Source of the DNA: Gemmatimonadaceae bacterium | GTDB taxonomy: Bacteria > Gemmatimonadota > Gemmatimonadetes > Gemmatimonadales > Gemmatimonadaceae | Direction: 5' to 3' | Assembly (NCBI GenBank): GCA_019752115.1 | Contig: JAIEMN010000009.1 | Span: forward strand, 1 to 64,000 | Length of the DNA: 64,000 nucleotides | In this document: positions 1 through 64,000 of the stretch, piece by piece | Position numbering within the stretch: the first letter of the stretch is position 1 | Layout: every line of letters begins with the position of its first letter | Notes under the pieces: generated by a model | The model's database searches: none | Seen by the model: only the letters and a program-made list of their open reading frames with translations | Told to the model about the DNA's origin: nothing | Position numbers and translations under genes: made by a program

Positions 1-128
1 CTTCGGACGCTGGGTCGAGCGTGTCGGGCCGCGGGCGGGCCTGGCGGGGGGCCGCCCTGCGCGGACGCTACGCGCGTCACCAGGACAAGCAGCACACCGG
101 CGAACATCAGAATCCGGGAGCGATTCAC
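1..128 (-). CDS. Secreted protein, N-terminal fragment (cut by window edge)
   Basis: Only the first 42 codons lie in the window; the gene runs off the left edge. It starts at GTG (126-128), which overlaps the TGA of the anti-sigma gene by 4 nt (GTGA). The first 24 residues form a clear signal peptide: a basic start (NRSR), a hydrophobic core, and an A-S-A-Q type cleavage region. A Gly/Pro-rich stretch follows. As third gene of the sigma/anti-sigma operon it may be a periplasmic partner or sensor, but the visible part shows no family motif, so the function is unknown. Confidence 0.6.
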   Translation of the reverse strand, partial: MNRSRILMFAGVLLVLVTRVASAQGGPPPGPPAARHARPSVR

Positions 129-853
129 GGTTGGGCTCCTCCACGCGACGACACGACCGGCACGGTGGGTGCCGGTTCGGCGCTGGTCGCGCCATCCCAC
201 TTCTCCAAACGATCGATCAGGGCCTGAATCTCCGCCTCGGTCGCGTTGTCGAGCGCCCCATACGAGACCGCCACGTTCGCGTGCGCGGGGCTCGATGCCG
301 CGGGTGAGGCGGCGCTGGTGGTCGTACCGGTCGCCGCCGGGCGCGCCAGACTCGCGCTCTCCGACGGGGCGGCGGCGGTGGGGCTGAGGGGCGCGACGGT
401 GGTGGACTCCACCACCTGCAGCGCATCCGGGGCGGCGTCGAACGCGGCGCCACCGCGACGCGCGACGAGTACCGAGAAGCCACCGGCGAGGATGACACCC
501 AGCGTCGCGGCCATGCGCCACACCTGCGGGCCCTGCCACCGCGAACGCGACCCCGACCGCGACGGGGCCGTGGACGCCCCACGAACCGACGGCGGCACGG
601 CGGTTCCACGATGCACCTGCAACACCGGCGTGGCGGCCGCCGGGCGCGGCAGCGCCGCGACGATCCGCGCCACATCGATTGGCGCCACCGCCACGCGCGC
701 CGCTCGCACATCGCGCAGGATCGCGAGATCCGCGGTGCACGCGTCACACTCGGCGAGGTGTGCCGTCACCCGCACGCGATCAGCGTCGCCGAGCGACTCC
801 GCCACGAAATCGGGGAGCAGATCCTGCAGCTCCGGGGTTCGGCACTTAGTCAT
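125..853 (-). CDS. Membrane anti-sigma factor with zinc-finger (zf-HC2-like) domain
   Basis: A 242-residue protein expected to hold the neighbouring ECF sigma factor at the membrane. The cytoplasmic N-terminus carries the H-x3-C-x2-C zinc signature (H32, C36, C39) of the zf-HC2 anti-sigma family. One membrane segment lies near residues 112-131. It is followed by a low-complexity Ala/Pro/Ser/Thr periplasmic region. Its ATG lies inside the last codons of the sigma gene (8-nt overlap), so translation is probably coupled and the two are made in fixed ratio. The role is inferred from the motif and the pairing; the signal it senses is unknown. Confidence 0.85.
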   Translation of the reverse strand: MTKCRTPELQDLLPDFVAESLGDADRVRVTAHLAECDACTADLAILRDVRAARVAVAPIDVARIVAALPRPAAATPVLQVHRGTAVPPSVRGASTAPSRSGSRSRWQGPQVWRMAATLGVILAGGFSVLVARRGGAAFDAAPDALQVVESTTVAPLSPTAAAPSESASLARPAATGTTTSAASPAASSPAHANVAVSYGALDNATEAEIQALIDRLEKWDGATSAEPAPTVPVVSSRGGAQP

Positions 854-1400
854 CGAGAAACTCCTTCACGGCCCGCATCGCGTTGTGATAATGCACTCGC
901 GCCGACCCCTCGGTGGTGTCGAGGATCTCGGCGATCTCCTTGTAACTGCGTCCTTCCTGCACGCGCAGCAGGAAGACGTCCCGCTGCAGGCGCGTGAGGC
1001 GCGCCAGCGCCCCGTGGACGCGCTGCGAGGCTTCGTCCGCCACCAGCGTGTCCAGTGCGTTGTATCCGGTCGCCACCGGCTCGTCGTCGATATCGACTTC
1101 GGTGCCGCGGCGCCCCTGCGCCCGCCGACGGTCGATGACGAGCCGGCGCTCGATGGTGAACAGCCACGTGCGTAGCGAGCTGTCGGCGCGAAAGCTGTCG
1201 AGGGCGCCGAAGGCCCGCACGAAGGTGTCCTGCACCAGCTCATCCACGTCCTGCGTGATGCCAAGCCGCGCGGCAAAGCGCGCGAGGGCCTCGGCGTGCC
1301 GCTCCACGATCGCCGTGGCGGCCCGCTCGTCCCCTGCCAGCCATCGATCGATGAGGACGGCATCCTCGGATGCATCGTCGCGCTGTTCGGCATGGATCAT
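846..1400 (-). CDS. ECF-type RNA polymerase sigma factor
   Basis: A 184-residue sigma-70 family protein of the extracytoplasmic-function type. Region 2 spans about residues 30-95 (VDELVQDTFVRAF, then LRTWLFTIERRLVIDRRR). Region 4 spans about 128-182 with the helix-turn-helix YKEIAEILDTTEGSARVHYH. The linker is short and there is no region 1 or 3. I chose the ATG at 1398-1400 because it gives the normal ECF length and has GGAG just upstream; longer in-frame extensions run into the divergent GDPD gene. It is followed directly by its zinc-finger anti-sigma factor, the usual order for ECF systems. Confidence 0.92.
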   Translation of the reverse strand: MIHAEQRDDASEDAVLIDRWLAGDERAATAIVERHAEALARFAARLGITQDVDELVQDTFVRAFGALDSFRADSSLRTWLFTIERRLVIDRRRAQGRRGTEVDIDDEPVATGYNALDTLVADEASQRVHGALARLTRLQRDVFLLRVQEGRSYKEIAEILDTTEGSARVHYHNAMRAVKEFLDD

Positions 1401-1484
1401 ACGCTCCACCCTCTTGGACGCCCCGGGCCGCCGGTCGTTAAGGCCGGATTGACCGGGGGCCGGCGGGCCGGCAGGTTGCCGCGG

Positions 1485-2201
1485 ATGAGCGCGCACGCGA
1501 ATCGCATCCCGGAGATCATCGCTCATCGGGGCGCGTCGCGGGAGTGCCTGGAGAACACCCTGCCCGCTTTCGCGCGGGCCCTCGAGCTCGGGGCGGATGC
1601 GATCGAGCTGGATGTCCACGGGACCGCCGACGGGGTCCTGGTGGTGCATCACGACCCCGTCCTGCGCCTCGAACCGGAGGGGCCGCTGGTACCGATCGCC
1701 AGCCTCCTGGCGAGCGAGGTGGCTGCGGTCTCGCTCCGTGACGGCGCGCGTGTCCCGCGCCTCGATGCCGTGTGCGATCTGGTCGGGACCCGCGCGCGGC
1801 TCTACGTGGAAGTGAAGGCCTCGAGCGTCGCCGAGCTGGTCGTGGCGGCGTTCGATCGCTATCCGCAGATGCGTCTGGCCGTGCACGCCTTCGATCACCG
1901 CCTGCCGCTGGCCGTGCGTCAACGTCGCCCAGCGACGGCCATCGGGCTGTTGAGCGCGTCGTACCCGCTGGACGTGGCCGCCTGGCTGGGCGGCGTGCAG
2001 CCGGAGGCCGTCTGGCAACACGCCGCGCTCATCGACGAGGCCTTTGTGCGTGCCGTGCAGGGCTTTGGCGCCCGGTGCATCGCCTGGACCGTGAACGACG
2101 CGCCCCACGCGCGCCAATTGGCGGCGTGGGGCGTCGACGGCCTGTGCAGCGACGTGCCGGACCTGATCCGACGTGCCGTGACGGACGCGCCTTACGGCTG
2201 A
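1485..2201 (+). CDS. Glycerophosphodiester phosphodiesterase
   Basis: A 238-residue GDPD-family TIM barrel that hydrolyses glycerophosphodiesters to glycerol-3-phosphate and an alcohol. Visible family marks are IIAHRGASRE near the N-terminus (H14, R15), metal ligands E41 and D43 in ELDVHGTADG, H56 in VVHHDP, and YVEVKAS further on. No signal peptide is seen, so it is probably cytoplasmic. The ATG at 1485 was chosen because the family fold starts within ten residues of it. A weak promoter (TTGACC, 17 nt, CAGGTT) ends 7 nt before it. The gene is divergent from the sigma operon, and its end overlaps the next, convergent gene by 10 nt. Confidence 0.9.
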   Translation: MSAHANRIPEIIAHRGASRECLENTLPAFARALELGADAIELDVHGTADGVLVVHHDPVLRLEPEGPLVPIASLLASEVAAVSLRDGARVPRLDAVCDLVGTRARLYVEVKASSVAELVVAAFDRYPQMRLAVHAFDHRLPLAVRQRRPATAIGLLSASYPLDVAAWLGGVQPEAVWQHAALIDEAFVRAVQGFGARCIAWTVNDAPHARQLAAWGVDGLCSDVPDLIRRAVTDAPYG

Positions 2202-2548
2202 CCCGGCGGCGGGCTGACGGGCCCGGAGGTCGCCGGCACATCCGACGCGGTCGCCGGCGCGCCCGCCGCCGCGGCGCTGGCCTTGGCGTCGGCCAGCTCC
2301 TTTTCGAGCTTCCGGGCGGCATCGTCGCGCTCCTTGAGCGCCGCCACGAGACGCGCCTGTGCGTCGGCATCCAGGGCCCCGCCGGCCTCCTGCGCCCGGA
2401 AGATCGCGTAGCCGAGCGCCTCCGCGGCCTTGTCCGCCTGTTCGCGCGCCCGGTACGCCTCGATGCGGAGCTTCCCCTCGTCGAAGACGTCCTGCGCCGC
2501 CTTGCCGGCCTTGTCGATTCCCTGCTTGACCTTGTCCCAGAGCGCCAT
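2192..2548 (-). CDS. Small helical protein of unknown function
   Basis: A 118-residue protein starting MALWDKVKQGIDKAGKAAQD. It has an amphipathic, Lys/Glu/Ala-rich helix or coiled coil up to about residue 90 and an Ala/Pro-rich tail. There is no signal peptide, membrane segment or cysteine. Short bacterial proteins with this kind of start are common but uncharacterised, and I cannot name a family. The ATG at 2546-2548 has AGGA 8 nt upstream. The gene lies beyond the rpmA terminator, so it is probably transcribed separately. It overlaps the convergent GDPD gene by 10 nt at its 3' end. Confidence 0.65.
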   Translation of the reverse strand: MALWDKVKQGIDKAGKAAQDVFDEGKLRIEAYRAREQADKAAEALGYAIFRAQEAGGALDADAQARLVAALKERDDAARKLEKELADAKASAAAAGAPATASDVPATSGPVSPPPGQP

Positions 2549-2641
2549 GGCTCGAATCCTCGCGATGCGATTGATGCAGCGGTGGACCAACAGAGGGCCC
2601 TACGGTGCCGCGTGTCCGGAAGTTGCGGTCGGGAACGCAAA

Positions 2642-2672
2642 AGGGGCAGGCGCACGTGGTGCGCCTGCCCCT
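2642..2672 (-). terminator. Intrinsic terminator of rplU-rpmA
   Basis: A perfect 13-bp GC-rich stem (2643-2655 with 2659-2671, 3-nt loop), closed by an A-T pair and followed on the minus strand by TTTT. It starts 19 nt after the rpmA stop codon. This is a standard factor-independent terminator. Confidence 0.85.
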
Positions 2673-2690
2673 CGGGACGTGCCGGGCGGG

Positions 2691-2972
2691 TTAGGCCTCG
2701 ACCGTCTCCTCGACGTACTCCACGGGGAGGACGTTGACCTTGTAGGCCTTTTTGCTCTTGTGGGCGAACTGCACGACGCCGTCGACGAGCGAGTAGATCG
2801 TGTAGTCGGTGCCCATGCCGACGTTGGCACCCGGATGCCACTTGGTGCCGCACTGACGGAGGATGATGTTGCCGGCCGTAACGAACTCGCCGCCGTACTT
2901 CTTGATGCCGCGGTACTTCGGATTGGAATCGCGGCCGTTGCGGGAGGAGCCGACGCCCTTCTTATGTGCCAT
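2691..2972 (-). CDS. rpmA: 50S ribosomal protein L27
   Basis: A 93-residue L27. The N-terminal tail [19 protein letters not shown] reaches the peptidyl-transferase centre in the ribosome, and the rest is the usual beta-barrel ([24 protein letters not shown]). The protein begins directly with the mature MAHKKG sequence, so there is no cleavable Firmicutes-type N-terminal extension. It follows rplU by 46 nt on the same strand and ends just before an intrinsic terminator, forming the conserved rplU-rpmA unit. Confidence 0.98.
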
Positions 2973-3018
2973 GACGAATACTCCGGAAAGGCAGCGCGCC
3001 AGCGCGCGCCGCCGGCTC

Positions 3019-3336
3019 TCAGCCGAGGGTGATGTCCTTGATGCGCACTTCAGTGAACTTCTGCCGATGCCCCTGCTTGCGGGCGTAGTTCTTCCGGCGC
3101 TTGAACTTGAAGACGATGATCTTGTCGTCGAGACCGTGCTTGACGATCTCCGCCGTCACCTTCGCGCCGGAGAGCGTGGGCACGCCCGTGCGGATCTGCT
3201 TGCCGTCGGAGCCGAGGAGGACGTCGTTGAATTCAACGGCCGTGCCGGCTTCACCCAGCAGTGACGGAATCCGAAGGGTCTTGCCCGGCTCGGCACGGAA
3301 CTGCTTGCCGCCGGTGCGGATGATGGCGTAGCTCAT
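3019..3336 (-). CDS. rplU: 50S ribosomal protein L21
   Basis: A 105-residue L21 of normal length. It begins [18 protein letters not shown] and contains the family block [17 protein letters not shown] near residue 80. It binds 23S rRNA with L20 in the large subunit. It is the first gene of the rplU-rpmA unit and is preceded by about 70 nt of leader and a strong promoter at 3414-3442. The leader contains a self-complementary GGACGTCC that could form a hairpin; I cannot say whether it has an autoregulatory role. Confidence 0.98.
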
Positions 3337-3413
3337 GGAAAGTTCCTACAGAAGTACCTGGAGTGATCCAAAATGGACGTCCAGATTTGTGTGCGTCCAA
3401 AACGTAGCCTAGA

Positions 3414-3442
3414 AGCTTATCCGGGCTGGGTTTACGTGTCAA
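3414..3442 (-). promoter_or_regulatory. Strong promoter of rplU-rpmA
   Basis: On the minus strand a consensus -35 TTGACA (3437-3442) is separated by 17 nt from a -10 TAAGCT (3414-3419). Transcription would start about 70 nt before the rplU ATG. It is the best sigma-70-like match in the window and anchors the promoter form seen at other genes here. Confidence 0.8.
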
Positions 3443-3490
3443 CGGGCTGGCCCGCCCAACTGCGCGGTCCGGCGCCGGTCCGGCGGGCGA

Positions 3491-5053
3491 TCAGGCGATC
3501 GCGTACTGCTGGGTGACGTCCCGCTGGGCCCCCCGCATGACGAGCTTGATCTCGTCGGGCTTGAGGAGCGGGTCGTCCCGGAGTTCGAGCGGGAACCCGG
3601 CCAGCTTCTCCAGCCGCTTCACGAAATCGTGCTCCTGTTCCAGAACGTGGAGCGCGACCTCCGGATGCAGGCGCAGGAGCACCGGCTCACGCCGCCCCTC
3701 GGCGGCCATGCGTCGCACGGCCCGCTCGGTGCGGCGGACGATCGTTTCGGGGGTGAACACGCGTCCCGTGCCGCTGCAGGTGGGACACGCCTCGGTCATG
3801 CTCTGGTAGTGGCTCTGCCGCACGCGCTGGCGCGTCATTTCCACGAGCCCGAGCTCCGACACCGCAAACGCCTTCGTGCGGGCGCGATCGCGCCCCAGAT
3901 GCGTGCGCAGTTCGTGCAGCACCTTGTCGCGATTGCCCTGCGTCTCCATGTCGATGAAGTCGCAGACGATGATGCCGCCCACATCGCGCAGACGCAGCTG
4001 CCGCGCGATTTCGCGTGCCGCCTCGGTGTTCGTCTTGAAGATCGTCTTTTCGGGGTCGCGCTTGCCGGTGTAGCGGCCGGAGTTCACGTCGATCGAGACC
4101 AGCGCTTCGGTCTGCTCGATGATGATGTAGCCCCCGCTCGGCAGATCGCAGCGCCGCTTGAAGAGATCGCGGATCTCCGTTTCGATCCCTTCCTTGTCGA
4201 AGAGCGGAACGGTGTCTTCGTAGAGCTTCACCCGCTCGACGAGGTCGGGGGCGATCCCCTGCAGGTATTCGGTGATCTCGTTGAAGACCTGCTTCGAGTC
4301 CACGAGGACGCGCTCGACCTTGGCGCTGAAGAGGTCGCGCACGAGACCGCGCGTGACGTTCGTCTCGCGGTGCACCATGGCGGGGGCGCGCAGGAACTGC
4401 GTCTTCCGCTTGATGCGCTTCCAGTTGTTGATGAGCGTGTTGAGCTCGCGCTCGAACGTCTCCTTGGTCGCGTCTTCCGACACGGTGCGGACGATCACGC
4501 CGCCGGCGTCATCGGGGAGCATCTCGCCGACCATGGCCCGAAGGCGCTGCCGCTCGGCGCGCTCGTCGATCTTGCGGCTCACGCCCACCTTGGACGCGAA
4601 CGGCATGTAGACCAGGAACCGTCCGGCCAGCGACACCTGCGCGGTGACGCGCGGGCCCTTGGTGGAGATGGGTTCCTTGGTGATCTGGACGAGGATGTCC
4701 TGCCCGCGCTTCAGCAGATCCTGAATGGGACGGACTTCACGGCGGCCGCGACGGCCCCCGCCGCCGCCGCTCGACTCGTCGTCGCTGCTGTCGTCGTCAT
4801 CATCGTCGTCGGAGACCTGCTCATTTTCGACGACGACGTCGGCCGCATGCAGGAAGGCCGACTTTTCGGTACCGATGTTGACGAAGGCCGCCTGAATGCC
4901 GGGGAGGACCGCCTCGACTTTGCCGAGATAGACGTCGCCGACCATGCGGCGGGCGTCCGGCCGATCCACCAGCAACTCCACCAGCTGGCCGTCCTCGATG
5001 ATGGCGACGCGCGTTTCGCGCGGCGTCGCGTTCACCAGGAGCTCACGCTTCAT
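3491..5053 (-). CDS. rng: Ribonuclease G/E family endoribonuclease
   Basis: A 520-residue RNase G-like enzyme that cleaves single-stranded RNA in rRNA maturation and mRNA decay. The S1 RNA-binding domain covers about residues 35-140. The RNase H-like catalytic part has the metal-binding aspartates in VSIDVNSG and CDFIDMET, followed by the zinc-link CPTCSGTGRV. The length matches RNase G and there is no RNase E degradosome tail. The ATG at 5051-5053 (MKRELLVN) is the family start. Odd: an acidic run then a glycine run then arginines (about residues 80-106) is inserted in the S1 domain. It precedes rplU, a conserved neighbourhood. Confidence 0.95.
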   Translation of the reverse strand: MKRELLVNATPRETRVAIIEDGQLVELLVDRPDARRMVGDVYLGKVEAVLPGIQAAFVNIGTEKSAFLHAADVVVENEQVSDDDDDDDSSDDESSGGGGGRRGRREVRPIQDLLKRGQDILVQITKEPISTKGPRVTAQVSLAGRFLVYMPFASKVGVSRKIDERAERQRLRAMVGEMLPDDAGGVIVRTVSEDATKETFERELNTLINNWKRIKRKTQFLRAPAMVHRETNVTRGLVRDLFSAKVERVLVDSKQVFNEITEYLQGIAPDLVERVKLYEDTVPLFDKEGIETEIRDLFKRRCDLPSGGYIIIEQTEALVSIDVNSGRYTGKRDPEKTIFKTNTEAAREIARQLRLRDVGGIIVCDFIDMETQGNRDKVLHELRTHLGRDRARTKAFAVSELGLVEMTRQRVRQSHYQSMTEACPTCSGTGRVFTPETIVRRTERAVRRMAAEGRREPVLLRLHPEVALHVLEQEHDFVKRLEKLAGFPLELRDDPLLKPDEIKLVMRGAQRDVTQQYAIA

Positions 5054-5567
5054 TGTGTTCCCGCCCAACGGCGGACCGCTCCCTCCCGACCGGTAGCGAC
5101 TCTACGGGCCGGGACAGCGGCAGGTACGGTGAACCTACGGAGTGGCCCGCGCGCGCCAGCGACCGAACGGCCAGCGGCGGCGACACGGACGAACGTCACA
5201 GGGCTCCCCCAACCGGCAGGACCGATCGAATCGGGCGGCTCGCGCCGGGACGCTGCCATCCCGCGCTCGAAGCGGCAGGAGGCGCAGACCCGGAAACCAC
5301 GCGGACACCCGCGATCGACGCACACGAGGTGTGTCATGCGGTGGGACGTGTGGCGGGGTCGGTCGGCTGCACGCTGGCACCGGACGGCCCCGGCCACAAA
5401 CGCAAACGGCCCGTGAGTCGCACGGGCCGCCGGCGCCTGAAGCGACGGCTATGGGAACATCACATTAATGGTACCCGGGGAGGCTTGAACCCACAACCCA
5501 AGACCAAAAGCCCGGAACCCTGAACTGATCAGTTCAGGGTTCCGGGCTTTTGGTCTTGGGTTCTGGG
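5054..5567. other. Gene-free intergenic region (about 510 nt)
   Basis: I see no credible gene on either strand; the short reading frames have Arg/Pro/Ala-rich shadow composition and no family motif. The region holds the upstream flank of rng, a GC hairpin (5408-5428) and a large palindrome (5488-5569). A motif resembling a tRNA T-arm and 3' acceptor lies at about 5467-5497 on the minus strand, but no matching 5' half is present. Confidence 0.6.
5408..5428 (-). terminator. Possible intrinsic terminator after the acyl-CoA dehydrogenase gene
   Basis: An 8-bp GC stem (GGCCCGTG with CACGGGCC, 5-nt loop) is followed on the minus strand by GTTTGCGTTTGT. It would end transcripts leaving the acyl-CoA dehydrogenase gene after they pass the palindrome. 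The T tract is interrupted, so this is only a likely site. Confidence 0.45.
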
Positions 5568-5569
5568 TT
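5488..5569. repeat. 82-nt near-perfect palindrome
   Basis: The arms 5495-5528 and 5529-5562 are perfect reverse complements (34 bp). After one mismatch (5494/5563) a further six bases pair, giving 41-nt arms with no spacer and TGATCA at the centre. The right arm reaches into the stop codon of the acyl-CoA dehydrogenase gene. As RNA it would form a very stable hairpin; as DNA it could extrude as a cruciform. Neither side has a clear U tract. It could be a terminator, a mobile repeat unit, or an assembly fold-back. Confidence 0.9.
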
Positions 5570-6782
5570 AGGCCAGGCTCTTCAAGAGGTGCCGCGCGAT
5601 CACCATCCGCTGAATCTCGCTCGTCCCCTCGCCGATCTCGCAGATCTTGGCGTCGCGCATGTAGCGCTCGACCGGGTAGTCGCGGGTGTAGCCGTAGCCG
5701 CCGTGCACCTGGATCGCCTTGATGGTGGCCCGCATGGCGAGCTCCGAGCAGAAGAGCTTGGCCATGGCGGCTTCCTTGCCGTACGGCTTGCCATTCTGGG
5801 CCAGCCAGGCCGCGTGGTAGACCAGATGGCGGCCGGCCTCGATCTCGGTGGCCATGTCGGACAGCTGGAACTGGATGCCCTGGAAGTTGGCGATCGCCTG
5901 CCCGAACTGCTTGCGGACGCTGGCGTACTGGAGCGACTGCTCGAGGGCGCCCTGCGCGATGCCGACCGACAGCGCCGCGATCCCGATGCGACCGGCGTCG
6001 AGCGTCTTCATGAAGTTCACGAAGCCCAGCCCCTCGGTTCCCAGCAGGTTCTCGGCGGGCACCTCGACGTTGTCGAAGAGGAGTTCGCGCGTGTCCGAGG
6101 CACGCCAGCCCAGCTTGTCTTCCTTCTTGCCGGCGGTGAAGCCGGCCATGTTCGGGAGCGCGTCGTCGTGCCCGACCCCGTGCACGCGGCAGGCCTCGAG
6201 GTCAACGCTCTCCTTGGTCAGGATGAAGCTCGAGATGCCCTTCGTGCCCTTGCTCGGATCGGTGACGGCCGTGACGACGAAGATCTCTCCAACGCCGGCG
6301 TGCGTAATGAAGCGCTTGCTGCCGTTCAGGATGTACTTGTCCCCCTGCTTCACAGCGGTCGTACGCGTGCCGCCGGCATCACTGCCGGCCGCCTCTTCGG
6401 TTAGGCCGAAGCCACCGAGGACCTTGCCGCTGGCGAGCAACGGCACGTAACGCTCGATCTGCGCCTTGGTGCCGAAGTTGACGATGGGTGACGTGCCCAA
6501 CGTCGTATGCGCGCTGATGGTGATCGAGTGCGAGGCGCACACTTTCGCGAGCTCTTCGATCGCAATCATGAAGCTGATCGTGTCGAACCCGGCACCACCG
6601 ATCTCTTCGGACCAGGGTACACCGAGCAGCCCGAGCTCGCCCATCTTCTTCACATTCTCCCAGGGGAACGTGGAGGTTTCGTCGAACTGGCCGGCCACGG
6701 GCGCGACTTCGTCGCGGGCGAAAGACCGCACCATATCGCGCACGGCGAGATGCTGCTCGGAGAAGTAAAGGCTGTCGTCCAT
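5568..6782 (-). CDS. Acyl-CoA dehydrogenase (short/branched-chain type)
   Basis: A 404-residue FAD enzyme that oxidises acyl-CoA to trans-2-enoyl-CoA and passes electrons to ETF. Visible marks: [16 protein letters not shown] (FAD/substrate loop, about residues 122-137), the C-terminal FAD-binding helices with [19 protein letters not shown], and [10 protein letters not shown], where the Glu of EGT is the usual catalytic base of butyryl-type enzymes. The length is normal and there is no signal peptide. It stands alone, with recQ upstream on the same strand and the palindrome directly after its stop. It could feed the propionyl/methylmalonyl-CoA genes nearby, but substrate specificity cannot be read from the sequence. 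Confidence 0.92.
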
Positions 6783-6830
6783 CGGGTGGGGAGCAGGGGC
6801 AACGCGCGCGATGGCGCGTTGGGGCGGGAG

Positions 6831-8564
6831 CTACGGAGGGAGGCATCGATCGCACGCGCCGCAGGGGCCACGTACGCTCGCATCACCGAAATAGCGCAGG
6901 ACGTACGCCCGACGGCAATCCCGGATCTGCGCATACTGCACCATCGCACGCAGACGCTGCTGCTCGGCGTGCCGTCGCCGGTCCAGCGCGCGCCAATCGA
7001 CCGGCGGACTGACCATCGAGCGGTACTCCTCGGTGAGACGAATACCGCCCCCAGTACGCATCCAGAGGAGGAACTGTTGTGCGGCCAACCGTTCCAGCAG
7101 GGAGATCAGTCCTCCATCCCCGCCTATTCCCGTTGGGAGCGCCGTCGCGCGGATTGTCACACCGTCCTGCAGACGGTCACCCGCCAGTTGCCAGAGCGCG
7201 CGGAGCGCCGTGCGGTCGGCACGCCGGGCCCCCGTGAGCTCGCGCCGGATGCGCGCCGGTGTCGCGAGCAGGCGGATCCAGTGCGTGTCTGCACCGGGCG
7301 GCGCGATACGACACGCGCCGGCCGCGACCAGCACCCGAAGCGCCGCCCCCACCGGCGCACGCTGATCGGCGGCGGGGAGGGCGGCGATAAACGCGTCGGG
7401 AGCGCGCGGCACCCATCCACTCCGATCGGCGCACGCCCGCAGCTGCGCCCAGGTGCGTTCCACCACGCGCCGGTCCGGATGCGCGCGCTGCAGGAAATGA
7501 TCGTGCGTGGCACGGTCGGTGGCCGTGTGCAGCAAGACACACCGACTCGGCTGGCCGTCGCGGCCGGCTCGACCGGCTTCCTGGTAGTAGGCCTCGAGCG
7601 AGCCGGGCATGGCGTGATGCACGACCAGGCGCACGTCGGGTTTGTCGATGCCCATGCCGAAGGCGCTGGTGGCCACGATGACGCGCGCCCGACTGTCCAT
7701 GAACGCGTCCTGCGCGCGTTGCCGGACACTCGCCGGCAGACCGCCGTGATAGGCGACCGCGCGCACGCGGGCCCGCACGAGCACGGCCGTCACCTGCTCC
7801 ACCGCGGTGCGCGTGGACGCGTACACGACCGCCGCGCCTGGCGCGTCGCGCAACCAGGTGACGGCTTGCGCGTGCTTGTCTCGGAGCGATGGCGTCTCGG
7901 CCACATGGTAGGTCAGGTTCGTGCGGTCGAACCCGCCGATGATCACCGTCGGATCGCGCAAGGCGAGCTGCGTGGCGATATCGCGGCGCACGCGCGGTGT
8001 GGCGGTCGCCGTGAGGGCTACGGTTTGGGGATCGCCGAGCCGCGCGCGCATGGCACCGATACGGCGGTAGGCCGGTCGGAAGTCGTGGCCCCATTCGCTG
8101 ATGCAATGGGCTTCGTCTACCGCGAGCAGGCTGACGCCGATGCGACCGAGCGCCTCCAGCATCCGCGTGGCGACGAGTTTTTCCGGCGCGAGATAGAGCA
8201 GCGTCAGCGCACCGTCACGCGCCTGCGCGAGCCGATCGGCGGTCTCTCGTCCCGTGAGGGTGCTGTTGAGATACGCCGCGCCGATGCCACGCCGCCGGAG
8301 CGCCTCGACCTGATCGGCCATGAGCGAGATCAGCGGACTCACGACCACCGTGAGGCCGGTGCGTACGAGGGCGGGCACCTGATAGCAGAGGGACTTGCCG
8401 CCACCGGTGGGGAGCACGATGAGCACATCACCGCCGCGGAGGACCGCGGTGACCGCCGGCAACTGTGGCGCTCGGAAGTCGGGGTACCCGAAGTAGCGCG
8501 CGAGCGCCGCACGCGCGCGCATCAGGGGATCAGCAGACGGGGCCGCCGGCGATGTGCAAGACAT
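6831..8564 (-). CDS. recQ: RecQ-family ATP-dependent DNA helicase, C-terminal zinc type
   Basis: A 577-residue superfamily 2 helicase for recombination and repair. Walker A is LPTGGGKSLC (residues 51-60), followed by VDEAHCISEWGHDFRP and the RecQ-type motif VI block YYQEAGRAGRDGQPSRC. The zinc cysteines (C550, C568, C571, C574; spacing x17, x2, x2) sit at the extreme C-terminus, with about 200 residues between them and the helicase core. In E. coli RecQ the zinc module follows the core directly. No HRDC domain is present. A TAGCGT -10 element ends 5 nt before the ATG, suggesting a leaderless message. Confidence 0.9.
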   Translation of the reverse strand: MSCTSPAAPSADPLMRARAALARYFGYPDFRAPQLPAVTAVLRGGDVLIVLPTGGGKSLCYQVPALVRTGLTVVVSPLISLMADQVEALRRRGIGAAYLNSTLTGRETADRLAQARDGALTLLYLAPEKLVATRMLEALGRIGVSLLAVDEAHCISEWGHDFRPAYRRIGAMRARLGDPQTVALTATATPRVRRDIATQLALRDPTVIIGGFDRTNLTYHVAETPSLRDKHAQAVTWLRDAPGAAVVYASTRTAVEQVTAVLVRARVRAVAYHGGLPASVRQRAQDAFMDSRARVIVATSAFGMGIDKPDVRLVVHHAMPGSLEAYYQEAGRAGRDGQPSRCVLLHTATDRATHDHFLQRAHPDRRVVERTWAQLRACADRSGWVPRAPDAFIAALPAADQRAPVGAALRVLVAAGACRIAPPGADTHWIRLLATPARIRRELTGARRADRTALRALWQLAGDRLQDGVTIRATALPTGIGGDGGLISLLERLAAQQFLLWMRTGGGIRLTEEYRSMVSPPVDWRALDRRRHAEQQRLRAMVQYAQIRDCRRAYVLRYFGDASVRGPCGACDRCLPP

Positions 8565-8569
8565 GTCGC

Positions 8570-8575
8570 ACGCTA
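8570..8575 (-). promoter_or_regulatory. Possible -10 element of recQ
   Basis: TAGCGT on the minus strand ends 5 nt before the recQ ATG, the same placement as at several other genes here. No good -35 is seen at 16-18 nt, so the call rests on position and motif only. Confidence 0.35.
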
Positions 8576-8610
8576 TGCTCGGCGTGCGATTCGCGTGACA
8601 TCATTTCTAC

Positions 8611-8645
8611 GCACCTCGGCGCGGCGATGGGCGGCGCCGAGGTGC
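8611..8645 (-). terminator. Hairpin after the small membrane protein gene
   Basis: A perfect 12-bp stem (8611-8622 with 8634-8645, 11-nt loop) lies 5 nt after the stop of the small membrane protein gene. There is no T tract after it on the minus strand, so it may be a weak terminator or an mRNA-stabilising structure. Confidence 0.45.
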
Positions 8646-8650
8646 CGGCG

Positions 8651-8842
8651 TCAGGAGTCGGCGAACCGCTTGCCGGTGTCGTACATGGTGTACGCCACCA
8701 CCAGCAGGACGAGCGCGAGCACCACGTCAAAGGCCCCGCGGAGCCAGTGCCGGCCCTGAAAGGCTTCGACGGCCCCGTAGGCGTTCCATCCCGCCGCAGC
8801 GAGGGCGAGCAACGGGGCAAGGATCTTCTTGGCCTTCTCCAT
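8651..8842 (-). CDS. Small membrane protein, 63 residues
   Basis: It begins MEKAKKILAPLLALAAAGWN and has two hydrophobic segments (about residues 7-25 and 34-54) joined by a short polar turn, with a basic N-terminus. It is probably an inner-membrane hairpin protein. The ATG at 8840-8842 has GGAG six nt upstream; a GTG one codon earlier would be too close to that site. It follows the U32 gene by 21 nt, so the two are likely co-transcribed. I do not recognise a family. Confidence 0.6.
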   Translation of the reverse strand: MEKAKKILAPLLALAAAGWNAYGAVEAFQGRHWLRGAFDVVLALVLLVVAYTMYDTGKRFADS

Positions 8843-8863
8843 CACGAGCTCCGAGCGAACGCG

Positions 8864-11374
8864 TCAGACAGCGCGGGCAAAGTGCCCGCGGGTAAAGGCC
8901 CCATCGAGGAGACGACGGGTGGCGGTGAGATCGGGCGTCGCGCCCGCCGCCAGTGCATCGAGCGCGGCCCGATAGCCGGCCACCAGATCGCGGATCGGGT
9001 CACCCGGCACGTTGAAAACCATCTGGAAACCGCGGATGCCGGACGTCCAGAGCTGCGGCAGGAATTCGCTCCCGTCGATCGGACGCGAATGCAGCAGCCG
9101 GTTCCGGCAATCGCTGTCGGTGGCGACGGCGAACGTATACCCCGCCGGATCGGTGAGCGAGACGTTGGTGTGCTTCTGCACACACAGATCCCGACACGTC
9201 GTCGGCTCACGATCGAAGGCGGCGCTGAGGACGCAGTGCTCGATCGTCATCCCTTCGGTGCGGCCGTACACGAGGACGTCGATGCCGGCCCCGCCCCACG
9301 GGGCGGCGAGGTGGGCCAGTTCGTCCGCCGTGAGTTCAATGCTCGCCACGACGCGCCGCGCGCCGAGTTCGAACAGGAACGCCGTGGTGTGTTGATTGAA
9401 CGCGTTTGTCGCGTAGTCGGCGATGACGTCCTGGCCGGCTTCTCCCTGCTCCGCCACGAGACCGAGGTGGCCCGAGAGCAGCGGCAGCCCGAGCGCCAGC
9501 CACTTCGTGAGGCGCTTGCGATCTTCGGGGCGCACGATCGTGGGTGTGCGCAACCGGAGCCCCACGCCCTGGGCCGCGAGTTCATCGCGCAGCGTGGTGA
9601 CGCGGCTGACCGGTGGCATCGGATGCCGGAGGAACGGGTCCAGCACGATCTCGGTCGCCCCGGCCGCAGCCGCGTCGCGCGCGCTGTCGAGATCCGCCAC
9701 GATCACACGGAGCGCAAAGGCCCCCGTTTCGACCGGTGCGGGGGAGACCGTGGGAACATGCGCGATCCCCTCCGCAATGCGTGCCTCGCGCACGGCGGCG
9801 TCACTCATACGCCCCCAGCTGAGTTGCTCGGTGAGCTGCTCGGTCGCGTCCTGGCGGAGGCGATTGAGCTCGCTGACGGGGACAAACAGCCCTTCGGCCA
9901 GGCCGCTGATATCCACCGCCCCGAGCTTGAACTCCGTGCCGCCCAGACGGCCGAACTGTTCGCGCAGCTGCGTCATGTCGAGCGCGCGCTTGCTGGCCGG
10001 GGCCAGCGGGACTTCACCGCGCACGGTGACCTCGAGATCGCCGGCCGTCCAGATCGTCTTGAGCGGCCCGCCGGCATGGCCGAAGCAGCGCACATCCACG
10101 CGCGTGAGTCCCACGCGATCGGGCACCGGGACCTGCTGGAACGAGGCCTTCGCAGAGGCGAGCAGCGTCGCGTCGCTCGTCCGCACCACGCGCCAGCCGT
10201 CGGGGACGCGCGTGACGCGCATGCCGCTGCGGACCACGATGGCCTGGCGGTGCACGCCGCCGCTCACCTGCAGCGCGCGTACCTGCTGCACGGTGCCGCC
10301 CAGCGTGGCGGCGCTGTCCGCCTCGGGCGCTTCGAAGCCCAGGCCATCACCCACCGCGAGTGCCCGCGACACGGCCACGACGAGCTCGTCGCCGTCCGTG
10401 GACAGCACGGTACCGATGGGGAGCCCGCGGTTATCGGGCTGGGTGCGCGTGATGTACTCGCGCCCCTGCCGACCCCCGTACATGCCGCCCGTGTTCCCGC
10501 GACTGAAGATCTGGACGAGCGGTTCGACGTCGTCGGTGGACGGGGCGTGGCCCCGCTCACCGCGCGAGAGCGCATCCAGCCAACCGCGGTACGCCTTGGT
10601 CACCGTGGCGACGTACTCCGGCTTCTTCTTGCGCCCCTCGACCTTGAGGCAGCCGATCCCCAACTCGGCGATCTGCTCCAGATGATCGTGGGCGGCGAGG
10701 TCCTTCGTGCTGATGAGATACCCGCGGTCGAGCGTGGCACCCGTGCTCTCATCATTGAGCGTGTAGTCCTTCCGGCACGATTGGGCACAGGAGCCGCGAT
10801 TGGCCGAGCGCTCGCTGATCATGCCGGACATGAAGCACTGCCCGGAGTACGAGATACAGAGTGCCCCGTGTACGAAGGTCTCGAGGCTCAACTCGGGGAC
10901 CGCCGAGCGAATCTCGCGAATGTCCTCGAGCGTGTTTTCGCGGGCGAGGACCACGCGCTCCACCCCCAGCCGTTGCATGACGCGCGCGCCGGCGGCGTCG
11001 TGCACGGTCATCTGGGTGGAGCCATGCACCTCGAGCTGCGGATAGACCTGCTGGATCAGGCGGACGACGCCCAGATCCTGCACGATGGCCGCATCGATGC
11101 CGCGATCGATGCACTCCCCGAGATAGGCCATCGCCTCGGGCAGCTCGTGCGGCTTGATGAGCACGTTGAAGGTGAGGTAGACCCGCACCCCCCGGGCGTG
11201 CGCGATGGCGCAGGCCTGCCCGAGCTCGTCGAGCGACAGCTGGGCCCCTTCGTCGCGCGCGTTGTACATCGACGCGCCGAGATAAATGGCATTGGCGCCA
11301 TTCGCGACGGCGGCGCGAACGGCATCCAGGGTGCCAGCGGGGGCCAGGAGCTCGGGGATGGGCATTCGGGACAT
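8864..11374 (-). CDS. Large U32 family protein (RlhA-like, with DUF3656-type insert)
   Basis: An 836-residue U32 family protein. E. coli RlhA and TrhP of this family hydroxylate rRNA or tRNA bases, so an RNA-modifying role is more likely than proteolysis. The N-terminal barrel holds the family pattern ELLAPAGTLDAVRAAVANGA, the FVHGALCISYSGQCFMSG block and further cysteines (SCAQSCRKDY). A beta-rich middle part resembles DUF3656, and a second barrel-like part ends with more cysteines (CRDLCVQKH, DCRNRLL). The cysteines could hold an Fe-S cluster. It is longer than RlhA (about 650 residues). TAGCTT ends 6 nt before the ATG, again suggesting a leaderless start. Confidence 0.85.
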   Translation of the reverse strand: MSRMPIPELLAPAGTLDAVRAAVANGANAIYLGASMYNARDEGAQLSLDELGQACAIAHARGVRVYLTFNVLIKPHELPEAMAYLGECIDRGIDAAIVQDLGVVRLIQQVYPQLEVHGSTQMTVHDAAGARVMQRLGVERVVLARENTLEDIREIRSAVPELSLETFVHGALCISYSGQCFMSGMISERSANRGSCAQSCRKDYTLNDESTGATLDRGYLISTKDLAAHDHLEQIAELGIGCLKVEGRKKKPEYVATVTKAYRGWLDALSRGERGHAPSTDDVEPLVQIFSRGNTGGMYGGRQGREYITRTQPDNRGLPIGTVLSTDGDELVVAVSRALAVGDGLGFEAPEADSAATLGGTVQQVRALQVSGGVHRQAIVVRSGMRVTRVPDGWRVVRTSDATLLASAKASFQQVPVPDRVGLTRVDVRCFGHAGGPLKTIWTAGDLEVTVRGEVPLAPASKRALDMTQLREQFGRLGGTEFKLGAVDISGLAEGLFVPVSELNRLRQDATEQLTEQLSWGRMSDAAVREARIAEGIAHVPTVSPAPVETGAFALRVIVADLDSARDAAAAGATEIVLDPFLRHPMPPVSRVTTLRDELAAQGVGLRLRTPTIVRPEDRKRLTKWLALGLPLLSGHLGLVAEQGEAGQDVIADYATNAFNQHTTAFLFELGARRVVASIELTADELAHLAAPWGGAGIDVLVYGRTEGMTIEHCVLSAAFDREPTTCRDLCVQKHTNVSLTDPAGYTFAVATDSDCRNRLLHSRPIDGSEFLPQLWTSGIRGFQMVFNVPGDPIRDLVAGYRAALDALAAGATPDLTATRRLLDGAFTRGHFARAV

Positions 11375-11380
11375 CCCTGA

Positions 11381-11386
11381 AAGCTA
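11381..11386 (-). promoter_or_regulatory. Possible -10 element of the U32 gene
   Basis: TAGCTT on the minus strand, 6 nt from the ATG, identical to the -10 of dus and hisS. The -35 is poor (AGTACG at 17 nt). Upstream lies a 7-bp inverted repeat (11391-11397 with 11415-11421) that may end the preceding operon. Confidence 0.4.
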
Positions 11387-11454
11387 AATGGGGCCGGAAT
11401 GGCCGTACTGGTGGCCGGCCCTTCGTGCCCCTTTGCGGCTGTTCTCTCTGACGG

Positions 11455-11598
11455 TCAGCGTTTCAGAAAGCGCAGCAGCAGCGCCGCCGCGACCAGGGCA
11501 ATGCCGATCCAGCGGATCCATTCAATGCCGGTGCGGAGGGCGATCGTGAACGCGATCACACCCAGCGCCAGCAGGGCGATGCGCAGGCGGATGATCAC
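11455..11598 (-). CDS. 47-residue membrane protein
   Basis: A short reading frame from GTG (11596-11598) to TGA (11455-11457), starting 4 nt after the stop of the AtuA-like gene. The product begins MIIRLRIALLALGVIAFTIA, then has a polar TGIEWIRW turn, a second hydrophobic run and a basic end (RFLKR). This is a typical two-helix membrane miniprotein. The tight spacing and clean composition make it believable; its function is unknown. Confidence 0.5.
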   Translation of the reverse strand: MIIRLRIALLALGVIAFTIALRTGIEWIRWIGIALVAAALLLRFLKR

Positions 11599-11602
11599 CG
11601 GG

Positions 11603-11959
11603 TCAGCCGGTAAAGGCCGGCAGGCCGGCCGCCGCCGCCTCGGCGTCGGGCACCTCGATCACCAGGCGCAGCAGGGCGGTCGAATACACCTTGCCCTGCG
11701 CGTCGGTCTTGAGCGACAGGGTGCCGCCCCCATCGAGTGCGCCGTGCAGCAGGAAGTTGAGCGCGTTGAGGTTGGGCAGTTCGAAGCGCACCACGTCGCC
11801 GGTGATCTGGCCACGGAAGTGGGCGGCTACGGCGTCGCGGGTGACGTAGCGGTCCAGCACCGCGTACCACTCGGGCTTGAGCGCGATGATGCCCACGTTC
11901 GCGGTGTCGCCCTTGTCGCCGGAACGGGTATGGGCGATGTCGAGGAGTCGGACGCGCAT
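11603..11959 (-). CDS. AtuA-associated small ferredoxin-fold-like protein
   Basis: A 118-residue protein starting MRVRLLDIAHTRSGDKGDTA. This block corresponds to the C-terminal domain found fused to, or encoded beside, AtuA/DUF1446 proteins. It begins 3 nt after the AtuA gene ends, so it most likely supplies the second half of that protein. No catalytic role is established for it. The family call is from recognition of the conserved N-terminal motif and the gene pairing. Confidence 0.8.
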   Translation of the reverse strand: MRVRLLDIAHTRSGDKGDTANVGIIALKPEWYAVLDRYVTRDAVAAHFRGQITGDVVRFELPNLNALNFLLHGALDGGGTLSLKTDAQGKVYSTALLRLVIEVPDAEAAAAGLPAFTG

Positions 11960-11962
11960 GGG

Positions 11963-13330
11963 TTACTCCACGATGGCGACAGAGGTCGAGACGGCGCGCT
12001 TGTCGAGCAGCGCGGGCCAGTAGGCCACGATTTCTTCCACTTTCGGGCGCCCACCGGCGAAGCCCGTCACGCTCGGCGGCCCGTTGAGCACCAGCGGCGC
12101 GATCTCGCGCGTAAAGCGCTCCACGGCGGCCTTGTCGCTGCCACGCACCCCGATGCGGTACTGCACTTCGGGCGCGTCGAGCCCGTCGCCCGCCAGCGAG
12201 CCATGCGTGGCCGTGGCCCCGACGAACTCGCTCAGCACCTGATCGAACTTGAGACCGAGGTTGTCGAGGCGTTCCCGCAGCACGCGATCAGCGAGCTGCG
12301 CCTTCTCCATGGCGTCGGGCCACGAGTACACGAGCGAGCCCACCGCCTTGTAGCCGGCCCGGTACGCAATGGACACCTTGAGGAACGGCGTCGGCGGGCC
12401 GCCGGTGATGCCATGGACCTTCACGCGATTGTCGCCGTCGGCCGCGAGGTGAATGCTGGTGAAGTCGGCGACCACGTCGGGCGTGATGTAGGCATGCGGA
12501 TCGCCCATCTCGTACACGAGCTGCTCGCTCACGCTGGGCACGCTCACGCGGCCGCCGGTGCCCGGGTGCTTCGTGATGACGAACGAGCCGTCCGCGCGCG
12601 CCTCGGCGATCGGATAGCCGACATTCGCGAGATCGGGAATGGTGCGCCACTCGTGCAGGCAATTGCCGCCGCTGCACTGCGCACCACACTCGAGGATGTG
12701 CCCAGCCACGATCCCGGCGGCCATCTTGTTCCAGTCATCGGCCGCCCAGCCGAACTCGTGACGTAGCGGCGCCATCGTGAGCGCCGTGTCGGTGCTGCGG
12801 CCGATGACCACCACATTGGCCCCGCGCTCGAGCGCTTCCACGATGGGCGTGGACCCGATGTACGCGTTGGCCGAGAGCACGCGATCACGAATGTTCGCGA
12901 GCGGCTCGCCGGTATCCATGTTCTTGAGTTCGTGGCCGGCGGCGAGCAGTTCGTCGAGACGGCCGAGAATATCGTCGCCCGTCACGACGCCGATGCGGAT
13001 CTTGCCCCGCACGCCCGCCTTGTCGGCGGCGGCCAGCACCGCATCGGCGCAGGCGACCGGGTTCACGCCGCCGGCGTTGGCAATCACCTTCACCCCGCGC
13101 TCGGCCACCGCCGGGAACACGCTCTCCATCGCGCCGATGAAATCGCGCGCGTAGCCCATTTTCGGATCACGCTCCTTCTGCTTCTGCAGAATGGACATCG
13201 TGACCTCGGCGAGGTAATCGAGCATGAGGTAGTCCACCGGCCCGCCGTCGACCTGGCGGCGCGGGGCCTCGAGCCAATCACCCCAGAATCCTTGTCCGCT
13301 GGCTACGCGGACCACGTCCTTCTTGCTCAT
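11963..13330 (-). CDS. AtuA family protein (DUF1446, acyclic terpene utilisation)
   Basis: A 455-residue protein beginning [20 protein letters not shown]. The family includes AtuA of Pseudomonas, from the citronellol/geraniol catabolic cluster, whose biochemical role is still unclear. Visible conserved stretches are VDYLMLDYLAEVTMSIL, VIANAGGVNP, VVIGRSTDTALTMAPL and ECGAQCSGGN. The ATG at 13328-13330 has GGAGG six nt upstream and overlaps the carboxyltransferase stop by 1 nt (TGATG). It lies between the carboxyltransferase and the small AtuA-like gene, the usual partners. Its presence points to branched acyl-CoA breakdown. Confidence 0.85.
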   Translation of the reverse strand: MSKKDVVRVASGQGFWGDWLEAPRRQVDGGPVDYLMLDYLAEVTMSILQKQKERDPKMGYARDFIGAMESVFPAVAERGVKVIANAGGVNPVACADAVLAAADKAGVRGKIRIGVVTGDDILGRLDELLAAGHELKNMDTGEPLANIRDRVLSANAYIGSTPIVEALERGANVVVIGRSTDTALTMAPLRHEFGWAADDWNKMAAGIVAGHILECGAQCSGGNCLHEWRTIPDLANVGYPIAEARADGSFVITKHPGTGGRVSVPSVSEQLVYEMGDPHAYITPDVVADFTSIHLAADGDNRVKVHGITGGPPTPFLKVSIAYRAGYKAVGSLVYSWPDAMEKAQLADRVLRERLDNLGLKFDQVLSEFVGATATHGSLAGDGLDAPEVQYRIGVRGSDKAAVERFTREIAPLVLNGPPSVTGFAGGRPKVEEIVAYWPALLDKRAVSTSVAIVE

Positions 13331-14949
13331 CACGCCCCTCCAACGGACGGCATCGGCGGCAGCACAAAGGCGCCGAGGTGCGGTCCGTGGTTCTGGTTGG
13401 CGGCACGGAGCGCCATGGCGAGCATGGTGCGCGTGTCCTCGGGATAGACAATCGTATCGACGAACCCGCGCGCGGCCGCATAACGCGCGTCGAGCTGTTC
13501 TTCGTAATCGGCGCGCATCGCCTCGACGGCCTCGAGCACCTCGGGCGCGGGGGCCGTCCCCGCTTTCTTCGCCGCATCGAGCGCCGGCCCGTGCACCGCC
13601 TGCACCGCCGCCTCGCCCTCCATCACGGCCATGCGACCGGTCGGCCAGGACAGGATGAAATCAGGGTCGAACCCCTGCCCGGCCATGGCGTAGTAGCCGG
13701 CCCCACTCGCGTGGTTCACCGTGAGCACGATCTTGGGGACGCGCGCGCAGGCCATCGCTTCCACGAAGTGCGCGCCGGCGCGAATGATCCCATCATGCTC
13801 GGCGTCGGGGCCCACCATGAAGCCCGAAACGTCCTGCACGAAGAGAATGGGAATGCCCTGCTTGTCGCATCGCTCGATGAAGTACGCGACCTTCTCGGCA
13901 CTCTCGGCGTAGATGATGCCGCCAAATCGCGGCCGCTCACCGGGACGGCCCTTGATGAGGCCGCGCTGGTTGGCGATGACGCCCACCTGGATGCCTTCGA
14001 TGCGCGCGTCGCCGCAAATCATCTCCTTGGCGAGATTCGGCTGGAATTCGTCAAGCGCGCCATCGTCGAGCACCGCCTTGAGCAACGCGTGCATGTCGTA
14101 CTGCATGCGATGGTCGGCCGGCAGCAGATCGTACAGCGTTGACGGCGGCTCGGCCGGTGGACGCCAGCCCGTCGTCGTACCCTGTTGCTGCGGACGCGGC
14201 AGTCGCGCGACGAGTTCGCGAATTTTGCGCAGGCAGCTCGGGTCATCATCGAGCGCGTAGTGCGCCACGCCAGAAATCTCGGTATGCGTGATCGCGCCGC
14301 CGAGCGTTTCGCCATCGACCGTCTGGCCGGTGGCGCCCTTCACGAGATTGGGGCCGCCGAGCCCCATGAACGACGTGCCCTTCACCATCAGGATCACATC
14401 GCTGAGTGCGGGGAGATACGCCCCGCCGGCGACGCACTGCCCCATCACGGCGGCGATCTGCGGAATGCGCAGATACCGGCGCATGATGGAGTTGTAGTAG
14501 AAAATGCGTGCCGCGCCGTACTGCCCGGGGAACACGCCACCCTGATAGGGGAGGTTCACGCCGGCCGAGTCCACGAGGTAGATGATCGGGATGCGGCAGC
14601 GCATCGCGACTTCCTGCGCGCGGAGAATCTTGGTGATCGTCTCCGGCCACCACGAGCCGGCCTTCACGGTCGCGTCGTTGGCCACGACCACGCATTCGCG
14701 GCCCTCGACCATGGCGATGCCGGTGATCACCCCGGCGGCGGGCGCCTGTCCGTCGTAGCGATCATACGCGACCAGGAGCCCGATCTCGAGAAACGGGGTG
14801 TCCGGATCGGCCAGCTGCTCGACGCGCTCCCGCGCCGTGAGCTTGCCCTGCTTGTGCTGCCGTGCAGCCTTGTCGGCCCCGCCTCCTTCCCGGAGGCGGG
14901 CTTCCAGCGCGCGGACCTCGTCAGCGAGCTGGCGAAGTCGGCCGCTCAC
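13330..14949 (-). CDS. Acyl-CoA carboxylase, carboxyltransferase (beta) subunit
   Basis: A 539-residue carboxyltransferase of the methylcrotonyl/geranyl/propionyl-CoA carboxylase beta family. It contains the biotin-side and acyl-CoA-side crotonase-like halves. Marks include [20 protein letters not shown], the oxyanion-type glycine runs ([31 protein letters not shown]) and [15 protein letters not shown]. It starts at GTG (14947-14949), overlapping the cobalamin subunit gene by 4 nt. The pattern is closest to MCC beta, and pairing with AtuA recalls AtuC (geranyl-CoA carboxylase). No biotin carboxylase subunit is in the window, so the substrate remains open. Confidence 0.88.
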
Positions 14950-15368
14950 GCTCCAGCGCCAGCGCTCTGCTGGCGCGCCGCGAACCACTCGCGGATGTAG
15001 TCGACGAGCTCCTGCGTGCTCGTGCCCGGGCCGAAGAGACGGGCCACGCCCTGCGCCTGCAGCGCGTCCATGTCTTCCTTGGGGATGATGCCGCCGCCGG
15101 TCAGCAGCACATCATCGCGGCCGGCTTCGATCAGCAGATCGCGCACGCGCGGAAAGAGCGTCATGTGCGCGCCGGACAGGATCGACAGGCCGACCACGTC
15201 GACGTCTTCCTGCACGGCGGCGGTGGCGATCATCTCGGGGGTCTGATGCAGGCCGGTATAGATCACTTCCATGCCGGCGTCGCGCAGGGCAGCCGCTACG
15301 ACCTTGGCGCCGCGGTCGTGCCCGTCGAGGCCAGGCTTGGCCACCAGCACACGAATGGGTCGGGTCAT
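14946..15368 (-). CDS. Methylmalonyl-CoA mutase, small cobalamin-binding subunit
   Basis: A 140-residue stand-alone B12-binding domain. The D-x-H-x2-G motif is DGHDRG (residues 15-20), whose His replaces the lower axial ligand of cobalt. The S-x-L (GLSILSGAH) and GG (LLTGGGIIP) motifs follow. It should pair with the large subunit encoded at 17401-19095 to convert methylmalonyl-CoA and succinyl-CoA. The two halves are in separate operons about 2 kb apart, an arrangement also found in archaea and some bacteria. It heads the carboxyltransferase-AtuA operon. Confidence 0.92.
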
Positions 15369-15414
15369 CGGGAGGGGGAGATTCGGTGGGAACTTCTGCT
15401 CAGTTCTAAACTAC

Positions 15415-16170
15415 TCAGCTTTCCTTACGCGCGACTAGCAGCATCTCGCTGGATTTCCGGCTCAGCGGGCGGTCCGCCCAGCTGTCGAAGGCCTGTTCGA
15501 CCACGAGGCCGACGTCCCGGAGGCGGCCGGCGAGCTCGGAGGCCGTGTAGAGCCGAATCCGGTGCGACCGTTCGCCGTGCCCCTTGGGGCCCCGCCAGGT
15601 GCTCGTGATCTCGAGGAACCCCGAGAGGGGGTCGAAGCTGCGCTCCTGCCCGAACAGGGTCCCGTCGGCGGCGCTCCACCAATCCCGGGTCAGAAACTTG
15701 GCCATCACCCCGTCCCGGGCGCCGCCGTGCCAGATCAGCACGCCCCCCGGCTTGAGGACCCGGGCGAACTGTTCGAGCACCCGAAGGTCATCGCGGGGAT
15801 CATCAAAGAAGCCGAAGCTGGTGAACAGGTTGACGACGGCGTCAAAGCGGCCGGTCCAACGGGCGGGCAGCTTGCGCATGTCCCCCTGCGTGTAGCGCAA
15901 CGTCTTGCCCGTGCCGCGCTTGCGGGCCACGGCCAGTAGCTCGTTCGAGTAGTCGAGCGCGTCCACATCGAAGCCGGCTTCGGCGAGCAGGTGGGCATGG
16001 CGCCCCTGACCGCACGGACAGTCGAGAATCCGGGCGCCGCTGGGCAGCTCGAGGACCTCGAGCAACCGGGCCACCTCGCGTCGATCCTGGGTGAGATCGA
16101 AGAGGGGCTCGTACTCGTGGAGGTACTGGGTGTCGAACTGGGTGGCCCACCAGGGCTTGTTCGTCTTCAT
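15415..16170 (-). CDS. Class I SAM-dependent methyltransferase
   Basis: A 251-residue Rossmann-fold methyltransferase. The SAM-binding motif I is ARILDCPCGQGRHA (about residues 46-59), followed by GFDVDALDYSNELLAVAR, the acidic motif II region YTQGDMRKLP, and a motif IV-like DAVVNLFTSFGFF. Motif I has two cysteines where most members have GxGxG. The substrate is not predictable; ubiquinone/menaquinone-type C-methylation or small-molecule methylation are both possible. It has its own promoter (16177-16205) ending 6 nt before the ATG and lies divergent from the BLUF genes. Confidence 0.85.
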   Translation of the reverse strand: MKTNKPWWATQFDTQYLHEYEPLFDLTQDRREVARLLEVLELPSGARILDCPCGQGRHAHLLAEAGFDVDALDYSNELLAVARKRGTGKTLRYTQGDMRKLPARWTGRFDAVVNLFTSFGFFDDPRDDLRVLEQFARVLKPGGVLIWHGGARDGVMAKFLTRDWWSAADGTLFGQERSFDPLSGFLEITSTWRGPKGHGERSHRIRLYTASELAGRLRDVGLVVEQAFDSWADRPLSRKSSEMLLVARKES

Positions 16171-16176
16171 CCGGAG

Positions 16177-16205
16177 ACGCTAGATACTCGGGACCGGACG
16201 CACAA
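16177..16205 (-). promoter_or_regulatory. Promoter of the methyltransferase gene (leaderless type)
   Basis: On the minus strand -35 TTGTGC (16200-16205), 17-nt spacer, -10 TAGCGT (16177-16182). The -10 ends 6 nt before the ATG, so the transcript should begin at or next to the start codon. Confidence 0.65.
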
Positions 16206-16280
16206 GCAGTGCGCCCCGGTGCTTGGCATATCCCGGCGTGGTCGGCCGGGCCTGGACCCCTCTTGCTGGACGGTACTCTC

Positions 16281-16721
16281 GTGCCTCTCGTTCGATTGCT
16301 TTATGCCAGCGATGCCGTCGGCATCCTGCCCTACAGCACGCTCGTCGGGATCATGACCCACGCGCAGCAGCGCAATCCGACGCGTGGCATTACCGGCATG
16401 CTCTGCTATGGCTCCGGCCAGTTCCTGCAGGTGCTTGAGGGAGACCGGGAGCCGGTGAATCGACTCTACCACGCCATTGCCCGCGACACGCGGCATGAGC
16501 GCTGTGAACTGTTGAGCGTGAGCGAGGTCGACCGGCGGGACTTCCCGGAGTGGTCGATGAAGGTGGTGAACTGGGAGGACGGCGATGCGGCCCGTCGCCG
16601 GGCGCTGCTTGAGGGGGAGACGGGGAGCGCGGTGTTCAATCCGCGCGCGCTGTCGGCCGATCAGGCCATCAGCTTCCTGCGGCATCTCGCCGAGCTGGAA
16701 CGGGAACTGGCCAGCGAGTAA
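16281..16721 (+). CDS. BLUF-domain blue-light photoreceptor 1
   Basis: A 146-residue single-domain BLUF protein that should bind FAD and sense blue light. Starting at GTG 16281, the key residues fall at Y8, N32, Q50, W91 and M93. These match the numbering I recall for the cyanobacterial protein PixD and support this start. The flavin-binding stretch RGITGMLCYGSGQFLQVLEG is fully conserved. About 45 residues follow the domain as a short helical tail, with no output domain, so it probably acts by binding a partner. A paralogue follows directly. It is divergent from the methyltransferase gene. Confidence 0.93.
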   Translation: MPLVRLLYASDAVGILPYSTLVGIMTHAQQRNPTRGITGMLCYGSGQFLQVLEGDREPVNRLYHAIARDTRHERCELLSVSEVDRRDFPEWSMKVVNWEDGDAARRRALLEGETGSAVFNPRALSADQAISFLRHLAELERELASE

Positions 16722-16873
16722 CGCCCGGCCGGCATCGCGAGCGGCGTGTGTGCCGTTCGTCCCACTCGATCGTCCCGTTCTCAAGACGCCAGGCGCACCC
16801 GCGCCATGCACCTCGTGCCAGCCGACCCGCCGCCGGGCCGACCGTGTCTGCCCGGCGATCGCTCGGAGTGCCC

Positions 16874-17320
16874 ATGCACCTCATTCGGCTCGTCTACGTT
16901 AGTGAAGGCCTCCCCGGCATGCCCTGGGATGACCTCCGCCAGATCCTCACTGAAGCGACCACCCACAACGCGCGCCGCGGAATCACCGGCATCCTCTGTT
17001 ACGGGTCGGGGTTGTTTCTTCAGGCGCTCGAAGGGGATCGCGACGTCGTCAATCAGCTGTACGCCGGGATCCAGCGCGACACGCGTCATGCGAACTGCGC
17101 GCTGTTGAATGTCGAGGACATTCATACGCGCGATTTCGCCGAGTGGTCGATGAAATACGTCGGGTGGGACGTCGATGCGACTGCGCAACGGCGTGAGCTC
17201 CTGCTCCGGCACTCCGGCTCCATCGACTTCGACCCGCGCACCATGACGGGGCGGCAAGCGCTGGAGTTCCTCCGCGAGCTGTCCGCCAGCGAGCGCCTGA
17301 CGCCGCCCAAGGCCGCGTAG
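16874..17320 (+). CDS. BLUF-domain blue-light photoreceptor 2
   Basis: A 148-residue paralogue of the preceding protein with the same layout. Photocycle residues Y8, N32, Q50, W91 and M93 are all present, and the flavin-binding stretch RGITGILCYGSGLFLQALEG differs from its neighbour at few positions. The ATG at 16874 has GGAG five nt upstream. The C-terminal tail differs more than the domain. The gap of 152 nt after the first BLUF gene leaves room for a separate promoter, but I see none. It ends at a strong bidirectional terminator. Confidence 0.93.
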   Translation: MHLIRLVYVSEGLPGMPWDDLRQILTEATTHNARRGITGILCYGSGLFLQALEGDRDVVNQLYAGIQRDTRHANCALLNVEDIHTRDFAEWSMKYVGWDVDATAQRRELLLRHSGSIDFDPRTMTGRQALEFLRELSASERLTPPKAA

Positions 17321-17330
17321 ACGCACACAA

Positions 17331-17367
17331 GCGACCACCGGGCGCCTGTGCGGCGCCCGGTGGTCGC
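17331..17367. terminator. Bidirectional terminator between BLUF2 and the mutase gene
   Basis: A perfect 16-bp GC-rich stem (17331-17346 with 17352-17367, 5-nt loop) lies between two convergent genes, 10 nt after the BLUF2 stop and about 33 nt beyond the mutase stop. There is no T tract on either side, but its size and position favour termination in both directions. Confidence 0.7.
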
Positions 17368-17400
17368 CAGCGCCCGATCAGCTGACGGCGGTGCGCGTCA

Positions 17401-19091
<1,691 letters not shown>

Positions 19092-19095
<4 letters not shown>

Positions 19096-20252
19096 GCGCT
19101 CAGATCCTGATGCGGCGCGAAGTTCGCGCCGGTAAGAAGGGCTGCACTCCGGGCCCGGAGGGCGTCGGCCACGGCAAAGGGGACCAGCGTACCAGCTTCC
19201 AACGCGTCGAGCTGCGCATCCAGCCAGGCGAGCGTCTCCGGGTCCTGCCAGAGGCGCTGCCGGACCTGCTGCTCCACCACTTCCATCACTCGTTCACGGA
19301 GACGGGCCCGGCGCCGGGCCCGCAACTCCCCACTGCCTTCAAGATAGCGGAAATGCCGATCCAGGGCGTCCGCGATCTCGGCCACCCCCTCGTTCTGCGC
19401 CGCGACTGAACGCAGCACGGGCGGGGTCCACTGCTCGGGCATCTCTTCCTGCGCCGCACGGCGGGCCGCGCGCGCCGGATTCATGGCATCGCGGGCGGCG
19501 TCCCGATCGGGCAGGCTCCGGAGATCTACGCCGTGATGGGCGGGGACGTTCTGCATCGTCGCGCCGGCCCGGAGGCCCAGCATCAACTCGATGTCGTTGC
19601 GCAGCCGGTCGGCGCCGGGGCGATCGGCCTTGTTCACCGTGTAGACATCGGCGATCTCCATCACGCCCGCCTTGAGCGTCTGGATGGAGTCACCCGACTC
19701 GGGGACCAGGACGACAAGGGTGGAGTCCGCCGCGCGGGCGACATCCAGCTCACTCTGCCCGACCCCCACGGTCTCGATCAGGATGATGTCCTTGCCGAAG
19801 CCGTCGAGCACATCGCACACCTCGCGGGTCGCCGTGGCCAGGCCGCCGAGGGAGCCGCGCGTGGCCATGGACCGAATGAACACGCCCGGATCGAGCGCGA
19901 TCTCTTCCATGCGAATGCGGTCGCCCAGCAGGGCCCCGCCGGTGAACGGCGACGTGGGATCGACGGCGACAATGCCGACCGTGCGTCCGAGCTCGCGATA
20001 GTGTTTGGCGAGGCGCGTGGTGAGGGTGCTCTTCCCCGCGCCCGGCGGGCCGGTAATGCCGATGCGCTTGGCGCGCCCGAGCACCGCATGCTGGGCGGCG
20101 AGCACGTGCTCGAAGCCGGCGCGATGGTTCTCGACGATACTGACGGCACGGGCCAGCGCGGCGGGTTTGCCCGCGCGGAACTGCTCGAGCAGCCGCGCGA
20201 GCGGCGACGTCGAAGTGGCGGGGGCGTCAGTCGGTGCTGTCGTCATGCTCAT
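19092..20252 (-). CDS. meaB: Methylmalonyl-CoA mutase chaperone GTPase MeaB (ArgK family)
   Basis: A 386-residue G3E-family P-loop GTPase that loads and protects the B12 cofactor of the mutase. Walker A is [13 protein letters not shown] (about residues 67-79), with [21 protein letters not shown] after it, the Walker B type ETVGVGQSE, and the NKAD guanine-specificity motif. It lies directly before the mutase large subunit gene with a 4-nt overlap. The start lies inside the CNNM gene (26-nt overlap); ATG 20252 is taken, and ATG 20246 two codons later is equally possible. Confidence 0.93.
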
Positions 20253-21180
20253 CCCGGATATCTCCCACGAGTTCCTCGAGCAGGTCCTCGAGGGTGACCA
20301 GACCGACCATGGTCTGCCCATCCTGAACAATCGCCAACTGGCGCCGCGTGCGCAGGAGGCTGAACAGAAGCTCCTTGGCCGGCGTGGCGGGACTCGTTAC
20401 TGAAACAGGACGGACCGGGGGACGCGATTCACCACGGCCCTTGAACACGTCGAACACGTGCACCATGCCGCTGATCGTATCGGGCTGCCCCTTGTACACC
20501 GGCACGCGACTGTAGCCACTCGCCGCCACCTGTCGGGCCAGCTCCGCGGCGGAGAGCGATTCGTCGAGCATGAACACCTCGGCCCGCGGCGTCATCACGT
20601 CCCGCACGCTCTTGTCGCCGAACTGCACGACCCCCGAGATGATCGCCATCTCCTCGGTCGTCCCGATATCGCTGAAGGTGCCGTCGCGCAGCAGCTCCTC
20701 GAGCCCCTCCTTCATGTCGTCGGCTTCGCGCGCCACATGGCGGCGGCGCACGGCGCGCCCCACGGCGGCGGCGAGGGCATGGAACGGCGCCAGCGCGATA
20801 TCGACCAGGCGGAGCAGCGGCACGACCACCGGGACCAGCTTCGGGGCCCACCGTCGCCCGATCGCGCGCGGCAGCAGCTGACCGACAATGAGCAGGCCGA
20901 CGAGGAACGCCACCACGTCGCGTGCAAAGACCCAGGTCCGTACGCCATCGGCCATCGCGATGAACGAACCGGTCGCGAACACCACGAGCATGCCCGCCGT
21001 CCCCGCCGCGTGGACCAGGCGCATCGGGCGCTCGAGATAGCGCGTCATGACATCGGCACCGCCGGCGCGATGCTCGATCCAATGCCGGAGCCACAGGCGG
21101 CTCACGGCGCGGACGGCGGTGGCACTCATCGTCAGGAGCGCCATCAGGAGGACGGCCAGGGTCATCGCCAGCCCGGTCAT
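20227..21180 (-). CDS. CNNM/CBS-domain membrane protein, short form
   Basis: A 317-residue member of the hemolysin/CorC-like CNNM family, implicated in divalent cation (Mg/Co) transport or resistance. Hydrophobic segments lie near residues 5-25, 55-75 and 85-105. They are followed by two CBS domains containing VRDVMTPRAEVFML and [17 protein letters not shown]. The protein stops after the second CBS and lacks the C-terminal CorC_HlyC domain that its upstream neighbour has. The ATG overlaps that neighbour by 4 nt. The pair may form a heteromer. Confidence 0.85.
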   Translation of the reverse strand: MTGLAMTLAVLLMALLTMSATAVRAVSRLWLRHWIEHRAGGADVMTRYLERPMRLVHAAGTAGMLVVFATGSFIAMADGVRTWVFARDVVAFLVGLLIVGQLLPRAIGRRWAPKLVPVVVPLLRLVDIALAPFHALAAAVGRAVRRRHVAREADDMKEGLEELLRDGTFSDIGTTEEMAIISGVVQFGDKSVRDVMTPRAEVFMLDESLSAAELARQVAASGYSRVPVYKGQPDTISGMVHVFDVFKGRGESRPPVRPVSVTSPATPAKELLFSLLRTRRQLAIVQDGQTMVGLVTLEDLLEELVGDIRDEHDDSTD

Positions 21181-22460
21181 GCGCCCTCCTCCGCGCTGGC
21201 CGCGTCATCCTCGACGTCCTGTCGCTCGAGATACACGCGCTCGATCTTGCGGCGCACCACCCGCTCCACGATCACCTTGAACGGGCCGATCACGAGTGTT
21301 TCGCCGGCGCGCGGGACGCGACCGAGCAGCTCGAGCACCAGACCGCCCACGGTCGTCACGTCGTCGCGCGTGAAGTCGTACTGCAACGCCGCCGACAGGT
21401 CGTCGAGCGTCAGGCGTCCCGACACCCAGAAGCGCGTCTCCTCCTCGTGCTCGACCTGGCGCTCCTCGTCGTCGTACTCGTCGCGAATCTCGCCGACCAG
21501 CTCTTCGAGCACGTCTTCGATCGTGACGAGCCCCGCGGTGCCGCCATACTCGTCGGCCACCACCGCGATATGGCGGCGCTGCTGACGGAACTCCCGCAAC
21601 AGATCGGCGATGCGCTTGGAGGTCGGGATGAAGTGCGGGGCGCGAACCAGTGCCGTCCACCCACCGTCGGGTTCCTCGTCGGCGAGCACGGCGGGCAGCA
21701 GATCCTTCACATACAAAATGCCGACGATCTCGTCGATCGTCCCATCATAGACGGGGACGCGGGAATGCTGCGCGCTGCGCACGCGATCGAGCACCTCCGA
21801 CCAGGGCGTCTCGCGCTCGACGCCGAGAATGTCGACGCGCGGCACCATGACTTCTTCGGCCGTCGTCTCGCCGAATTCGAACACGCCCAACAGCAGGTCA
21901 CGCTCATCCCCCGACACGTCCGTCTCGGCGGCGATGACCTCGCGGAACTGCGCGGCGGCTTCTTCGCGCCGCTCCTGTGTGGCTTCTTCGGGCGTGACCA
22001 CTTCGGCGAACAATCCGTCGACCCAGTTCCCGAGCCGCACGATCGGCGAGAGCAGCCGCTCCACGACCCCCGTGAACCCCTGCAGGCGCTCCGCGGCATC
22101 TTCGCCGAGCGCGTCGCCGACCATGCGGGCGAGCGTTTCTGCGACCAGCACCGTGGCCAGCCCCAGGCCGATCAGCGCCGCGATGCGATCGAGGCGTCCT
22201 TCAGCGGCGAGGTTGAGGGCCAGCGCCAGCCCGGCGCCCGCCGCGAGATGCCCCAGCACCCGCGCGAAGGCGAGCGCACGATGCGCCTGCTCGCGGGCGG
22301 GGACGGAACGCGCCACGGCCGGCGCCGGCGCAAAGGGGGTGCGCTCCGGCGTGGCCGCAGGATTGGCAGGTGGATCCGAGAGCAAGGCGCCATCGGCCAC
22401 CGCCGATACCGCCGCCACCGCAGCACCCGCTGCGGCCAGCCCCCAGGCGACTGCACTCAT
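21177..22460 (-). CDS. CNNM/CBS/CorC_HlyC-domain membrane protein
   Basis: A 427-residue hemolysin-family protein with an N-terminal membrane domain (hydrophobic runs in the first 170 residues). It has a CBS pair (AEEVMVPRVDILGVE and GLVTIEDVLEELVGEIRDEY) and a CorC_HlyC transporter-associated domain at the end (SGRLTLDDLSAALQYDF to KIERVYLER). A Pro/Ala-rich linker sits within the membrane part. I start it at ATG 22458-22460, which overlaps the ybeY stop by 4 nt. Genes of this family often follow ybeY, where they have been linked to magnesium homeostasis. Confidence 0.88.
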   Translation of the reverse strand: MSAVAWGLAAAGAAVAAVSAVADGALLSDPPANPAATPERTPFAPAPAVARSVPAREQAHRALAFARVLGHLAAGAGLALALNLAAEGRLDRIAALIGLGLATVLVAETLARMVGDALGEDAAERLQGFTGVVERLLSPIVRLGNWVDGLFAEVVTPEEATQERREEAAAQFREVIAAETDVSGDERDLLLGVFEFGETTAEEVMVPRVDILGVERETPWSEVLDRVRSAQHSRVPVYDGTIDEIVGILYVKDLLPAVLADEEPDGGWTALVRAPHFIPTSKRIADLLREFRQQRRHIAVVADEYGGTAGLVTIEDVLEELVGEIRDEYDDEERQVEHEEETRFWVSGRLTLDDLSAALQYDFTRDDVTTVGGLVLELLGRVPRAGETLVIGPFKVIVERVVRRKIERVYLERQDVEDDAASAEEGA

Positions 22461-22951
22461 GCCGAGCGGGTCGGAGTCAACCAGAAGCGCTTCAGCAGCT
22501 GCTCCTGGCGTCGCCACATTGGCGACGTCGTGCGTCCCTCATCTTCGGGATGCTCGAACCCGCACGCGTGCAACGTGCCATGCACGACAAGGCGCGCGAT
22601 CTCCTCGCGCACCCCGACGCCATGCTCGCGCGCCTGCGCGCGCGCCACGTCCGGGCAAATGTAGATGTCGCCGATCACGACGCCGCCCGGATCCTGTCCG
22701 AGCGCGAACGTGATGACATCGGTCGGGCCCTGATGGCCGAGATGCTTGCGGTTGATCGCGGCCATCGCGCGCGGCGCAACGAACGTGATCGAGAGCATTG
22801 CGCGGGGCACCTTGCAGGCCTGCAGCACGCGGCGCGAGAGCTCGCTCAGGGCCGCGCGCGACACCGGCACGCGCACGGCGTCGGCGCTCACGGAGACGGC
22901 CCGTGGCTCCGGACGCGGCGGTGCCAGGCGAGGACTTCGGGCCGGGCTCAC
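22457..22951 (-). CDS. ybeY: Endoribonuclease YbeY
   Basis: A 164-residue zinc metalloprotein for 16S rRNA 3'-end maturation and ribosome quality control. The metal site is HGTLHACGFEH (H124, H128, H134), where most family members have HGxLHLxGYDH, so Glu replaces the usual Asp before the last His. The upstream motif GPTDVITF is typical. It starts at GTG (22949-22951), overlapping the phoH stop by 4 nt. The order phoH-ybeY-CNNM is widely conserved and supports the call. Confidence 0.94.
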   Translation of the reverse strand: MSPARSPRLAPPRPEPRAVSVSADAVRVPVSRAALSELSRRVLQACKVPRAMLSITFVAPRAMAAINRKHLGHQGPTDVITFALGQDPGGVVIGDIYICPDVARAQAREHGVGVREEIARLVVHGTLHACGFEHPEDEGRTTSPMWRRQEQLLKRFWLTPTRSA

Positions 22952-23918
22952 CCGCCACCTCCGGCGGCGTCTTCGTTGTAGGCGCGGATGATGTCGCGCA
23001 CCAGGCGATGGCGCACCACGTCGGCTTCCGTGAAATAGTGGAAGCTGATGCCGTCGATGCCGTGCAGGATACGCTCGACCTGCATGAGCCCCGAATCTTC
23101 CCGACGCGGCAGGTCCACCTGGGTCTTGTCGCCGGTGATGACGATCTTCGAGTTCACGCCCAGGCGCGTCAGGAACATCTTCATCTGCATGCCGGTGGCA
23201 TTCTGCGCTTCGTCGAGAATCACGAACGAATCGCCCAGCGTCCGGCCGCGCATGAACGCGAGGGGCGCCACTTCGATGGTACGCGATTCGATGAGCTTCT
23301 GGATGCGCTCGAACGGGATGAGATCGTCGAGCGCATCGTAGAGCGGACGGAGATACGGGTCTACCTTGGCCTGCATGTCACCGGGCAGGAAGCCGAGACT
23401 TTCGCCCGCTTCTACCGCGGGGCGCGCGAGCACGATGCGCCGGACGCGCTTGCGCATCAGCGCGTCCACCGCCGCGGCCACGGCCAGATAGGTCTTGCCC
23501 GTGCCGGCGGGGCCGATGCCGATGACGATGTCGTGCTCGGCGATCTTCTTGAGATACTCGGCCTGGCCGGCGGTCTTGGCCTGCACGCCACGGCGCGCGC
23601 CAGGCAGGACGAGCTGTCCATTGGTCGCGCCCGGGGCCTCGCTGGGGCGCTCACTCAACGCGAGCCGCAGCACATCGTCGGCGGTGACGGCCTTCCCGTC
23701 GCGGACCATGGCCACCATCGCCACGGCGACGCCTTCGGCCTTGGTCACCGCTTCGATATCGCCCGTCAGCGAGAGATGATCGCCGCGGAGGGCCACGCGG
23801 GCCCCCGTGACGCGTCCGAGTTCCACGAGATTGCTGTCGTTGACACCGGCCAGCGTCTGCAGATCGGCGCCCTCGACGGACACCCGCGCCGTGACTGGCG
23901 CCTCTCCACGCGGATCAC

Positions 23919-23922
<4 letters not shown>
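22948..23922 (-). CDS. PhoH family ATPase (PhoH-like protein)
   Basis: A 324-residue cytoplasmic ATPase. An N-terminal KH-like RNA-binding region (about residues 10-75) precedes the PhoH core with Walker A GPAGTGKT (137-144) and Walker B VILDEAQNAT. It continues with the conserved TGDKTQVDLPRREDSGL. This is the YbeZ type, believed to work with YbeY on RNA, which fits its place directly before ybeY. GTG start at 23920-23922 with a 4-nt overlap with aspS. Confidence 0.93.
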
Positions 23923-25733
<1,811 letters not shown>

Positions 25734-25866
25734 CGACAGGCAACTCCCGGGGGTGACACACCACGCGGCTCGGCCGGACGTGGCCGAGCGGGCGCAAACG
25801 CTGAAAAGTAAACGCGTTACGCCCCCGGGGGTAGCGATTTTTCCACGGCTCCGCTTAGTTGACGCC

Positions 25867-26763
25867 ATGCGCCGCATGCTCATCTGCGGTCTGGTGGCGT
25901 GCGCCTGGGCTGGCGGGCTCAGGGCGCAAGCCGTGCCGGCCCGCGATCTCTGGGAGTTTCCGCTGGGGGCCGTGTACGAACCGGCCGCATTGGCGGTGGA
26001 GCCTGGAGTCGGCCTGTGGAACCCGGCCACGATGGCGCTCAAGGGCGGCGAACGCTTCCGGCTGGGCGTGGTGTCGCTCTCCGCCGGGTCGGACCAAGGC
26101 GTGGACGGGCAGCTCTTCGGCGCGTCGTATCGCCGGCCGAGTGGGGTCACGCTGGGGCTCTCCGTGGCCCGGGCCAACGTGGCGGGGCTGCTGCGTACCG
26201 ACTCCGACCCGCAGACCATCGGCGACATCCCGTACAACAGCACGCTGGTCAGCGTCGGCGCGGCGCGCGAAGTGGTGCCGCACCTCACCGCCGGGGTGGC
26301 CGTGCGCTATCGCAGCGGGCATGCAGACGTGGACAAGGGGCGCGCCGTGGCCGCCGATCTTGGCGTCGTCGCCGACGACCTGCCGTGGAATCACGCCCGG
26401 GTGGCCGTCTCGAGTTTTCTCTGGCGCCCGGGGCGCGAGATCCAGGATCGGCCGGCCCTCCTCGTCGCCGCGGATGCGCGCGTGCTGGGGCCCAGCGCCC
26501 AGCGCGAGACCCGCTTGGGCTACAGCTACAACGGCGTCAACCGCGGAGCCCGTGAGCAGGGGCCGTATGTCTCCGGGCGCTTCGATCGGCTCGAGGCGCG
26601 CGCAGGCTGGTTTCAGACGGCGGCCGGCGCGCGGTCCGTGAGCCGAATCCGCTCGGGGCTGTCGTTTCACTATGGCCGCTACGTGGTGGGCCTGGCGCGG
26701 GAAGAGGGCGCCGCCGGACTCGGTCCGGTGTATCAATTCAGTCTGAGCTCGATTTTTCAGTAA
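25867..26763 (+). CDS. Predicted outer-membrane beta-barrel protein
   Basis: A 298-residue secreted protein. The signal peptide MRRMLICGLVACAWAGGLRA ends near A-Q-A. The rest alternates short amphipathic strands with Gly/Tyr turns and ends in a hydrophobic/aromatic terminal strand (VYQFSLSSIFQ, final Phe), typical of outer-membrane barrels. It loosely resembles PorV/UPF0164-like barrels with the early WNPATMALKGG stretch, but no firm family is assigned. A TTAGTT 6 nt before the ATG may be its -10 element. rlmN follows after 18 nt on the same strand. Confidence 0.7.
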   Translation: MRRMLICGLVACAWAGGLRAQAVPARDLWEFPLGAVYEPAALAVEPGVGLWNPATMALKGGERFRLGVVSLSAGSDQGVDGQLFGASYRRPSGVTLGLSVARANVAGLLRTDSDPQTIGDIPYNSTLVSVGAAREVVPHLTAGVAVRYRSGHADVDKGRAVAADLGVVADDLPWNHARVAVSSFLWRPGREIQDRPALLVAADARVLGPSAQRETRLGYSYNGVNRGAREQGPYVSGRFDRLEARAGWFQTAAGARSVSRIRSGLSFHYGRYVVGLAREEGAAGLGPVYQFSLSSIFQ

Positions 26764-26781
26764 TCCGTCGTTCGCCCACTC

Positions 26782-27879
26782 ATGCCTGCTGCGCCCGCTC
26801 CGTCGCTCCCTGATCTGCTCGACCTCGAACCCGATGCCGCCCTCACGGTGCTGCGCGACTGGTTCGCCGCGCGCGGTGAACCCGCGTATCGGGCCACGCA
26901 GGTCTTCGGGCGCCTCTGGCAGAAGCCGGTGCGCACGTTCGACGACATCACCGAGCTGCCGAAAGCCCTGCGTGAGGCCCTCGCCGGGGATTTCCGTCTC
27001 TCCTCACTGCCGCTGGCGACCCGCCAGGCGTCGCGTGACGGGACCGAGAAGTTCCTGTTTCAGCTGCATGATGGCCAGCTGATTGAGACGGTGGCGATCC
27101 CCGACGGGGATCGCATGACCTTCTGCATTTCGTCGCAGGCCGGATGCGCGCTGCAGTGCGCGTTCTGCGCGACTGGCGCGATGGGATTCCAGCGCAATCT
27201 CACGCCCGCCGAGATCGCCGGGCAGGTGCGCGAGCTGCGCATGCTGACGCCACCGATCCTGCCGACGAACATCGTGTTCATGGGCATGGGCGAGCCGCTC
27301 ATGAACTGGAAGGCGGTGAGCCCGACGCTCACGCTGCTCAATGATCCGCGTGCGCTGGGCATCGGCGCGCGCCACATCACGATCTCCACCGTTGGCGTCC
27401 TGCCGGGCATTCAGGCGCTCGCCGCGCGTCCGGAGCAGTTCCGGCTCGCGATCTCGATTCATGCGCCCAGCGATGCGTTGCGCCAGACGCTCATGCCGGT
27501 GAACACCAAGTATCCGTTGGCGGAGGTGATCGATGCCGCGAAGGTGTTCGACCGCCGTGTCACGTTCGAATACGTGATGCTGGGTGGCGTGAACGATCAG
27601 CCCGAGCATGCGGCCCAGCTCGCGCAGCTCGCGCGCGAGTGTCGCGCGTTCGTCAATCTGATCCCCTTGCACCCGGGTGGCTCGATGGGCTTCACGCCGA
27701 CGCCGACCACGCAGATCACCGCCTTCGCCAAGGCCATGCGCGCCCGCGGCGTGGAGACGGCGGTGCGGCGGAGCCGCGGCCTCGACATCGCCGCCGCGTG
27801 CGGTCAGCTACGGACGGAGCGGCTCGGTCGGCGGTTGCCAGTCGCTGCCGATGAAGACCGTGAGGTCCACGTAGCGTGA
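26782..27879 (+). CDS. rlmN: Dual-specificity rRNA/tRNA adenine-C2 methyltransferase RlmN
   Basis: A 365-residue radical SAM enzyme that methylates A2503 of 23S rRNA and A37 of some tRNAs. The cluster motif C-x3-C-x2-C is C122, C126, C129 (GCALQCAFCATG). The second-substrate cysteines are C115 in the first strand and, near the end, C340 in AAACGQLR, which carries the methyl group. GEPLMNW and SIHAP blocks are present. Its last 72 nt overlap the convergent LytR_C gene, although both proteins keep normal C-termini. Confidence 0.96.
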   Translation: MPAAPAPSLPDLLDLEPDAALTVLRDWFAARGEPAYRATQVFGRLWQKPVRTFDDITELPKALREALAGDFRLSSLPLATRQASRDGTEKFLFQLHDGQLIETVAIPDGDRMTFCISSQAGCALQCAFCATGAMGFQRNLTPAEIAGQVRELRMLTPPILPTNIVFMGMGEPLMNWKAVSPTLTLLNDPRALGIGARHITISTVGVLPGIQALAARPEQFRLAISIHAPSDALRQTLMPVNTKYPLAEVIDAAKVFDRRVTFEYVMLGGVNDQPEHAAQLAQLARECRAFVNLIPLHPGGSMGFTPTPTTQITAFAKAMRARGVETAVRRSRGLDIAAACGQLRTERLGRRLPVAADEDREVHVA

Positions 27880-28329
27880 GGTATCGGGACGCGCGGAGAC
27901 GCGTCCCACGCCAAGGGCCTTCCGCACGCGCTCGCCCCAGGCCTCGTGGCCGGTGTGCACTTCGATGAGCGTCTCGGTCCGCGCCAGTTTGGGCGCACTG
28001 TCGAAGTCCACCACGTCGTAGCCGAAGTCGCGCAGCCACAGCGTGGCGCGACGCGCGAGCCCCCGAACACTGGTCGCGTTGATCACCCGCACCACGATGC
28101 GCGTCCCCGCGGGGGCCTGCGCGCTCGTATCGCCGAGCGCCGCGACCGGTGACGTCGTCGCCGGGCCGTCGCCGCTGGGCGCGGCCGTCGCGGCGTCGTC
28201 ACGCAGCCACCACCACCCGCCGGCAATCGCCACGAGCAGCACCACAATCGCGACCAGCAGGCCGCCGCGTCGTGCACGCGACGGAACCGCCGGGCCCTCG
28301 CCCGGCCAGCTGGGCATTCCGCTGGTCAT
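27808..28329 (-). CDS. Membrane-anchored LytR_C-domain protein
   Basis: A 173-residue protein with a short cytoplasmic N-terminus, one membrane segment (about residues 22-43, LLVAIVVLLVAIAGGWWWL) and an Ala/Thr-rich linker. The C-terminal domain (about 75-165) resembles LytR_C (RIVVRVINATSVRGLARR to YVDLTVFIGSDW). The domain is common in cell-wall-associated LytR-CpsA-Psr relatives, but the catalytic LCP part is absent. It follows yqeK by 4 nt, echoing the yqeK-lytR order in many bacteria. The last 24 codons overlap rlmN antisense. Confidence 0.78.
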   Translation of the reverse strand: MTSGMPSWPGEGPAVPSRARRGGLLVAIVVLLVAIAGGWWWLRDDAATAAPSGDGPATTSPVAALGDTSAQAPAGTRIVVRVINATSVRGLARRATLWLRDFGYDVVDFDSAPKLARTETLIEVHTGHEAWGERVRKALGVGRVSARPDTSRYVDLTVFIGSDWQPPTEPLRP

Positions 28330-28333
28330 CGTG

Positions 28334-28879
28334 CTACCGGACCGCGTTCCAGAGGGTCACGGTTTCGTGCGCGAGGCCCTTCCCTTCGCGGATGGTCCAC
28401 TCGAGACGCAAGCGCACCACCTGACGAAACACCGCATCGAAGGCGTCGGGGACGCGCGCCGCGAGGAAGGCGCGATCGGCCTGCATGAACTGGCGTCCGG
28501 GCTCGAGAAAATCCGCCATGTAGAGCGCCCGTCCGGTTCGTCTCCAACCGGCAAAGCCCACGGTATGCCACCGAATCGCGTCGAGCACGTCCTGTCGCTG
28601 CTCGCCCTCGGCCAGCAGTCGGTCCGCTGCCGCCGGTCCATGCAAGAGGCCATACGGACGCTCGGCATCGCCGGTGAGCTGCCGCAGCGTCGGTTCGTCG
28701 GCGTCGCGCAGCGCATCATGCCAGCGTCCGGCGTCGTGCCATGCCGCGCGCTCGTCGCCGGTGAGCGACAACTGCGCCGACCAGGTGTCGAGCAACGCGG
28801 TGACACGGCCGATGTGCGCCCGCCGCTTGTCGGAGACGATCGCCCACGCCGGGAGCTCCGGCGCCTGTCCTGCCGTCAC
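28334..28879 (-). CDS. HD-domain protein, YqeK-like (putative Ap4A hydrolase)
   Basis: A 181-residue single HD-domain protein. Putative metal ligands are in WHDAGRWHD (about residues 47-55), LLHGPAAADRLL, and WHTVGFAGW followed by YMADFLEPGR. These blocks follow the YqeK pattern; YqeK enzymes split diadenosine tetraphosphate. The usual first LHD is WHD here. The following LytR_C gene supports the YqeK assignment, since the two commonly neighbour each other, though nadD and rsfS are not present. It follows trpA after 14 nt. Confidence 0.7.
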   Translation of the reverse strand: MTAGQAPELPAWAIVSDKRRAHIGRVTALLDTWSAQLSLTGDERAAWHDAGRWHDALRDADEPTLRQLTGDAERPYGLLHGPAAADRLLAEGEQRQDVLDAIRWHTVGFAGWRRTGRALYMADFLEPGRQFMQADRAFLAARVPDAFDAVFRQVVRLRLEWTIREGKGLAHETVTLWNAVR

Positions 28880-28893
28880 GATGGAAGCCTCGG

Positions 28894-29673
28894 TTACGCG
28901 GCGTCGATCCCGCGGCGCAGCGCGGCCGTGAGCGCCATGGCCTCATCGACCGACCGGCCCGCCGCGCGCACGAGCGCACTGCCCACCACCACGCCATCGC
29001 CAAGCTTGGCGGCGGCCTGTGCCTGCTCGGGCGTCGAGATGCCGAAACCAATGCAGATGGGGAGCGTGGTGGCGCCACGAAGCCGGGCCACCGTGTCCGG
29101 CAAATCCTCGGGGAGCGATGCGCGCTCACCGGTGACGCCCAGCCGGCTGATGAGGTACACGAACCCGCCGCCGTGTCGGCCAATCTCGGCCATGCGCGGT
29201 GCCGGCGTGGTCGGGGCGACCAGCCGTACAAAATCGAGGCCGCTTTCGCCGAACCACGCCTCGCGGACCGGATCGGCACCGACGGGCAGGTCGGTCGCGA
29301 GGACACCGTCTACCCCAGCGGCGCGCGCGCGCGCGAGCACGTCCGGCCCACCGGCGATGATCGGGTTCAGATAGCTGAACAGCACGACCGGCACGGACAC
29401 CTGCGCCTCGGCCACGATCTCGAGCGTGCGCTCGAGGGTGATCCCCTGATCCAGCGCGATCTGCGAGCTCTGCTGGATGACCGGACCGTCGGCCATCGGA
29501 TCGGAGAACGGCACACCGATCTCGATCACATCGGCGCCCGCTTTGGCGACGCCGCGCATCAACGCCACGCTGGTGGCGAAGTCCGGATGCCCGGCGGTCA
29601 GGTAGGCGACGAGTGCTCGGCGGCCCTCGGCCTTGAGGTCAGCGAAGCGCTGCGTAAGGCGCGAGGTTGTCAC
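28894..29673 (-). CDS. trpA: Tryptophan synthase alpha subunit
   Basis: A 259-residue TIM barrel that cleaves indole-3-glycerol phosphate to indole. Catalytic residues are E51 and D62 (VIEIGVPFSDPMADGP). The phosphate-binding GFGIST and GSALV loops are present. I use GTG 29671-29673, 7 nt after the HD-GYP stop, because it gives the usual short lead before RFADLK. An in-frame ATG at 29710-29712 would add 13 residues and overlap the HD-GYP gene. It is separated from trpB by two signalling genes, unlike the normal trpBA pair. Confidence 0.95.
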   Translation of the reverse strand: MTTSRLTQRFADLKAEGRRALVAYLTAGHPDFATSVALMRGVAKAGADVIEIGVPFSDPMADGPVIQQSSQIALDQGITLERTLEIVAEAQVSVPVVLFSYLNPIIAGGPDVLARARAAGVDGVLATDLPVGADPVREAWFGESGLDFVRLVAPTTPAPRMAEIGRHGGGFVYLISRLGVTGERASLPEDLPDTVARLRGATTLPICIGFGISTPEQAQAAAKLGDGVVVGSALVRAAGRSVDEAMALTAALRRGIDAA

Positions 29674-29680
29674 AGCAGCA

Positions 29681-31141
29681 TCAGGCGAAATAGTCGCCGA
29701 GTTGGATGGCATAGCGCTCAGGATCTTCGGTACGCAGCACGCTGCGCACGTACTGGCCGCTCTCGTCCTGCTCGGTGAGGTCGAGGAGATCGGGCTGGTC
29801 CACGAAGTTGCCGCGATCGTCCATGATGATTTGCACCAGCGGACGCGAGAGCGCCGTGGGGTCGGGATTGGGGGCGATGACCACGGCCAGTTCGTAGCTG
29901 TCGAGCACGACGAGGCTGCCCATGGGATAGATGCCCACGAGATTGATGAACGCCTTGACCAGCGAGGGATCGAGGCCGAGCCGCGGATTGTCGCGCATCC
30001 CGCGCAGGGCATCGTGTGGCGTCCAGACGGCGTCGCGATACACGCGCTCGGTGGTGGCCGCATCGAAGGCATCGGCCACCGCGATGATCTTGCTGTAGAA
30101 GTTGAGCGTCCGCGGACGGACCACGGTGGGATAGCCACTGTGGTCGATGCGCATGTGATGCTCGTACGCCGTGATCATCGCGCGCCACGGGCGCAACGCG
30201 CCGGTGGGCAGGGAGAAGAGGGCGAGCACCCCGTGCCAGGTGTGGGTGCGCATCAGCGCCACTTCGTCTTCGGTGAGCGGCTCCTGCTTGTTCAGCACCT
30301 CGAGCGGAATGCGCGCCTTGCCGATGTCGTGCAGCAGCGAGGCGAGACCGAGATCGAGCAGCTGCGTTTTCGTGAGACCCAGGCGGCGTCCGAGTGCGAC
30401 CGACAGGATGCACACGTTCACGCTGTGCACGAAGGTGTATTCATCGAAGTCGCGCAGCGTGGTCATGCCGAGCAGCGATGCGCTGTCGGTCATGATCATG
30501 TCCACGATGCCCTGTACGGCCCGTTTGGCCTGCCGCAGCCCCTGACTGCGCCCCAGGCGCGCCGACGTGAGCACCTCGCGGGTCACCTCGATGGAGCGCG
30601 CGTAGGTGCGACGCGCCCGTTCCCGTGCACTCGGTTCGACTTCCTCGCGGTCTGCGACCTCGCTGAGATCGAACAGCTCGAACGCGGCGATGTCCGCCTG
30701 TGCCAGTCGCTCGCGCAGGCGCTCCGCGCGATCCTCGACCGGCGTGTCCGCCGGCGGGGCGTGCAGGAACGACAGCAGTACCACCCAGGCGCGCGATGGC
30801 GGCGGCACCGGGATGCTGAGTCCGCCCAGTCCCGCGTTCCGGAAGAGGGCGAGTAGCGACGCGACCGCTGCGTAGTTGTCAAAGGCCAGCCGCAGTCGCG
30901 TGTCGTTGACGAAGAACTGGTCCCCCACCGACCGGAGCTCGCACTGCCCATCGGCGTCGATGACACGTTCGGTGGCGTTGCCCAGCTCGATGATGGCCTT
31001 CTGTACGGCGGCGTTCTCGATCGGATACAGCCGCACCGCGCGAATCGCGGCGTTCATGGCAATCACGAGCGCGCGGCCATGGCGCTGGGGACCAGCCCCC
31101 TGCACCGCGGCGGATGACAGCGGCGTTCCCGGCCCGGTCAT
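29681..31141 (-). CDS. HD-GYP domain protein (putative cyclic-di-GMP phosphodiesterase)
   Basis: A 486-residue protein. The HD-GYP core runs from about residue 190 to 410. It has H239, the HD pair at 271-272 (LLHDIGKARIP), H328-H329 and the GYP signature at 336-338 (IDHSGYP), all consistent with an active phosphodiesterase. The N-terminal region (about 22-130) has no named domain but resembles the N-terminus of the HEAT protein encoded just before it (LYP and N block, then a G-x-G-L step). No membrane segment is seen. It overlaps the HEAT gene by 4 nt and precedes trpA by 7 nt. Confidence 0.85.
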   Translation of the reverse strand: MTGPGTPLSSAAVQGAGPQRHGRALVIAMNAAIRAVRLYPIENAAVQKAIIELGNATERVIDADGQCELRSVGDQFFVNDTRLRLAFDNYAAVASLLALFRNAGLGGLSIPVPPPSRAWVVLLSFLHAPPADTPVEDRAERLRERLAQADIAAFELFDLSEVADREEVEPSARERARRTYARSIEVTREVLTSARLGRSQGLRQAKRAVQGIVDMIMTDSASLLGMTTLRDFDEYTFVHSVNVCILSVALGRRLGLTKTQLLDLGLASLLHDIGKARIPLEVLNKQEPLTEDEVALMRTHTWHGVLALFSLPTGALRPWRAMITAYEHHMRIDHSGYPTVVRPRTLNFYSKIIAVADAFDAATTERVYRDAVWTPHDALRGMRDNPRLGLDPSLVKAFINLVGIYPMGSLVVLDSYELAVVIAPNPDPTALSRPLVQIIMDDRGNFVDQPDLLDLTEQDESGQYVRSVLRTEDPERYAIQLGDYFA

Positions 31142-32802
31142 GCGCCGTCCCGCATGGCCCGCAGCACGGCGCTGCGGACGACGACTTCCTTGGTGTCGCT
31201 CGCCTTCTGCAGCGAGGCGAACGCGGCGGGGGTCCCGATCAGGCCGAGGGCCCGGGCGGCGCAGGCGCGGAACTCCGGGGGCTCCTTGGCGCCGAGCAAT
31301 CCCTTGCTGTTCAGAATGGCATCGAGTTCGGCGACGCCGGCGTCACCGCACAACGATCCAAACGCCTCGAACAGCGCCATCTTCTCGCCGAGATCGGTCG
31401 CCCGCGTTTCCTTGGCGCGCAGCACCGCGAGGAGGCGCGGGAGCACGGCCGCATGCTTCCGCGCCGCGATGGTGCGATAGATCGCCACGCGCACTTCGCG
31501 GTCCGCATCATCGATCGCGCGCTCGAGCGCCTGCAGCGCTCCCGGTGATCCGACGTTCGCGAGTGCGTTCACCGCATCGAGACGCATGCGGACGTCATCG
31601 TTGCGCAGCAGTTTGGCGAGTCCGGGCACGGTGGCCGGCGTGGCGAGTTGCGTCGCAATCTTGAGGGCGCCCTTCACGACGCCGGTCTCCGGATGCTCGA
31701 GCAGGCGCGCCAATTCCGCGAGATGCGCGCCCGCGAGGCGCAGCGAGGCGCGTTCCACGGCCGCGCGCGCCGGGGACGCACCCGCCGTACCCAGCCACAA
31801 TACGAGCGGCTCGAGTGCCGACGGCCGCAGCTCGCGGAACAGCTCCTCGAGCAGCGACATCGCGGGCGTGCGCGCGCTGTCGTCGATGGCGAGCAGCAGC
31901 TGGGACATGGCTCGCGGCTCACTCAGGCGATGCGCGATGGCCCCCAGCGCCTCCACGAGTTCGGGGTCGAGCCCCGGATGCTTGGCGGCTTTGGCGGTCT
32001 CGCGCAGGGCGTAGGCCACCATCTCGTACTGGGCGGCCGTCAGCAATTCCACGACGAGCGTATCGAGCGCCTCGAATGCCTCGCGCCGGGCCTCCTCCGG
32101 AAGCCCCACGTCAATCAGGTCGAGTAGGCTGTCGAGCACGACGCGCCGTGGATCATCGGCATACGCGCGCTCGAGTTCAGCCTGCAGCGTGGCGATCTCC
32201 CGCTGATCGAGGAAGTAGAGCGCGCCGTCGAAATCCTCCATGCGGATGAACGACGAACTCGTCTGCTCCGCCTCCGCCGACTCGTCGTACACGTGCAGCG
32301 TCGGTCGTCCCTCGGTCTCCGATTCGCCGGGCGTCGTCCCGATGTCGCCACCGAAGCTGTCGAGAAAGCGGTACGTCAGGCACTGGTAGTCGGCGACCCA
32401 CAGGAGCGTGACGAGGTCGTCGTCGTCCGTGTTGGCGGAGCGCGCCGCTTGCACGAGCCCGAGGAAGGACTCGAGCTCCCGTTCTTCAAACCCCGGTGCG
32501 AAGGTCAGGCCGCGAATGCCGTCCCGGTACAGGAGCCAGGGCAGCGCATCGGAGCCGCGCTCGGCATCCTGGTACACGACGGCGTTGCCGTAGCGAAACG
32601 CATTCTCGCGGACTTCGATCTCCACCGATTCGCCCTGCCGCCACAAGAGCGAGAAGGCCTGTCGCGCCTCGAGCAGCCGTTGGGCGCGCTGCGGATTGTT
32701 CGGCAGATACAGCTGCACGGCACTGAACGCCTTGGCGAGGGCGCGCAGGGCGTCCTCGACCACGGAAGGCGGTACGCTGGTGTCGTGCCGGAGAACGGTC
32801 AT
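31138..32802 (-). CDS. HEAT-repeat protein with an N-terminal domain shared with the HD-GYP neighbour
   Basis: A 554-residue soluble protein. Residues about 14-125 match the pattern of the HD-GYP protein N-terminus (AVQLYLPNNP, then EIEVRENAFRYGN, then LLYRDGIRGLTF). An acidic stretch follows, then from about 330 to the end helical repeats of HEAT or PBS-lyase type (VPGLAKLLRNDDVRMRLDAVNALANVG and similar units of 30-40 residues). Such repeats usually bind proteins. ATG 32800-32802 lies 7 nt after the trpB stop. No enzyme motif is visible; it may be a scaffold for the HD-GYP protein. Confidence 0.75.
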   Translation of the reverse strand: MTVLRHDTSVPPSVVEDALRALAKAFSAVQLYLPNNPQRAQRLLEARQAFSLLWRQGESVEIEVRENAFRYGNAVVYQDAERGSDALPWLLYRDGIRGLTFAPGFEERELESFLGLVQAARSANTDDDDLVTLLWVADYQCLTYRFLDSFGGDIGTTPGESETEGRPTLHVYDESAEAEQTSSSFIRMEDFDGALYFLDQREIATLQAELERAYADDPRRVVLDSLLDLIDVGLPEEARREAFEALDTLVVELLTAAQYEMVAYALRETAKAAKHPGLDPELVEALGAIAHRLSEPRAMSQLLLAIDDSARTPAMSLLEELFRELRPSALEPLVLWLGTAGASPARAAVERASLRLAGAHLAELARLLEHPETGVVKGALKIATQLATPATVPGLAKLLRNDDVRMRLDAVNALANVGSPGALQALERAIDDADREVRVAIYRTIAARKHAAVLPRLLAVLRAKETRATDLGEKMALFEAFGSLCGDAGVAELDAILNSKGLLGAKEPPEFRACAARALGLIGTPAAFASLQKASDTKEVVVRSAVLRAMRDGA

Positions 32803-32809
32803 GAAGGGA

Positions 32810-34012
32810 TCAGACGTCCGGGAGTTCGTGCTGACTGATGGTGCCGACATCCTTGTCACCGCGCCCACTGACGCAGAGGAGGACCGATTCGCCCTGGCTC
32901 CACCGCCCCGCGGCCTTCTCGATCCACGCCACGGCATGCGCCGTTTCGAGCGCCGGAATGATCCCCTCCAAACGACTGAGGAGCGCGACGCCGCGCAACG
33001 CCTCCGTGTCGGTCACCGCCTCATAGCGCGCCCGTCCGCTGTCGTGCAGCCAGGCGTGCTCGGGGCCCACGCCGGGGTAATCGAGGCCGGCGGAAATGGA
33101 GTGCGCCGGATGCACCTGACCGGCGGCGTCCTGCAGCAGGTAGCTGAGCGACCCGTGCAGCACGCCCGGCGTGCCCTTGGTGATCGACGCGCTGTGGCGA
33201 TCGGTGTCGAGGCCATCACCCGCGGCTTCCACCCCCACCAGCTCCACGTCGGCATCGGCGACGAAGCCCGCAAAGATCCCCATCGCGTTCGACCCGCCGC
33301 CAACGCACGCCACCACCGTGCGCGGGAGCGCGCCCGTCTTCTCGAGCATCTGGGCCCGCGCTTCGCGGCCGATGACCGACTGGAACTCGCGCACCATGCG
33401 CGGATACGGCGCCGGGCCCACCACCGAGCCGATGATGTAGTGGCTCGTGTTCACGGTGGTCACCCAGTCGCGAATCGCTTCCGTCGTGGCATCCTTCAGC
33501 GTCCGCGTACCCGAGGTCACCGGCACCACGGTGGCGCCCATGAGGCGCATGCGGAACACATTCAGCGCCTGGCGCCGCATGTCTTCCTCGCCCATGTAGA
33601 CGACGCACTCGAGCCCGAAGCGGGCGCAGATCGTCGCGGTCGCCACGCCATGCTGCCCGGCCCCCGTCTCCGCGATGATGCGCCGCTTGCCCATGCGCAT
33701 GGCGAGCAGCGCCTGACCCACCGTGTTGTTGATCTTGTGGGCACCGGTGTGATTCAGGTCCTCCCGCTTCATCCACACCGGCGTGCCGACGCGCTCCGTG
33801 AGGCGCGGCGCAAAGGTCAGGGCCGTCGGCCGGCCCACGTACTCATGCAGCAGCGCGGCCAGTTCGGCCTGAAACGCGGCATCATGGCGCGCGGTCTCGA
33901 ACGCGGCCTCCAGTTCGTCGAGCGCCGGAATGAGCGTTTCCGGGACGTAGCGACCACCGAACGGCCCAAACCGGTCGGAGATCACCGCTGCTTCGTGCGC
34001 CACCATCGTCAT
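32810..34012 (-). CDS. trpB: Tryptophan synthase beta subunit
   Basis: A 400-residue PLP enzyme joining indole and serine. K93 in [10 protein letters not shown] forms the Schiff base, the phosphate loop is [10 protein letters not shown], and the start block is [14 protein letters not shown]. It is the standard TrpB1 type. ATG 34010-34012 overlaps the trpF stop by 1 nt (TGATG); a GTG one codon earlier is also possible. The HEAT gene follows at 7 nt, so the run continues into the signalling genes before trpA. Confidence 0.96.
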
Positions 34013-34674
34013 CACACCGTCTCCGCGGCGCCATGCGCCGCTGCTACGAACTGTTGGACCAGCGCCCCGTCCTTGAGACCGGGTGCGGTTTCGACACCGG
34101 AAGATACGTCCACGACGTCCGGCGAAAGCAACCGGATCGCCATCGCGACGTTGGACGGGCGTAATCCCCCCGCCAAGATGATTCGCCCATCAGGAAGCGC
34201 CCGGCGCAGGGCGGTGACATCGGCGGCAAGCCCGGCCCAGTCCAGCGCCACGCCGGTGCCGCCGAGCTGCCCGACCACGAGGGCATCGAGCACCAGATGG
34301 CCAGCCGCGGCGGCCAGCGCTTCGGCCTCGGGTGGCAGGGCCGGACCGGCGACCCGCAGGACTGGCCACACCGTGCGTCCGGACTGCTCGGCCAGCTGAC
34401 GAACGGCGGCTGGTGTCCGCGCCCCGTGGAGCTGAATGACATCGAGGTCGAGGGCGTCTGCGATCGTCAGCACCTCTGCGTCGGACTGGTCACCGAACAC
34501 CGCGGCGCGTTGCACCCCCGGCCGCCGCGGTCCCAGGACGTGGCGTGCCTGATCGAACGTCAGCAGCCGCGGGCCGCCGGCGAGGATCGCGCCGAGATAC
34601 GCCGCACCACTGGCGACGGCCTGCGCGGCGTCGTCCGGGCGCGTGAGACCGCAGATCTTGACGGCGACGGTCAT
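34012..34674 (-). CDS. trpF: Phosphoribosylanthranilate isomerase
   Basis: A 220-residue TIM barrel performing the Amadori rearrangement in tryptophan synthesis. The start [11 protein letters not shown] holds the catalytic Cys (C8). [10 protein letters not shown] and the phosphate-binding [11 protein letters not shown] and [11 protein letters not shown] blocks follow. The length is normal. ATG 34672-34674 overlaps the trpC stop by 1 nt. It lies between trpC and trpB in a tight run, indicating co-translation. Confidence 0.95.
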
Positions 34675-35513
34675 CACGAGGAGGCGCGGGCGCTCGTCGA
34701 GCGCGGCACGCCCGCGAGCGCGCGCACATCTCCCGCCGGATCACTCGACGCCGAAATCGCGCTCCCGACGAGAATCGCATCGGCACCCGCCGCCGCGGCC
34801 GGCGCGACGTCGTCCACCGTGCGCATGCCACTCTCGGCGACCGCCACGCAGCGGGTGGGGATCTGCGCGATCACGCGGGGCGCGGTGGCCGGATCGATGA
34901 GCAGCGTTTCGAGATTGCGATTGTTGACGCCGATGACGGCGGCATCCACGGCGAGCGCGCGAGCGAGCTCGGCCTCGTCGCGCACCTCCACGAGCGTGGC
35001 GAGCCCTGCCTCGGCGGCCGCCTCCATCAGGCGCGGCAGTTCGTCCGGACTCAGGGCGCGCACGATGAGCAGCGCCGCCGAGGCCCCATGGGCACGGGCC
35101 TCCCAGAGCTGGACCGGATGGACGAGGAAATCCTTGCGGATGGCGGGGACGGCCACGGCGGCCGCGACGCGTGCCAGATCCTCGAGGGCGCCGCCAAACC
35201 GCGTGGGCTCGGTGAGCACGGAGATCGCCGCGGCGCCGCCGGCCACGTAGGCTCGGGCCTGCTCGACCGCGTCGAGTCCGGGGGCGATGGCCCCCTTGGA
35301 CGGCGAGGCTCGCTTGACCTCGGCGATCACGCGGATCCGGCTGCCGCGGAGCGTGGGGGCAAACGGCGCGGCGCGGGCGGCATCGCGGGCGCGCGCCTGG
35401 AGCTCCGGGAGACGGGCGACCACCGCCGCGGCCCGCTCGTGGGCCTCGCGAGTCAGGGCGCCGAGGGTGCCTTCAGGGAAGGTCCAGGGCCCCGACGAAA
35501 AAAATCCTTGCAC
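34674..35513 (-). CDS. trpC: Indole-3-glycerol phosphate synthase
   Basis: A 279-residue TIM barrel that closes the indole ring. Catalytic stretches are VIAEVKRASPSKG (Glu, Lys), IRKDFLVHP, LVEVRDEAELARA, GVNNRNLETL and VAESGM. The only reasonable start is GTG 35511-35513, giving about 20 extra N-terminal residues before the family core. It is first after the lexA interruption. Its upstream 84 nt are shared with divergent lexA; I see no clear promoter or Trp-codon leader there for trpC. Confidence 0.95.
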   Translation of the reverse strand: MQGFFSSGPWTFPEGTLGALTREAHERAAAVVARLPELQARARDAARAAPFAPTLRGSRIRVIAEVKRASPSKGAIAPGLDAVEQARAYVAGGAAAISVLTEPTRFGGALEDLARVAAAVAVPAIRKDFLVHPVQLWEARAHGASAALLIVRALSPDELPRLMEAAAEAGLATLVEVRDEAELARALAVDAAVIGVNNRNLETLLIDPATAPRVIAQIPTRCVAVAESGMRTVDDVAPAAAAGADAILVGSAISASSDPAGDVRALAGVPRSTSARASS

Positions 35514-35536
35514 TTCGGCCTGTCTTCGGTTAGCGT
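35508..35536 (+). promoter_or_regulatory. Promoter of lexA
   Basis: -35 TTGCAC (35508-35513), 17-nt spacer, -10 TAGCGT (35531-35536). The leader to the lexA ATG would be about 55 nt. The -35 overlaps the first codons of trpC on the other strand. I see no recognisable SOS box, though the operator of this phylum is not known to me. Confidence 0.6.
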
Positions 35537-35597
35537 GGCGGGTGGTTGGATTCGGCCTTTTTACGGGCTGCCACCCGTCCCCCTACGTGGAGCTGCA

Positions 35598-36206
35598 ATG
35601 CCGCTTACGAAGCGACAGCGGGAGATTCTGAGTTTCCTGTCGGAGTACAACGAGGCGAACGGCTATGCCCCGAGCTTCGAAGAGATCGCCTCGCAGTTCA
35701 ACTATAACTCGCTGGCGACGGTGCACGAACATCTCACGAATCTCGAACGCAAGGGGTACATCAAGCGCTCGTACAACGAGAGTCGTGCCATCGAAATTCT
35801 GCCCTCGGAGATGTACCAGCGCGCGGTGGAACTGCCGTTGTTGGGCAGCGTCGCGGCCGGTGCGCCGATCGAAGCGATGCACGCCGGCGAAACCATGGCG
35901 GTGCCCGATGGGTTCCTGCGAAAGAGCGGCAGCCACTATGTGCTGCGCGTTCGCGGCGACTCCATGATCGAGGAGCACATCCGCGACGGCGACTACGTCG
36001 TGATCAACGACAAGCAGGCGGCGGACAACGGTGAAATGGTCATCGCCCTGCTCGACGGCGCCGGGGCCACGGTCAAGCGCTACTACCGGGAGCGGGATGG
36101 CCGCATTCGGCTGCAGCCGGCCAACGAGACGATGCAGCCCCTGTTCGTCCACGAAGACGACGTCCGCATCCAGGGGATCGTCGTGGGCGTGCTGCGACGT
36201 TACTGA
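35598..36206 (+). CDS. lexA: LexA SOS repressor
   Basis: A 202-residue transcriptional repressor with self-cleaving serine protease domain. The N-terminal winged helix is residues 1-65 (SFEEIASQFNYNSLATVHEH). The cleavage bond is A87-G88 (SVAAGAPIEA), and the catalytic dyad is S122 (RGDSM) and K160 (TVKRYYRE). ATG 35598 has GGAG 5 nt upstream. It is the only plus-strand gene inside the trp region: it lies between trpD and trpC on the opposite strand and overlaps the trpD 3' end by 7 nt. Confidence 0.95.
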   Translation: MPLTKRQREILSFLSEYNEANGYAPSFEEIASQFNYNSLATVHEHLTNLERKGYIKRSYNESRAIEILPSEMYQRAVELPLLGSVAAGAPIEAMHAGETMAVPDGFLRKSGSHYVLRVRGDSMIEEHIRDGDYVVINDKQAADNGEMVIALLDGAGATVKRYYRERDGRIRLQPANETMQPLFVHEDDVRIQGIVVGVLRRY

Positions 36207-37255
36207 GCGGTATCCGGGCCGTGCGAGGCGGCCCGGAGCCGTTCAAGCGCGGTATACCCTGCCCCCGCGCGTAACGCATCGCGGGCGGTGCTCACCGCGT
36301 CACCGTAGGCAATGTCATCGCGACTCACATAGAGCGCCGCCGCGGCGTTGAGCACCACCGCCGCCTGCGCGCCGCGCGGTCCGTCACCCTGCAGCACCTG
36401 TGTCACCAGCGCCGCGTTCTGTGCCGGATCGCCGCCCGCGAGCTCCGTCAGGGCGATGTCCTCGTACCCGAAGTCCGCCGGGTCGATCGTCCACTCGCGC
36501 ATCGCGCCGTGCACCGCTTCGCGCACCGCGGTGAGCCCGAGGGGCGACACTTCGTCCATGCCCGGCTCCCCGTGCACCACCATCGCCCGCGCGGCGCCCA
36601 GCTCCGCCAGGGCATCGGCGATCAGCGTGAGGCGCCCCCGTTCCGCCACGCCGACGACCTGACGGCCGACGCGGGCGGGGTTCGCGAGCGGGCCGACGAT
36701 GTTCATCACGGTGGGAATGGCCAGTTCGCGACGGACCGGGCCAACATGCCGGAGCGCCGGATGCATGAGCGGCGCGAACATGAACACGATCCCGGCTTCG
36801 CGCAGCGTGCGGGCCATGCTCGCCGGCGGCTGATCGATGGCGACCCCCAGCGCCTCGAGCACGTCGGCGCTGCCGGACTTGCTCGTGAAAGAGCGGTTGC
36901 CGTGCTTCGCCACCCGCACCCCCATGCCGGCCGCCAGCAGTGCCGCGGCGGTGGAGATGTTGAAGGTGGTGAGCGCGCCACCGCCGGTGCCGCAGGTATC
37001 CACCAGGTCGCCTGGGGCGTCGGCCGGAAGGACGATCATCGCCTCCCGCAGCGCCCGCACGACGGCCGCGACCTCCTCAGCGGTTTCGCCTTTGACGCGC
37101 AGCGCCATCAGCAGCGCCGCGACCTGCGCGGACGTCCCTTCGCCCCGCATGATCACGCCAAAGGCCTGCTGTAGCGCCGCACCGGTCACGGGTTCCCGCA
37201 GGGCGAGCGCGCGAATGACGCGTGCGAGCGCCTCGGCGCCCGGCTCACCGGACAT
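36200..37255 (-). CDS. trpD: Anthranilate phosphoribosyltransferase
   Basis: A 351-residue enzyme that adds phosphoribose to anthranilate. The PRPP site is DTCGTGGGALTTFN, and KHGNRSFTSKSGSADVLE and MHPALRHVGPVRREL are conserved. The length is normal and no TrpG domain is fused. trpE and trpG are not in this window. It overlaps the upstream GAF gene by 11 nt and ends 7 nt inside the convergent lexA gene, so a transcript continuing to trpC would be antisense to lexA. Confidence 0.95.
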   Translation of the reverse strand: MSGEPGAEALARVIRALALREPVTGAALQQAFGVIMRGEGTSAQVAALLMALRVKGETAEEVAAVVRALREAMIVLPADAPGDLVDTCGTGGGALTTFNISTAAALLAAGMGVRVAKHGNRSFTSKSGSADVLEALGVAIDQPPASMARTLREAGIVFMFAPLMHPALRHVGPVRRELAIPTVMNIVGPLANPARVGRQVVGVAERGRLTLIADALAELGAARAMVVHGEPGMDEVSPLGLTAVREAVHGAMREWTIDPADFGYEDIALTELAGGDPAQNAALVTQVLQGDGPRGAQAAVVLNAAAALYVSRDDIAYGDAVSTARDALRAGAGYTALERLRAASHGPDTAQ

Positions 37256-38555
37256 TCAGGCTCTCCAACAACCGTTCGGGGAGCTGGGCGCGGGTCGCAA
37301 TCAGCGCGATGATGAGACCGAGCAACCGCACGCGCTCCACGTCCTCATCGGTGTACGTCCCGCGCTGCGCGCGATTGGTCAGGTTCACGACGCCCACCAA
37401 CTCGTCGTGGTACACCAGCGGGAAGCTGATGAAGCTGCCGGTGGTGAAGTACTGATCGCGCAAGAGCGGATGTTGCGACGCTTCGCGCACATCCTGCACG
37501 AGCAACGGCTGCCGTGCGGCCGCCACACGGCCGGCGACGCCTTCACCCACGCGAATGCGCATGCCTTCCACGATGTTCGGCGCGATCCCGCGCGCGGCGG
37601 CGAGATAGAGATGATCCGGCTCGGGCGCGCGCAGCATCAGTGAACAGCGCTGCGCCTGCATGTCGTCGCCGACAAGCGCCAGCAGCCCGTCGACCAGCAT
37701 ACGGGCATCGCTGGTTTCGGCGTTCAGGGTCAGCGCACGATCGAGTAGATAGAGCGTGCGCGAGCGCTGGCGCAGCGCTTCGCTCCGCCGATGCAGTTCG
37801 ATGTGCGACTGCTCGAGCTGGGCCACCGCGCTCGCCAGCTGCCGCTCGGCGAGCTCAGCCTTGCGACCGGACCGTCGCGCTTCCTCGGTGGCGCGCGCGG
37901 CCTCGGCCCGGAGGGTCAGCGCTTCGGCCGGTTCGATCGAGCCACTCTGCAGCGGGGTATTGCGCGCGGCGCGCAGCTCGCCTTCGAGGGCCGCCAGCCG
38001 GCGGACGTACTCCCCGTGCACCCGCTGGGTCACGTCTTCCAGCGTGCGCACCGCTTCCTCGCGGGCGTCGCGTTCGGCGAGGCGTGCATACGCGAGGTCA
38101 AAGAGTGCCACGGACGGGGCGAGCCGCTCAGTGGTGCGGGTGCCGAAGATCTTGCGCGGCTCGTAGAGCGCCAGAACGGCCCCCAACACGCCTTCGACCT
38201 TGAGCCCACGCACCGCGAGCACCCCGCCGTCCATCGACGTCGTGAATCCGAAGAGCCGGGGATAATCGGCCGACCGGTCGAGCACGTCGTGGAAGGGCCC
38301 ACCGCTCAGAATCTTCGTCCGCACCCCCTCCGGGAGGTGGTCGAAGGTCGTTTCGAGCGTGCTCTTGGCGACCGTCGCACCCGCGGGCGCGAGCCGCTCG
38401 TGCAGCATGTCGCGCCGGGCGTCATAGCCGATCAGGGCGAGCTGGGCGCCCCGGTCGAGGTCGGCCACCGCTTCACCGAGCGCGACCAACGCCCCGTCGA
38501 TATCGGCGACGGTGGCGAGCGAGTGCGCGAGCGAGGAAAGGGAGCGGGGAGCCAT
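37245..38555 (-). CDS. GAF-domain protein with central coiled coil
   Basis: A 436-residue cytoplasmic sensor-like protein. Residues about 10-150 look like a divergent GAF domain. A long charged coiled coil spans about 150-280 (Glu/Arg/Ala rich), and a clear GAF domain spans 285-425 (LYLAAARGIAPNIVEGMRIRVGEGVAGRV to VYHDELVGVVNLTNRA). No kinase, cyclase or DNA-binding output is present, so it may signal through protein contacts. Its start ATG 38553-38555 faces truA. A weak promoter (TTGCGC, 17 nt, TTTTCT) lies at 38575-38603. It overlaps trpD by 11 nt. Confidence 0.8.
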   Translation of the reverse strand: MAPRSLSSLAHSLATVADIDGALVALGEAVADLDRGAQLALIGYDARRDMLHERLAPAGATVAKSTLETTFDHLPEGVRTKILSGGPFHDVLDRSADYPRLFGFTTSMDGGVLAVRGLKVEGVLGAVLALYEPRKIFGTRTTERLAPSVALFDLAYARLAERDAREEAVRTLEDVTQRVHGEYVRRLAALEGELRAARNTPLQSGSIEPAEALTLRAEAARATEEARRSGRKAELAERQLASAVAQLEQSHIELHRRSEALRQRSRTLYLLDRALTLNAETSDARMLVDGLLALVGDDMQAQRCSLMLRAPEPDHLYLAAARGIAPNIVEGMRIRVGEGVAGRVAAARQPLLVQDVREASQHPLLRDQYFTTGSFISFPLVYHDELVGVVNLTNRAQRGTYTDEDVERVRLLGLIIALIATRAQLPERLLESLNVR

Positions 38556-38621
38556 GCGAGTTCGTGAGACAGGGAGAAAACGCGATTGGCGCCGTCGGCG
38601 CAATGGCCGAGCACGGCCGAG

Positions 38622-38650
38622 TTGAAGCGAAGGGCGGTGGTGCCTACCTT
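38622..38650 (+). promoter_or_regulatory. Promoter of truA
   Basis: -35 TTGAAG (38622-38627), 17-nt spacer, -10 TACCTT (38645-38650). The -10 ends 9 nt before the ATG, leaving a leader of about 2 nt or none. Confidence 0.55.
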
Positions 38651-38659
38651 CCCCGCGCC

Positions 38660-39436
38660 ATGGACCCGCGACCGATCCTTCTGGTAACCCAGTACGACGG
38701 GGGGGCGTTCGCCGGCTGGCAACGACAGCCCGACGTCCCCACCGTGCAGGGGGAGATGGAGGCGGTGCTCGCCCGACTCTGTGGCACGCACATTCCGGCC
38801 ATCGGGGCCGGCCGGACCGATGCGGGGGTACACGCCCACGGGCAGGGGGTCGGGGTCCGGGTCCCGGAAAAGTGGACGCCCGAGGCGCTTCGGCGCGCCA
38901 TGAATGCCCTGCTCCCCGATGGGATCTGGGTCGCGTCGGCCCATCGGATGGCGGCGGATTTTCATCCGCGCTACAGCGCAACCGCCCGCCGATATGGTTA
39001 TCTTGTGGGCACGAACGAGGAGGCCTGTTCGCCTTTCCGGCGGCGGTACGAATGGTTCGTGCGTCGCCCGTTGGAGGCGGACGCGTTGCACGCCGAGGCC
39101 GCGAGCCTGCTGGGCGAGCACACGTTCCGCGCCTTTGCCGTTGCTCACACGGCGCCGATCGATGATCACCACCGCTGCGTGATTCAGCACGCGGCCTGGG
39201 TGCCTCGCGACGGCGGCTGGGTGTTCGAAGTTGCGGCAAACCGCTTTCTCCATCACATGGTGCGATTTCTGGTCGGGACGATGATCGACGTGGCGCTTGG
39301 GCGCCGACCGCGCGGCACGATCGCGCGGCTCCTCGTGGCACCCGACAACGCCGACACGTCACCGCCGGCTCCGGCGCATGGCCTGTCGCTGCGCGCCGTC
39401 ACCTACCCCGCGACGTGTTTCGCGGGGGATGCGTGA
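38660..39436 (+). CDS. truA: tRNA pseudouridine synthase A
   Basis: A 258-residue enzyme forming pseudouridine at positions 38-40 of tRNA anticodon arms. The catalytic Asp is D54 in AIGAGRTDAGVHAHGQ. Other marks are VTQYDGGAFAGWQRQP and FLHHMVRFLVGTMIDVALG. The length is normal. ATG 38660 is set by the family start and by the promoter just before it. htrA begins on the last base of its stop codon (TGATG), so the two genes are coupled. Confidence 0.95.
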   Translation: MDPRPILLVTQYDGGAFAGWQRQPDVPTVQGEMEAVLARLCGTHIPAIGAGRTDAGVHAHGQGVGVRVPEKWTPEALRRAMNALLPDGIWVASAHRMAADFHPRYSATARRYGYLVGTNEEACSPFRRRYEWFVRRPLEADALHAEAASLLGEHTFRAFAVAHTAPIDDHHRCVIQHAAWVPRDGGWVFEVAANRFLHHMVRFLVGTMIDVALGRRPRGTIARLLVAPDNADTSPPAPAHGLSLRAVTYPATCFAGDA

Positions 39437-40902
39437 TGACCGGCCGAATCGCCCGCGTCCGTCGAGATTCGCATATGCTGTCCCGTTCCTCGCTGATCGC
39501 TCTGGTCGCACTCGTCCTGGTCGGGTGCGAAGGGGCCAACCCGTCCGCGTCCGGCGCACAGTCGCGCACGTTGCCGCCCGCGTCGCCGCTGCCGAGCGGG
39601 CCCGTGCCCGCCGCCAAGGTCGATGCGTCGCGTCGCACCGCCATCACGACCGCCGTCGAGCGCGTGGCGCCCGCCGTGGTCACGGTACAGACCGAGACCG
39701 TCGAGCGCGTCCCGGTCGACTTCTTCGAGTACTTCATGGGCGGGCGCACCGGTGAGCGGCGCAACGCCGGCATCGGCTCGGGCTTTGTGGTGCGTGGCGA
39801 CGGTGTCATTGTCACGAATGCGCACGTGATCGCCGGTGCCACCAAGGTGCAGGTCGCCATGCGCGACGGCACCACGTACGACGCAACGGTCGTGGGGGCG
39901 GACGAGACGAACGATCTCGCCGTGGTCCGCATCAAGGCGAAGGATCTCCCCATCGCGCCCCTCGGGACCTCGTCCAACCTGATCGTCGGTGAGTGGACGA
40001 TCGCGATCGGCAATCCGTTCGGCTTCGTCCTCGCGAACAACGAGCCCAGCGTGTCGGTCGGCGTGGTGAGCGCCGTCGGGCGCAATCTGGCCGGACGCGC
40101 CGAAGGCGGCGGGGTCTACGTCGACATGATTCAGACCGACGCCGCCATCAATCCGGGCAACTCGGGCGGCCCACTGGTCAACGCGTCCGGCGAAGTGATT
40201 GGCGTGAACAGCTCGATCTATTCGCCGAGCGGCGGGTCGGTGGGGTTGGGGTTCGCCATTCCTATCGATCGCACCAAGCGCATCGTGGAGGACCTGCTGG
40301 AGCACGGCAGCGTGCGTCAGCCGTGGGTTGGCGTCCGGCTCCAGACGCCGCAGGCCCAGAGCGCGCGCGACGCGGCCCGGGTGAGCGCGATCGTGGCGCG
40401 TGTCGTTCCGGGCTCCCCCGCCGAGAAGGCTGGCGTGCAGCCGGGCGACGTGGTCGTGCAGGCGGGCACTCGGCCGGTCCGGAATCCGTTCGATTGGGAG
40501 GCACGGCTCCTCGACCTGCGGGTTGGCGAGACGTTGCCGGTGACCGTCCGTCGTGGTGGGCGTGAGCTGAAGCTCGCGCTGCAGGTGGCGGATGCGCCGG
40601 AGGTCACGGCCCAGAAGGTGACCGTCCTGCGTGAACTGCAGCTCATCTCCCTGACCGATGCCATTCGCCAGGAGCGCGGGATCGGGTCGAATCAGGGGGC
40701 GCTCGTGTACAAGGTGTCCGATCGGATTCGTGACGAGATCGGGCTCCAGGAAGGGGATGTGATCGTGCAGGTGGGGCAGTCCCGCGTGGCGACGGCGGAG
40801 GCGGCGTCGGCCGCCATCGATCGCTACGGCGCACGTGGGGCCGTGTTCCTCGTGTTCGAACGCAACCGGCAGTTCCTGCAGACGCAGTTCTATCTCCGCT
40901 GA
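39436..40902 (+). CDS. HtrA/DegP-type periplasmic serine protease (lipoprotein)
   Basis: A 488-residue trypsin-like protease for misfolded envelope proteins. The N-terminus has a lipoprotein signal ending LVLVGC (lipid-modified C31). A second Met at residue 14 could be the real start. The catalytic triad is H130 (TNAHVIAG), D160 (TNDLAVV) and S243 (NPGNSGGPL). PDZ domains follow at about 305-385 (PGSPAEKAGVQPGDVV) and, less clearly, 395-480. GGGGGA precedes ATG 39436. It shares the truA promoter. Confidence 0.92.
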   Translation: MTGRIARVRRDSHMLSRSSLIALVALVLVGCEGANPSASGAQSRTLPPASPLPSGPVPAAKVDASRRTAITTAVERVAPAVVTVQTETVERVPVDFFEYFMGGRTGERRNAGIGSGFVVRGDGVIVTNAHVIAGATKVQVAMRDGTTYDATVVGADETNDLAVVRIKAKDLPIAPLGTSSNLIVGEWTIAIGNPFGFVLANNEPSVSVGVVSAVGRNLAGRAEGGGVYVDMIQTDAAINPGNSGGPLVNASGEVIGVNSSIYSPSGGSVGLGFAIPIDRTKRIVEDLLEHGSVRQPWVGVRLQTPQAQSARDAARVSAIVARVVPGSPAEKAGVQPGDVVVQAGTRPVRNPFDWEARLLDLRVGETLPVTVRRGGRELKLALQVADAPEVTAQKVTVLRELQLISLTDAIRQERGIGSNQGALVYKVSDRIRDEIGLQEGDVIVQVGQSRVATAEAASAAIDRYGARGAVFLVFERNRQFLQTQFYLR

Positions 40903-40928
40903 TCTCTGTCCACTCGGCCACGCCCTTC

Positions 40929-42368
40929 GTGACTGCTTCCGATAGTTCCGGTTACTCCTCGCCGCTTTCCGAGCGTTATGCCTCGAAAGCCATGCTCACC
41001 CTGTGGGGCCCGCAGGCGCGCTACGGTCTGTGGCGCCGCCTCTGGCTGGCCCTGGCCGAATCGCAGCAGGCGCTCGGGATCGAGATTCCCGAGGAGGCGC
41101 TCACGGCGATGCGGGCACACCTCGACGACATCGACTTCGCCGCGGTGGCCGAGTACGAGCGGAAGTTCCGGCACGATGTCATGGCGCATGTGCACGCCTT
41201 CGGTGATGTGGCCCCGGCGGCGCGCAAGTTCATTCATCTCGGCGCGACCAGCTGCTACGTCACGGACAACGCCGAGCTGATCCTGATGCGTCAGGGGCTG
41301 GACCTGCTGCGCAGCAAGCTGCTCGACGCGCTCGATGCGCTGAGCGGCTTCGCCCGCCAGTGGAAGGACGTGCCGGCGCTGGGCTACACGCATCTGCAGC
41401 CGGCGCAGCTCACCACGGTGGGCAAGCGCGCGACGCTCTGGATGCAGGACATTCTCCTCGATCTCGAGGATCTCGACTACCGGGTGCGGACACTGCCGTT
41501 CCGCGGCGTCAAAGGGACGACCGGCACGCAGGCGAGCTTCCTGACGCTGTTCGATGGGGACCACGCCAAGGTGCGCGCGCTCGACGCGATGGTGTGCCAG
41601 AAGATGGGCTTTGCGTCGTCGATTCCGGTGAGTGGTCAGACGTATTCGCGAAAGGTTGACGCGCAGGTGCTTGGCGTGGTGGCCGGCATCGCCGCCACGG
41701 CCTCCAAGTTCTCCGGCGACATTCGCATGCTGCAGGCGTTCGGCGAGATCGAGGAGCCGTTCGAGAAGAACCAGATCGGCTCGTCGGCCATGGCGTACAA
41801 GCGCAACCCGATGCGCTCCGAGCGCATTGCGGCATTGGCGCGCTTCGTCCTGAGCCTCGAGCCGAATGCGAATCAGACGCACGCCGTGCAGTACTTCGAG
41901 CGCACGCTCGACGACTCGGCGAACCGTCGCCTCGCGATCCCGGAATCGTTCCTGGCGACCGATGCCATTCTCGTGCTGATGCAGAACGTCGTGCGCGGGC
42001 TCGAGGTGCATCCGGCGCGGATTCGTCGGCGGGTGGAAGACGAACTGCCGTTCATGGCGACCGAGGAGCTGATCGTGCGCTTCGTGCGCGCGGGCGGCGA
42101 TCGGCAGGAAGCGCACGAGATCATTCGGGGGCACAGCATTGCCGCCGCGCGTGCCGTGAAGGACGGGGCGCCGAAGAATGACATGCTCGAGCGTCTGGCC
42201 GCCGACCCGGCGTTCGGCATTCCCCTCGAGGATTTGCAGGCGGTCGCCGAGCCCGCGCGCTTTGTGGGGCGCGCGCCGCAGCAGGTCGAGGAGTTTCTGG
42301 CCGAGCACGTGGCGCATTGGCTCTCGACCGAACGGGTACAGGCGGAACGTGAAGAGGTGCGCGTATGA
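40929..42368 (+). CDS. purB: Adenylosuccinate lyase
   Basis: A 479-residue fumarase/aspartase-superfamily enzyme acting twice in purine synthesis (SAICAR to AICAR, adenylosuccinate to AMP). The signature loop is [16 protein letters not shown], and [16 protein letters not shown] and [17 protein letters not shown] are present. The sequence resembles the eukaryote-like PurB class. The start is GTG 40929, 26 nt after htrA. It overlaps purC by 4 nt (ATGA), opening the purine run. Confidence 0.95.
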
Positions 42369-43312
42369 GCGCGTCTGCTCCGATCGCGGTGTCGAGCACC
42401 GCGCTGCCCCTGCCCCTCGTGCGACGCGGCAAGGTGCGCGATGTGTACGGGGTCGATGACGAGCGCCTGCTGCTGGTGACGACCGATCGCATCAGTGCGT
42501 TCGATGTCGTGATGGATCAGGCCATTCCGTACAAGGGTGCGGTCCTGACGCAGCTCACGGCGTGGTGGCTGGCCCAGCTGGCGAACCGGGTGGAGCACCA
42601 TCTGCTCACCGCTGACACCGACGAGATCATTCGCGAGGTGCCGGCGCTTGCCGCGCACCGCGGGGAGATCGCGGGCCGCAGCATGCTGTGTGTGCGGGCC
42701 GACGTGGTGCCCATCGAGTGTGTGATTCGCGGCTACATCTCGGGGTCGGCGTGGAAGGAGTATCGCGAACACGGGACGCTCGCCGGTGAACCGCTGGCGG
42801 CCGGGCTGCGCGAAAGCGATCGACTCGAGCCCGCGCTCTTCAGCCCGGCGACCAAGGCGGAGTCGGGGCACGATGAGAACATCACCATCGCCACCGTGAT
42901 CGAGCGTCAGGGTCCGGCGGTCGCCGCCGAGTTGGAGCGACTGGCGCGCACCGTGTACGAGTTCGGGCGGGCCACTGCCGAACCGCGTGGCATCATCGTG
43001 GCTGATACCAAGTTCGAGTTTGGATGGCGCGATGGCCGCCTGTTGCTGATCGACGAGGTGCTCACGCCCGACAGTTCACGGTTCTGGCCCGCCGACCGGT
43101 ATGAACCGGGCCACGGCCAGCCGAGCTTCGACAAGCAGCCCCTGCGTGATTGGTTGGACGGGGAGCGCCGAGCCGGGCGCTGGAATGGAGAAGCCCCGCC
43201 GCCCACGCTTCCGCCTGAGGTGATTGAGGCAACCAGCCTCCGCTATCGCGATGCGTTCGCCCGGATCACGGGCGCGCCGCTCGATCTGGCGCGCCTCGGT
43301 CTCCCCGTTTGA
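42365..43312 (+). CDS. purC: SAICAR synthetase
   Basis: A 315-residue ATP-dependent ligase joining CAIR and aspartate, of the longer yeast-like class. Motifs include [44 protein letters not shown], and [17 protein letters not shown]. The order purB-purC with a 4-nt overlap agrees with consecutive pathway steps. psd follows after 9 nt, so lipid genes share the transcript. Confidence 0.96.
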
Positions 43313-43321
43313 GGATCCTCG

Positions 43322-43972
43322 ATGTTCGCTCGTGAAGGCTATCCGTTCATTCTGGGTGCTGCCGCGGTGGCGGCGGTGCTCTTCTCGCTGGCGCTCAAGC
43401 AGCGCTCGTGGGGCCTCTGGCTCGCGGCGTTCGTCGTGCTGGTGCTCGCGCTCTGGGTCGCGTGGTTCTTCCGCAATCCCCAGCGCCCGGGCGAACGCGG
43501 CGATGGCGTGGCCATCGCCCCGGCCGACGGCCGCGTGGTGCTGATCACGAACATCGACGAACCCACCTTCGTGGGCGGGCCGACGCAGCGCGTGTCGATC
43601 TTCATGAACGTCTTCGACGTGCACGTGAATCGCTATCCCGTCACCGGGCGCGTGGAGCATGTGGTGCACAAGGCGGGCAAGTTCCTGAACGCGGTGACCG
43701 AAGCGTCGAGCGTGGAGAACGAACAGGCGTCGGTGGGGATCGTGACGCCGCGGCATCGCATCCTGGTGCGCCAGATCGCCGGGCTGATCGCGCGCCGCAT
43801 CATCACCGACTCCAAGTCCGGTGACGCGGCGGTTCAGGGGGAACGCATGGGGTTGATCCGCTTCGGCTCGCGTGTGGATGTCTTCCTGCCTCCGGACGCC
43901 CGCCTGCGGGTGGCGGTGGGGCAGCGGACGACCGCGGGCCAGACGGTCATCGCTGACCTGCCGACCGGCTGA
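43322..43972 (+). CDS. psd: Phosphatidylserine decarboxylase, short form
   Basis: A 216-residue PSD that makes phosphatidylethanolamine. Two hydrophobic segments lie near residues 8-25 and 31-50. The catalytic part has APADGRVV and FMNVFDVHVNRYPVTG. Self-cleavage into alpha and beta chains and pyruvoyl formation should occur at G182-S183 (RFGSRV), a variant of LGST. The short length fits the archaeal/type II-like form. It pairs with pssA directly after it, set inside the purine gene run. Confidence 0.92.
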   Translation: MFAREGYPFILGAAAVAAVLFSLALKQRSWGLWLAAFVVLVLALWVAWFFRNPQRPGERGDGVAIAPADGRVVLITNIDEPTFVGGPTQRVSIFMNVFDVHVNRYPVTGRVEHVVHKAGKFLNAVTEASSVENEQASVGIVTPRHRILVRQIAGLIARRIITDSKSGDAAVQGERMGLIRFGSRVDVFLPPDARLRVAVGQRTTAGQTVIADLPTG

Positions 43973-43975
43973 GTG

Positions 43976-44887
43976 ATGAACCGCCCCGATTCGCGCATGA
44001 GCCAGGACGCCCCGGATCGACCGCGGCGGTATCGGCAGCGCGCGGCGGTTGCGCTGCCGAACGGCTTCACGCTCGCGAACCTCTTCTTCGGCATCTTCGC
44101 GATCGTCTCTGCGTCGCGCGGCGATTTCGATGCGGCGGCCCGGTTCATCGTCTTCGGCGCGATTGCCGACACCCTCGACGGGCGCATCGCGCGCGCCACC
44201 AAGTCGGGATCGCGGTTTGGTGAGGAGCTCGACTCGCTCGTCGATGCGATCTCCTTCGGGACGGCGCCGGCGCTGATCATGTACTTCGCGGTGTTCCAGA
44301 GCACCCGCTGGGAGTGGGTGTTCTGTTTCTTCTTCACCGCCTGCGCCGTGATGCGCCTGGCGCGCTTCAATGTCGAGCAGGCCGGACGGAAGGTGTCGCA
44401 CTTCACCGGCCTCCCCAGCCCCGCCGCGGGCATGACGCTGGCGACCTATTACTGGTTCAGCCAGACGCCGCTCTATACCGAGACCATCATCGGTGACCTG
44501 CCGTGGCACCAGATGCTCCGCTGGGTCATCATGGGCCTCGGCATGCTGATGATCAGCAACGTGCAGTATGCCAAGGTCCCGACCGTGAACTTCCGCACGA
44601 TCAAGGGGATCCTGGGCTTCCTGCTGGTCGTTGGGACGTTTGTCGGGGTGATCTTCCTCCCCAAGAAGTTCTTCTTCCCGGCGCTGATGGCGTACGTCCT
44701 GTACGGCATCCTGCGCACGGTGTTCCTCGGGCTCCTCGACCGTCTGCCTGGCCGCGATGATCACGGCGATGACGACGACGATGACCACTACGAGGAGCTC
44801 CAAGCCACCCGTCGGCGCCGCAAGCGGCGCCGCTCGAACCGTTCACAATCCGGTCCCGCGACCGGTCGCGAGGAATCGCCCGCATGA
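43976..44887 (+). CDS. pssA: CDP-diacylglycerol-serine O-phosphatidyltransferase
   Basis: A 303-residue membrane enzyme making phosphatidylserine for the preceding decarboxylase. The CDP-alcohol transferase motif D-G-x2-A-R-x8-G-x3-D-x3-D is DGRIARATKSGSRFGEELDS plus the following residues. Six or so membrane segments are predicted. Odd: the C-terminal 45 residues form a cytoplasmic tail with an Asp/His-rich run followed by an Arg/Lys run. ATG 43976 is used (GTG 43973 is one codon earlier). It overlaps purS by 4 nt. Confidence 0.92.
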   Translation: MNRPDSRMSQDAPDRPRRYRQRAAVALPNGFTLANLFFGIFAIVSASRGDFDAAARFIVFGAIADTLDGRIARATKSGSRFGEELDSLVDAISFGTAPALIMYFAVFQSTRWEWVFCFFFTACAVMRLARFNVEQAGRKVSHFTGLPSPAAGMTLATYYWFSQTPLYTETIIGDLPWHQMLRWVIMGLGMLMISNVQYAKVPTVNFRTIKGILGFLLVVGTFVGVIFLPKKFFFPALMAYVLYGILRTVFLGLLDRLPGRDDHGDDDDDDHYEELQATRRRRKRRRSNRSQSGPATGREESPA

Positions 44888-45141
44888 CCCGTTATCGTTG
44901 CGCCGTCCACATCGTGCCCCGCCGCGGCATCCTCGATCCGCAGGGGAAGGCCGTGGCGGATGCGCTGCACTCGCTCGGCTTTGCCGATGTGGGTGATGTG
45001 CGCGTCGGCCGCTACGTGATCGTGGAGACGCAGGCGGATTCGCCGGACGCGGCCCGCTCGAACATCAAGGCCATGTGCGAGAAGCTCCTCGCCAATCCGG
45101 TGACGGAAGACTTCGACATCGCCAGCGTGGAGCGCGCGTGA
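44884..45141 (+). CDS. purS: FGAM synthase subunit PurS
   Basis: An 85-residue PurS that bridges PurQ and small PurL in the three-part FGAR amidotransferase. It begins [20 protein letters not shown] and contains [11 protein letters not shown] and the C-terminal NPVTEDF block. It overlaps both neighbours by 4 nt, giving a coupled purS-purQ-purL set. Confidence 0.95.
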
Positions 45142-45842
45142 AGGCCGGGATCGTTCGCTTCCCCGGGTCCAACTGCGACGAGGACGCGCTGCACGCGATC
45201 GCCGATCACCTGGGTCAGGAGGCCGTCTACCTCTGGCACAAGGATCACGATCTCCAGGGCGTGGATCTCGTCATTCTCCCGGGTGGCTTCAGCTATGGCG
45301 ACTACCTGCGCGCCGGCGCCATCGCGCGCTTCTCGCCCATCATGCAGGAAGTCGTGGCGCATGCCAAGAAGGGCGGCCTCGTCCTCGGCATCTGCAACGG
45401 CTTTCAGATTGCCTGTGAGGCGGGACTGCTCCCCGGCGCCCTGCTCCGCAACGCGAGCCTCCGCTTTGTGAGTGCCCCGGTCACGCTGCGCGTGGAGAGC
45501 ATCGCCACCAAGTTCACGAGCCAGTATCACGTCGGACAGCGGATCTCCATCCCCGTCGCGCACGGCGACGGCCGCTACACCGCCGACGCCGACACGCTGG
45601 CGCGTCTCGAGGGCGACGGCCATGTCGTCTTCCGTTACGTGGATGCGCACGGCGAGGCCACCGAAGCGGCCAATCCGAATGGCTCGCTGCGCAATATCGC
45701 CGGCATCATCAATGCTACCGGCAACGTGCTGGGCATGATGCCCCACCCGGAGCGCGCCCTCGAGCCCGCGCTCGGTTCGGTGGATGGCGCGCCCCTCTTC
45801 GCATCCATTCTTGACACCCTGCTGGCCGGAGCTGAGGCATGA
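45138..45842 (+). CDS. purQ: FGAM synthase glutaminase subunit PurQ
   Basis: A 234-residue class I glutamine amidotransferase supplying ammonia to PurL. The nucleophile is C86 (LGICNGFQ), and the His-Glu pair is in MMPHPERA near the C-terminus. The oxyanion strand is [17 protein letters not shown]. It starts at GTG 45138, overlapping the purS stop by 4 nt, which gives the normal start [14 protein letters not shown]. Confidence 0.96.
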
Positions 45843-48169
45843 GTTCGACGGTTCCCACTTCGTCCCGCGTGGAACCCCGGGCGGGCGATCCGGCCATCAC
45901 GCCCGCGCTCGTCGCGGAGCACGGGATCACGGAGTTCGAGTACGAGCGGTTGGTGAACATGCTCGGTCGGACGCCCACGTTCACCGAGATCGGCGTCGTC
46001 AGTGCCCTGTGGAGCGAGCACTGCTCCTACAAGCATTCACGTCCGATGCTCAAGACGCTCCCGACCAAGGCGCCGTGGGTGCTGCAGGGGCCCGGTGAGA
46101 ACGCGGGCGTCATCTCGGTCGGCGACGGATGGGCGGTGGCCTTCAAGATCGAGTCGCACAATCACCCTTCGGCGGTGGAGCCGTATCAGGGCGCCGCAAC
46201 CGGCGTGGGCGGCATTCTGCGTGACGTCTTCACGATGGGGGCCCGTCCGATCGCGCTGCTGAACTCGCTGCGCTTCGGGCCGCTCTCGTCGCCGCGTGTG
46301 CGCTGGCTCTTCTCCGGCGTGGTGAAGGGGATCGGCGACTACGGCAACTGCGTGGGCGTGCCCACCGTAGGTGGCGAGGTCGTCTTCGATCCGTCGTACG
46401 AAGGCAACCCGCTCGTGAACGCGATGTGCGTGGGGCTCATGCGCGAGGATGAACTCATCCGCGCGGTGGCGAGCGGGGTCGGCAATCCCATCATGGCGGT
46501 GGGCGCACGCACCGGCCGCGATGGCATTCATGGAGCCTCGTTCGCGTCGGAAGATCTGTCGGAAGCGAGCGATGCCAAGCGCCCCATGGTGCAGGTCGGT
46601 GATCCGTTCACCGAGAAGCTGCTGCTGGAGGCGTCGCTGGAGCTGATTCGCAGCGGGCACATTGTGGCCATTCAGGACATGGGCGCCGCCGGTCTCACGT
46701 CGTCCTCGGCGGAAATGGCCGAGCGCGGCGATGTCGGCGTGACGATCGATGTCACGAAGGTCCCGGTGCGCGAGCAGGGGATGACACCGTACGAGATCCT
46801 GCTCTCGGAGTCGCAGGAGCGGATGCTCGTCGTGGCCAAGCAGGGGCACGAGGACGACGTGCGGGCGATTCTCGCCAAGTGGGACCTCGAAGCCGCCGTC
46901 ATCGGCGAAGTGATCGCCGAGCCGGTCTATCGCGTGACCGAAGGTGACAAGATCGTCGCCGAGTTCCCGGGCTCGCGCCTGGTGACGGAGTGCCCGCAGT
47001 ACGTGCTCGAGCCGCGCGAGAGCGAGGCACTCAAGGCCGCGCGGCACCGCGATCCGCATGCGGTGACGCCGCTGCCGGAAGAGCGCGATCATAGCTGGAC
47101 GCTCGAGCGGCTTCTTTCCTCGCCCACGATCGCGAGCAAGCGGTGGGTGTGGCAGCAGTACGATTCGACCGTGCGGACGAGCACCGTGCGAGGCCCGGGC
47201 AGCGATGCCGCGGTGGTGCGCCTGCGCGGGACCGACAAGGCCATCGCGCTGTGCATCGACGGTAACGGCCGGCACGTCGCGCTCTCGCCGCGGAATGGCG
47301 GCCGCGCCGCGGTGTGTGAGGCGGCGCGCAACGTGGCGTGCACCGGGGCCCGCCCGATGGCGATCACGAACAACCTCAACTTCGGCAACCCGAAGAAGCC
47401 CGAGGTGTACTTCCAGCTCAGCGAAGCCATCAAGGGCATGGGCGAGGCGTGCACAGTCCTCGAGTCGCCGGTGACCGGCGGCAACGTCTCGCTGTACAAC
47501 GAGAATCCGCAGGGCGCCATTCATCCGACGCCGACCATCGGCATGGTGGGACTCATCGAGTCGATGGCCCACGTGACGCCGAGTGGCTTCCAGCAGGTGG
47601 GCGATGAGATCGTGCTGCTCGGCGAGAACACGGCGGAGCTTGGCGCGAGTGAGTATCTGCTGGCGCTCCACGGGCTCACGATCGGCGAACCGCCGGTGTG
47701 TGATCCGACCCGGGAACGGGCGCTGATCGATGCGCTCTTGGCGGCGATCAAGGCCGGCGCGGTGCGCTCGGCGCACGATTGCAGCGACGGTGGCCTGGCA
47801 GTTGCGCTCGCGGAGTGCGCGATCCTCAATCGGGAGCAGCTCTTTGGCTTCACGGTGGATCTGTCGGTCTGGGCCACCCTGCCCCATCGCGCGCTGCTCT
47901 TTGGCGAAGCACATGGACGCGTCGTGGTCTCCACCGCCGATAGCGCCGCGGTGCTGGCCGCTGCGGCGCAGTATGGCGTACCCGCCCGGGTCATCGGGCG
48001 CGTCACGAGCGCCGAGGAAGGCGCCCGGGTGACGATTTCGGACGACACGTTCACGGCTCCCGTGACGTGGCTCGCGAAGGCGTTTCATGAGGCCATTCCG
48101 CAGGCGATGGACGGCGATACGCCGGCCGAGCATGCGGTGTCGGCGTCGCACGCCCCTTCCAACGACTGA
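45839..48169 (+). CDS. purL: FGAM synthase large subunit PurL (small form)
   Basis: A 776-residue ATP-dependent synthetase of the small PurL class that needs PurS and PurQ. Marks are [11 protein letters not shown] near residue 60, [37 protein letters not shown], and in the second half [14 protein letters not shown] and [15 protein letters not shown]. The length is slightly above the B. subtilis protein. ATGA overlap with purQ; purF follows after 15 nt. Confidence 0.97.
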
Positions 48170-48184
48170 TCGGGAGTTTTCTCC

Positions 48185-49588
48185 ATGTGTGGGATCTTTG
48201 GCGTCTACGGGCACACGGATGCGGCCGCGCTCACGCAGCTCGGTTTGTATTCGCTGCAGCACCGCGGCCAGGAGTCAGCAGGGATCGTGGCGGTGAGCGA
48301 GAGCGGCATCGCGCGTGCCAGTCGCGCGATGGGGCTCGTCTCGGAGGGGTTCAGCGAATCCGATATGGAAACGCTGACGGGCCCCATCGCGATCGGGCAC
48401 ACGCGCTATAGCACGGCCGGGTCGTCGGCGATCGAGAACGCGCAGCCGATCCTGGCGCGCGTGCGGCAGGGGCACATCGCGCTCGCGCACAACGGCAATC
48501 TGACGAACGCGGTGGAGCTGCGCCGTGAACTCGAGGACGCCGGGGCGATCTTCGCCAGCACGATGGACTCCGAGGTCATCGTGCATCGCATTGCCCGCGC
48601 CTACGGCAATTCGCCGGAGGAGCGTGTGGCGCGCGCCCTCGCCGGTGTCGAGGGCGCATACTGCCTGCTCGTGCTGCTCGGCGAGACGGTGATCGTCGCG
48701 CGCGATCCGCACGGCTGGCGACCGCTGGTCATGGGGCGCCTCGGCGACAGCATCGTGTTTGCGTCGGAGACGTGCGCGCTCGATATCGTCGGGGCCACGA
48801 TCGAGCGGGAGATCGCGCCCGGTGAGATTGTGGCCGTGGACGAACTCGGCCTGCGCACGATGCATGTGCTGCCGTCGGCGCCGCTCAATCGCTGCGTCTT
48901 CGAGCACGTGTACTTCGCGCGCCCCGACAGCAACGTTTTCGGTGGCTCGGTGGATCGTTCGCGGCGCGCGCTCGGCCGTCAGCTGGCGCGGGAGTGCCCG
49001 GCGCCAGGGGCCGAGGTCGTGTTCGCCGTACCCGATTCGTCCAACTCGGCGGCGCTGGGCTTTGCCGAGGAGAGCGGCGTGCCCTACGAGCTGGCGCTCA
49101 TCCGTAACCACTACGTCGGGCGCACCTTCATTCAGCCCACGCAGTCGGGGCGCACGGCCAAGGTGAAGGTCAAGTACAACCCGGTGCGCGAGCTCATCGA
49201 AGGGAAGAGCGTCGTCATGGTCGACGACTCCATCGTGCGCGGGACGACCACCAAGGGCCTTGTGTCGCTGGTGCGGGCGGCGGGGGCTCGGGAAGTGCAT
49301 ATGCGCGTCTCGAGTGCCCCGATTATCAGCCCGTGCTACTACGGCATCGACACGCCCCGGAAGACCGAGCTGATCGCGGCGCAGATGACGCACGAGGAAC
49401 TCGTGCGTCATTTGGGCGTTGACTCCCTCGGGTACCTCTCGATTGACGGCATGCTGACCGCGATGCCGGACGGACCGGGGGGATATTGCCATGCCTGCTT
49501 CTCCGGTCGGTATCCGACGGCGACTCCGGTCGACGCGGAGCTGCTTCGCGCCGGTGGAGGCATTCCCCTTCCTCTGGCCGTTGGCTGA
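48185..49588 (+). CDS. purF: Amidophosphoribosyltransferase, [4Fe-4S] type
   Basis: A 467-residue enzyme for the first committed step of purine synthesis. The N-terminal nucleophile Cys directly follows the Met (MCGIFGVYG), so only Met removal is needed and no propeptide is seen. The PRPP loop is VVMVDDSIVRGTT. Cysteines in LNRCVFEHVYFARPDS, ISPCYYGID and YCHACFSGRYP match the four Fe-S cluster ligands of the B. subtilis type, whose cluster makes the enzyme oxygen-sensitive. A GGGAG precedes ATG 48185. Confidence 0.96.
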   Translation: MCGIFGVYGHTDAAALTQLGLYSLQHRGQESAGIVAVSESGIARASRAMGLVSEGFSESDMETLTGPIAIGHTRYSTAGSSAIENAQPILARVRQGHIALAHNGNLTNAVELRRELEDAGAIFASTMDSEVIVHRIARAYGNSPEERVARALAGVEGAYCLLVLLGETVIVARDPHGWRPLVMGRLGDSIVFASETCALDIVGATIEREIAPGEIVAVDELGLRTMHVLPSAPLNRCVFEHVYFARPDSNVFGGSVDRSRRALGRQLARECPAPGAEVVFAVPDSSNSAALGFAEESGVPYELALIRNHYVGRTFIQPTQSGRTAKVKVKYNPVRELIEGKSVVMVDDSIVRGTTTKGLVSLVRAAGAREVHMRVSSAPIISPCYYGIDTPRKTELIAAQMTHEELVRHLGVDSLGYLSIDGMLTAMPDGPGGYCHACFSGRYPTATPVDAELLRAGGGIPLPLAVG

Positions 49589-49627
49589 TTGCCACCGGCT
49601 CGCCCCGCCCCCTTGGAGACCCCGCCT

Positions 49628-52306
<2,679 letters not shown>

Positions 52307-52332
52307 CGCGGTCGGTCCGCGCTGGACCGCCA

Positions 52333-52369
52333 AACACGAAGGGCCCGCCAAAAGCGGGCCCTTCGTGTT
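52333..52369. terminator. Bidirectional terminator between ppdK and ssrA
   Basis: A perfect 16-bp stem (52333-52348 with 52354-52369, loop CAAAA). It lies 26 nt after the ppdK stop and 3 nt beyond the mature tmRNA 3' end on the other strand, so it probably terminates both transcripts. There is no long T tract. Confidence 0.75.
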
Positions 52370-52372
52370 GAG

Positions 52373-52727
52373 TGGAGGTGAGGGGAATCGAACCCCTGTC
52401 CGAGACTAGATCCACCCCAGCTTCTACGTGCGTATTCCATTGATTGAGGTCTCCATCCGCTGGCCAATGGAAAGCCCACGTCAGGACAAGCCTTCTAGAG
52501 TTTCATCTCAGCGCGGAAGGCGCACACCGAGACTAGCCCAGATTTGCGATACTCACGTGCCGCCCCGGGCGGGCTGCCGCGTGAGCACTGCTACGTAACC
52601 CGAAGGTTAGGCAGCGAGCGCGAGGTTGTTGTTCGCGATTGTGATTTTCCCGAGTGTTTTACCAGGTGCTCGAGGACCTGGGCACGCTACCAGAGATTCA
52701 CCAACCCCGTCGAAGCCAGTCACCCCC
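52373..52727 (-). ncRNA. ssrA: Transfer-messenger RNA (tmRNA)
   Basis: A 355-nt tmRNA that rescues stalled ribosomes with SmpB. The 5' end GGGGGTGACTGGCTTCGACG (from 52727 on the minus strand) pairs with the 3' CACCTCC; a T-arm GGGGTTCGATTCCCC and discriminator A end at 52373. CCA is not encoded. The tag frame ends at TAA 52607-52609. Read backward it gives LALAA, preceded by NNN. The resume codon is either GCG (52634-52636, tag ANNNLALAA) or GGG (52649-52651, tag GKITIANNNLALAA). It is a one-piece form. It lies downstream of dus with its own promoter. Confidence 0.95.
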
Positions 52728-52772
52728 GGTTCGAACGGTCCTGCCCGGCCAACAACGCCGGTCCTGCTTCCT

Positions 52773-52802
52773 ACACTACACGACGGATGCCGGTTCCGGC
52801 AA
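52773..52802 (-). promoter_or_regulatory. Promoter of ssrA
   Basis: On the minus strand -35 TTGCCG (52797-52802), 18-nt spacer, -10 TAGTGT (52773-52778). Transcription would begin about 40 nt before the mature tmRNA 5' end, as expected for an RNase P-trimmed precursor. Confidence 0.55.
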
Positions 52803-52813
52803 CTCCGAGCCGG

Positions 52814-53863
52814 TCAGGCGGCCTCGCAGGAGAGCGAGGAGACGTCGGGATCATCCGCCTTCACGCCGCGCGCCACGTAGTCGTCGTAGAACGCGAGATA
52901 GGTCGAGAAGATCTGCTCCACCTCGGCAAAGTCCCGCACCTGATGCAGCTTGGCGCGGAGTTCTGCCGAATTGGGCAGCCCCTTCACGTACCATCCGAGA
53001 TGCTTGCGGAACTCGATCGCCGCGCCGATCGGATCGACTTCGTACTCCTGCACCATCCGCGCGTGCGAAAGGGCCACCGCGAAGCGCTCTTGCACGCCCG
53101 GCGTCTCGGGCATCGGCTCGCCGTTGATGAGCGCGCGTGCCTGTCGGAACACCCACGGCTGCCCGTAGCTGCCGCGGCCGATCATGATGCCATCGGCCTT
53201 GGTGTGGTCGAGCATCCGCTTCGCATCGTGCGCCGTCTTGATGTCTCCGTTGCCGAGCACCGGGATATCCAGCGCCTCCGCGACCTGCGCGATCTCATCC
53301 CAGTTGGCCATGCCGGTATACATCTGCGTGCGCGTGCGCGCGTGCAGCGTGAACACCTTTGCGCCCGCGTCCTGCATGCGCAGAGCGATGCCGACCGGGT
53401 CGCGCATCTGTTCGTTCCAGCCGCTCCGCGTCTTCACCGTCACCGGCAGATGCGTGGCCTTGACGACCGCGCGGATGATCTCCTGAACCAGATCCAGATC
53501 CTTGAGGCACCCCGAGCCGCCATTACGCCGCACGACCTTCTTGACCGGACATCCGAAGTTGATGTCCACGAAGTCGGGCATGAACAGATCGGTGACCATC
53601 GCGGCGGCATCGGCCATCGCCGCCGGATCCGCCCCGAAGATCTGGACGCCAATGGGGCGTTCCTCGGGGGCGAAGCGCAGTTTGCTGATGGTCGCGACGT
53701 TCTCACGGCGGATTCCCTCGGCCGACAAAAACTCGGTCACGACGACGTCCGCCCCATGGGCGTGGCACAGGCGGCGGAACGGCGACTCGGACACGCCCGC
53801 CATCGGCGCCAGATACAATGGCACCGGATTGGGCACGGCGAAGGAAAAAACCTTGCGGGACAT
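52814..53863 (-). CDS. dus: tRNA-dihydrouridine synthase
   Basis: A 349-residue FMN enzyme of the DusB-like type that reduces uridines in tRNA D-loops. The N-terminal FMN block is VPLYLAPMAGVSESPFRRL. The catalytic Cys is C105 (INFGCPVKKVVRRNGGSG), and VTVKTRSGW, LHARTRTQMYTG and GNGDIKTAHDA follow. ATG 53861-53863 is set by the family start and by a promoter ending 7 nt upstream. It is divergent from the ptsN-like gene and lies upstream of ssrA. Confidence 0.94.
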   Translation of the reverse strand: MSRKVFSFAVPNPVPLYLAPMAGVSESPFRRLCHAHGADVVVTEFLSAEGIRRENVATISKLRFAPEERPIGVQIFGADPAAMADAAAMVTDLFMPDFVDINFGCPVKKVVRRNGGSGCLKDLDLVQEIIRAVVKATHLPVTVKTRSGWNEQMRDPVGIALRMQDAGAKVFTLHARTRTQMYTGMANWDEIAQVAEALDIPVLGNGDIKTAHDAKRMLDHTKADGIMIGRGSYGQPWVFRQARALINGEPMPETPGVQERFAVALSHARMVQEYEVDPIGAAIEFRKHLGWYVKGLPNSAELRAKLHQVRDFAEVEQIFSTYLAFYDDYVARGVKADDPDVSSLSCEAA

Positions 53864-53870
53864 GCAGTTA

Positions 53871-53899
53871 AAGCTAGCCACCCCGGATTGGCCCGGCAA
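53871..53899 (-). promoter_or_regulatory. Promoter of dus (leaderless type)
   Basis: On the minus strand -35 TTGCCG (53894-53899), 17-nt spacer, -10 TAGCTT (53871-53876). The -10 ends 7 nt before the ATG, so the start codon should be at or next to the mRNA 5' end. Confidence 0.7.
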
Positions 53900-53908
53900 C
53901 GCGCCGGT

Positions 53909-53936
53909 TTGACTCCCGGCGGTTCGTGGATATGTT
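53909..53936 (+). promoter_or_regulatory. Promoter of the ptsN-like gene
   Basis: -35 TTGACT (53909-53914), 16-nt spacer, -10 TATGTT (53931-53936), ending 8 nt before the ATG. It lies back to back with the dus promoter: the two -35 boxes are only 9 nt apart. Confidence 0.7.
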
Positions 53937-53944
53937 ACCGGGCT

Positions 53945-54397
53945 ATGGAACTGCGCGAATTCTTCTCCGAAGACGCCGTCCAGCTCGAGCTCCAGGGCAC
54001 GACCAAGGACGAAATTCTCAAGGAACTCATCGGGCTGCTGAAGCTCGATGAGAAGTCCGAGGGCATGCTGTTCAAGATGCTCAAGCGGCGCGAAAATCTC
54101 GGTTCGACCGGGATTGGCCGTGGCATCGCGATCCCGCATTGCCGCTCGCTCGTCGTCAACCGCTTGCGTGTCGCGTTCGGCCGCAAGAAGGATGGCGTCG
54201 ACTTCAAGGCGATCGACGACAAGCCGGTCAACTTCTTCTTCCTGATCGTCGCGCCGCCGCTTGAGGTGTCGAACCAGTACCTCCCGGTGCTCGGCAAGAT
54301 CGCGCAGTTCAGCAAGGAGAGTGACGTGCCCGGCCGCCTGCTCGAGCTGACGTCGCCCGCCGAGTTCATGGCGCTCCTCGAGGAGAAGCGCGTCTAG
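53945..54397 (+). CDS. PTS EIIA-type (PtsN-like) phosphocarrier protein
   Basis: A 150-residue EIIA domain of the fructose/nitrogen-PTS class. The phosphorylated His is H65 in GIAIPHCRS, preceded by NLGSTGIGRG. No membrane EIIBC partner is nearby, so a regulatory role like PtsN (nitrogen or potassium control) is more likely than sugar uptake. The protein starts at the ATG 8 nt after its -10 box, with no ribosome-binding site, suggesting a leaderless message. The stop touches the stop of the convergent MATE gene with no gap. Confidence 0.88.
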   Translation: MELREFFSEDAVQLELQGTTKDEILKELIGLLKLDEKSEGMLFKMLKRRENLGSTGIGRGIAIPHCRSLVVNRLRVAFGRKKDGVDFKAIDDKPVNFFFLIVAPPLEVSNQYLPVLGKIAQFSKESDVPGRLLELTSPAEFMALLEEKRV

Positions 54398-55750
54398 TCA
54401 GTGATCGACGACGACGCGCGCGATATCGGCGCGCAGTCGTCGGATCACGCGCCCGCTCTGCAGCAGCGCGGCCGCCGCGAGGCCGGCCACCAGGCCAACC
54501 CAGAGCCCTCGCTCACGTAGGCTCGTGTGAAAGCCGAGCCACCAGCCCAGGGGAATGCCCACGCCCCAGAAGGCGACCATGTGCAGGATCGCCGGGATGC
54601 GGGTGTCGCCGGTGCCGCGCAGCACGCCGCTCGTCACCGCCTGCAGCCCGTCGAAGACCTGAAACCACCCCGCCAGCGGAATCAGGCTCGTGGCCACGGC
54701 GAACGTCGCCGCTTCGGTGGTATAGAGCGCCGCCAGCGCCCCCGGTGCGCTGATGAACACGACGGCGCTCACGCACATCACCCCCGCGCCACAGGCAATC
54801 GCCGCGGCGGCATCACGGCGCGCAGCGGGCATGTCCCCACGGCCAATGGCCCGGCCAACGACCGCCGCCGCCGCGCCCGAGATGCCGAGCGGCACCATGA
54901 AGGTGAAGGCCGCCATGTTGAGCGCGATCTCGTGGCCCGCCAGTGACGCCGTGCCCATCCACCCCATGAAGAGCGCAGTCAGGCCGAAGGCAAAGCTTTC
55001 GAAGAACCACTGCACCCCGATGGGCACCCCGATGCGAAGCATGCGCGACATCGGCCCCCACGTCAGCGAGTCGGCACGCCACGGACGCAGAGTGGGGCGC
55101 AGGACCGGCCAGGCGATCATCAGCAGCACGCCGGCCATCACCCACGTCGAGATCGCCGTGGCAATGCCGGAGCCGGCGACGCCCAGGGCGGGAGCGCCGC
55201 CATTCCCAAAGACCAGCAGCCAGTTCGCCACGGCGTTGACGAGATTGGCCACCAGCGCGGCGAAGAGAATGGGGCGCACGGGCCCCAGCGCCTGCAGCGT
55301 CTGACGCATCACCGCAAAGGCAAAGAACGGGATCGCGCCGAGTGCGCGCCGCCGCGCGTAGACGGCGGTCTGCGAGACGACCTCCGCGGGTTGCTCCAGC
55401 GCCCCCAGGATGGCCTCGCCAGGGGTGAGGACCAGCATGACCACCACGGCGATGGCGAGGGCCAGCACCAAGCCGCGCTGCACGCCGCGCGCGACGGCGG
55501 CCTCGTCGCCGGCACCGACGGCCTGCGCCACCACGGGATCGATGGCGAAGAGCACCCCGATCCCGAATACGCTCACGTTGAAGAAGTAGAAGTTGCCCAG
55601 CGCGACGGCCGCGATGGCGGCACCGCCCAGGCGCCCGACCATGAGCGTATCCACCACGCCCATCGCCTGAATGCCGAGATTGATCAGCACGATGGGCAGC
55701 GCGACCTGCATCATCTCGCGCAGGTCACGCTGCCAGTCGCGTCCCGTCAC
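54398..55750 (-). CDS. MATE family multidrug/organic cation efflux protein
   Basis: A 450-residue inner-membrane antiporter with about 12 hydrophobic segments in two related halves. The first half has PIVLINLGIQAMGVVDTLMVG and the second IGVPIGVQWFFESFAFGL; FQVFDGLQAVTSGVLRGTGD is a MATE hallmark. It starts at GTG 55748-55750, one nt after the amidohydrolase stop, so it ends the long hisS operon. The substrate is unknown. Confidence 0.92.
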   Translation of the reverse strand: MTGRDWQRDLREMMQVALPIVLINLGIQAMGVVDTLMVGRLGGAAIAAVALGNFYFFNVSVFGIGVLFAIDPVVAQAVGAGDEAAVARGVQRGLVLALAIAVVVMLVLTPGEAILGALEQPAEVVSQTAVYARRRALGAIPFFAFAVMRQTLQALGPVRPILFAALVANLVNAVANWLLVFGNGGAPALGVAGSGIATAISTWVMAGVLLMIAWPVLRPTLRPWRADSLTWGPMSRMLRIGVPIGVQWFFESFAFGLTALFMGWMGTASLAGHEIALNMAAFTFMVPLGISGAAAAVVGRAIGRGDMPAARRDAAAAIACGAGVMCVSAVVFISAPGALAALYTTEAATFAVATSLIPLAGWFQVFDGLQAVTSGVLRGTGDTRIPAILHMVAFWGVGIPLGWWLGFHTSLRERGLWVGLVAGLAAAALLQSGRVIRRLRADIARVVVDH

Positions 55751-55751
55751 G

Positions 55752-57287
55752 TCAGCGCTTCTTGGCGGCGCGGACCATGTCGCGGACTTCGCTCAGCAGT
55801 CGCTGCGCGTCGTAGGGCACGCCGTCCTTGATCGTCCACGCCACGCCGCCGCCGGCGCCCGCCGCGGCATCGGCGCGCGGCGGATAGAACACCTTGAGAT
55901 CCTCGAGCGGATTGCCGTTCAGGATCGCGAGGTCCGCCAGGTAACCGGGGCGCACACGCCCCAGCCGCGAGGCCTCGCCGAGGATCTGGGCGTTGTTGGC
56001 CGTGACATGCTGCAGCGCCTTGATGGGCTGGAACCCTGCTTCCTGATGCAGTTCGAGTTCGCGAATCAGCCCGAAGCCGTAGATCTGGTAGATGAACCCG
56101 GCATCCTCGCCAGCGCCGACCACGCCGCCCATGCGCTCGAAGTCGCGCACGGCCTGGAACCAGATGCGGTAATTCTCCTTCCAGTACGCTTCGTCGGTGC
56201 TGCTCCAGTTCGCGAAGTACGACCCATGATTGGCCGCGTTCGGCTTGAAGTACGTGTCGAGCGTGGGATGCAGATACTCGGCAAACCAGGGCTGCGTTTC
56301 CGCGCGCTGCAGATCGCGGCTCGCTTCATAGATCTCGAGCGTCGGGTTCCACGCGACCTTGGCCTTCACCATCGCCTGCAGCACGTCCTGCAGGCGGCGC
56401 GGATCCGCTTCGCGCCACAGGCGGCCCGCCCAGCGGAAGCGCATCCCCTCGTCGGCATAGTTGAAGTTCGACGGGAAGTGTTGCGCACCATCCGGAATCG
56501 CCGCGTCGGGGACCCCGTACCAATGCTCGATGCTCGTCAGGCCAGCCGCCGCCGCATCGAGGGCGTTCGTCTCATCCACGGCCATGTGGTGCGCGGTTCC
56601 CAGTCCGAGCTTGCGGGCCTCGTCAACGACCGGATAGTACACATCCTTGTCCATGCCGAAGAGCTTGAGCCCGTCCACGCCCATCGCCTTCAGGTCACGG
56701 ACGCGCTGCCGCGCTTCCTGTTCATTGCGCGGGATGGGCATGTACGCGTAGCGCGCGTACACGTACAGCCGTGGCGCGACGATCTCGTTCGCCGCACTCT
56801 TGGCCCGCAGCTGCAGCGTCTTCGCGGTCTCGCTGGACACATCACGCACCGTGGTGATGCCCATGCCAAGCCAGAGCTTCATCTGGTAGTCGAGCGGCTG
56901 CGGGATACCCGCGCGCTCATCCTGCACGTGCCCATGGATGTTGATGAGCCCCGGCACGACGTACTTGCCCGTGGCGTCGATCTCTACGTCCCCCTGCGGA
57001 CGGCGCGCCGTCCCTTCGCGCATCGCGACCGGATCGAGCGCGACGATATCGACAATCCGGTTGCCTTCCAGGACGATGTCCTTCGGGCCCTCGGCCGGGG
57101 TGCCATTGCCCTCGATCACCGTCGCGCCCCGAATGACGAGCCGTCGCGGTCGTACGCCGTGCTGCGCCGTCGTGCGACCAGCCGACGGGCGACCCGCCCC
57201 GCCCTGCGCGCGCAGCGCAGGTGATGGCACGAGCGGGCTCACGCTCAGAACAGCCAACAGCGCAACGGCGCAACGCAGAGGGCGCAT
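55752..57287 (-). CDS. Secreted amidohydrolase-family protein
   Basis: A 511-residue metal-dependent hydrolase with a signal peptide (MRPLRCAVALLAVLSVSPLV, cleavage near LRAQG). The amidohydrolase barrel shows the first HxH metal site in NIHGHVQDE, a possible bridging Lys in DGLKLFGMD, later histidines in GTAHHMAVDE and SIEHWYG, and an Asp in GAGEDAG. It ends with the composite beta domain (GYLADLAILNGNPLEDLK). Periplasmic imidazolonepropionase- or prolidase-like peptidases look like this; the substrate is unknown. ATG 57287 has GGGAG 8 nt upstream, inside the guaA end. Confidence 0.87.
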   Translation of the reverse strand: MRPLRCAVALLAVLSVSPLVPSPALRAQGGAGRPSAGRTTAQHGVRPRRLVIRGATVIEGNGTPAEGPKDIVLEGNRIVDIVALDPVAMREGTARRPQGDVEIDATGKYVVPGLINIHGHVQDERAGIPQPLDYQMKLWLGMGITTVRDVSSETAKTLQLRAKSAANEIVAPRLYVYARYAYMPIPRNEQEARQRVRDLKAMGVDGLKLFGMDKDVYYPVVDEARKLGLGTAHHMAVDETNALDAAAAGLTSIEHWYGVPDAAIPDGAQHFPSNFNYADEGMRFRWAGRLWREADPRRLQDVLQAMVKAKVAWNPTLEIYEASRDLQRAETQPWFAEYLHPTLDTYFKPNAANHGSYFANWSSTDEAYWKENYRIWFQAVRDFERMGGVVGAGEDAGFIYQIYGFGLIRELELHQEAGFQPIKALQHVTANNAQILGEASRLGRVRPGYLADLAILNGNPLEDLKVFYPPRADAAAGAGGGVAWTIKDGVPYDAQRLLSEVRDMVRAAKKR

Positions 57288-57292
57288 CGGAG

Positions 57293-58846
57293 TTACTCCC
57301 ACTCGATGGTGGCGGGGGGCTTGGAGCTGATGTCGTAGACGACGCGATTCACGCCGTCAACTTCGTTGATGATGCGGTTCGAGATGCGCGCCAGCACGTC
57401 GTGTGGGAAGTTGTACCAGTCGGCGGTCATGCCGTCGGTGCTGGTCACGGCACGCAAGGCAATCACATGCTCGTACGTGCGGCCATCGCCCATCACGCCC
57501 ACCGAGCGCACCGGCAGGAACACCGCGAAGGCCTGCCAGATCTCCGGATACAATCCGGCCGCGCGAATCTCTTCGAGGTAGATCGCGTCGGCGCGGCGCA
57601 GGATGTCGAGCGCATGCGGCGACACCTCACCAAGCACGCGGATGGCGAGCCCCGGTCCCGGGAACGGATGGCGACCCACCATCTCTTCGGGCAGGCCGAG
57701 TTCGCGCCCCACATTGCGGACTTCATCCTTGAACAGCTCACGCAGCGGCTCGATGAGCTGGAACTTCATGTCCTTCGGCAACCCGCCCACGTTGTGGTGC
57801 GTCTTGATCGTGGCCGATGGGCCGCCCTTCGCACTCACCGATTCGATCACGTCCGGATACAGCGTGCCCTGCACCAGGAACGCCGCATCCTTGCCGGCGT
57901 CCGCCGACGCCGCTTCGAACACGCGAATGAAGTGCTCGCCAATGATCTTGCGCTTCCGCTCCGGTTCGCCGACGCCGGCCAGCGCCGTCAGGAAGCGCTC
58001 TTCAGCGCGCACCGTAATGAGCCGGATCCCCAGATGCTCACCCATCGTGCGTTCGACCTGCTCACGCTCGTGCAAGCGCAGCAGACCGGTGTCCACGAAG
58101 ATGCAGGTGAGCTGATCGCCGATCGCCTTGTGCACCAGTGCGGCCGCGACACTCGAGTCCACACCGCCCGACAAGCCGCAAATCACCTGCTTGTCGCCGA
58201 CGAGTGCCCGGATCTTCTCGACTTCCATGTCGATGAAGTGCCCCGGCGTCCAATCCGGCGTGCAATGGCACACCCCAAAGAGGAAGTTCTGGATGATCTC
58301 GGCGCCGCGCACCGTGTGGTGCACTTCGGAGTGAAACTGAATCGCGTAGATCGGCTTCGTGGTGTGGCGGAAACCGGCGCAGGTGTGTCCGCTGTGGGCC
58401 GTGGCGACGTAGCCAGGCGGCACCTGCTCCACATGATCGCCATGGCTCATCCAGACGGTCGTCTTCTCGCCGGCGCCAAAGCCGGCGAAGAGCCCCGCGG
58501 CCTCATCGACCGTGACCTCCGCGCGGCCGTACTCCCTGCGACCACCACCGACCACCGCCCCGCCTTCGAGGTGCGCGATCAGCTGCATCCCGTAGCAGAC
58601 GCCCAGCACCGGCGCGATATCGAGGAGCTCGCGCGGGACCGTCGGCGCGCCCTCGTCCGTCACCGAGCTCGGACCACCCGAGAGAATGATGCCGGTGGGC
58701 TTCCACTCGCGAATCCACTCGAGGGACTTGGTGGGCGGGTGAATCTCGGAGTAGACACGCGCCTCGCGGACGCGGCGCGCAATGAGCTGCGTGAACTGCG
58801 AACCGCAGTCGAGAATGAGAATGCGGCTGGTCGTCGGGTTCTGCAT
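57293..58846 (-). CDS. guaA: GMP synthase (glutamine-hydrolysing)
   Basis: A 517-residue enzyme converting XMP to GMP. The N-terminal glutaminase has the nucleophile Cys in GVCYGMQL. The ATP-pyrophosphatase P-loop is [13 protein letters not shown], and the C-terminal dimer domain ends [13 protein letters not shown]. The ATG overlaps the preceding phosphoesterase stop by 1 nt (TGATG). It completes the purine genes in this window, though it sits in the hisS operon and not with purF. Confidence 0.97.
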
Positions 58847-59358
58847 CAGTTCTTCCACTCCGGGCCGGTGAGCTTGAGGAACTCCACCGCCTTCGTCTCG
58901 AGGTCGAGGATGGCGCCGGTCGGGGCGCCGTGCAGCCAGCCGCACGCCTCCCCGGGATTGACCAGCAGGGAGTCCCCACGCGCCTTCATTTCGGGGATGT
59001 GCGTAAAGCCATGAATGATCACTTCGTGCCCGTCGATCGAGCGCTGATGGACATCGGCCAGATCGTGGATCAGCAGCACGTTCTTGCCACCGATCTCGAA
59101 GCTGTGCGGCGACTCGTACAGCTCGAGGGCCCCGAAGCCGACCTTGGCCGCCGCCTGCAGCGCATCGCGATCGCCGTCGTTGCGGCCGAAAACGCCGAGC
59201 AGCGGCAGCGACAGGTCGTGAAAGGGCTGAAGCGAGAACGGCGAGCAGTAATCGCCCGCGTGCATCACCAGCGACACACCGCCCGCGACCATCTGCTCCA
59301 GCAGGGCGCGTACGGCAGGGACGCGATCATGGGTATCCGACAACAGGCCGACGCGCAT
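58846..59358 (-). CDS. YfcE/MJ0936-type metallophosphoesterase
   Basis: A 170-residue calcineurin-like phosphodiesterase. Metal-binding motifs are LLSDTHDRV (D8, H10), [18 protein letters not shown] (the GNxD site has Arg before Asn), LLIHD and IIHGFTHIP (a GHxH variant). The natural substrate of such proteins is uncertain; activity on artificial phosphodiesters is known for homologues. ATG 59356-59358 overlaps the lysA stop by 1 nt. It is embedded in the hisS-guaA run. Confidence 0.88.
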
Positions 59359-60647
59359 CAGGGGTTTCTCCACTCCGGGTGCGCCCGCTCGAGGCGCACA
59401 AGGTCTGAAAACTGTTCCCGCTCGGTGATGACCGCGAAGCGCGCGCCATCCACGAGAACTTCCACCGGCCGGGGACGTGAGTTGTAGTTGCTGGACATCG
59501 TGAAGCCGTAAGCGCCCGCCGTGCGCACCGCGAGATACTGCCCCGCCGGCACGTCAGGCATCGCGCGCCCCTTGGCAAAGAAATCACCGGACTCGCAGAT
59601 CGGCCCCACGATGTCCGCGGTGGTCTGCGCGTCGGTCTCGGTCACGGCGTCGATCTGATGGTAGGCATGGTAGAGCGACGGCCGGATGAGATCATTCATG
59701 CCGGCATCGGTCACCATGAACTCCTTCCCGTTGGCGTGCTTGCGGTACAGCACCTCAGTGAGGAGCACGCCCGACTCGGCGACGAGGAACCGGCCAGGCT
59801 CGAGCACGAGCGATAGCCCGGTCTCTGCCTGCGCGGTGCGAACGAGCGCCGCGTAATCCTCCACATCGGCGTCGCGCTCGTGCGCTTCGTACGGCACCGA
59901 CAGGCCGCCCCCAACATCCATGTAGCGGATGTCATGGCCTTCGCTGCGGGCATGGGCCAGCGCCGCGACCAGGCGCGGGAGTGCATCGCGCAGCGGATCG
60001 GCGTTGCTGATCTGCGAACCGAGGTGCATCCCCAGCCCGCGCAGCGCCAGATGCGGCAGCGTCGTGATGAATGACACGAGACGCGACACGTCGTCGCGGG
60101 GGATGCCGAACTTCCCGCCCTTCTCGCCAGTCTTGATGTAGTCGTGCGGCGTGTCCACCGTCACTTCGGGGTTCACCCGCAGCGCGATCGGCGCCACGAC
60201 GCCCTTGCGGGCCGCCACGGCCTCGATGGTGAGCAGTTCGGCTTCCGATTCGACATTGATCAGCAGGACGCCCGCGTCCAGCGCCTGCGCGATCTCGCGC
60301 ACCGTCTTCCCAACGCCGCTGAAGACGACGTCGGCGCCGGTGAAGCCAGCCTGCTGCGCCCGATACAGCTCGCCGCCCGACACGATGTCCACGCCGGCCC
60401 CCAACGACTGGAGCAGCGCGAGCACGGCGAGGTTCGAGTTGGCCTTCACCGCAAAGTGGATGCGATGCGGCACCCCCGCGAACGCCGCGTGCAGGCGCGC
60501 GTAGCGGGCGCGAATCATGTTGGCGCTGTACACATACGCCGGCGTGCCCACCGCCGCGGCGAGCGTCGGGAGCGGCACCCCCTCCGCCTGGAGGACGCCC
60601 CCGACGCGGGCAAAGCCCACAGTGGCTGCCGATAGAGTGTCCGACAC
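59358..60647 (-). CDS. lysA: Diaminopimelate decarboxylase
   Basis: A 429-residue fold-type III PLP enzyme making lysine from meso-diaminopimelate. The PLP lysine is K68 (HFAVKANSN). HLGSQI, the phosphate-binding GGGLS and EPGR loops, and the substrate Cys in GPICESGDFF are present. It starts at GTG 60645-60647, 8 nt after proS. The phosphoesterase gene starts on its stop codon. Confidence 0.96.
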   Translation of the reverse strand: MSDTLSAATVGFARVGGVLQAEGVPLPTLAAAVGTPAYVYSANMIRARYARLHAAFAGVPHRIHFAVKANSNLAVLALLQSLGAGVDIVSGGELYRAQQAGFTGADVVFSGVGKTVREIAQALDAGVLLINVESEAELLTIEAVAARKGVVAPIALRVNPEVTVDTPHDYIKTGEKGGKFGIPRDDVSRLVSFITTLPHLALRGLGMHLGSQISNADPLRDALPRLVAALAHARSEGHDIRYMDVGGGLSVPYEAHERDADVEDYAALVRTAQAETGLSLVLEPGRFLVAESGVLLTEVLYRKHANGKEFMVTDAGMNDLIRPSLYHAYHQIDAVTETDAQTTADIVGPICESGDFFAKGRAMPDVPAGQYLAVRTAGAYGFTMSSNYNSRPRPVEVLVDGARFAVITEREQFSDLVRLERAHPEWRNP

Positions 60648-60655
60648 GCCGGCGC

Positions 60656-62125
60656 TCAGTACGAGCGGGCCCAGATCACTTCGTACTTGGCCGGCTCACC
60701 CGTCACCATGCACGTCGTGGGCGCCGTCGGCGAGCGGAACTCGGGATCGGGAATCACGCGAATCGTGGCCTTGGTCTCTTCCTTCACCTTGGCCTCGACG
60801 GCCGGATCACCGTTCCAGCCGGCGTAGACGAACGCGCCGGGGCCGTCCATGATCTCCTTGAACTTGTCGTACGAGATGCGCTCGCGAATGCTGTTCGCTT
60901 CGAGGCGCGCCCGCGCCGCGGCGAGCATATCCGCCTGGATCTGATCGAGCACAACGGGCAGCTCGGCCCGCAGCGTGTCGAACGCCATTGGCTTCTTCTC
61001 GCGCGTGTCGCGACGCACCACCAGCCCGCTCTGCTGCGCGAGATCGCGCGGCCCGATCTCCATGCGCAGCGGAATGCCGCGCATTTCCCAGTGGTAATAC
61101 TTCGCACCCGGCTTGATGCCAACGCGCTCGTCCACGTGCACGCGGATGCGCTCGTGGTCGGGGCGCTTGAAGCTCCCGAGATCCTCGGCGATACGCTTCG
61201 CCGCTTCCACCGTGGCCGCGCGCTCTTCGTCGGTCTTCCAGATCGGCACGATGACCATTTGAATCGGCGCGAGCTTGGGCGGCAGGCGGAGCCCCGCGTC
61301 GTCGCCGTGCGTCATGACCAGACCGCCGATCATGCGCGTGGATACGCCCCACGACGTGTTCCACGCGTACTCTTCAACGCCGGCCTCGCTCTGGAACTTG
61401 AGATCGAAGGCCTTGGCGAAGTTCTGGCCGAGGTTGTGCGAGGTGCCGGCCTGCAGCGCCTTGTTGTCCTGCATGAGTGCTTCGCAGGCATAGGTGCGCA
61501 GCGCACCGGCAAAGCGCTCGCTGTCGGTCTTCTGGCCGGTGATCACGGGCATCGCCATGTAGCCTTCCATGAACTCGCGGTACACGCCCAGCATGCGGCG
61601 CGTCTCCGTTTCAGCCTCATCGTGCGTGGCATGCGCCGTGTGCCCCTCCTGCCACAGGAACTCCATCGTGCGCAGGAAGAGCCGCGTGCGCATTTCCCAG
61701 CGCACCACATTGGCCCACTGGTTGTAGAGCAACGGCAGGTCGCGATAGCTCTGCACCCACTTGGCGAACATCGAGTAGATGATCGTCTCCGACGTGGGGC
61801 GCACCACCAGGCGTTCTTCGAGCTGCTTGCCACCGCCATGCGTGACCACCGCGCATTCCGGCGCAAAGCCTTCGACATGCTCCGCTTCCTTCGACAGGAA
61901 GCTTTCGGGGATGAACAGCGGGAAGTACGCGTTCACGTGGCCCGTGGCCTTGAACATGTCATCCAGCGCGCGCTGCATGCGCTCCCAGATGCCGTAGCCG
62001 AGCGGGCGGATGACCATGCAACCGCGCACCGGCGAGTAGTCGGCGAGCTCGGCACGGAGCACCAGCTCGTTGTACCAGTCGCTGAAGTTCTCGGCGCGGG
62101 AGGTCAGCTTCTTGTCGTCGCTCAT
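60656..62125 (-). CDS. proS: Prolyl-tRNA synthetase, archaeal/eukaryotic type
   Basis: A 489-residue class IIa synthetase of the compact type, without the bacterial editing insert. Motif 2 and the Pro-site blocks [20 protein letters not shown] and [16 protein letters not shown] are clear. Also present is the C-terminal zinc-like domain ending WARSY, with the terminal Tyr typical of this type. The ATG overlaps the hisS stop by 4 nt. Confidence 0.96.
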
Positions 62126-63426
62126 GTTGCGGATCCGGTCTGCGTTGAAGCGGCCGCCACGAGGGCGTCCAGGGAGGTAAAGGTTGCATCGGTGGAGCCG
62201 GCGCGCCGCAGGCGCCAGGGCGCCTCGCTGCTCGACGGGTCCACGATCACGAATGCGCCCGCGCCGGCCTTGCGGCCAGCCTCGAGCTGCTTGTCCAGCT
62301 TTTGTGGTTTGAAGGCGTACTCGACCACCAGCCCCGCGGCACGCAGGGCGGCCGCGGTCCGCAGCGTCGCCGCCGGCGCGTCGGGGGTATCCGGCGCCTG
62401 CGCGACCCACAGGCCGACACTCGCCGGCGGCGCCGGCATCAGGCCGCGTTCGCGCAGCAGTTCGCCCAGCACCACATCACCCATGCCAAAACCGAGCGCC
62501 GGGAGATCGGCACCACCCAGCGCCTTGAGCAGGTTGTCGTAGCGACCGCCGCCGCAGATCGCGCGGAACTCTCCCACGCTGTCGAACAGCTCGAAGACGA
62601 TGCCGGTGTAATACGCGAGGCCGCGTACGATCGTGAGATCGAAGTGCAGGAAGTCGCCAATCCCGAGCGCGTCGCAGTGCGCGATGTACTGCGCGAAGCG
62701 CGCGGCGTGCTCGGCTACTGCCGGCGCGTCGCCGTAGCGCGCCTGCAGCGTGGGGAAGTCGAGCGTCGCGAAGCCGAGAATCGTCTCCACGGTGGCCGGA
62801 TCGAGTCCCGCTTCGGTGAGCTTCTCGGCCGAGATCTCACGGGGCTGCCGCTCCAGCTTGTCCAACACCGCGTAGACGGCGGTGCGCGCCGCTTCGGCGA
62901 TCGCGAGATGATCGAGCAGCCCGTTGAGCAGCCGCCGGTCGCTCACCCGGGCCCGCACCTGCTGCGCCGTGAGGCCCAGCGCCTGCATGATGTTGACCGC
63001 CACGCTGAGCAGCTCGGCGTCGGCCAAGACGTCGGCTTCGCCGACGATGTCGACGTTCAGCTGATAGTGCTCCCGGAGCCGCCCCTTCTGCGTGCGTTCG
63101 TAGCGGAACAGCTGGGGTAGCGAGAACCACCGGACCGGCTTGCGCAGCGTCTGGGCCTTGGCGCCCACCATGCGGGCGAACGTCGGCGTCATCTCGGGGC
63201 GCATCGCCACCTCGCGATTGCCCTTGTCCACGAAGTTGTAGAGCTGGGTCACGATCTCCTCGCCGCTCTTCTGCGTGTACAGCTCGAGCGGCTCGAGCGG
63301 CGGCCCATCGTACTCCTGAAACGCATAGCGCCGCACGACGCGGCGCCAGGTATCGAAGATGTGGGCTCGCTCGGCGAATTGATCGGGATAGAAGTCGCGG
63401 AAACCCGGCAGCGGCTTGTGTGACAT
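62122..63426 (-). CDS. hisS: Histidyl-tRNA synthetase
   Basis: A 434-residue class IIa synthetase. Motif 1 region: [16 protein letters not shown]. Motif 2: [20 protein letters not shown]. The His-binding loops are [15 protein letters not shown] and [10 protein letters not shown], followed by the anticodon-binding domain. It heads the operon and has a promoter whose -10 ends 6 nt before the ATG, with no ribosome-binding site, so the message is probably leaderless. Confidence 0.96.
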
Positions 63427-63432
63427 CCTGGA

Positions 63433-63462
63433 AAGCTACCGAGCCAACGGATGCACCTGCAA
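63433..63462 (-). promoter_or_regulatory. Promoter of the hisS operon (leaderless type)
   Basis: On the minus strand -35 TTGCAG (63457-63462), 18-nt spacer, -10 TAGCTT (63433-63438). It lies within the last codons and stop of the folC gene, and the -10 overlaps the folC stop codon. Confidence 0.65.
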
Positions 63463-64000
63463 CCGTTCCATCGCATCGCCGACCGTGTGAAAGGACCCGG
63501 TCACGAGCACCGTCTGTGCCTCGGCGCGCGCGTCGGCCAGCGCGGTCGTGAAATCGTCGATGCGCGTGACCGGAAGGCCAACCTCCTGGGCCCAGGCCTC
63601 GACCTCGTGGAGGTCCCACATCCGATTCACCGGCGCTGTCGGGGCCATGGTGACCACGATGCGTTCGGCGGCTCGGGCGACGGCCTGGAGGATCCCCCGC
63701 CAGTCCTTGTCACGCAGCACGCAGACGACGGCGGTGATCGGGTGGGGCACGCCCACGGCCAGCAGGTTGGCCACGACGGTCGCCGCGCCATCGGCGTTGT
63801 GGGCCACATCGAACAGCCACGGCGCGGCGCGGTGGAACCGGCCGGCCAACCGCACGTCGGCCAGCAGGGTGTCGGCTCGCGCCTCGATCTCGGCCCACGG
63901 CCCCCCGGCGGCGCGTAGCATGGCCAGCGCCACGGCGGCATTGTGGGCCTGGAAGTGCCCGACCAACGGGGTGGTCAGCCGCCGCGACGACGACCCCACG
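63436..64000 (-). CDS. folC: Folylpolyglutamate/dihydrofolate synthase, C-terminal part (cut by window edge)
   Basis: The last about 188 residues of a FolC/Mur-ligase-type protein; the gene runs off the right edge. The visible part begins in the end of the central domain (LVGHFQAHNAAVALAML, with the ligase-type GxFQxxNA match). It continues with the C-terminal Rossmann-like domain (LFDVAHNADGAATVVANLL, TAVVCVLRDKDWRGIL, LVTGSFHTVGDAM). DVAHN and TGSF blocks are typical of FolC and set it apart from Mur ligases. The P-loop would lie outside the window. It ends 9 nt before hisS starts. Confidence 0.88.
   Translation of the reverse strand, partial: VGSSSRRLTTPLVGHFQAHNAAVALAMLRAAGGPWAEIEARADTLLADVRLAGRFHRAAPWLFDVAHNADGAATVVANLLAVGVPHPITAVVCVLRDKDWRGILQAVARAAERIVVTMAPTAPVNRMWDLHEVEAWAQEVGLPVTRIDDFTTALADARAEAQTVLVTGSFHTVGDAMERLQVHPLAR

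Follow-up and report, generated by a model that had tools for sequence, protein, structure and literature searches.

An N-terminal domain shared by an HD-GYP phosphohydrolase and a HEAT-repeat protein encoded as a conserved gene pair

An HD-GYP and HEAT-repeat gene pair between trpB and trpA

In the window (the whole 64,000-nt stretch of DNA analyzed), the reverse strand carries two genes between trpB and trpA, which code for a HEAT-repeat protein and, 3′ to it, an HD-GYP phosphohydrolase (Table 1). We named the N-terminal domain of both proteins LYP, after the tyrosine of an LYxxxHP/N motif lying between its first two helices; this tyrosine is invariant in 28 of 28 diverse sequences. The two genes have 4 nt in common (ATGA, 31138-31141), bearing out the overlap seen in an earlier sequence-only reading of this DNA, and the outer gaps, from the HEAT gene to trpB and from the HD-GYP gene to trpA, are 7 nt each. 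Pfam searches recovered HD_5 (79 bits, cut-off 27.2) and HD (37 bits, cut-off 22) in the HD-GYP protein, and HEAT_2 (71.9 bits against a cut-off of 27.7) in four stretches of the C-terminal half of the HEAT protein; NCBIfam yielded no HEAT-protein equivalog above cut-off for the latter. A search of Rfam around the operon found nothing. Farther out (26782-28879 and 35590-36206), genes named by eye as rlmN-like, LytR_C-like, short HD-domain-like and lexA-like are syntenic with the trp-pair block across much of the class.

Table 1. Features of the LYP gene pair and its trp flanks in the window.
Feature	Coordinates	Strand	Evidence
LYP-domain HD-GYP phosphohydrolase gene, 486 aa	29681..31141	-	HD_5 E 4.6e-22, catalytic residues intact
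Shared N-terminal LYP domain, HD-GYP protein, about residues 20-160	30662..31084	-	Profile match; AlphaFold2 pLDDT 91.7
HD-GYP catalytic domain, about residues 229-400	29942..30457	-	Pfam and residue alignment
HD-GYP catalytic-domain residues: D233, Y235, H239, H271, D272, K275, H300, H328, H329, G336-Y337-P338, D357
LYP-domain HEAT-repeat protein gene, 554 aa	31138..32802	-	HEAT_2 E 5.6e-20
Shared N-terminal LYP domain, HEAT protein, about residues 12-148	32359..32769	-	Profile match; AlphaFold2 pLDDT 88.7
HEAT-repeat region, about residues 279-549	31156..31968	-	HEAT_2 (four stretches); range of weak HEAT-type NCBIfam match
trpA, flank, outside the module	28894..29673	-	Named from sequence; conserved synteny
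trpB, flank, outside the module	32810..34015	-	Named from sequence; conserved synteny

Homology and predicted fold of the LYP domain

The proposal that the two proteins have one N-terminal domain in common came from an alignment by eye, in which three blocks of the HD-GYP and HEAT proteins stand in register: AAIRAVRLYPIEN and AFSAVQLYLPNN, GQCELR and ESVEIE, and LALFRNAGLGGLSI and PWLLYRDGIRGLTF, respectively. A direct BLASTP comparison of the two full proteins was not significant, with its best hit (E 0.49) lying outside the LYP domain; hence, the alignment required a profile test. Using homologs from 61 related genomes, we found a significant profile-profile match between the two N-termini (probability 97%, E 3.7e-9, 155 columns; alignments of 55 and 48 sequences), which was retained with a smaller non-redundant set (probability 94%, E 8.4e-8). 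These matches span 123-155 columns, and the other region pairs of the two proteins matched at about 0%. As a control, the maximum score from 200 column-shuffled profiles was 21.2, against 53.2 observed. Single-family HMMs also cross over, with the HEAT-side model recovering HD-GYP N-termini and the reverse. Across phyla, an HMM from 17 HD-type domains of another phylum recovered the window HEAT protein (E 2.2e-7), one from 17 HEAT-type domains of that phylum recovered the window HD-GYP protein (E 2.5e-7), and the two sets matched each other at E 3e-26; these 34 domains were chosen with a mixed model, which makes these figures mildly circular, and the profile and HMM tests within the phylum are free of this circularity. 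A resemblance arising by chance or from composition, which the lack of a pairwise BLASTP match could be taken to favor, thus deserves practically no credence: it is refuted by profile E-values of about 1e-7 to 1e-26, by shuffled controls that score far lower, and by reciprocal HMM matches between families and phyla. The LYP domains of the HD-GYP and HEAT proteins are accordingly homologous at the sequence level, and the single shared domain of the sequence-only reading is confirmed by profiles, reciprocal HMMs and shuffles alike.

Structure prediction with AlphaFold2 returned the same order of elements for each N-terminus: H-H-E-E-H-E-H-H-E in the HD-GYP protein and, in the HEAT protein, the same series plus a single additional strand. 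Together with the sequence alignment, this element order predicts an equal fold for the two N-termini, and the models depict LYP as an N-terminal helix-hairpin plus an α/β domain. The domain had been described earlier as lacking a known name, and indeed neither Pfam nor NCBIfam has a model for it: Pfam searches with the N-terminal 165 residues of 24 and 25 sequences gave scattered one-off matches, none of them a family for the domain, and NCBIfam searches with both window proteins gave no name above cut-off for this region. Against the PDB, the best Foldseek E-value for the LYP models was 0.2, and the best VIA-align Z-scores were 5.6 and 6.9, values that common arrangements also reach; by fold, no PDB entry is conspicuous as an LYP match. 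Weak matches to PDB chains by sequence (leucine-rich repeat, designed, kinase and eIF2B-like; best E 0.0097) were taken as chance.

Conservation of the pair and its genomic settings

Of 150 genomes examined in the phylum, 100 contain the HD-GYP N-domain, and a survey of co-occurrence found the HEAT N-domain in every one of these 100. The usual gene order, trpC-(trpF)-trpB-HEAT-HDGYP-trpA, recurs in several families, and the pair itself is class-wide in Gemmatimonadota-type genomes; the location between trpB and trpA, reported in the sequence-only reading, is real and ancient in the class. Overlap was measured in 48 type-1 pairs and is present in 34, amounting to exactly 4 nt in 30 of these, which suggests that their translation may be coupled. 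Paralogous pairs away from trp are found in Gemmatimonadota-type genomes (L139-L142, L145, L156, L098 twice, and L097), in which the gene for a 660-740-aa LYP scaffold precedes, and usually overlaps, that for an LYP-HDGYP about 400-500 aa long. For the upstream partners in the L142, L165 and L173 pairs, which gave no Pfam HEAT match, the designation HEAT is putative. One genome of the window's genus also has a second type-1 pair (L066; G029:C1:3976000-3990000), whose products share about 41% and 52% identity with those of the window and next to which no trp genes were detected.

The conservation of the trpB/trpA position through most of the class and the 7-nt spacings in the window would fit a regulatory role of the pair in tryptophan synthesis, exerted for instance on TrpA/TrpB or on trp expression. 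We hold such a role to be very improbable, and natural losses and relocations lead us to reject it. On the one hand, about 12 genomes retain trpB-trpA without the pair, and in genomes lacking it the two trp genes lie 26-300 nt apart (e.g., G004, G001, G022, G025, G032, G093, G070, G085, G089). On the other hand, five genomes (G038, G040, G055, G056, G136) keep the pair and have a divergent trpB-trpA elsewhere (TrpB 56-62% identical to that of the window), and in G059, G044, G048 and G129, all incomplete genomes, the pair is kept and no TrpA was detected; G048 retains a short trpB fragment adjoining the pair. Related pairs elsewhere, moreover, adjoin unrelated genes. The pair is not confined to genomes with trp genes: it also occurs where native trp genes lie elsewhere or went undetected, and some genomes have trp genes and lack the pair. 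Since it survives the loss or movement of trp, and can drop out leaving trpB and trpA adjacent, it is not a tryptophan device, and its site within trp is a trait of the lineage with no functional tie to tryptophan. Tryptophan-gene loss or displacement around the pair, as read from incomplete genomes, is likely.

Two further observations concern individual loci. In the five genomes with a divergent trpB-trpA, the native trp cluster has seemingly been replaced, with the LYP pair at the old site. In G165, a 352-aa open frame between trpB and trpA (L284:2753-3808; G165:C7) comprises the HEAT-side LYP and N-terminal part (to about residue 255) joined to the last 67 or so HD-GYP residues; by its sequence, it is a natural in-frame deletion, i.e., a fusion remnant.

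Beyond the phylum, a species-genome scan with the HD-GYP alignment returned at least 80 loci, mostly ordinary HD-GYPs, and was the source of the first three outside-phylum pairs. Three of the 80 outside-phylum HD-GYP loci listed code for LYP-HDGYPs (in a deltaproteobacterial MAG, a planctomycete and a Phycisphaerales MAG); each is immediately preceded by an overlapping LYP gene, and the remaining 77 have no clear LYP neighbor (p about 1e-5 for these 80 loci; hypergeometric distribution). In the phylum of the deltaproteobacterial MAG (hereinafter the second phylum), the LYP domain is present in 67 of 148 genomes. The 150 matches listed there comprise 53 tandem pairs (106 matches, spaced 1.4-2.3 kb), three further couples in which a single ORF contains both domains, and 38 LYP genes standing alone. 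All 17 tandem pairs inspected have the scaffold first and then the HD-GYP gene on the same strand, HEAT_2 scored above cut-off in 9/9 scaffolds scanned, and the flanks include RadA-like, GidA/TrmFO-like and small HEAT genes. In a Planctomycetota group, from the phylum of the planctomycete above, 36 of the 99 genomes contain the LYP domain, and tandem pairs number at least 15. Together these data point to a widespread but undescribed signaling pair, recurring in distant bacterial groups away from trp.

Other arrangements were also seen. The genome from which the window comes also encodes a 571-aa protein with a third, partial LYP and a HEAT-like part (L283:5378-7090; G000:C19), with no HD-GYP gene recognized beside it; this gene and the 38 single genes among the 150 matches listed indicate that LYP can act without an HD-GYP or scaffold partner. 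At three second-phylum loci (L263:3032-3598, L269:7372-7932, L270:2285-2848), a gene for a small stand-alone HEAT protein of 187-189 aa lies convergently just after the LYP-HDGYP gene. We discarded it as a third partner, as it is not a Pfam HEAT protein at every locus scanned (not in L279). RadA-like and GidA/TrmFO-like genes flank the L269 group, and the L264 pair likewise adjoins a RadA-like gene. Finally, two LYP domains stand in tandem in four second-phylum proteins of about 1,430 aa (L280:3053-7393, L280:7899-12176, L281:3042-7334, L282:3530-7771), of which the one scanned, from L281, has the architecture GGDEF-AAA-LYP-LYP-HEAT (HEAT_2). This architecture ties LYP to c-di-GMP synthesis in one chain; with HD-GYP, GGDEF and HEAT all among its associates, the domain accompanies HEAT repeats and both arms of c-di-GMP turnover.

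Adjacency combined with N-terminal homology is what a tandem duplication would leave, and the shared domain might be a relic of such an event or of domain accretion, with operon inertia keeping together two proteins whose jobs differ. We find this improbable, in that the gene order persists from phylum to phylum next to varying flanking genes (trp in the window; RadA- and GidA/TrmFO-like in the second phylum), the pair has stayed together while the surrounding trp genes were lost or displaced, and the catalytic residues (see below) remain invariant. The dedicated two-protein module suggested by the sequence-only reading is instead supported by co-occurrence, by loss as a unit, and by the same order next to different flanks.

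A candidate cyclic-di-nucleotide signaling module and its known relatives

An alignment of 84 LYP-HDGYPs shows no variation (84/84) in the GYP motif, at the position of the catalytic Lys, or at those of seven of the eight PmGH metal ligands; the catalytic Asp (equivalent to D183) is conserved in 83. At the eighth ligand position, equivalent to E185, 82 of the 84 have Tyr, and the glutamate of the textbook HHE motif is not conserved (Met in 54). Y/F-subfamily HD-GYPs are less well characterized. A binuclear center has been proposed for that subfamily, and the E185A mutant of PmGH retains reduced activity (PMC4159591). GGDEF was matched 13 times in the genome of the window, so that c-di-GMP is expected in the cell. 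By these sequence criteria, LYP-HDGYP is probably a cyclic-di-nucleotide phosphodiesterase; we infer that its substrate is most likely c-di-GMP, and it could be another cyclic dinucleotide.

Overlap, co-loss and a fixed order in varied surroundings form the pattern of a heteromeric complex, and a domain present on both proteins offers a natural contact between them, which leads us to propose LYP as the docking element. Taking as its starting point the homology of the domains, their pairing, the order and overlap of the genes, and the conserved catalytic residues, all read directly from the sequences, our model, which we hold to be on balance probable, is that of a paired cyclic-di-nucleotide signaling module in which LYP joins an HD-GYP phosphodiesterase and a coupled LYP-HEAT scaffold in a complex. 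The upstream, translationally coupled gene would supply a HEAT-repeat solenoid bearing LYP, and the downstream gene an HD-GYP phosphodiesterase bearing LYP, most likely acting on c-di-GMP. LYP would serve as a homotypic docking or dimerization domain; we infer such an LYP-LYP contact as what holds the enzyme and the HEAT arm in one, probably heteromeric, complex. The HEAT arm, in turn, may recruit or sense a partner and thereby set where or when the phosphodiesterase acts.

The main rival is a ligand-sensing role, in which LYP would be an input domain and both proteins would respond to the same signal within a common pathway without assembling into a complex. Input domains of HD-GYP proteins typically lie at the N-terminus, ahead of the output domain, as LYP does; its presence in the GGDEF-AAA-HEAT protein and in single genes also agrees with sensing. 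However, strict pairing, overlap and co-loss exceed the needs of a shared signal, and the solved folds allowed no inference of a ligand pocket; we accordingly judge this alternative unlikely. Extending the docking model, we more tentatively envisage LYP as a cross-phylum c-di-GMP hub family, a generalization that we hold to be somewhat less likely than not. In it, a dimerization domain would connect HEAT scaffolds in trans with a phosphodiesterase (LYP-HEAT plus LYP-HDGYP) and in cis with a diguanylate cyclase (GGDEF-AAA-LYP-LYP-HEAT); if true, local c-di-GMP turnover would be controlled on a HEAT platform.

The HD-GYP catalytic domain and the HEAT repeats are already known kinds, and in the family libraries and in papers under open licenses (mention elsewhere is possible) we found no description of the LYP domain, the pair, or the GGDEF-AAA-LYP-LYP-HEAT architecture. 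HD-GYP proteins are usually accounted for by a named sensory domain within the polypeptide itself; in this case, an entire HD-GYP subfamily in three bacterial lineages has a dedicated second protein with the same N-terminal domain. Naming LYP would allow many proteins annotated as 'HEAT repeat' or 'HD domain' to be re-annotated as parts of one system. The pair also illustrates that its striking site within the trp operon is no guide to function.

Several known systems invite comparison. DUF3391, the N-terminal domain of some HD-GYP proteins, resembles LYP in also standing ahead of the HD-GYP domain, and matches the window HD-GYP protein weakly (E 0.029) in linker residues 159-204. This match differs in scoring 15.4 bits against a gathering cut-off of 27.8 and in covering only profile positions 90-135 (the last third), outside the LYP domain. 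Bd1817, a Bdellovibrio HD-GYP protein without the GYP tyrosine that is reported to be inactive (PMC4159591), has the HD-GYP fold and a binuclear metal center of the kind expected for the window protein; in the latter, by contrast, GYP and ligands are intact. Like the HEAT_2 or PBS-lyase-type HEAT-repeat proteins, the window HEAT protein has HEAT_2 above the Pfam cut-off in its C-terminal half; unlike them, it carries LYP and pairs with an HD-GYP protein. A close likeness in the catalytic domain is to the HD-GYP c-di-GMP phosphodiesterases PmGH, TM0186 and RpfG (PMC4159591), with which LYP-HDGYPs share the HD_5 domain, the HDxGK and HH..GYP motifs, seven of the eight PmGH metal ligands, and equivalents of the catalytic Asp and Lys; the Tyr at the E185 position likens them to the Y/F subfamily (PMC4159591). 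They differ from these enzymes in having an N-terminal LYP rather than a REC, GAF or other named input domain, and in the conserved LYP-scaffold gene that lies upstream.
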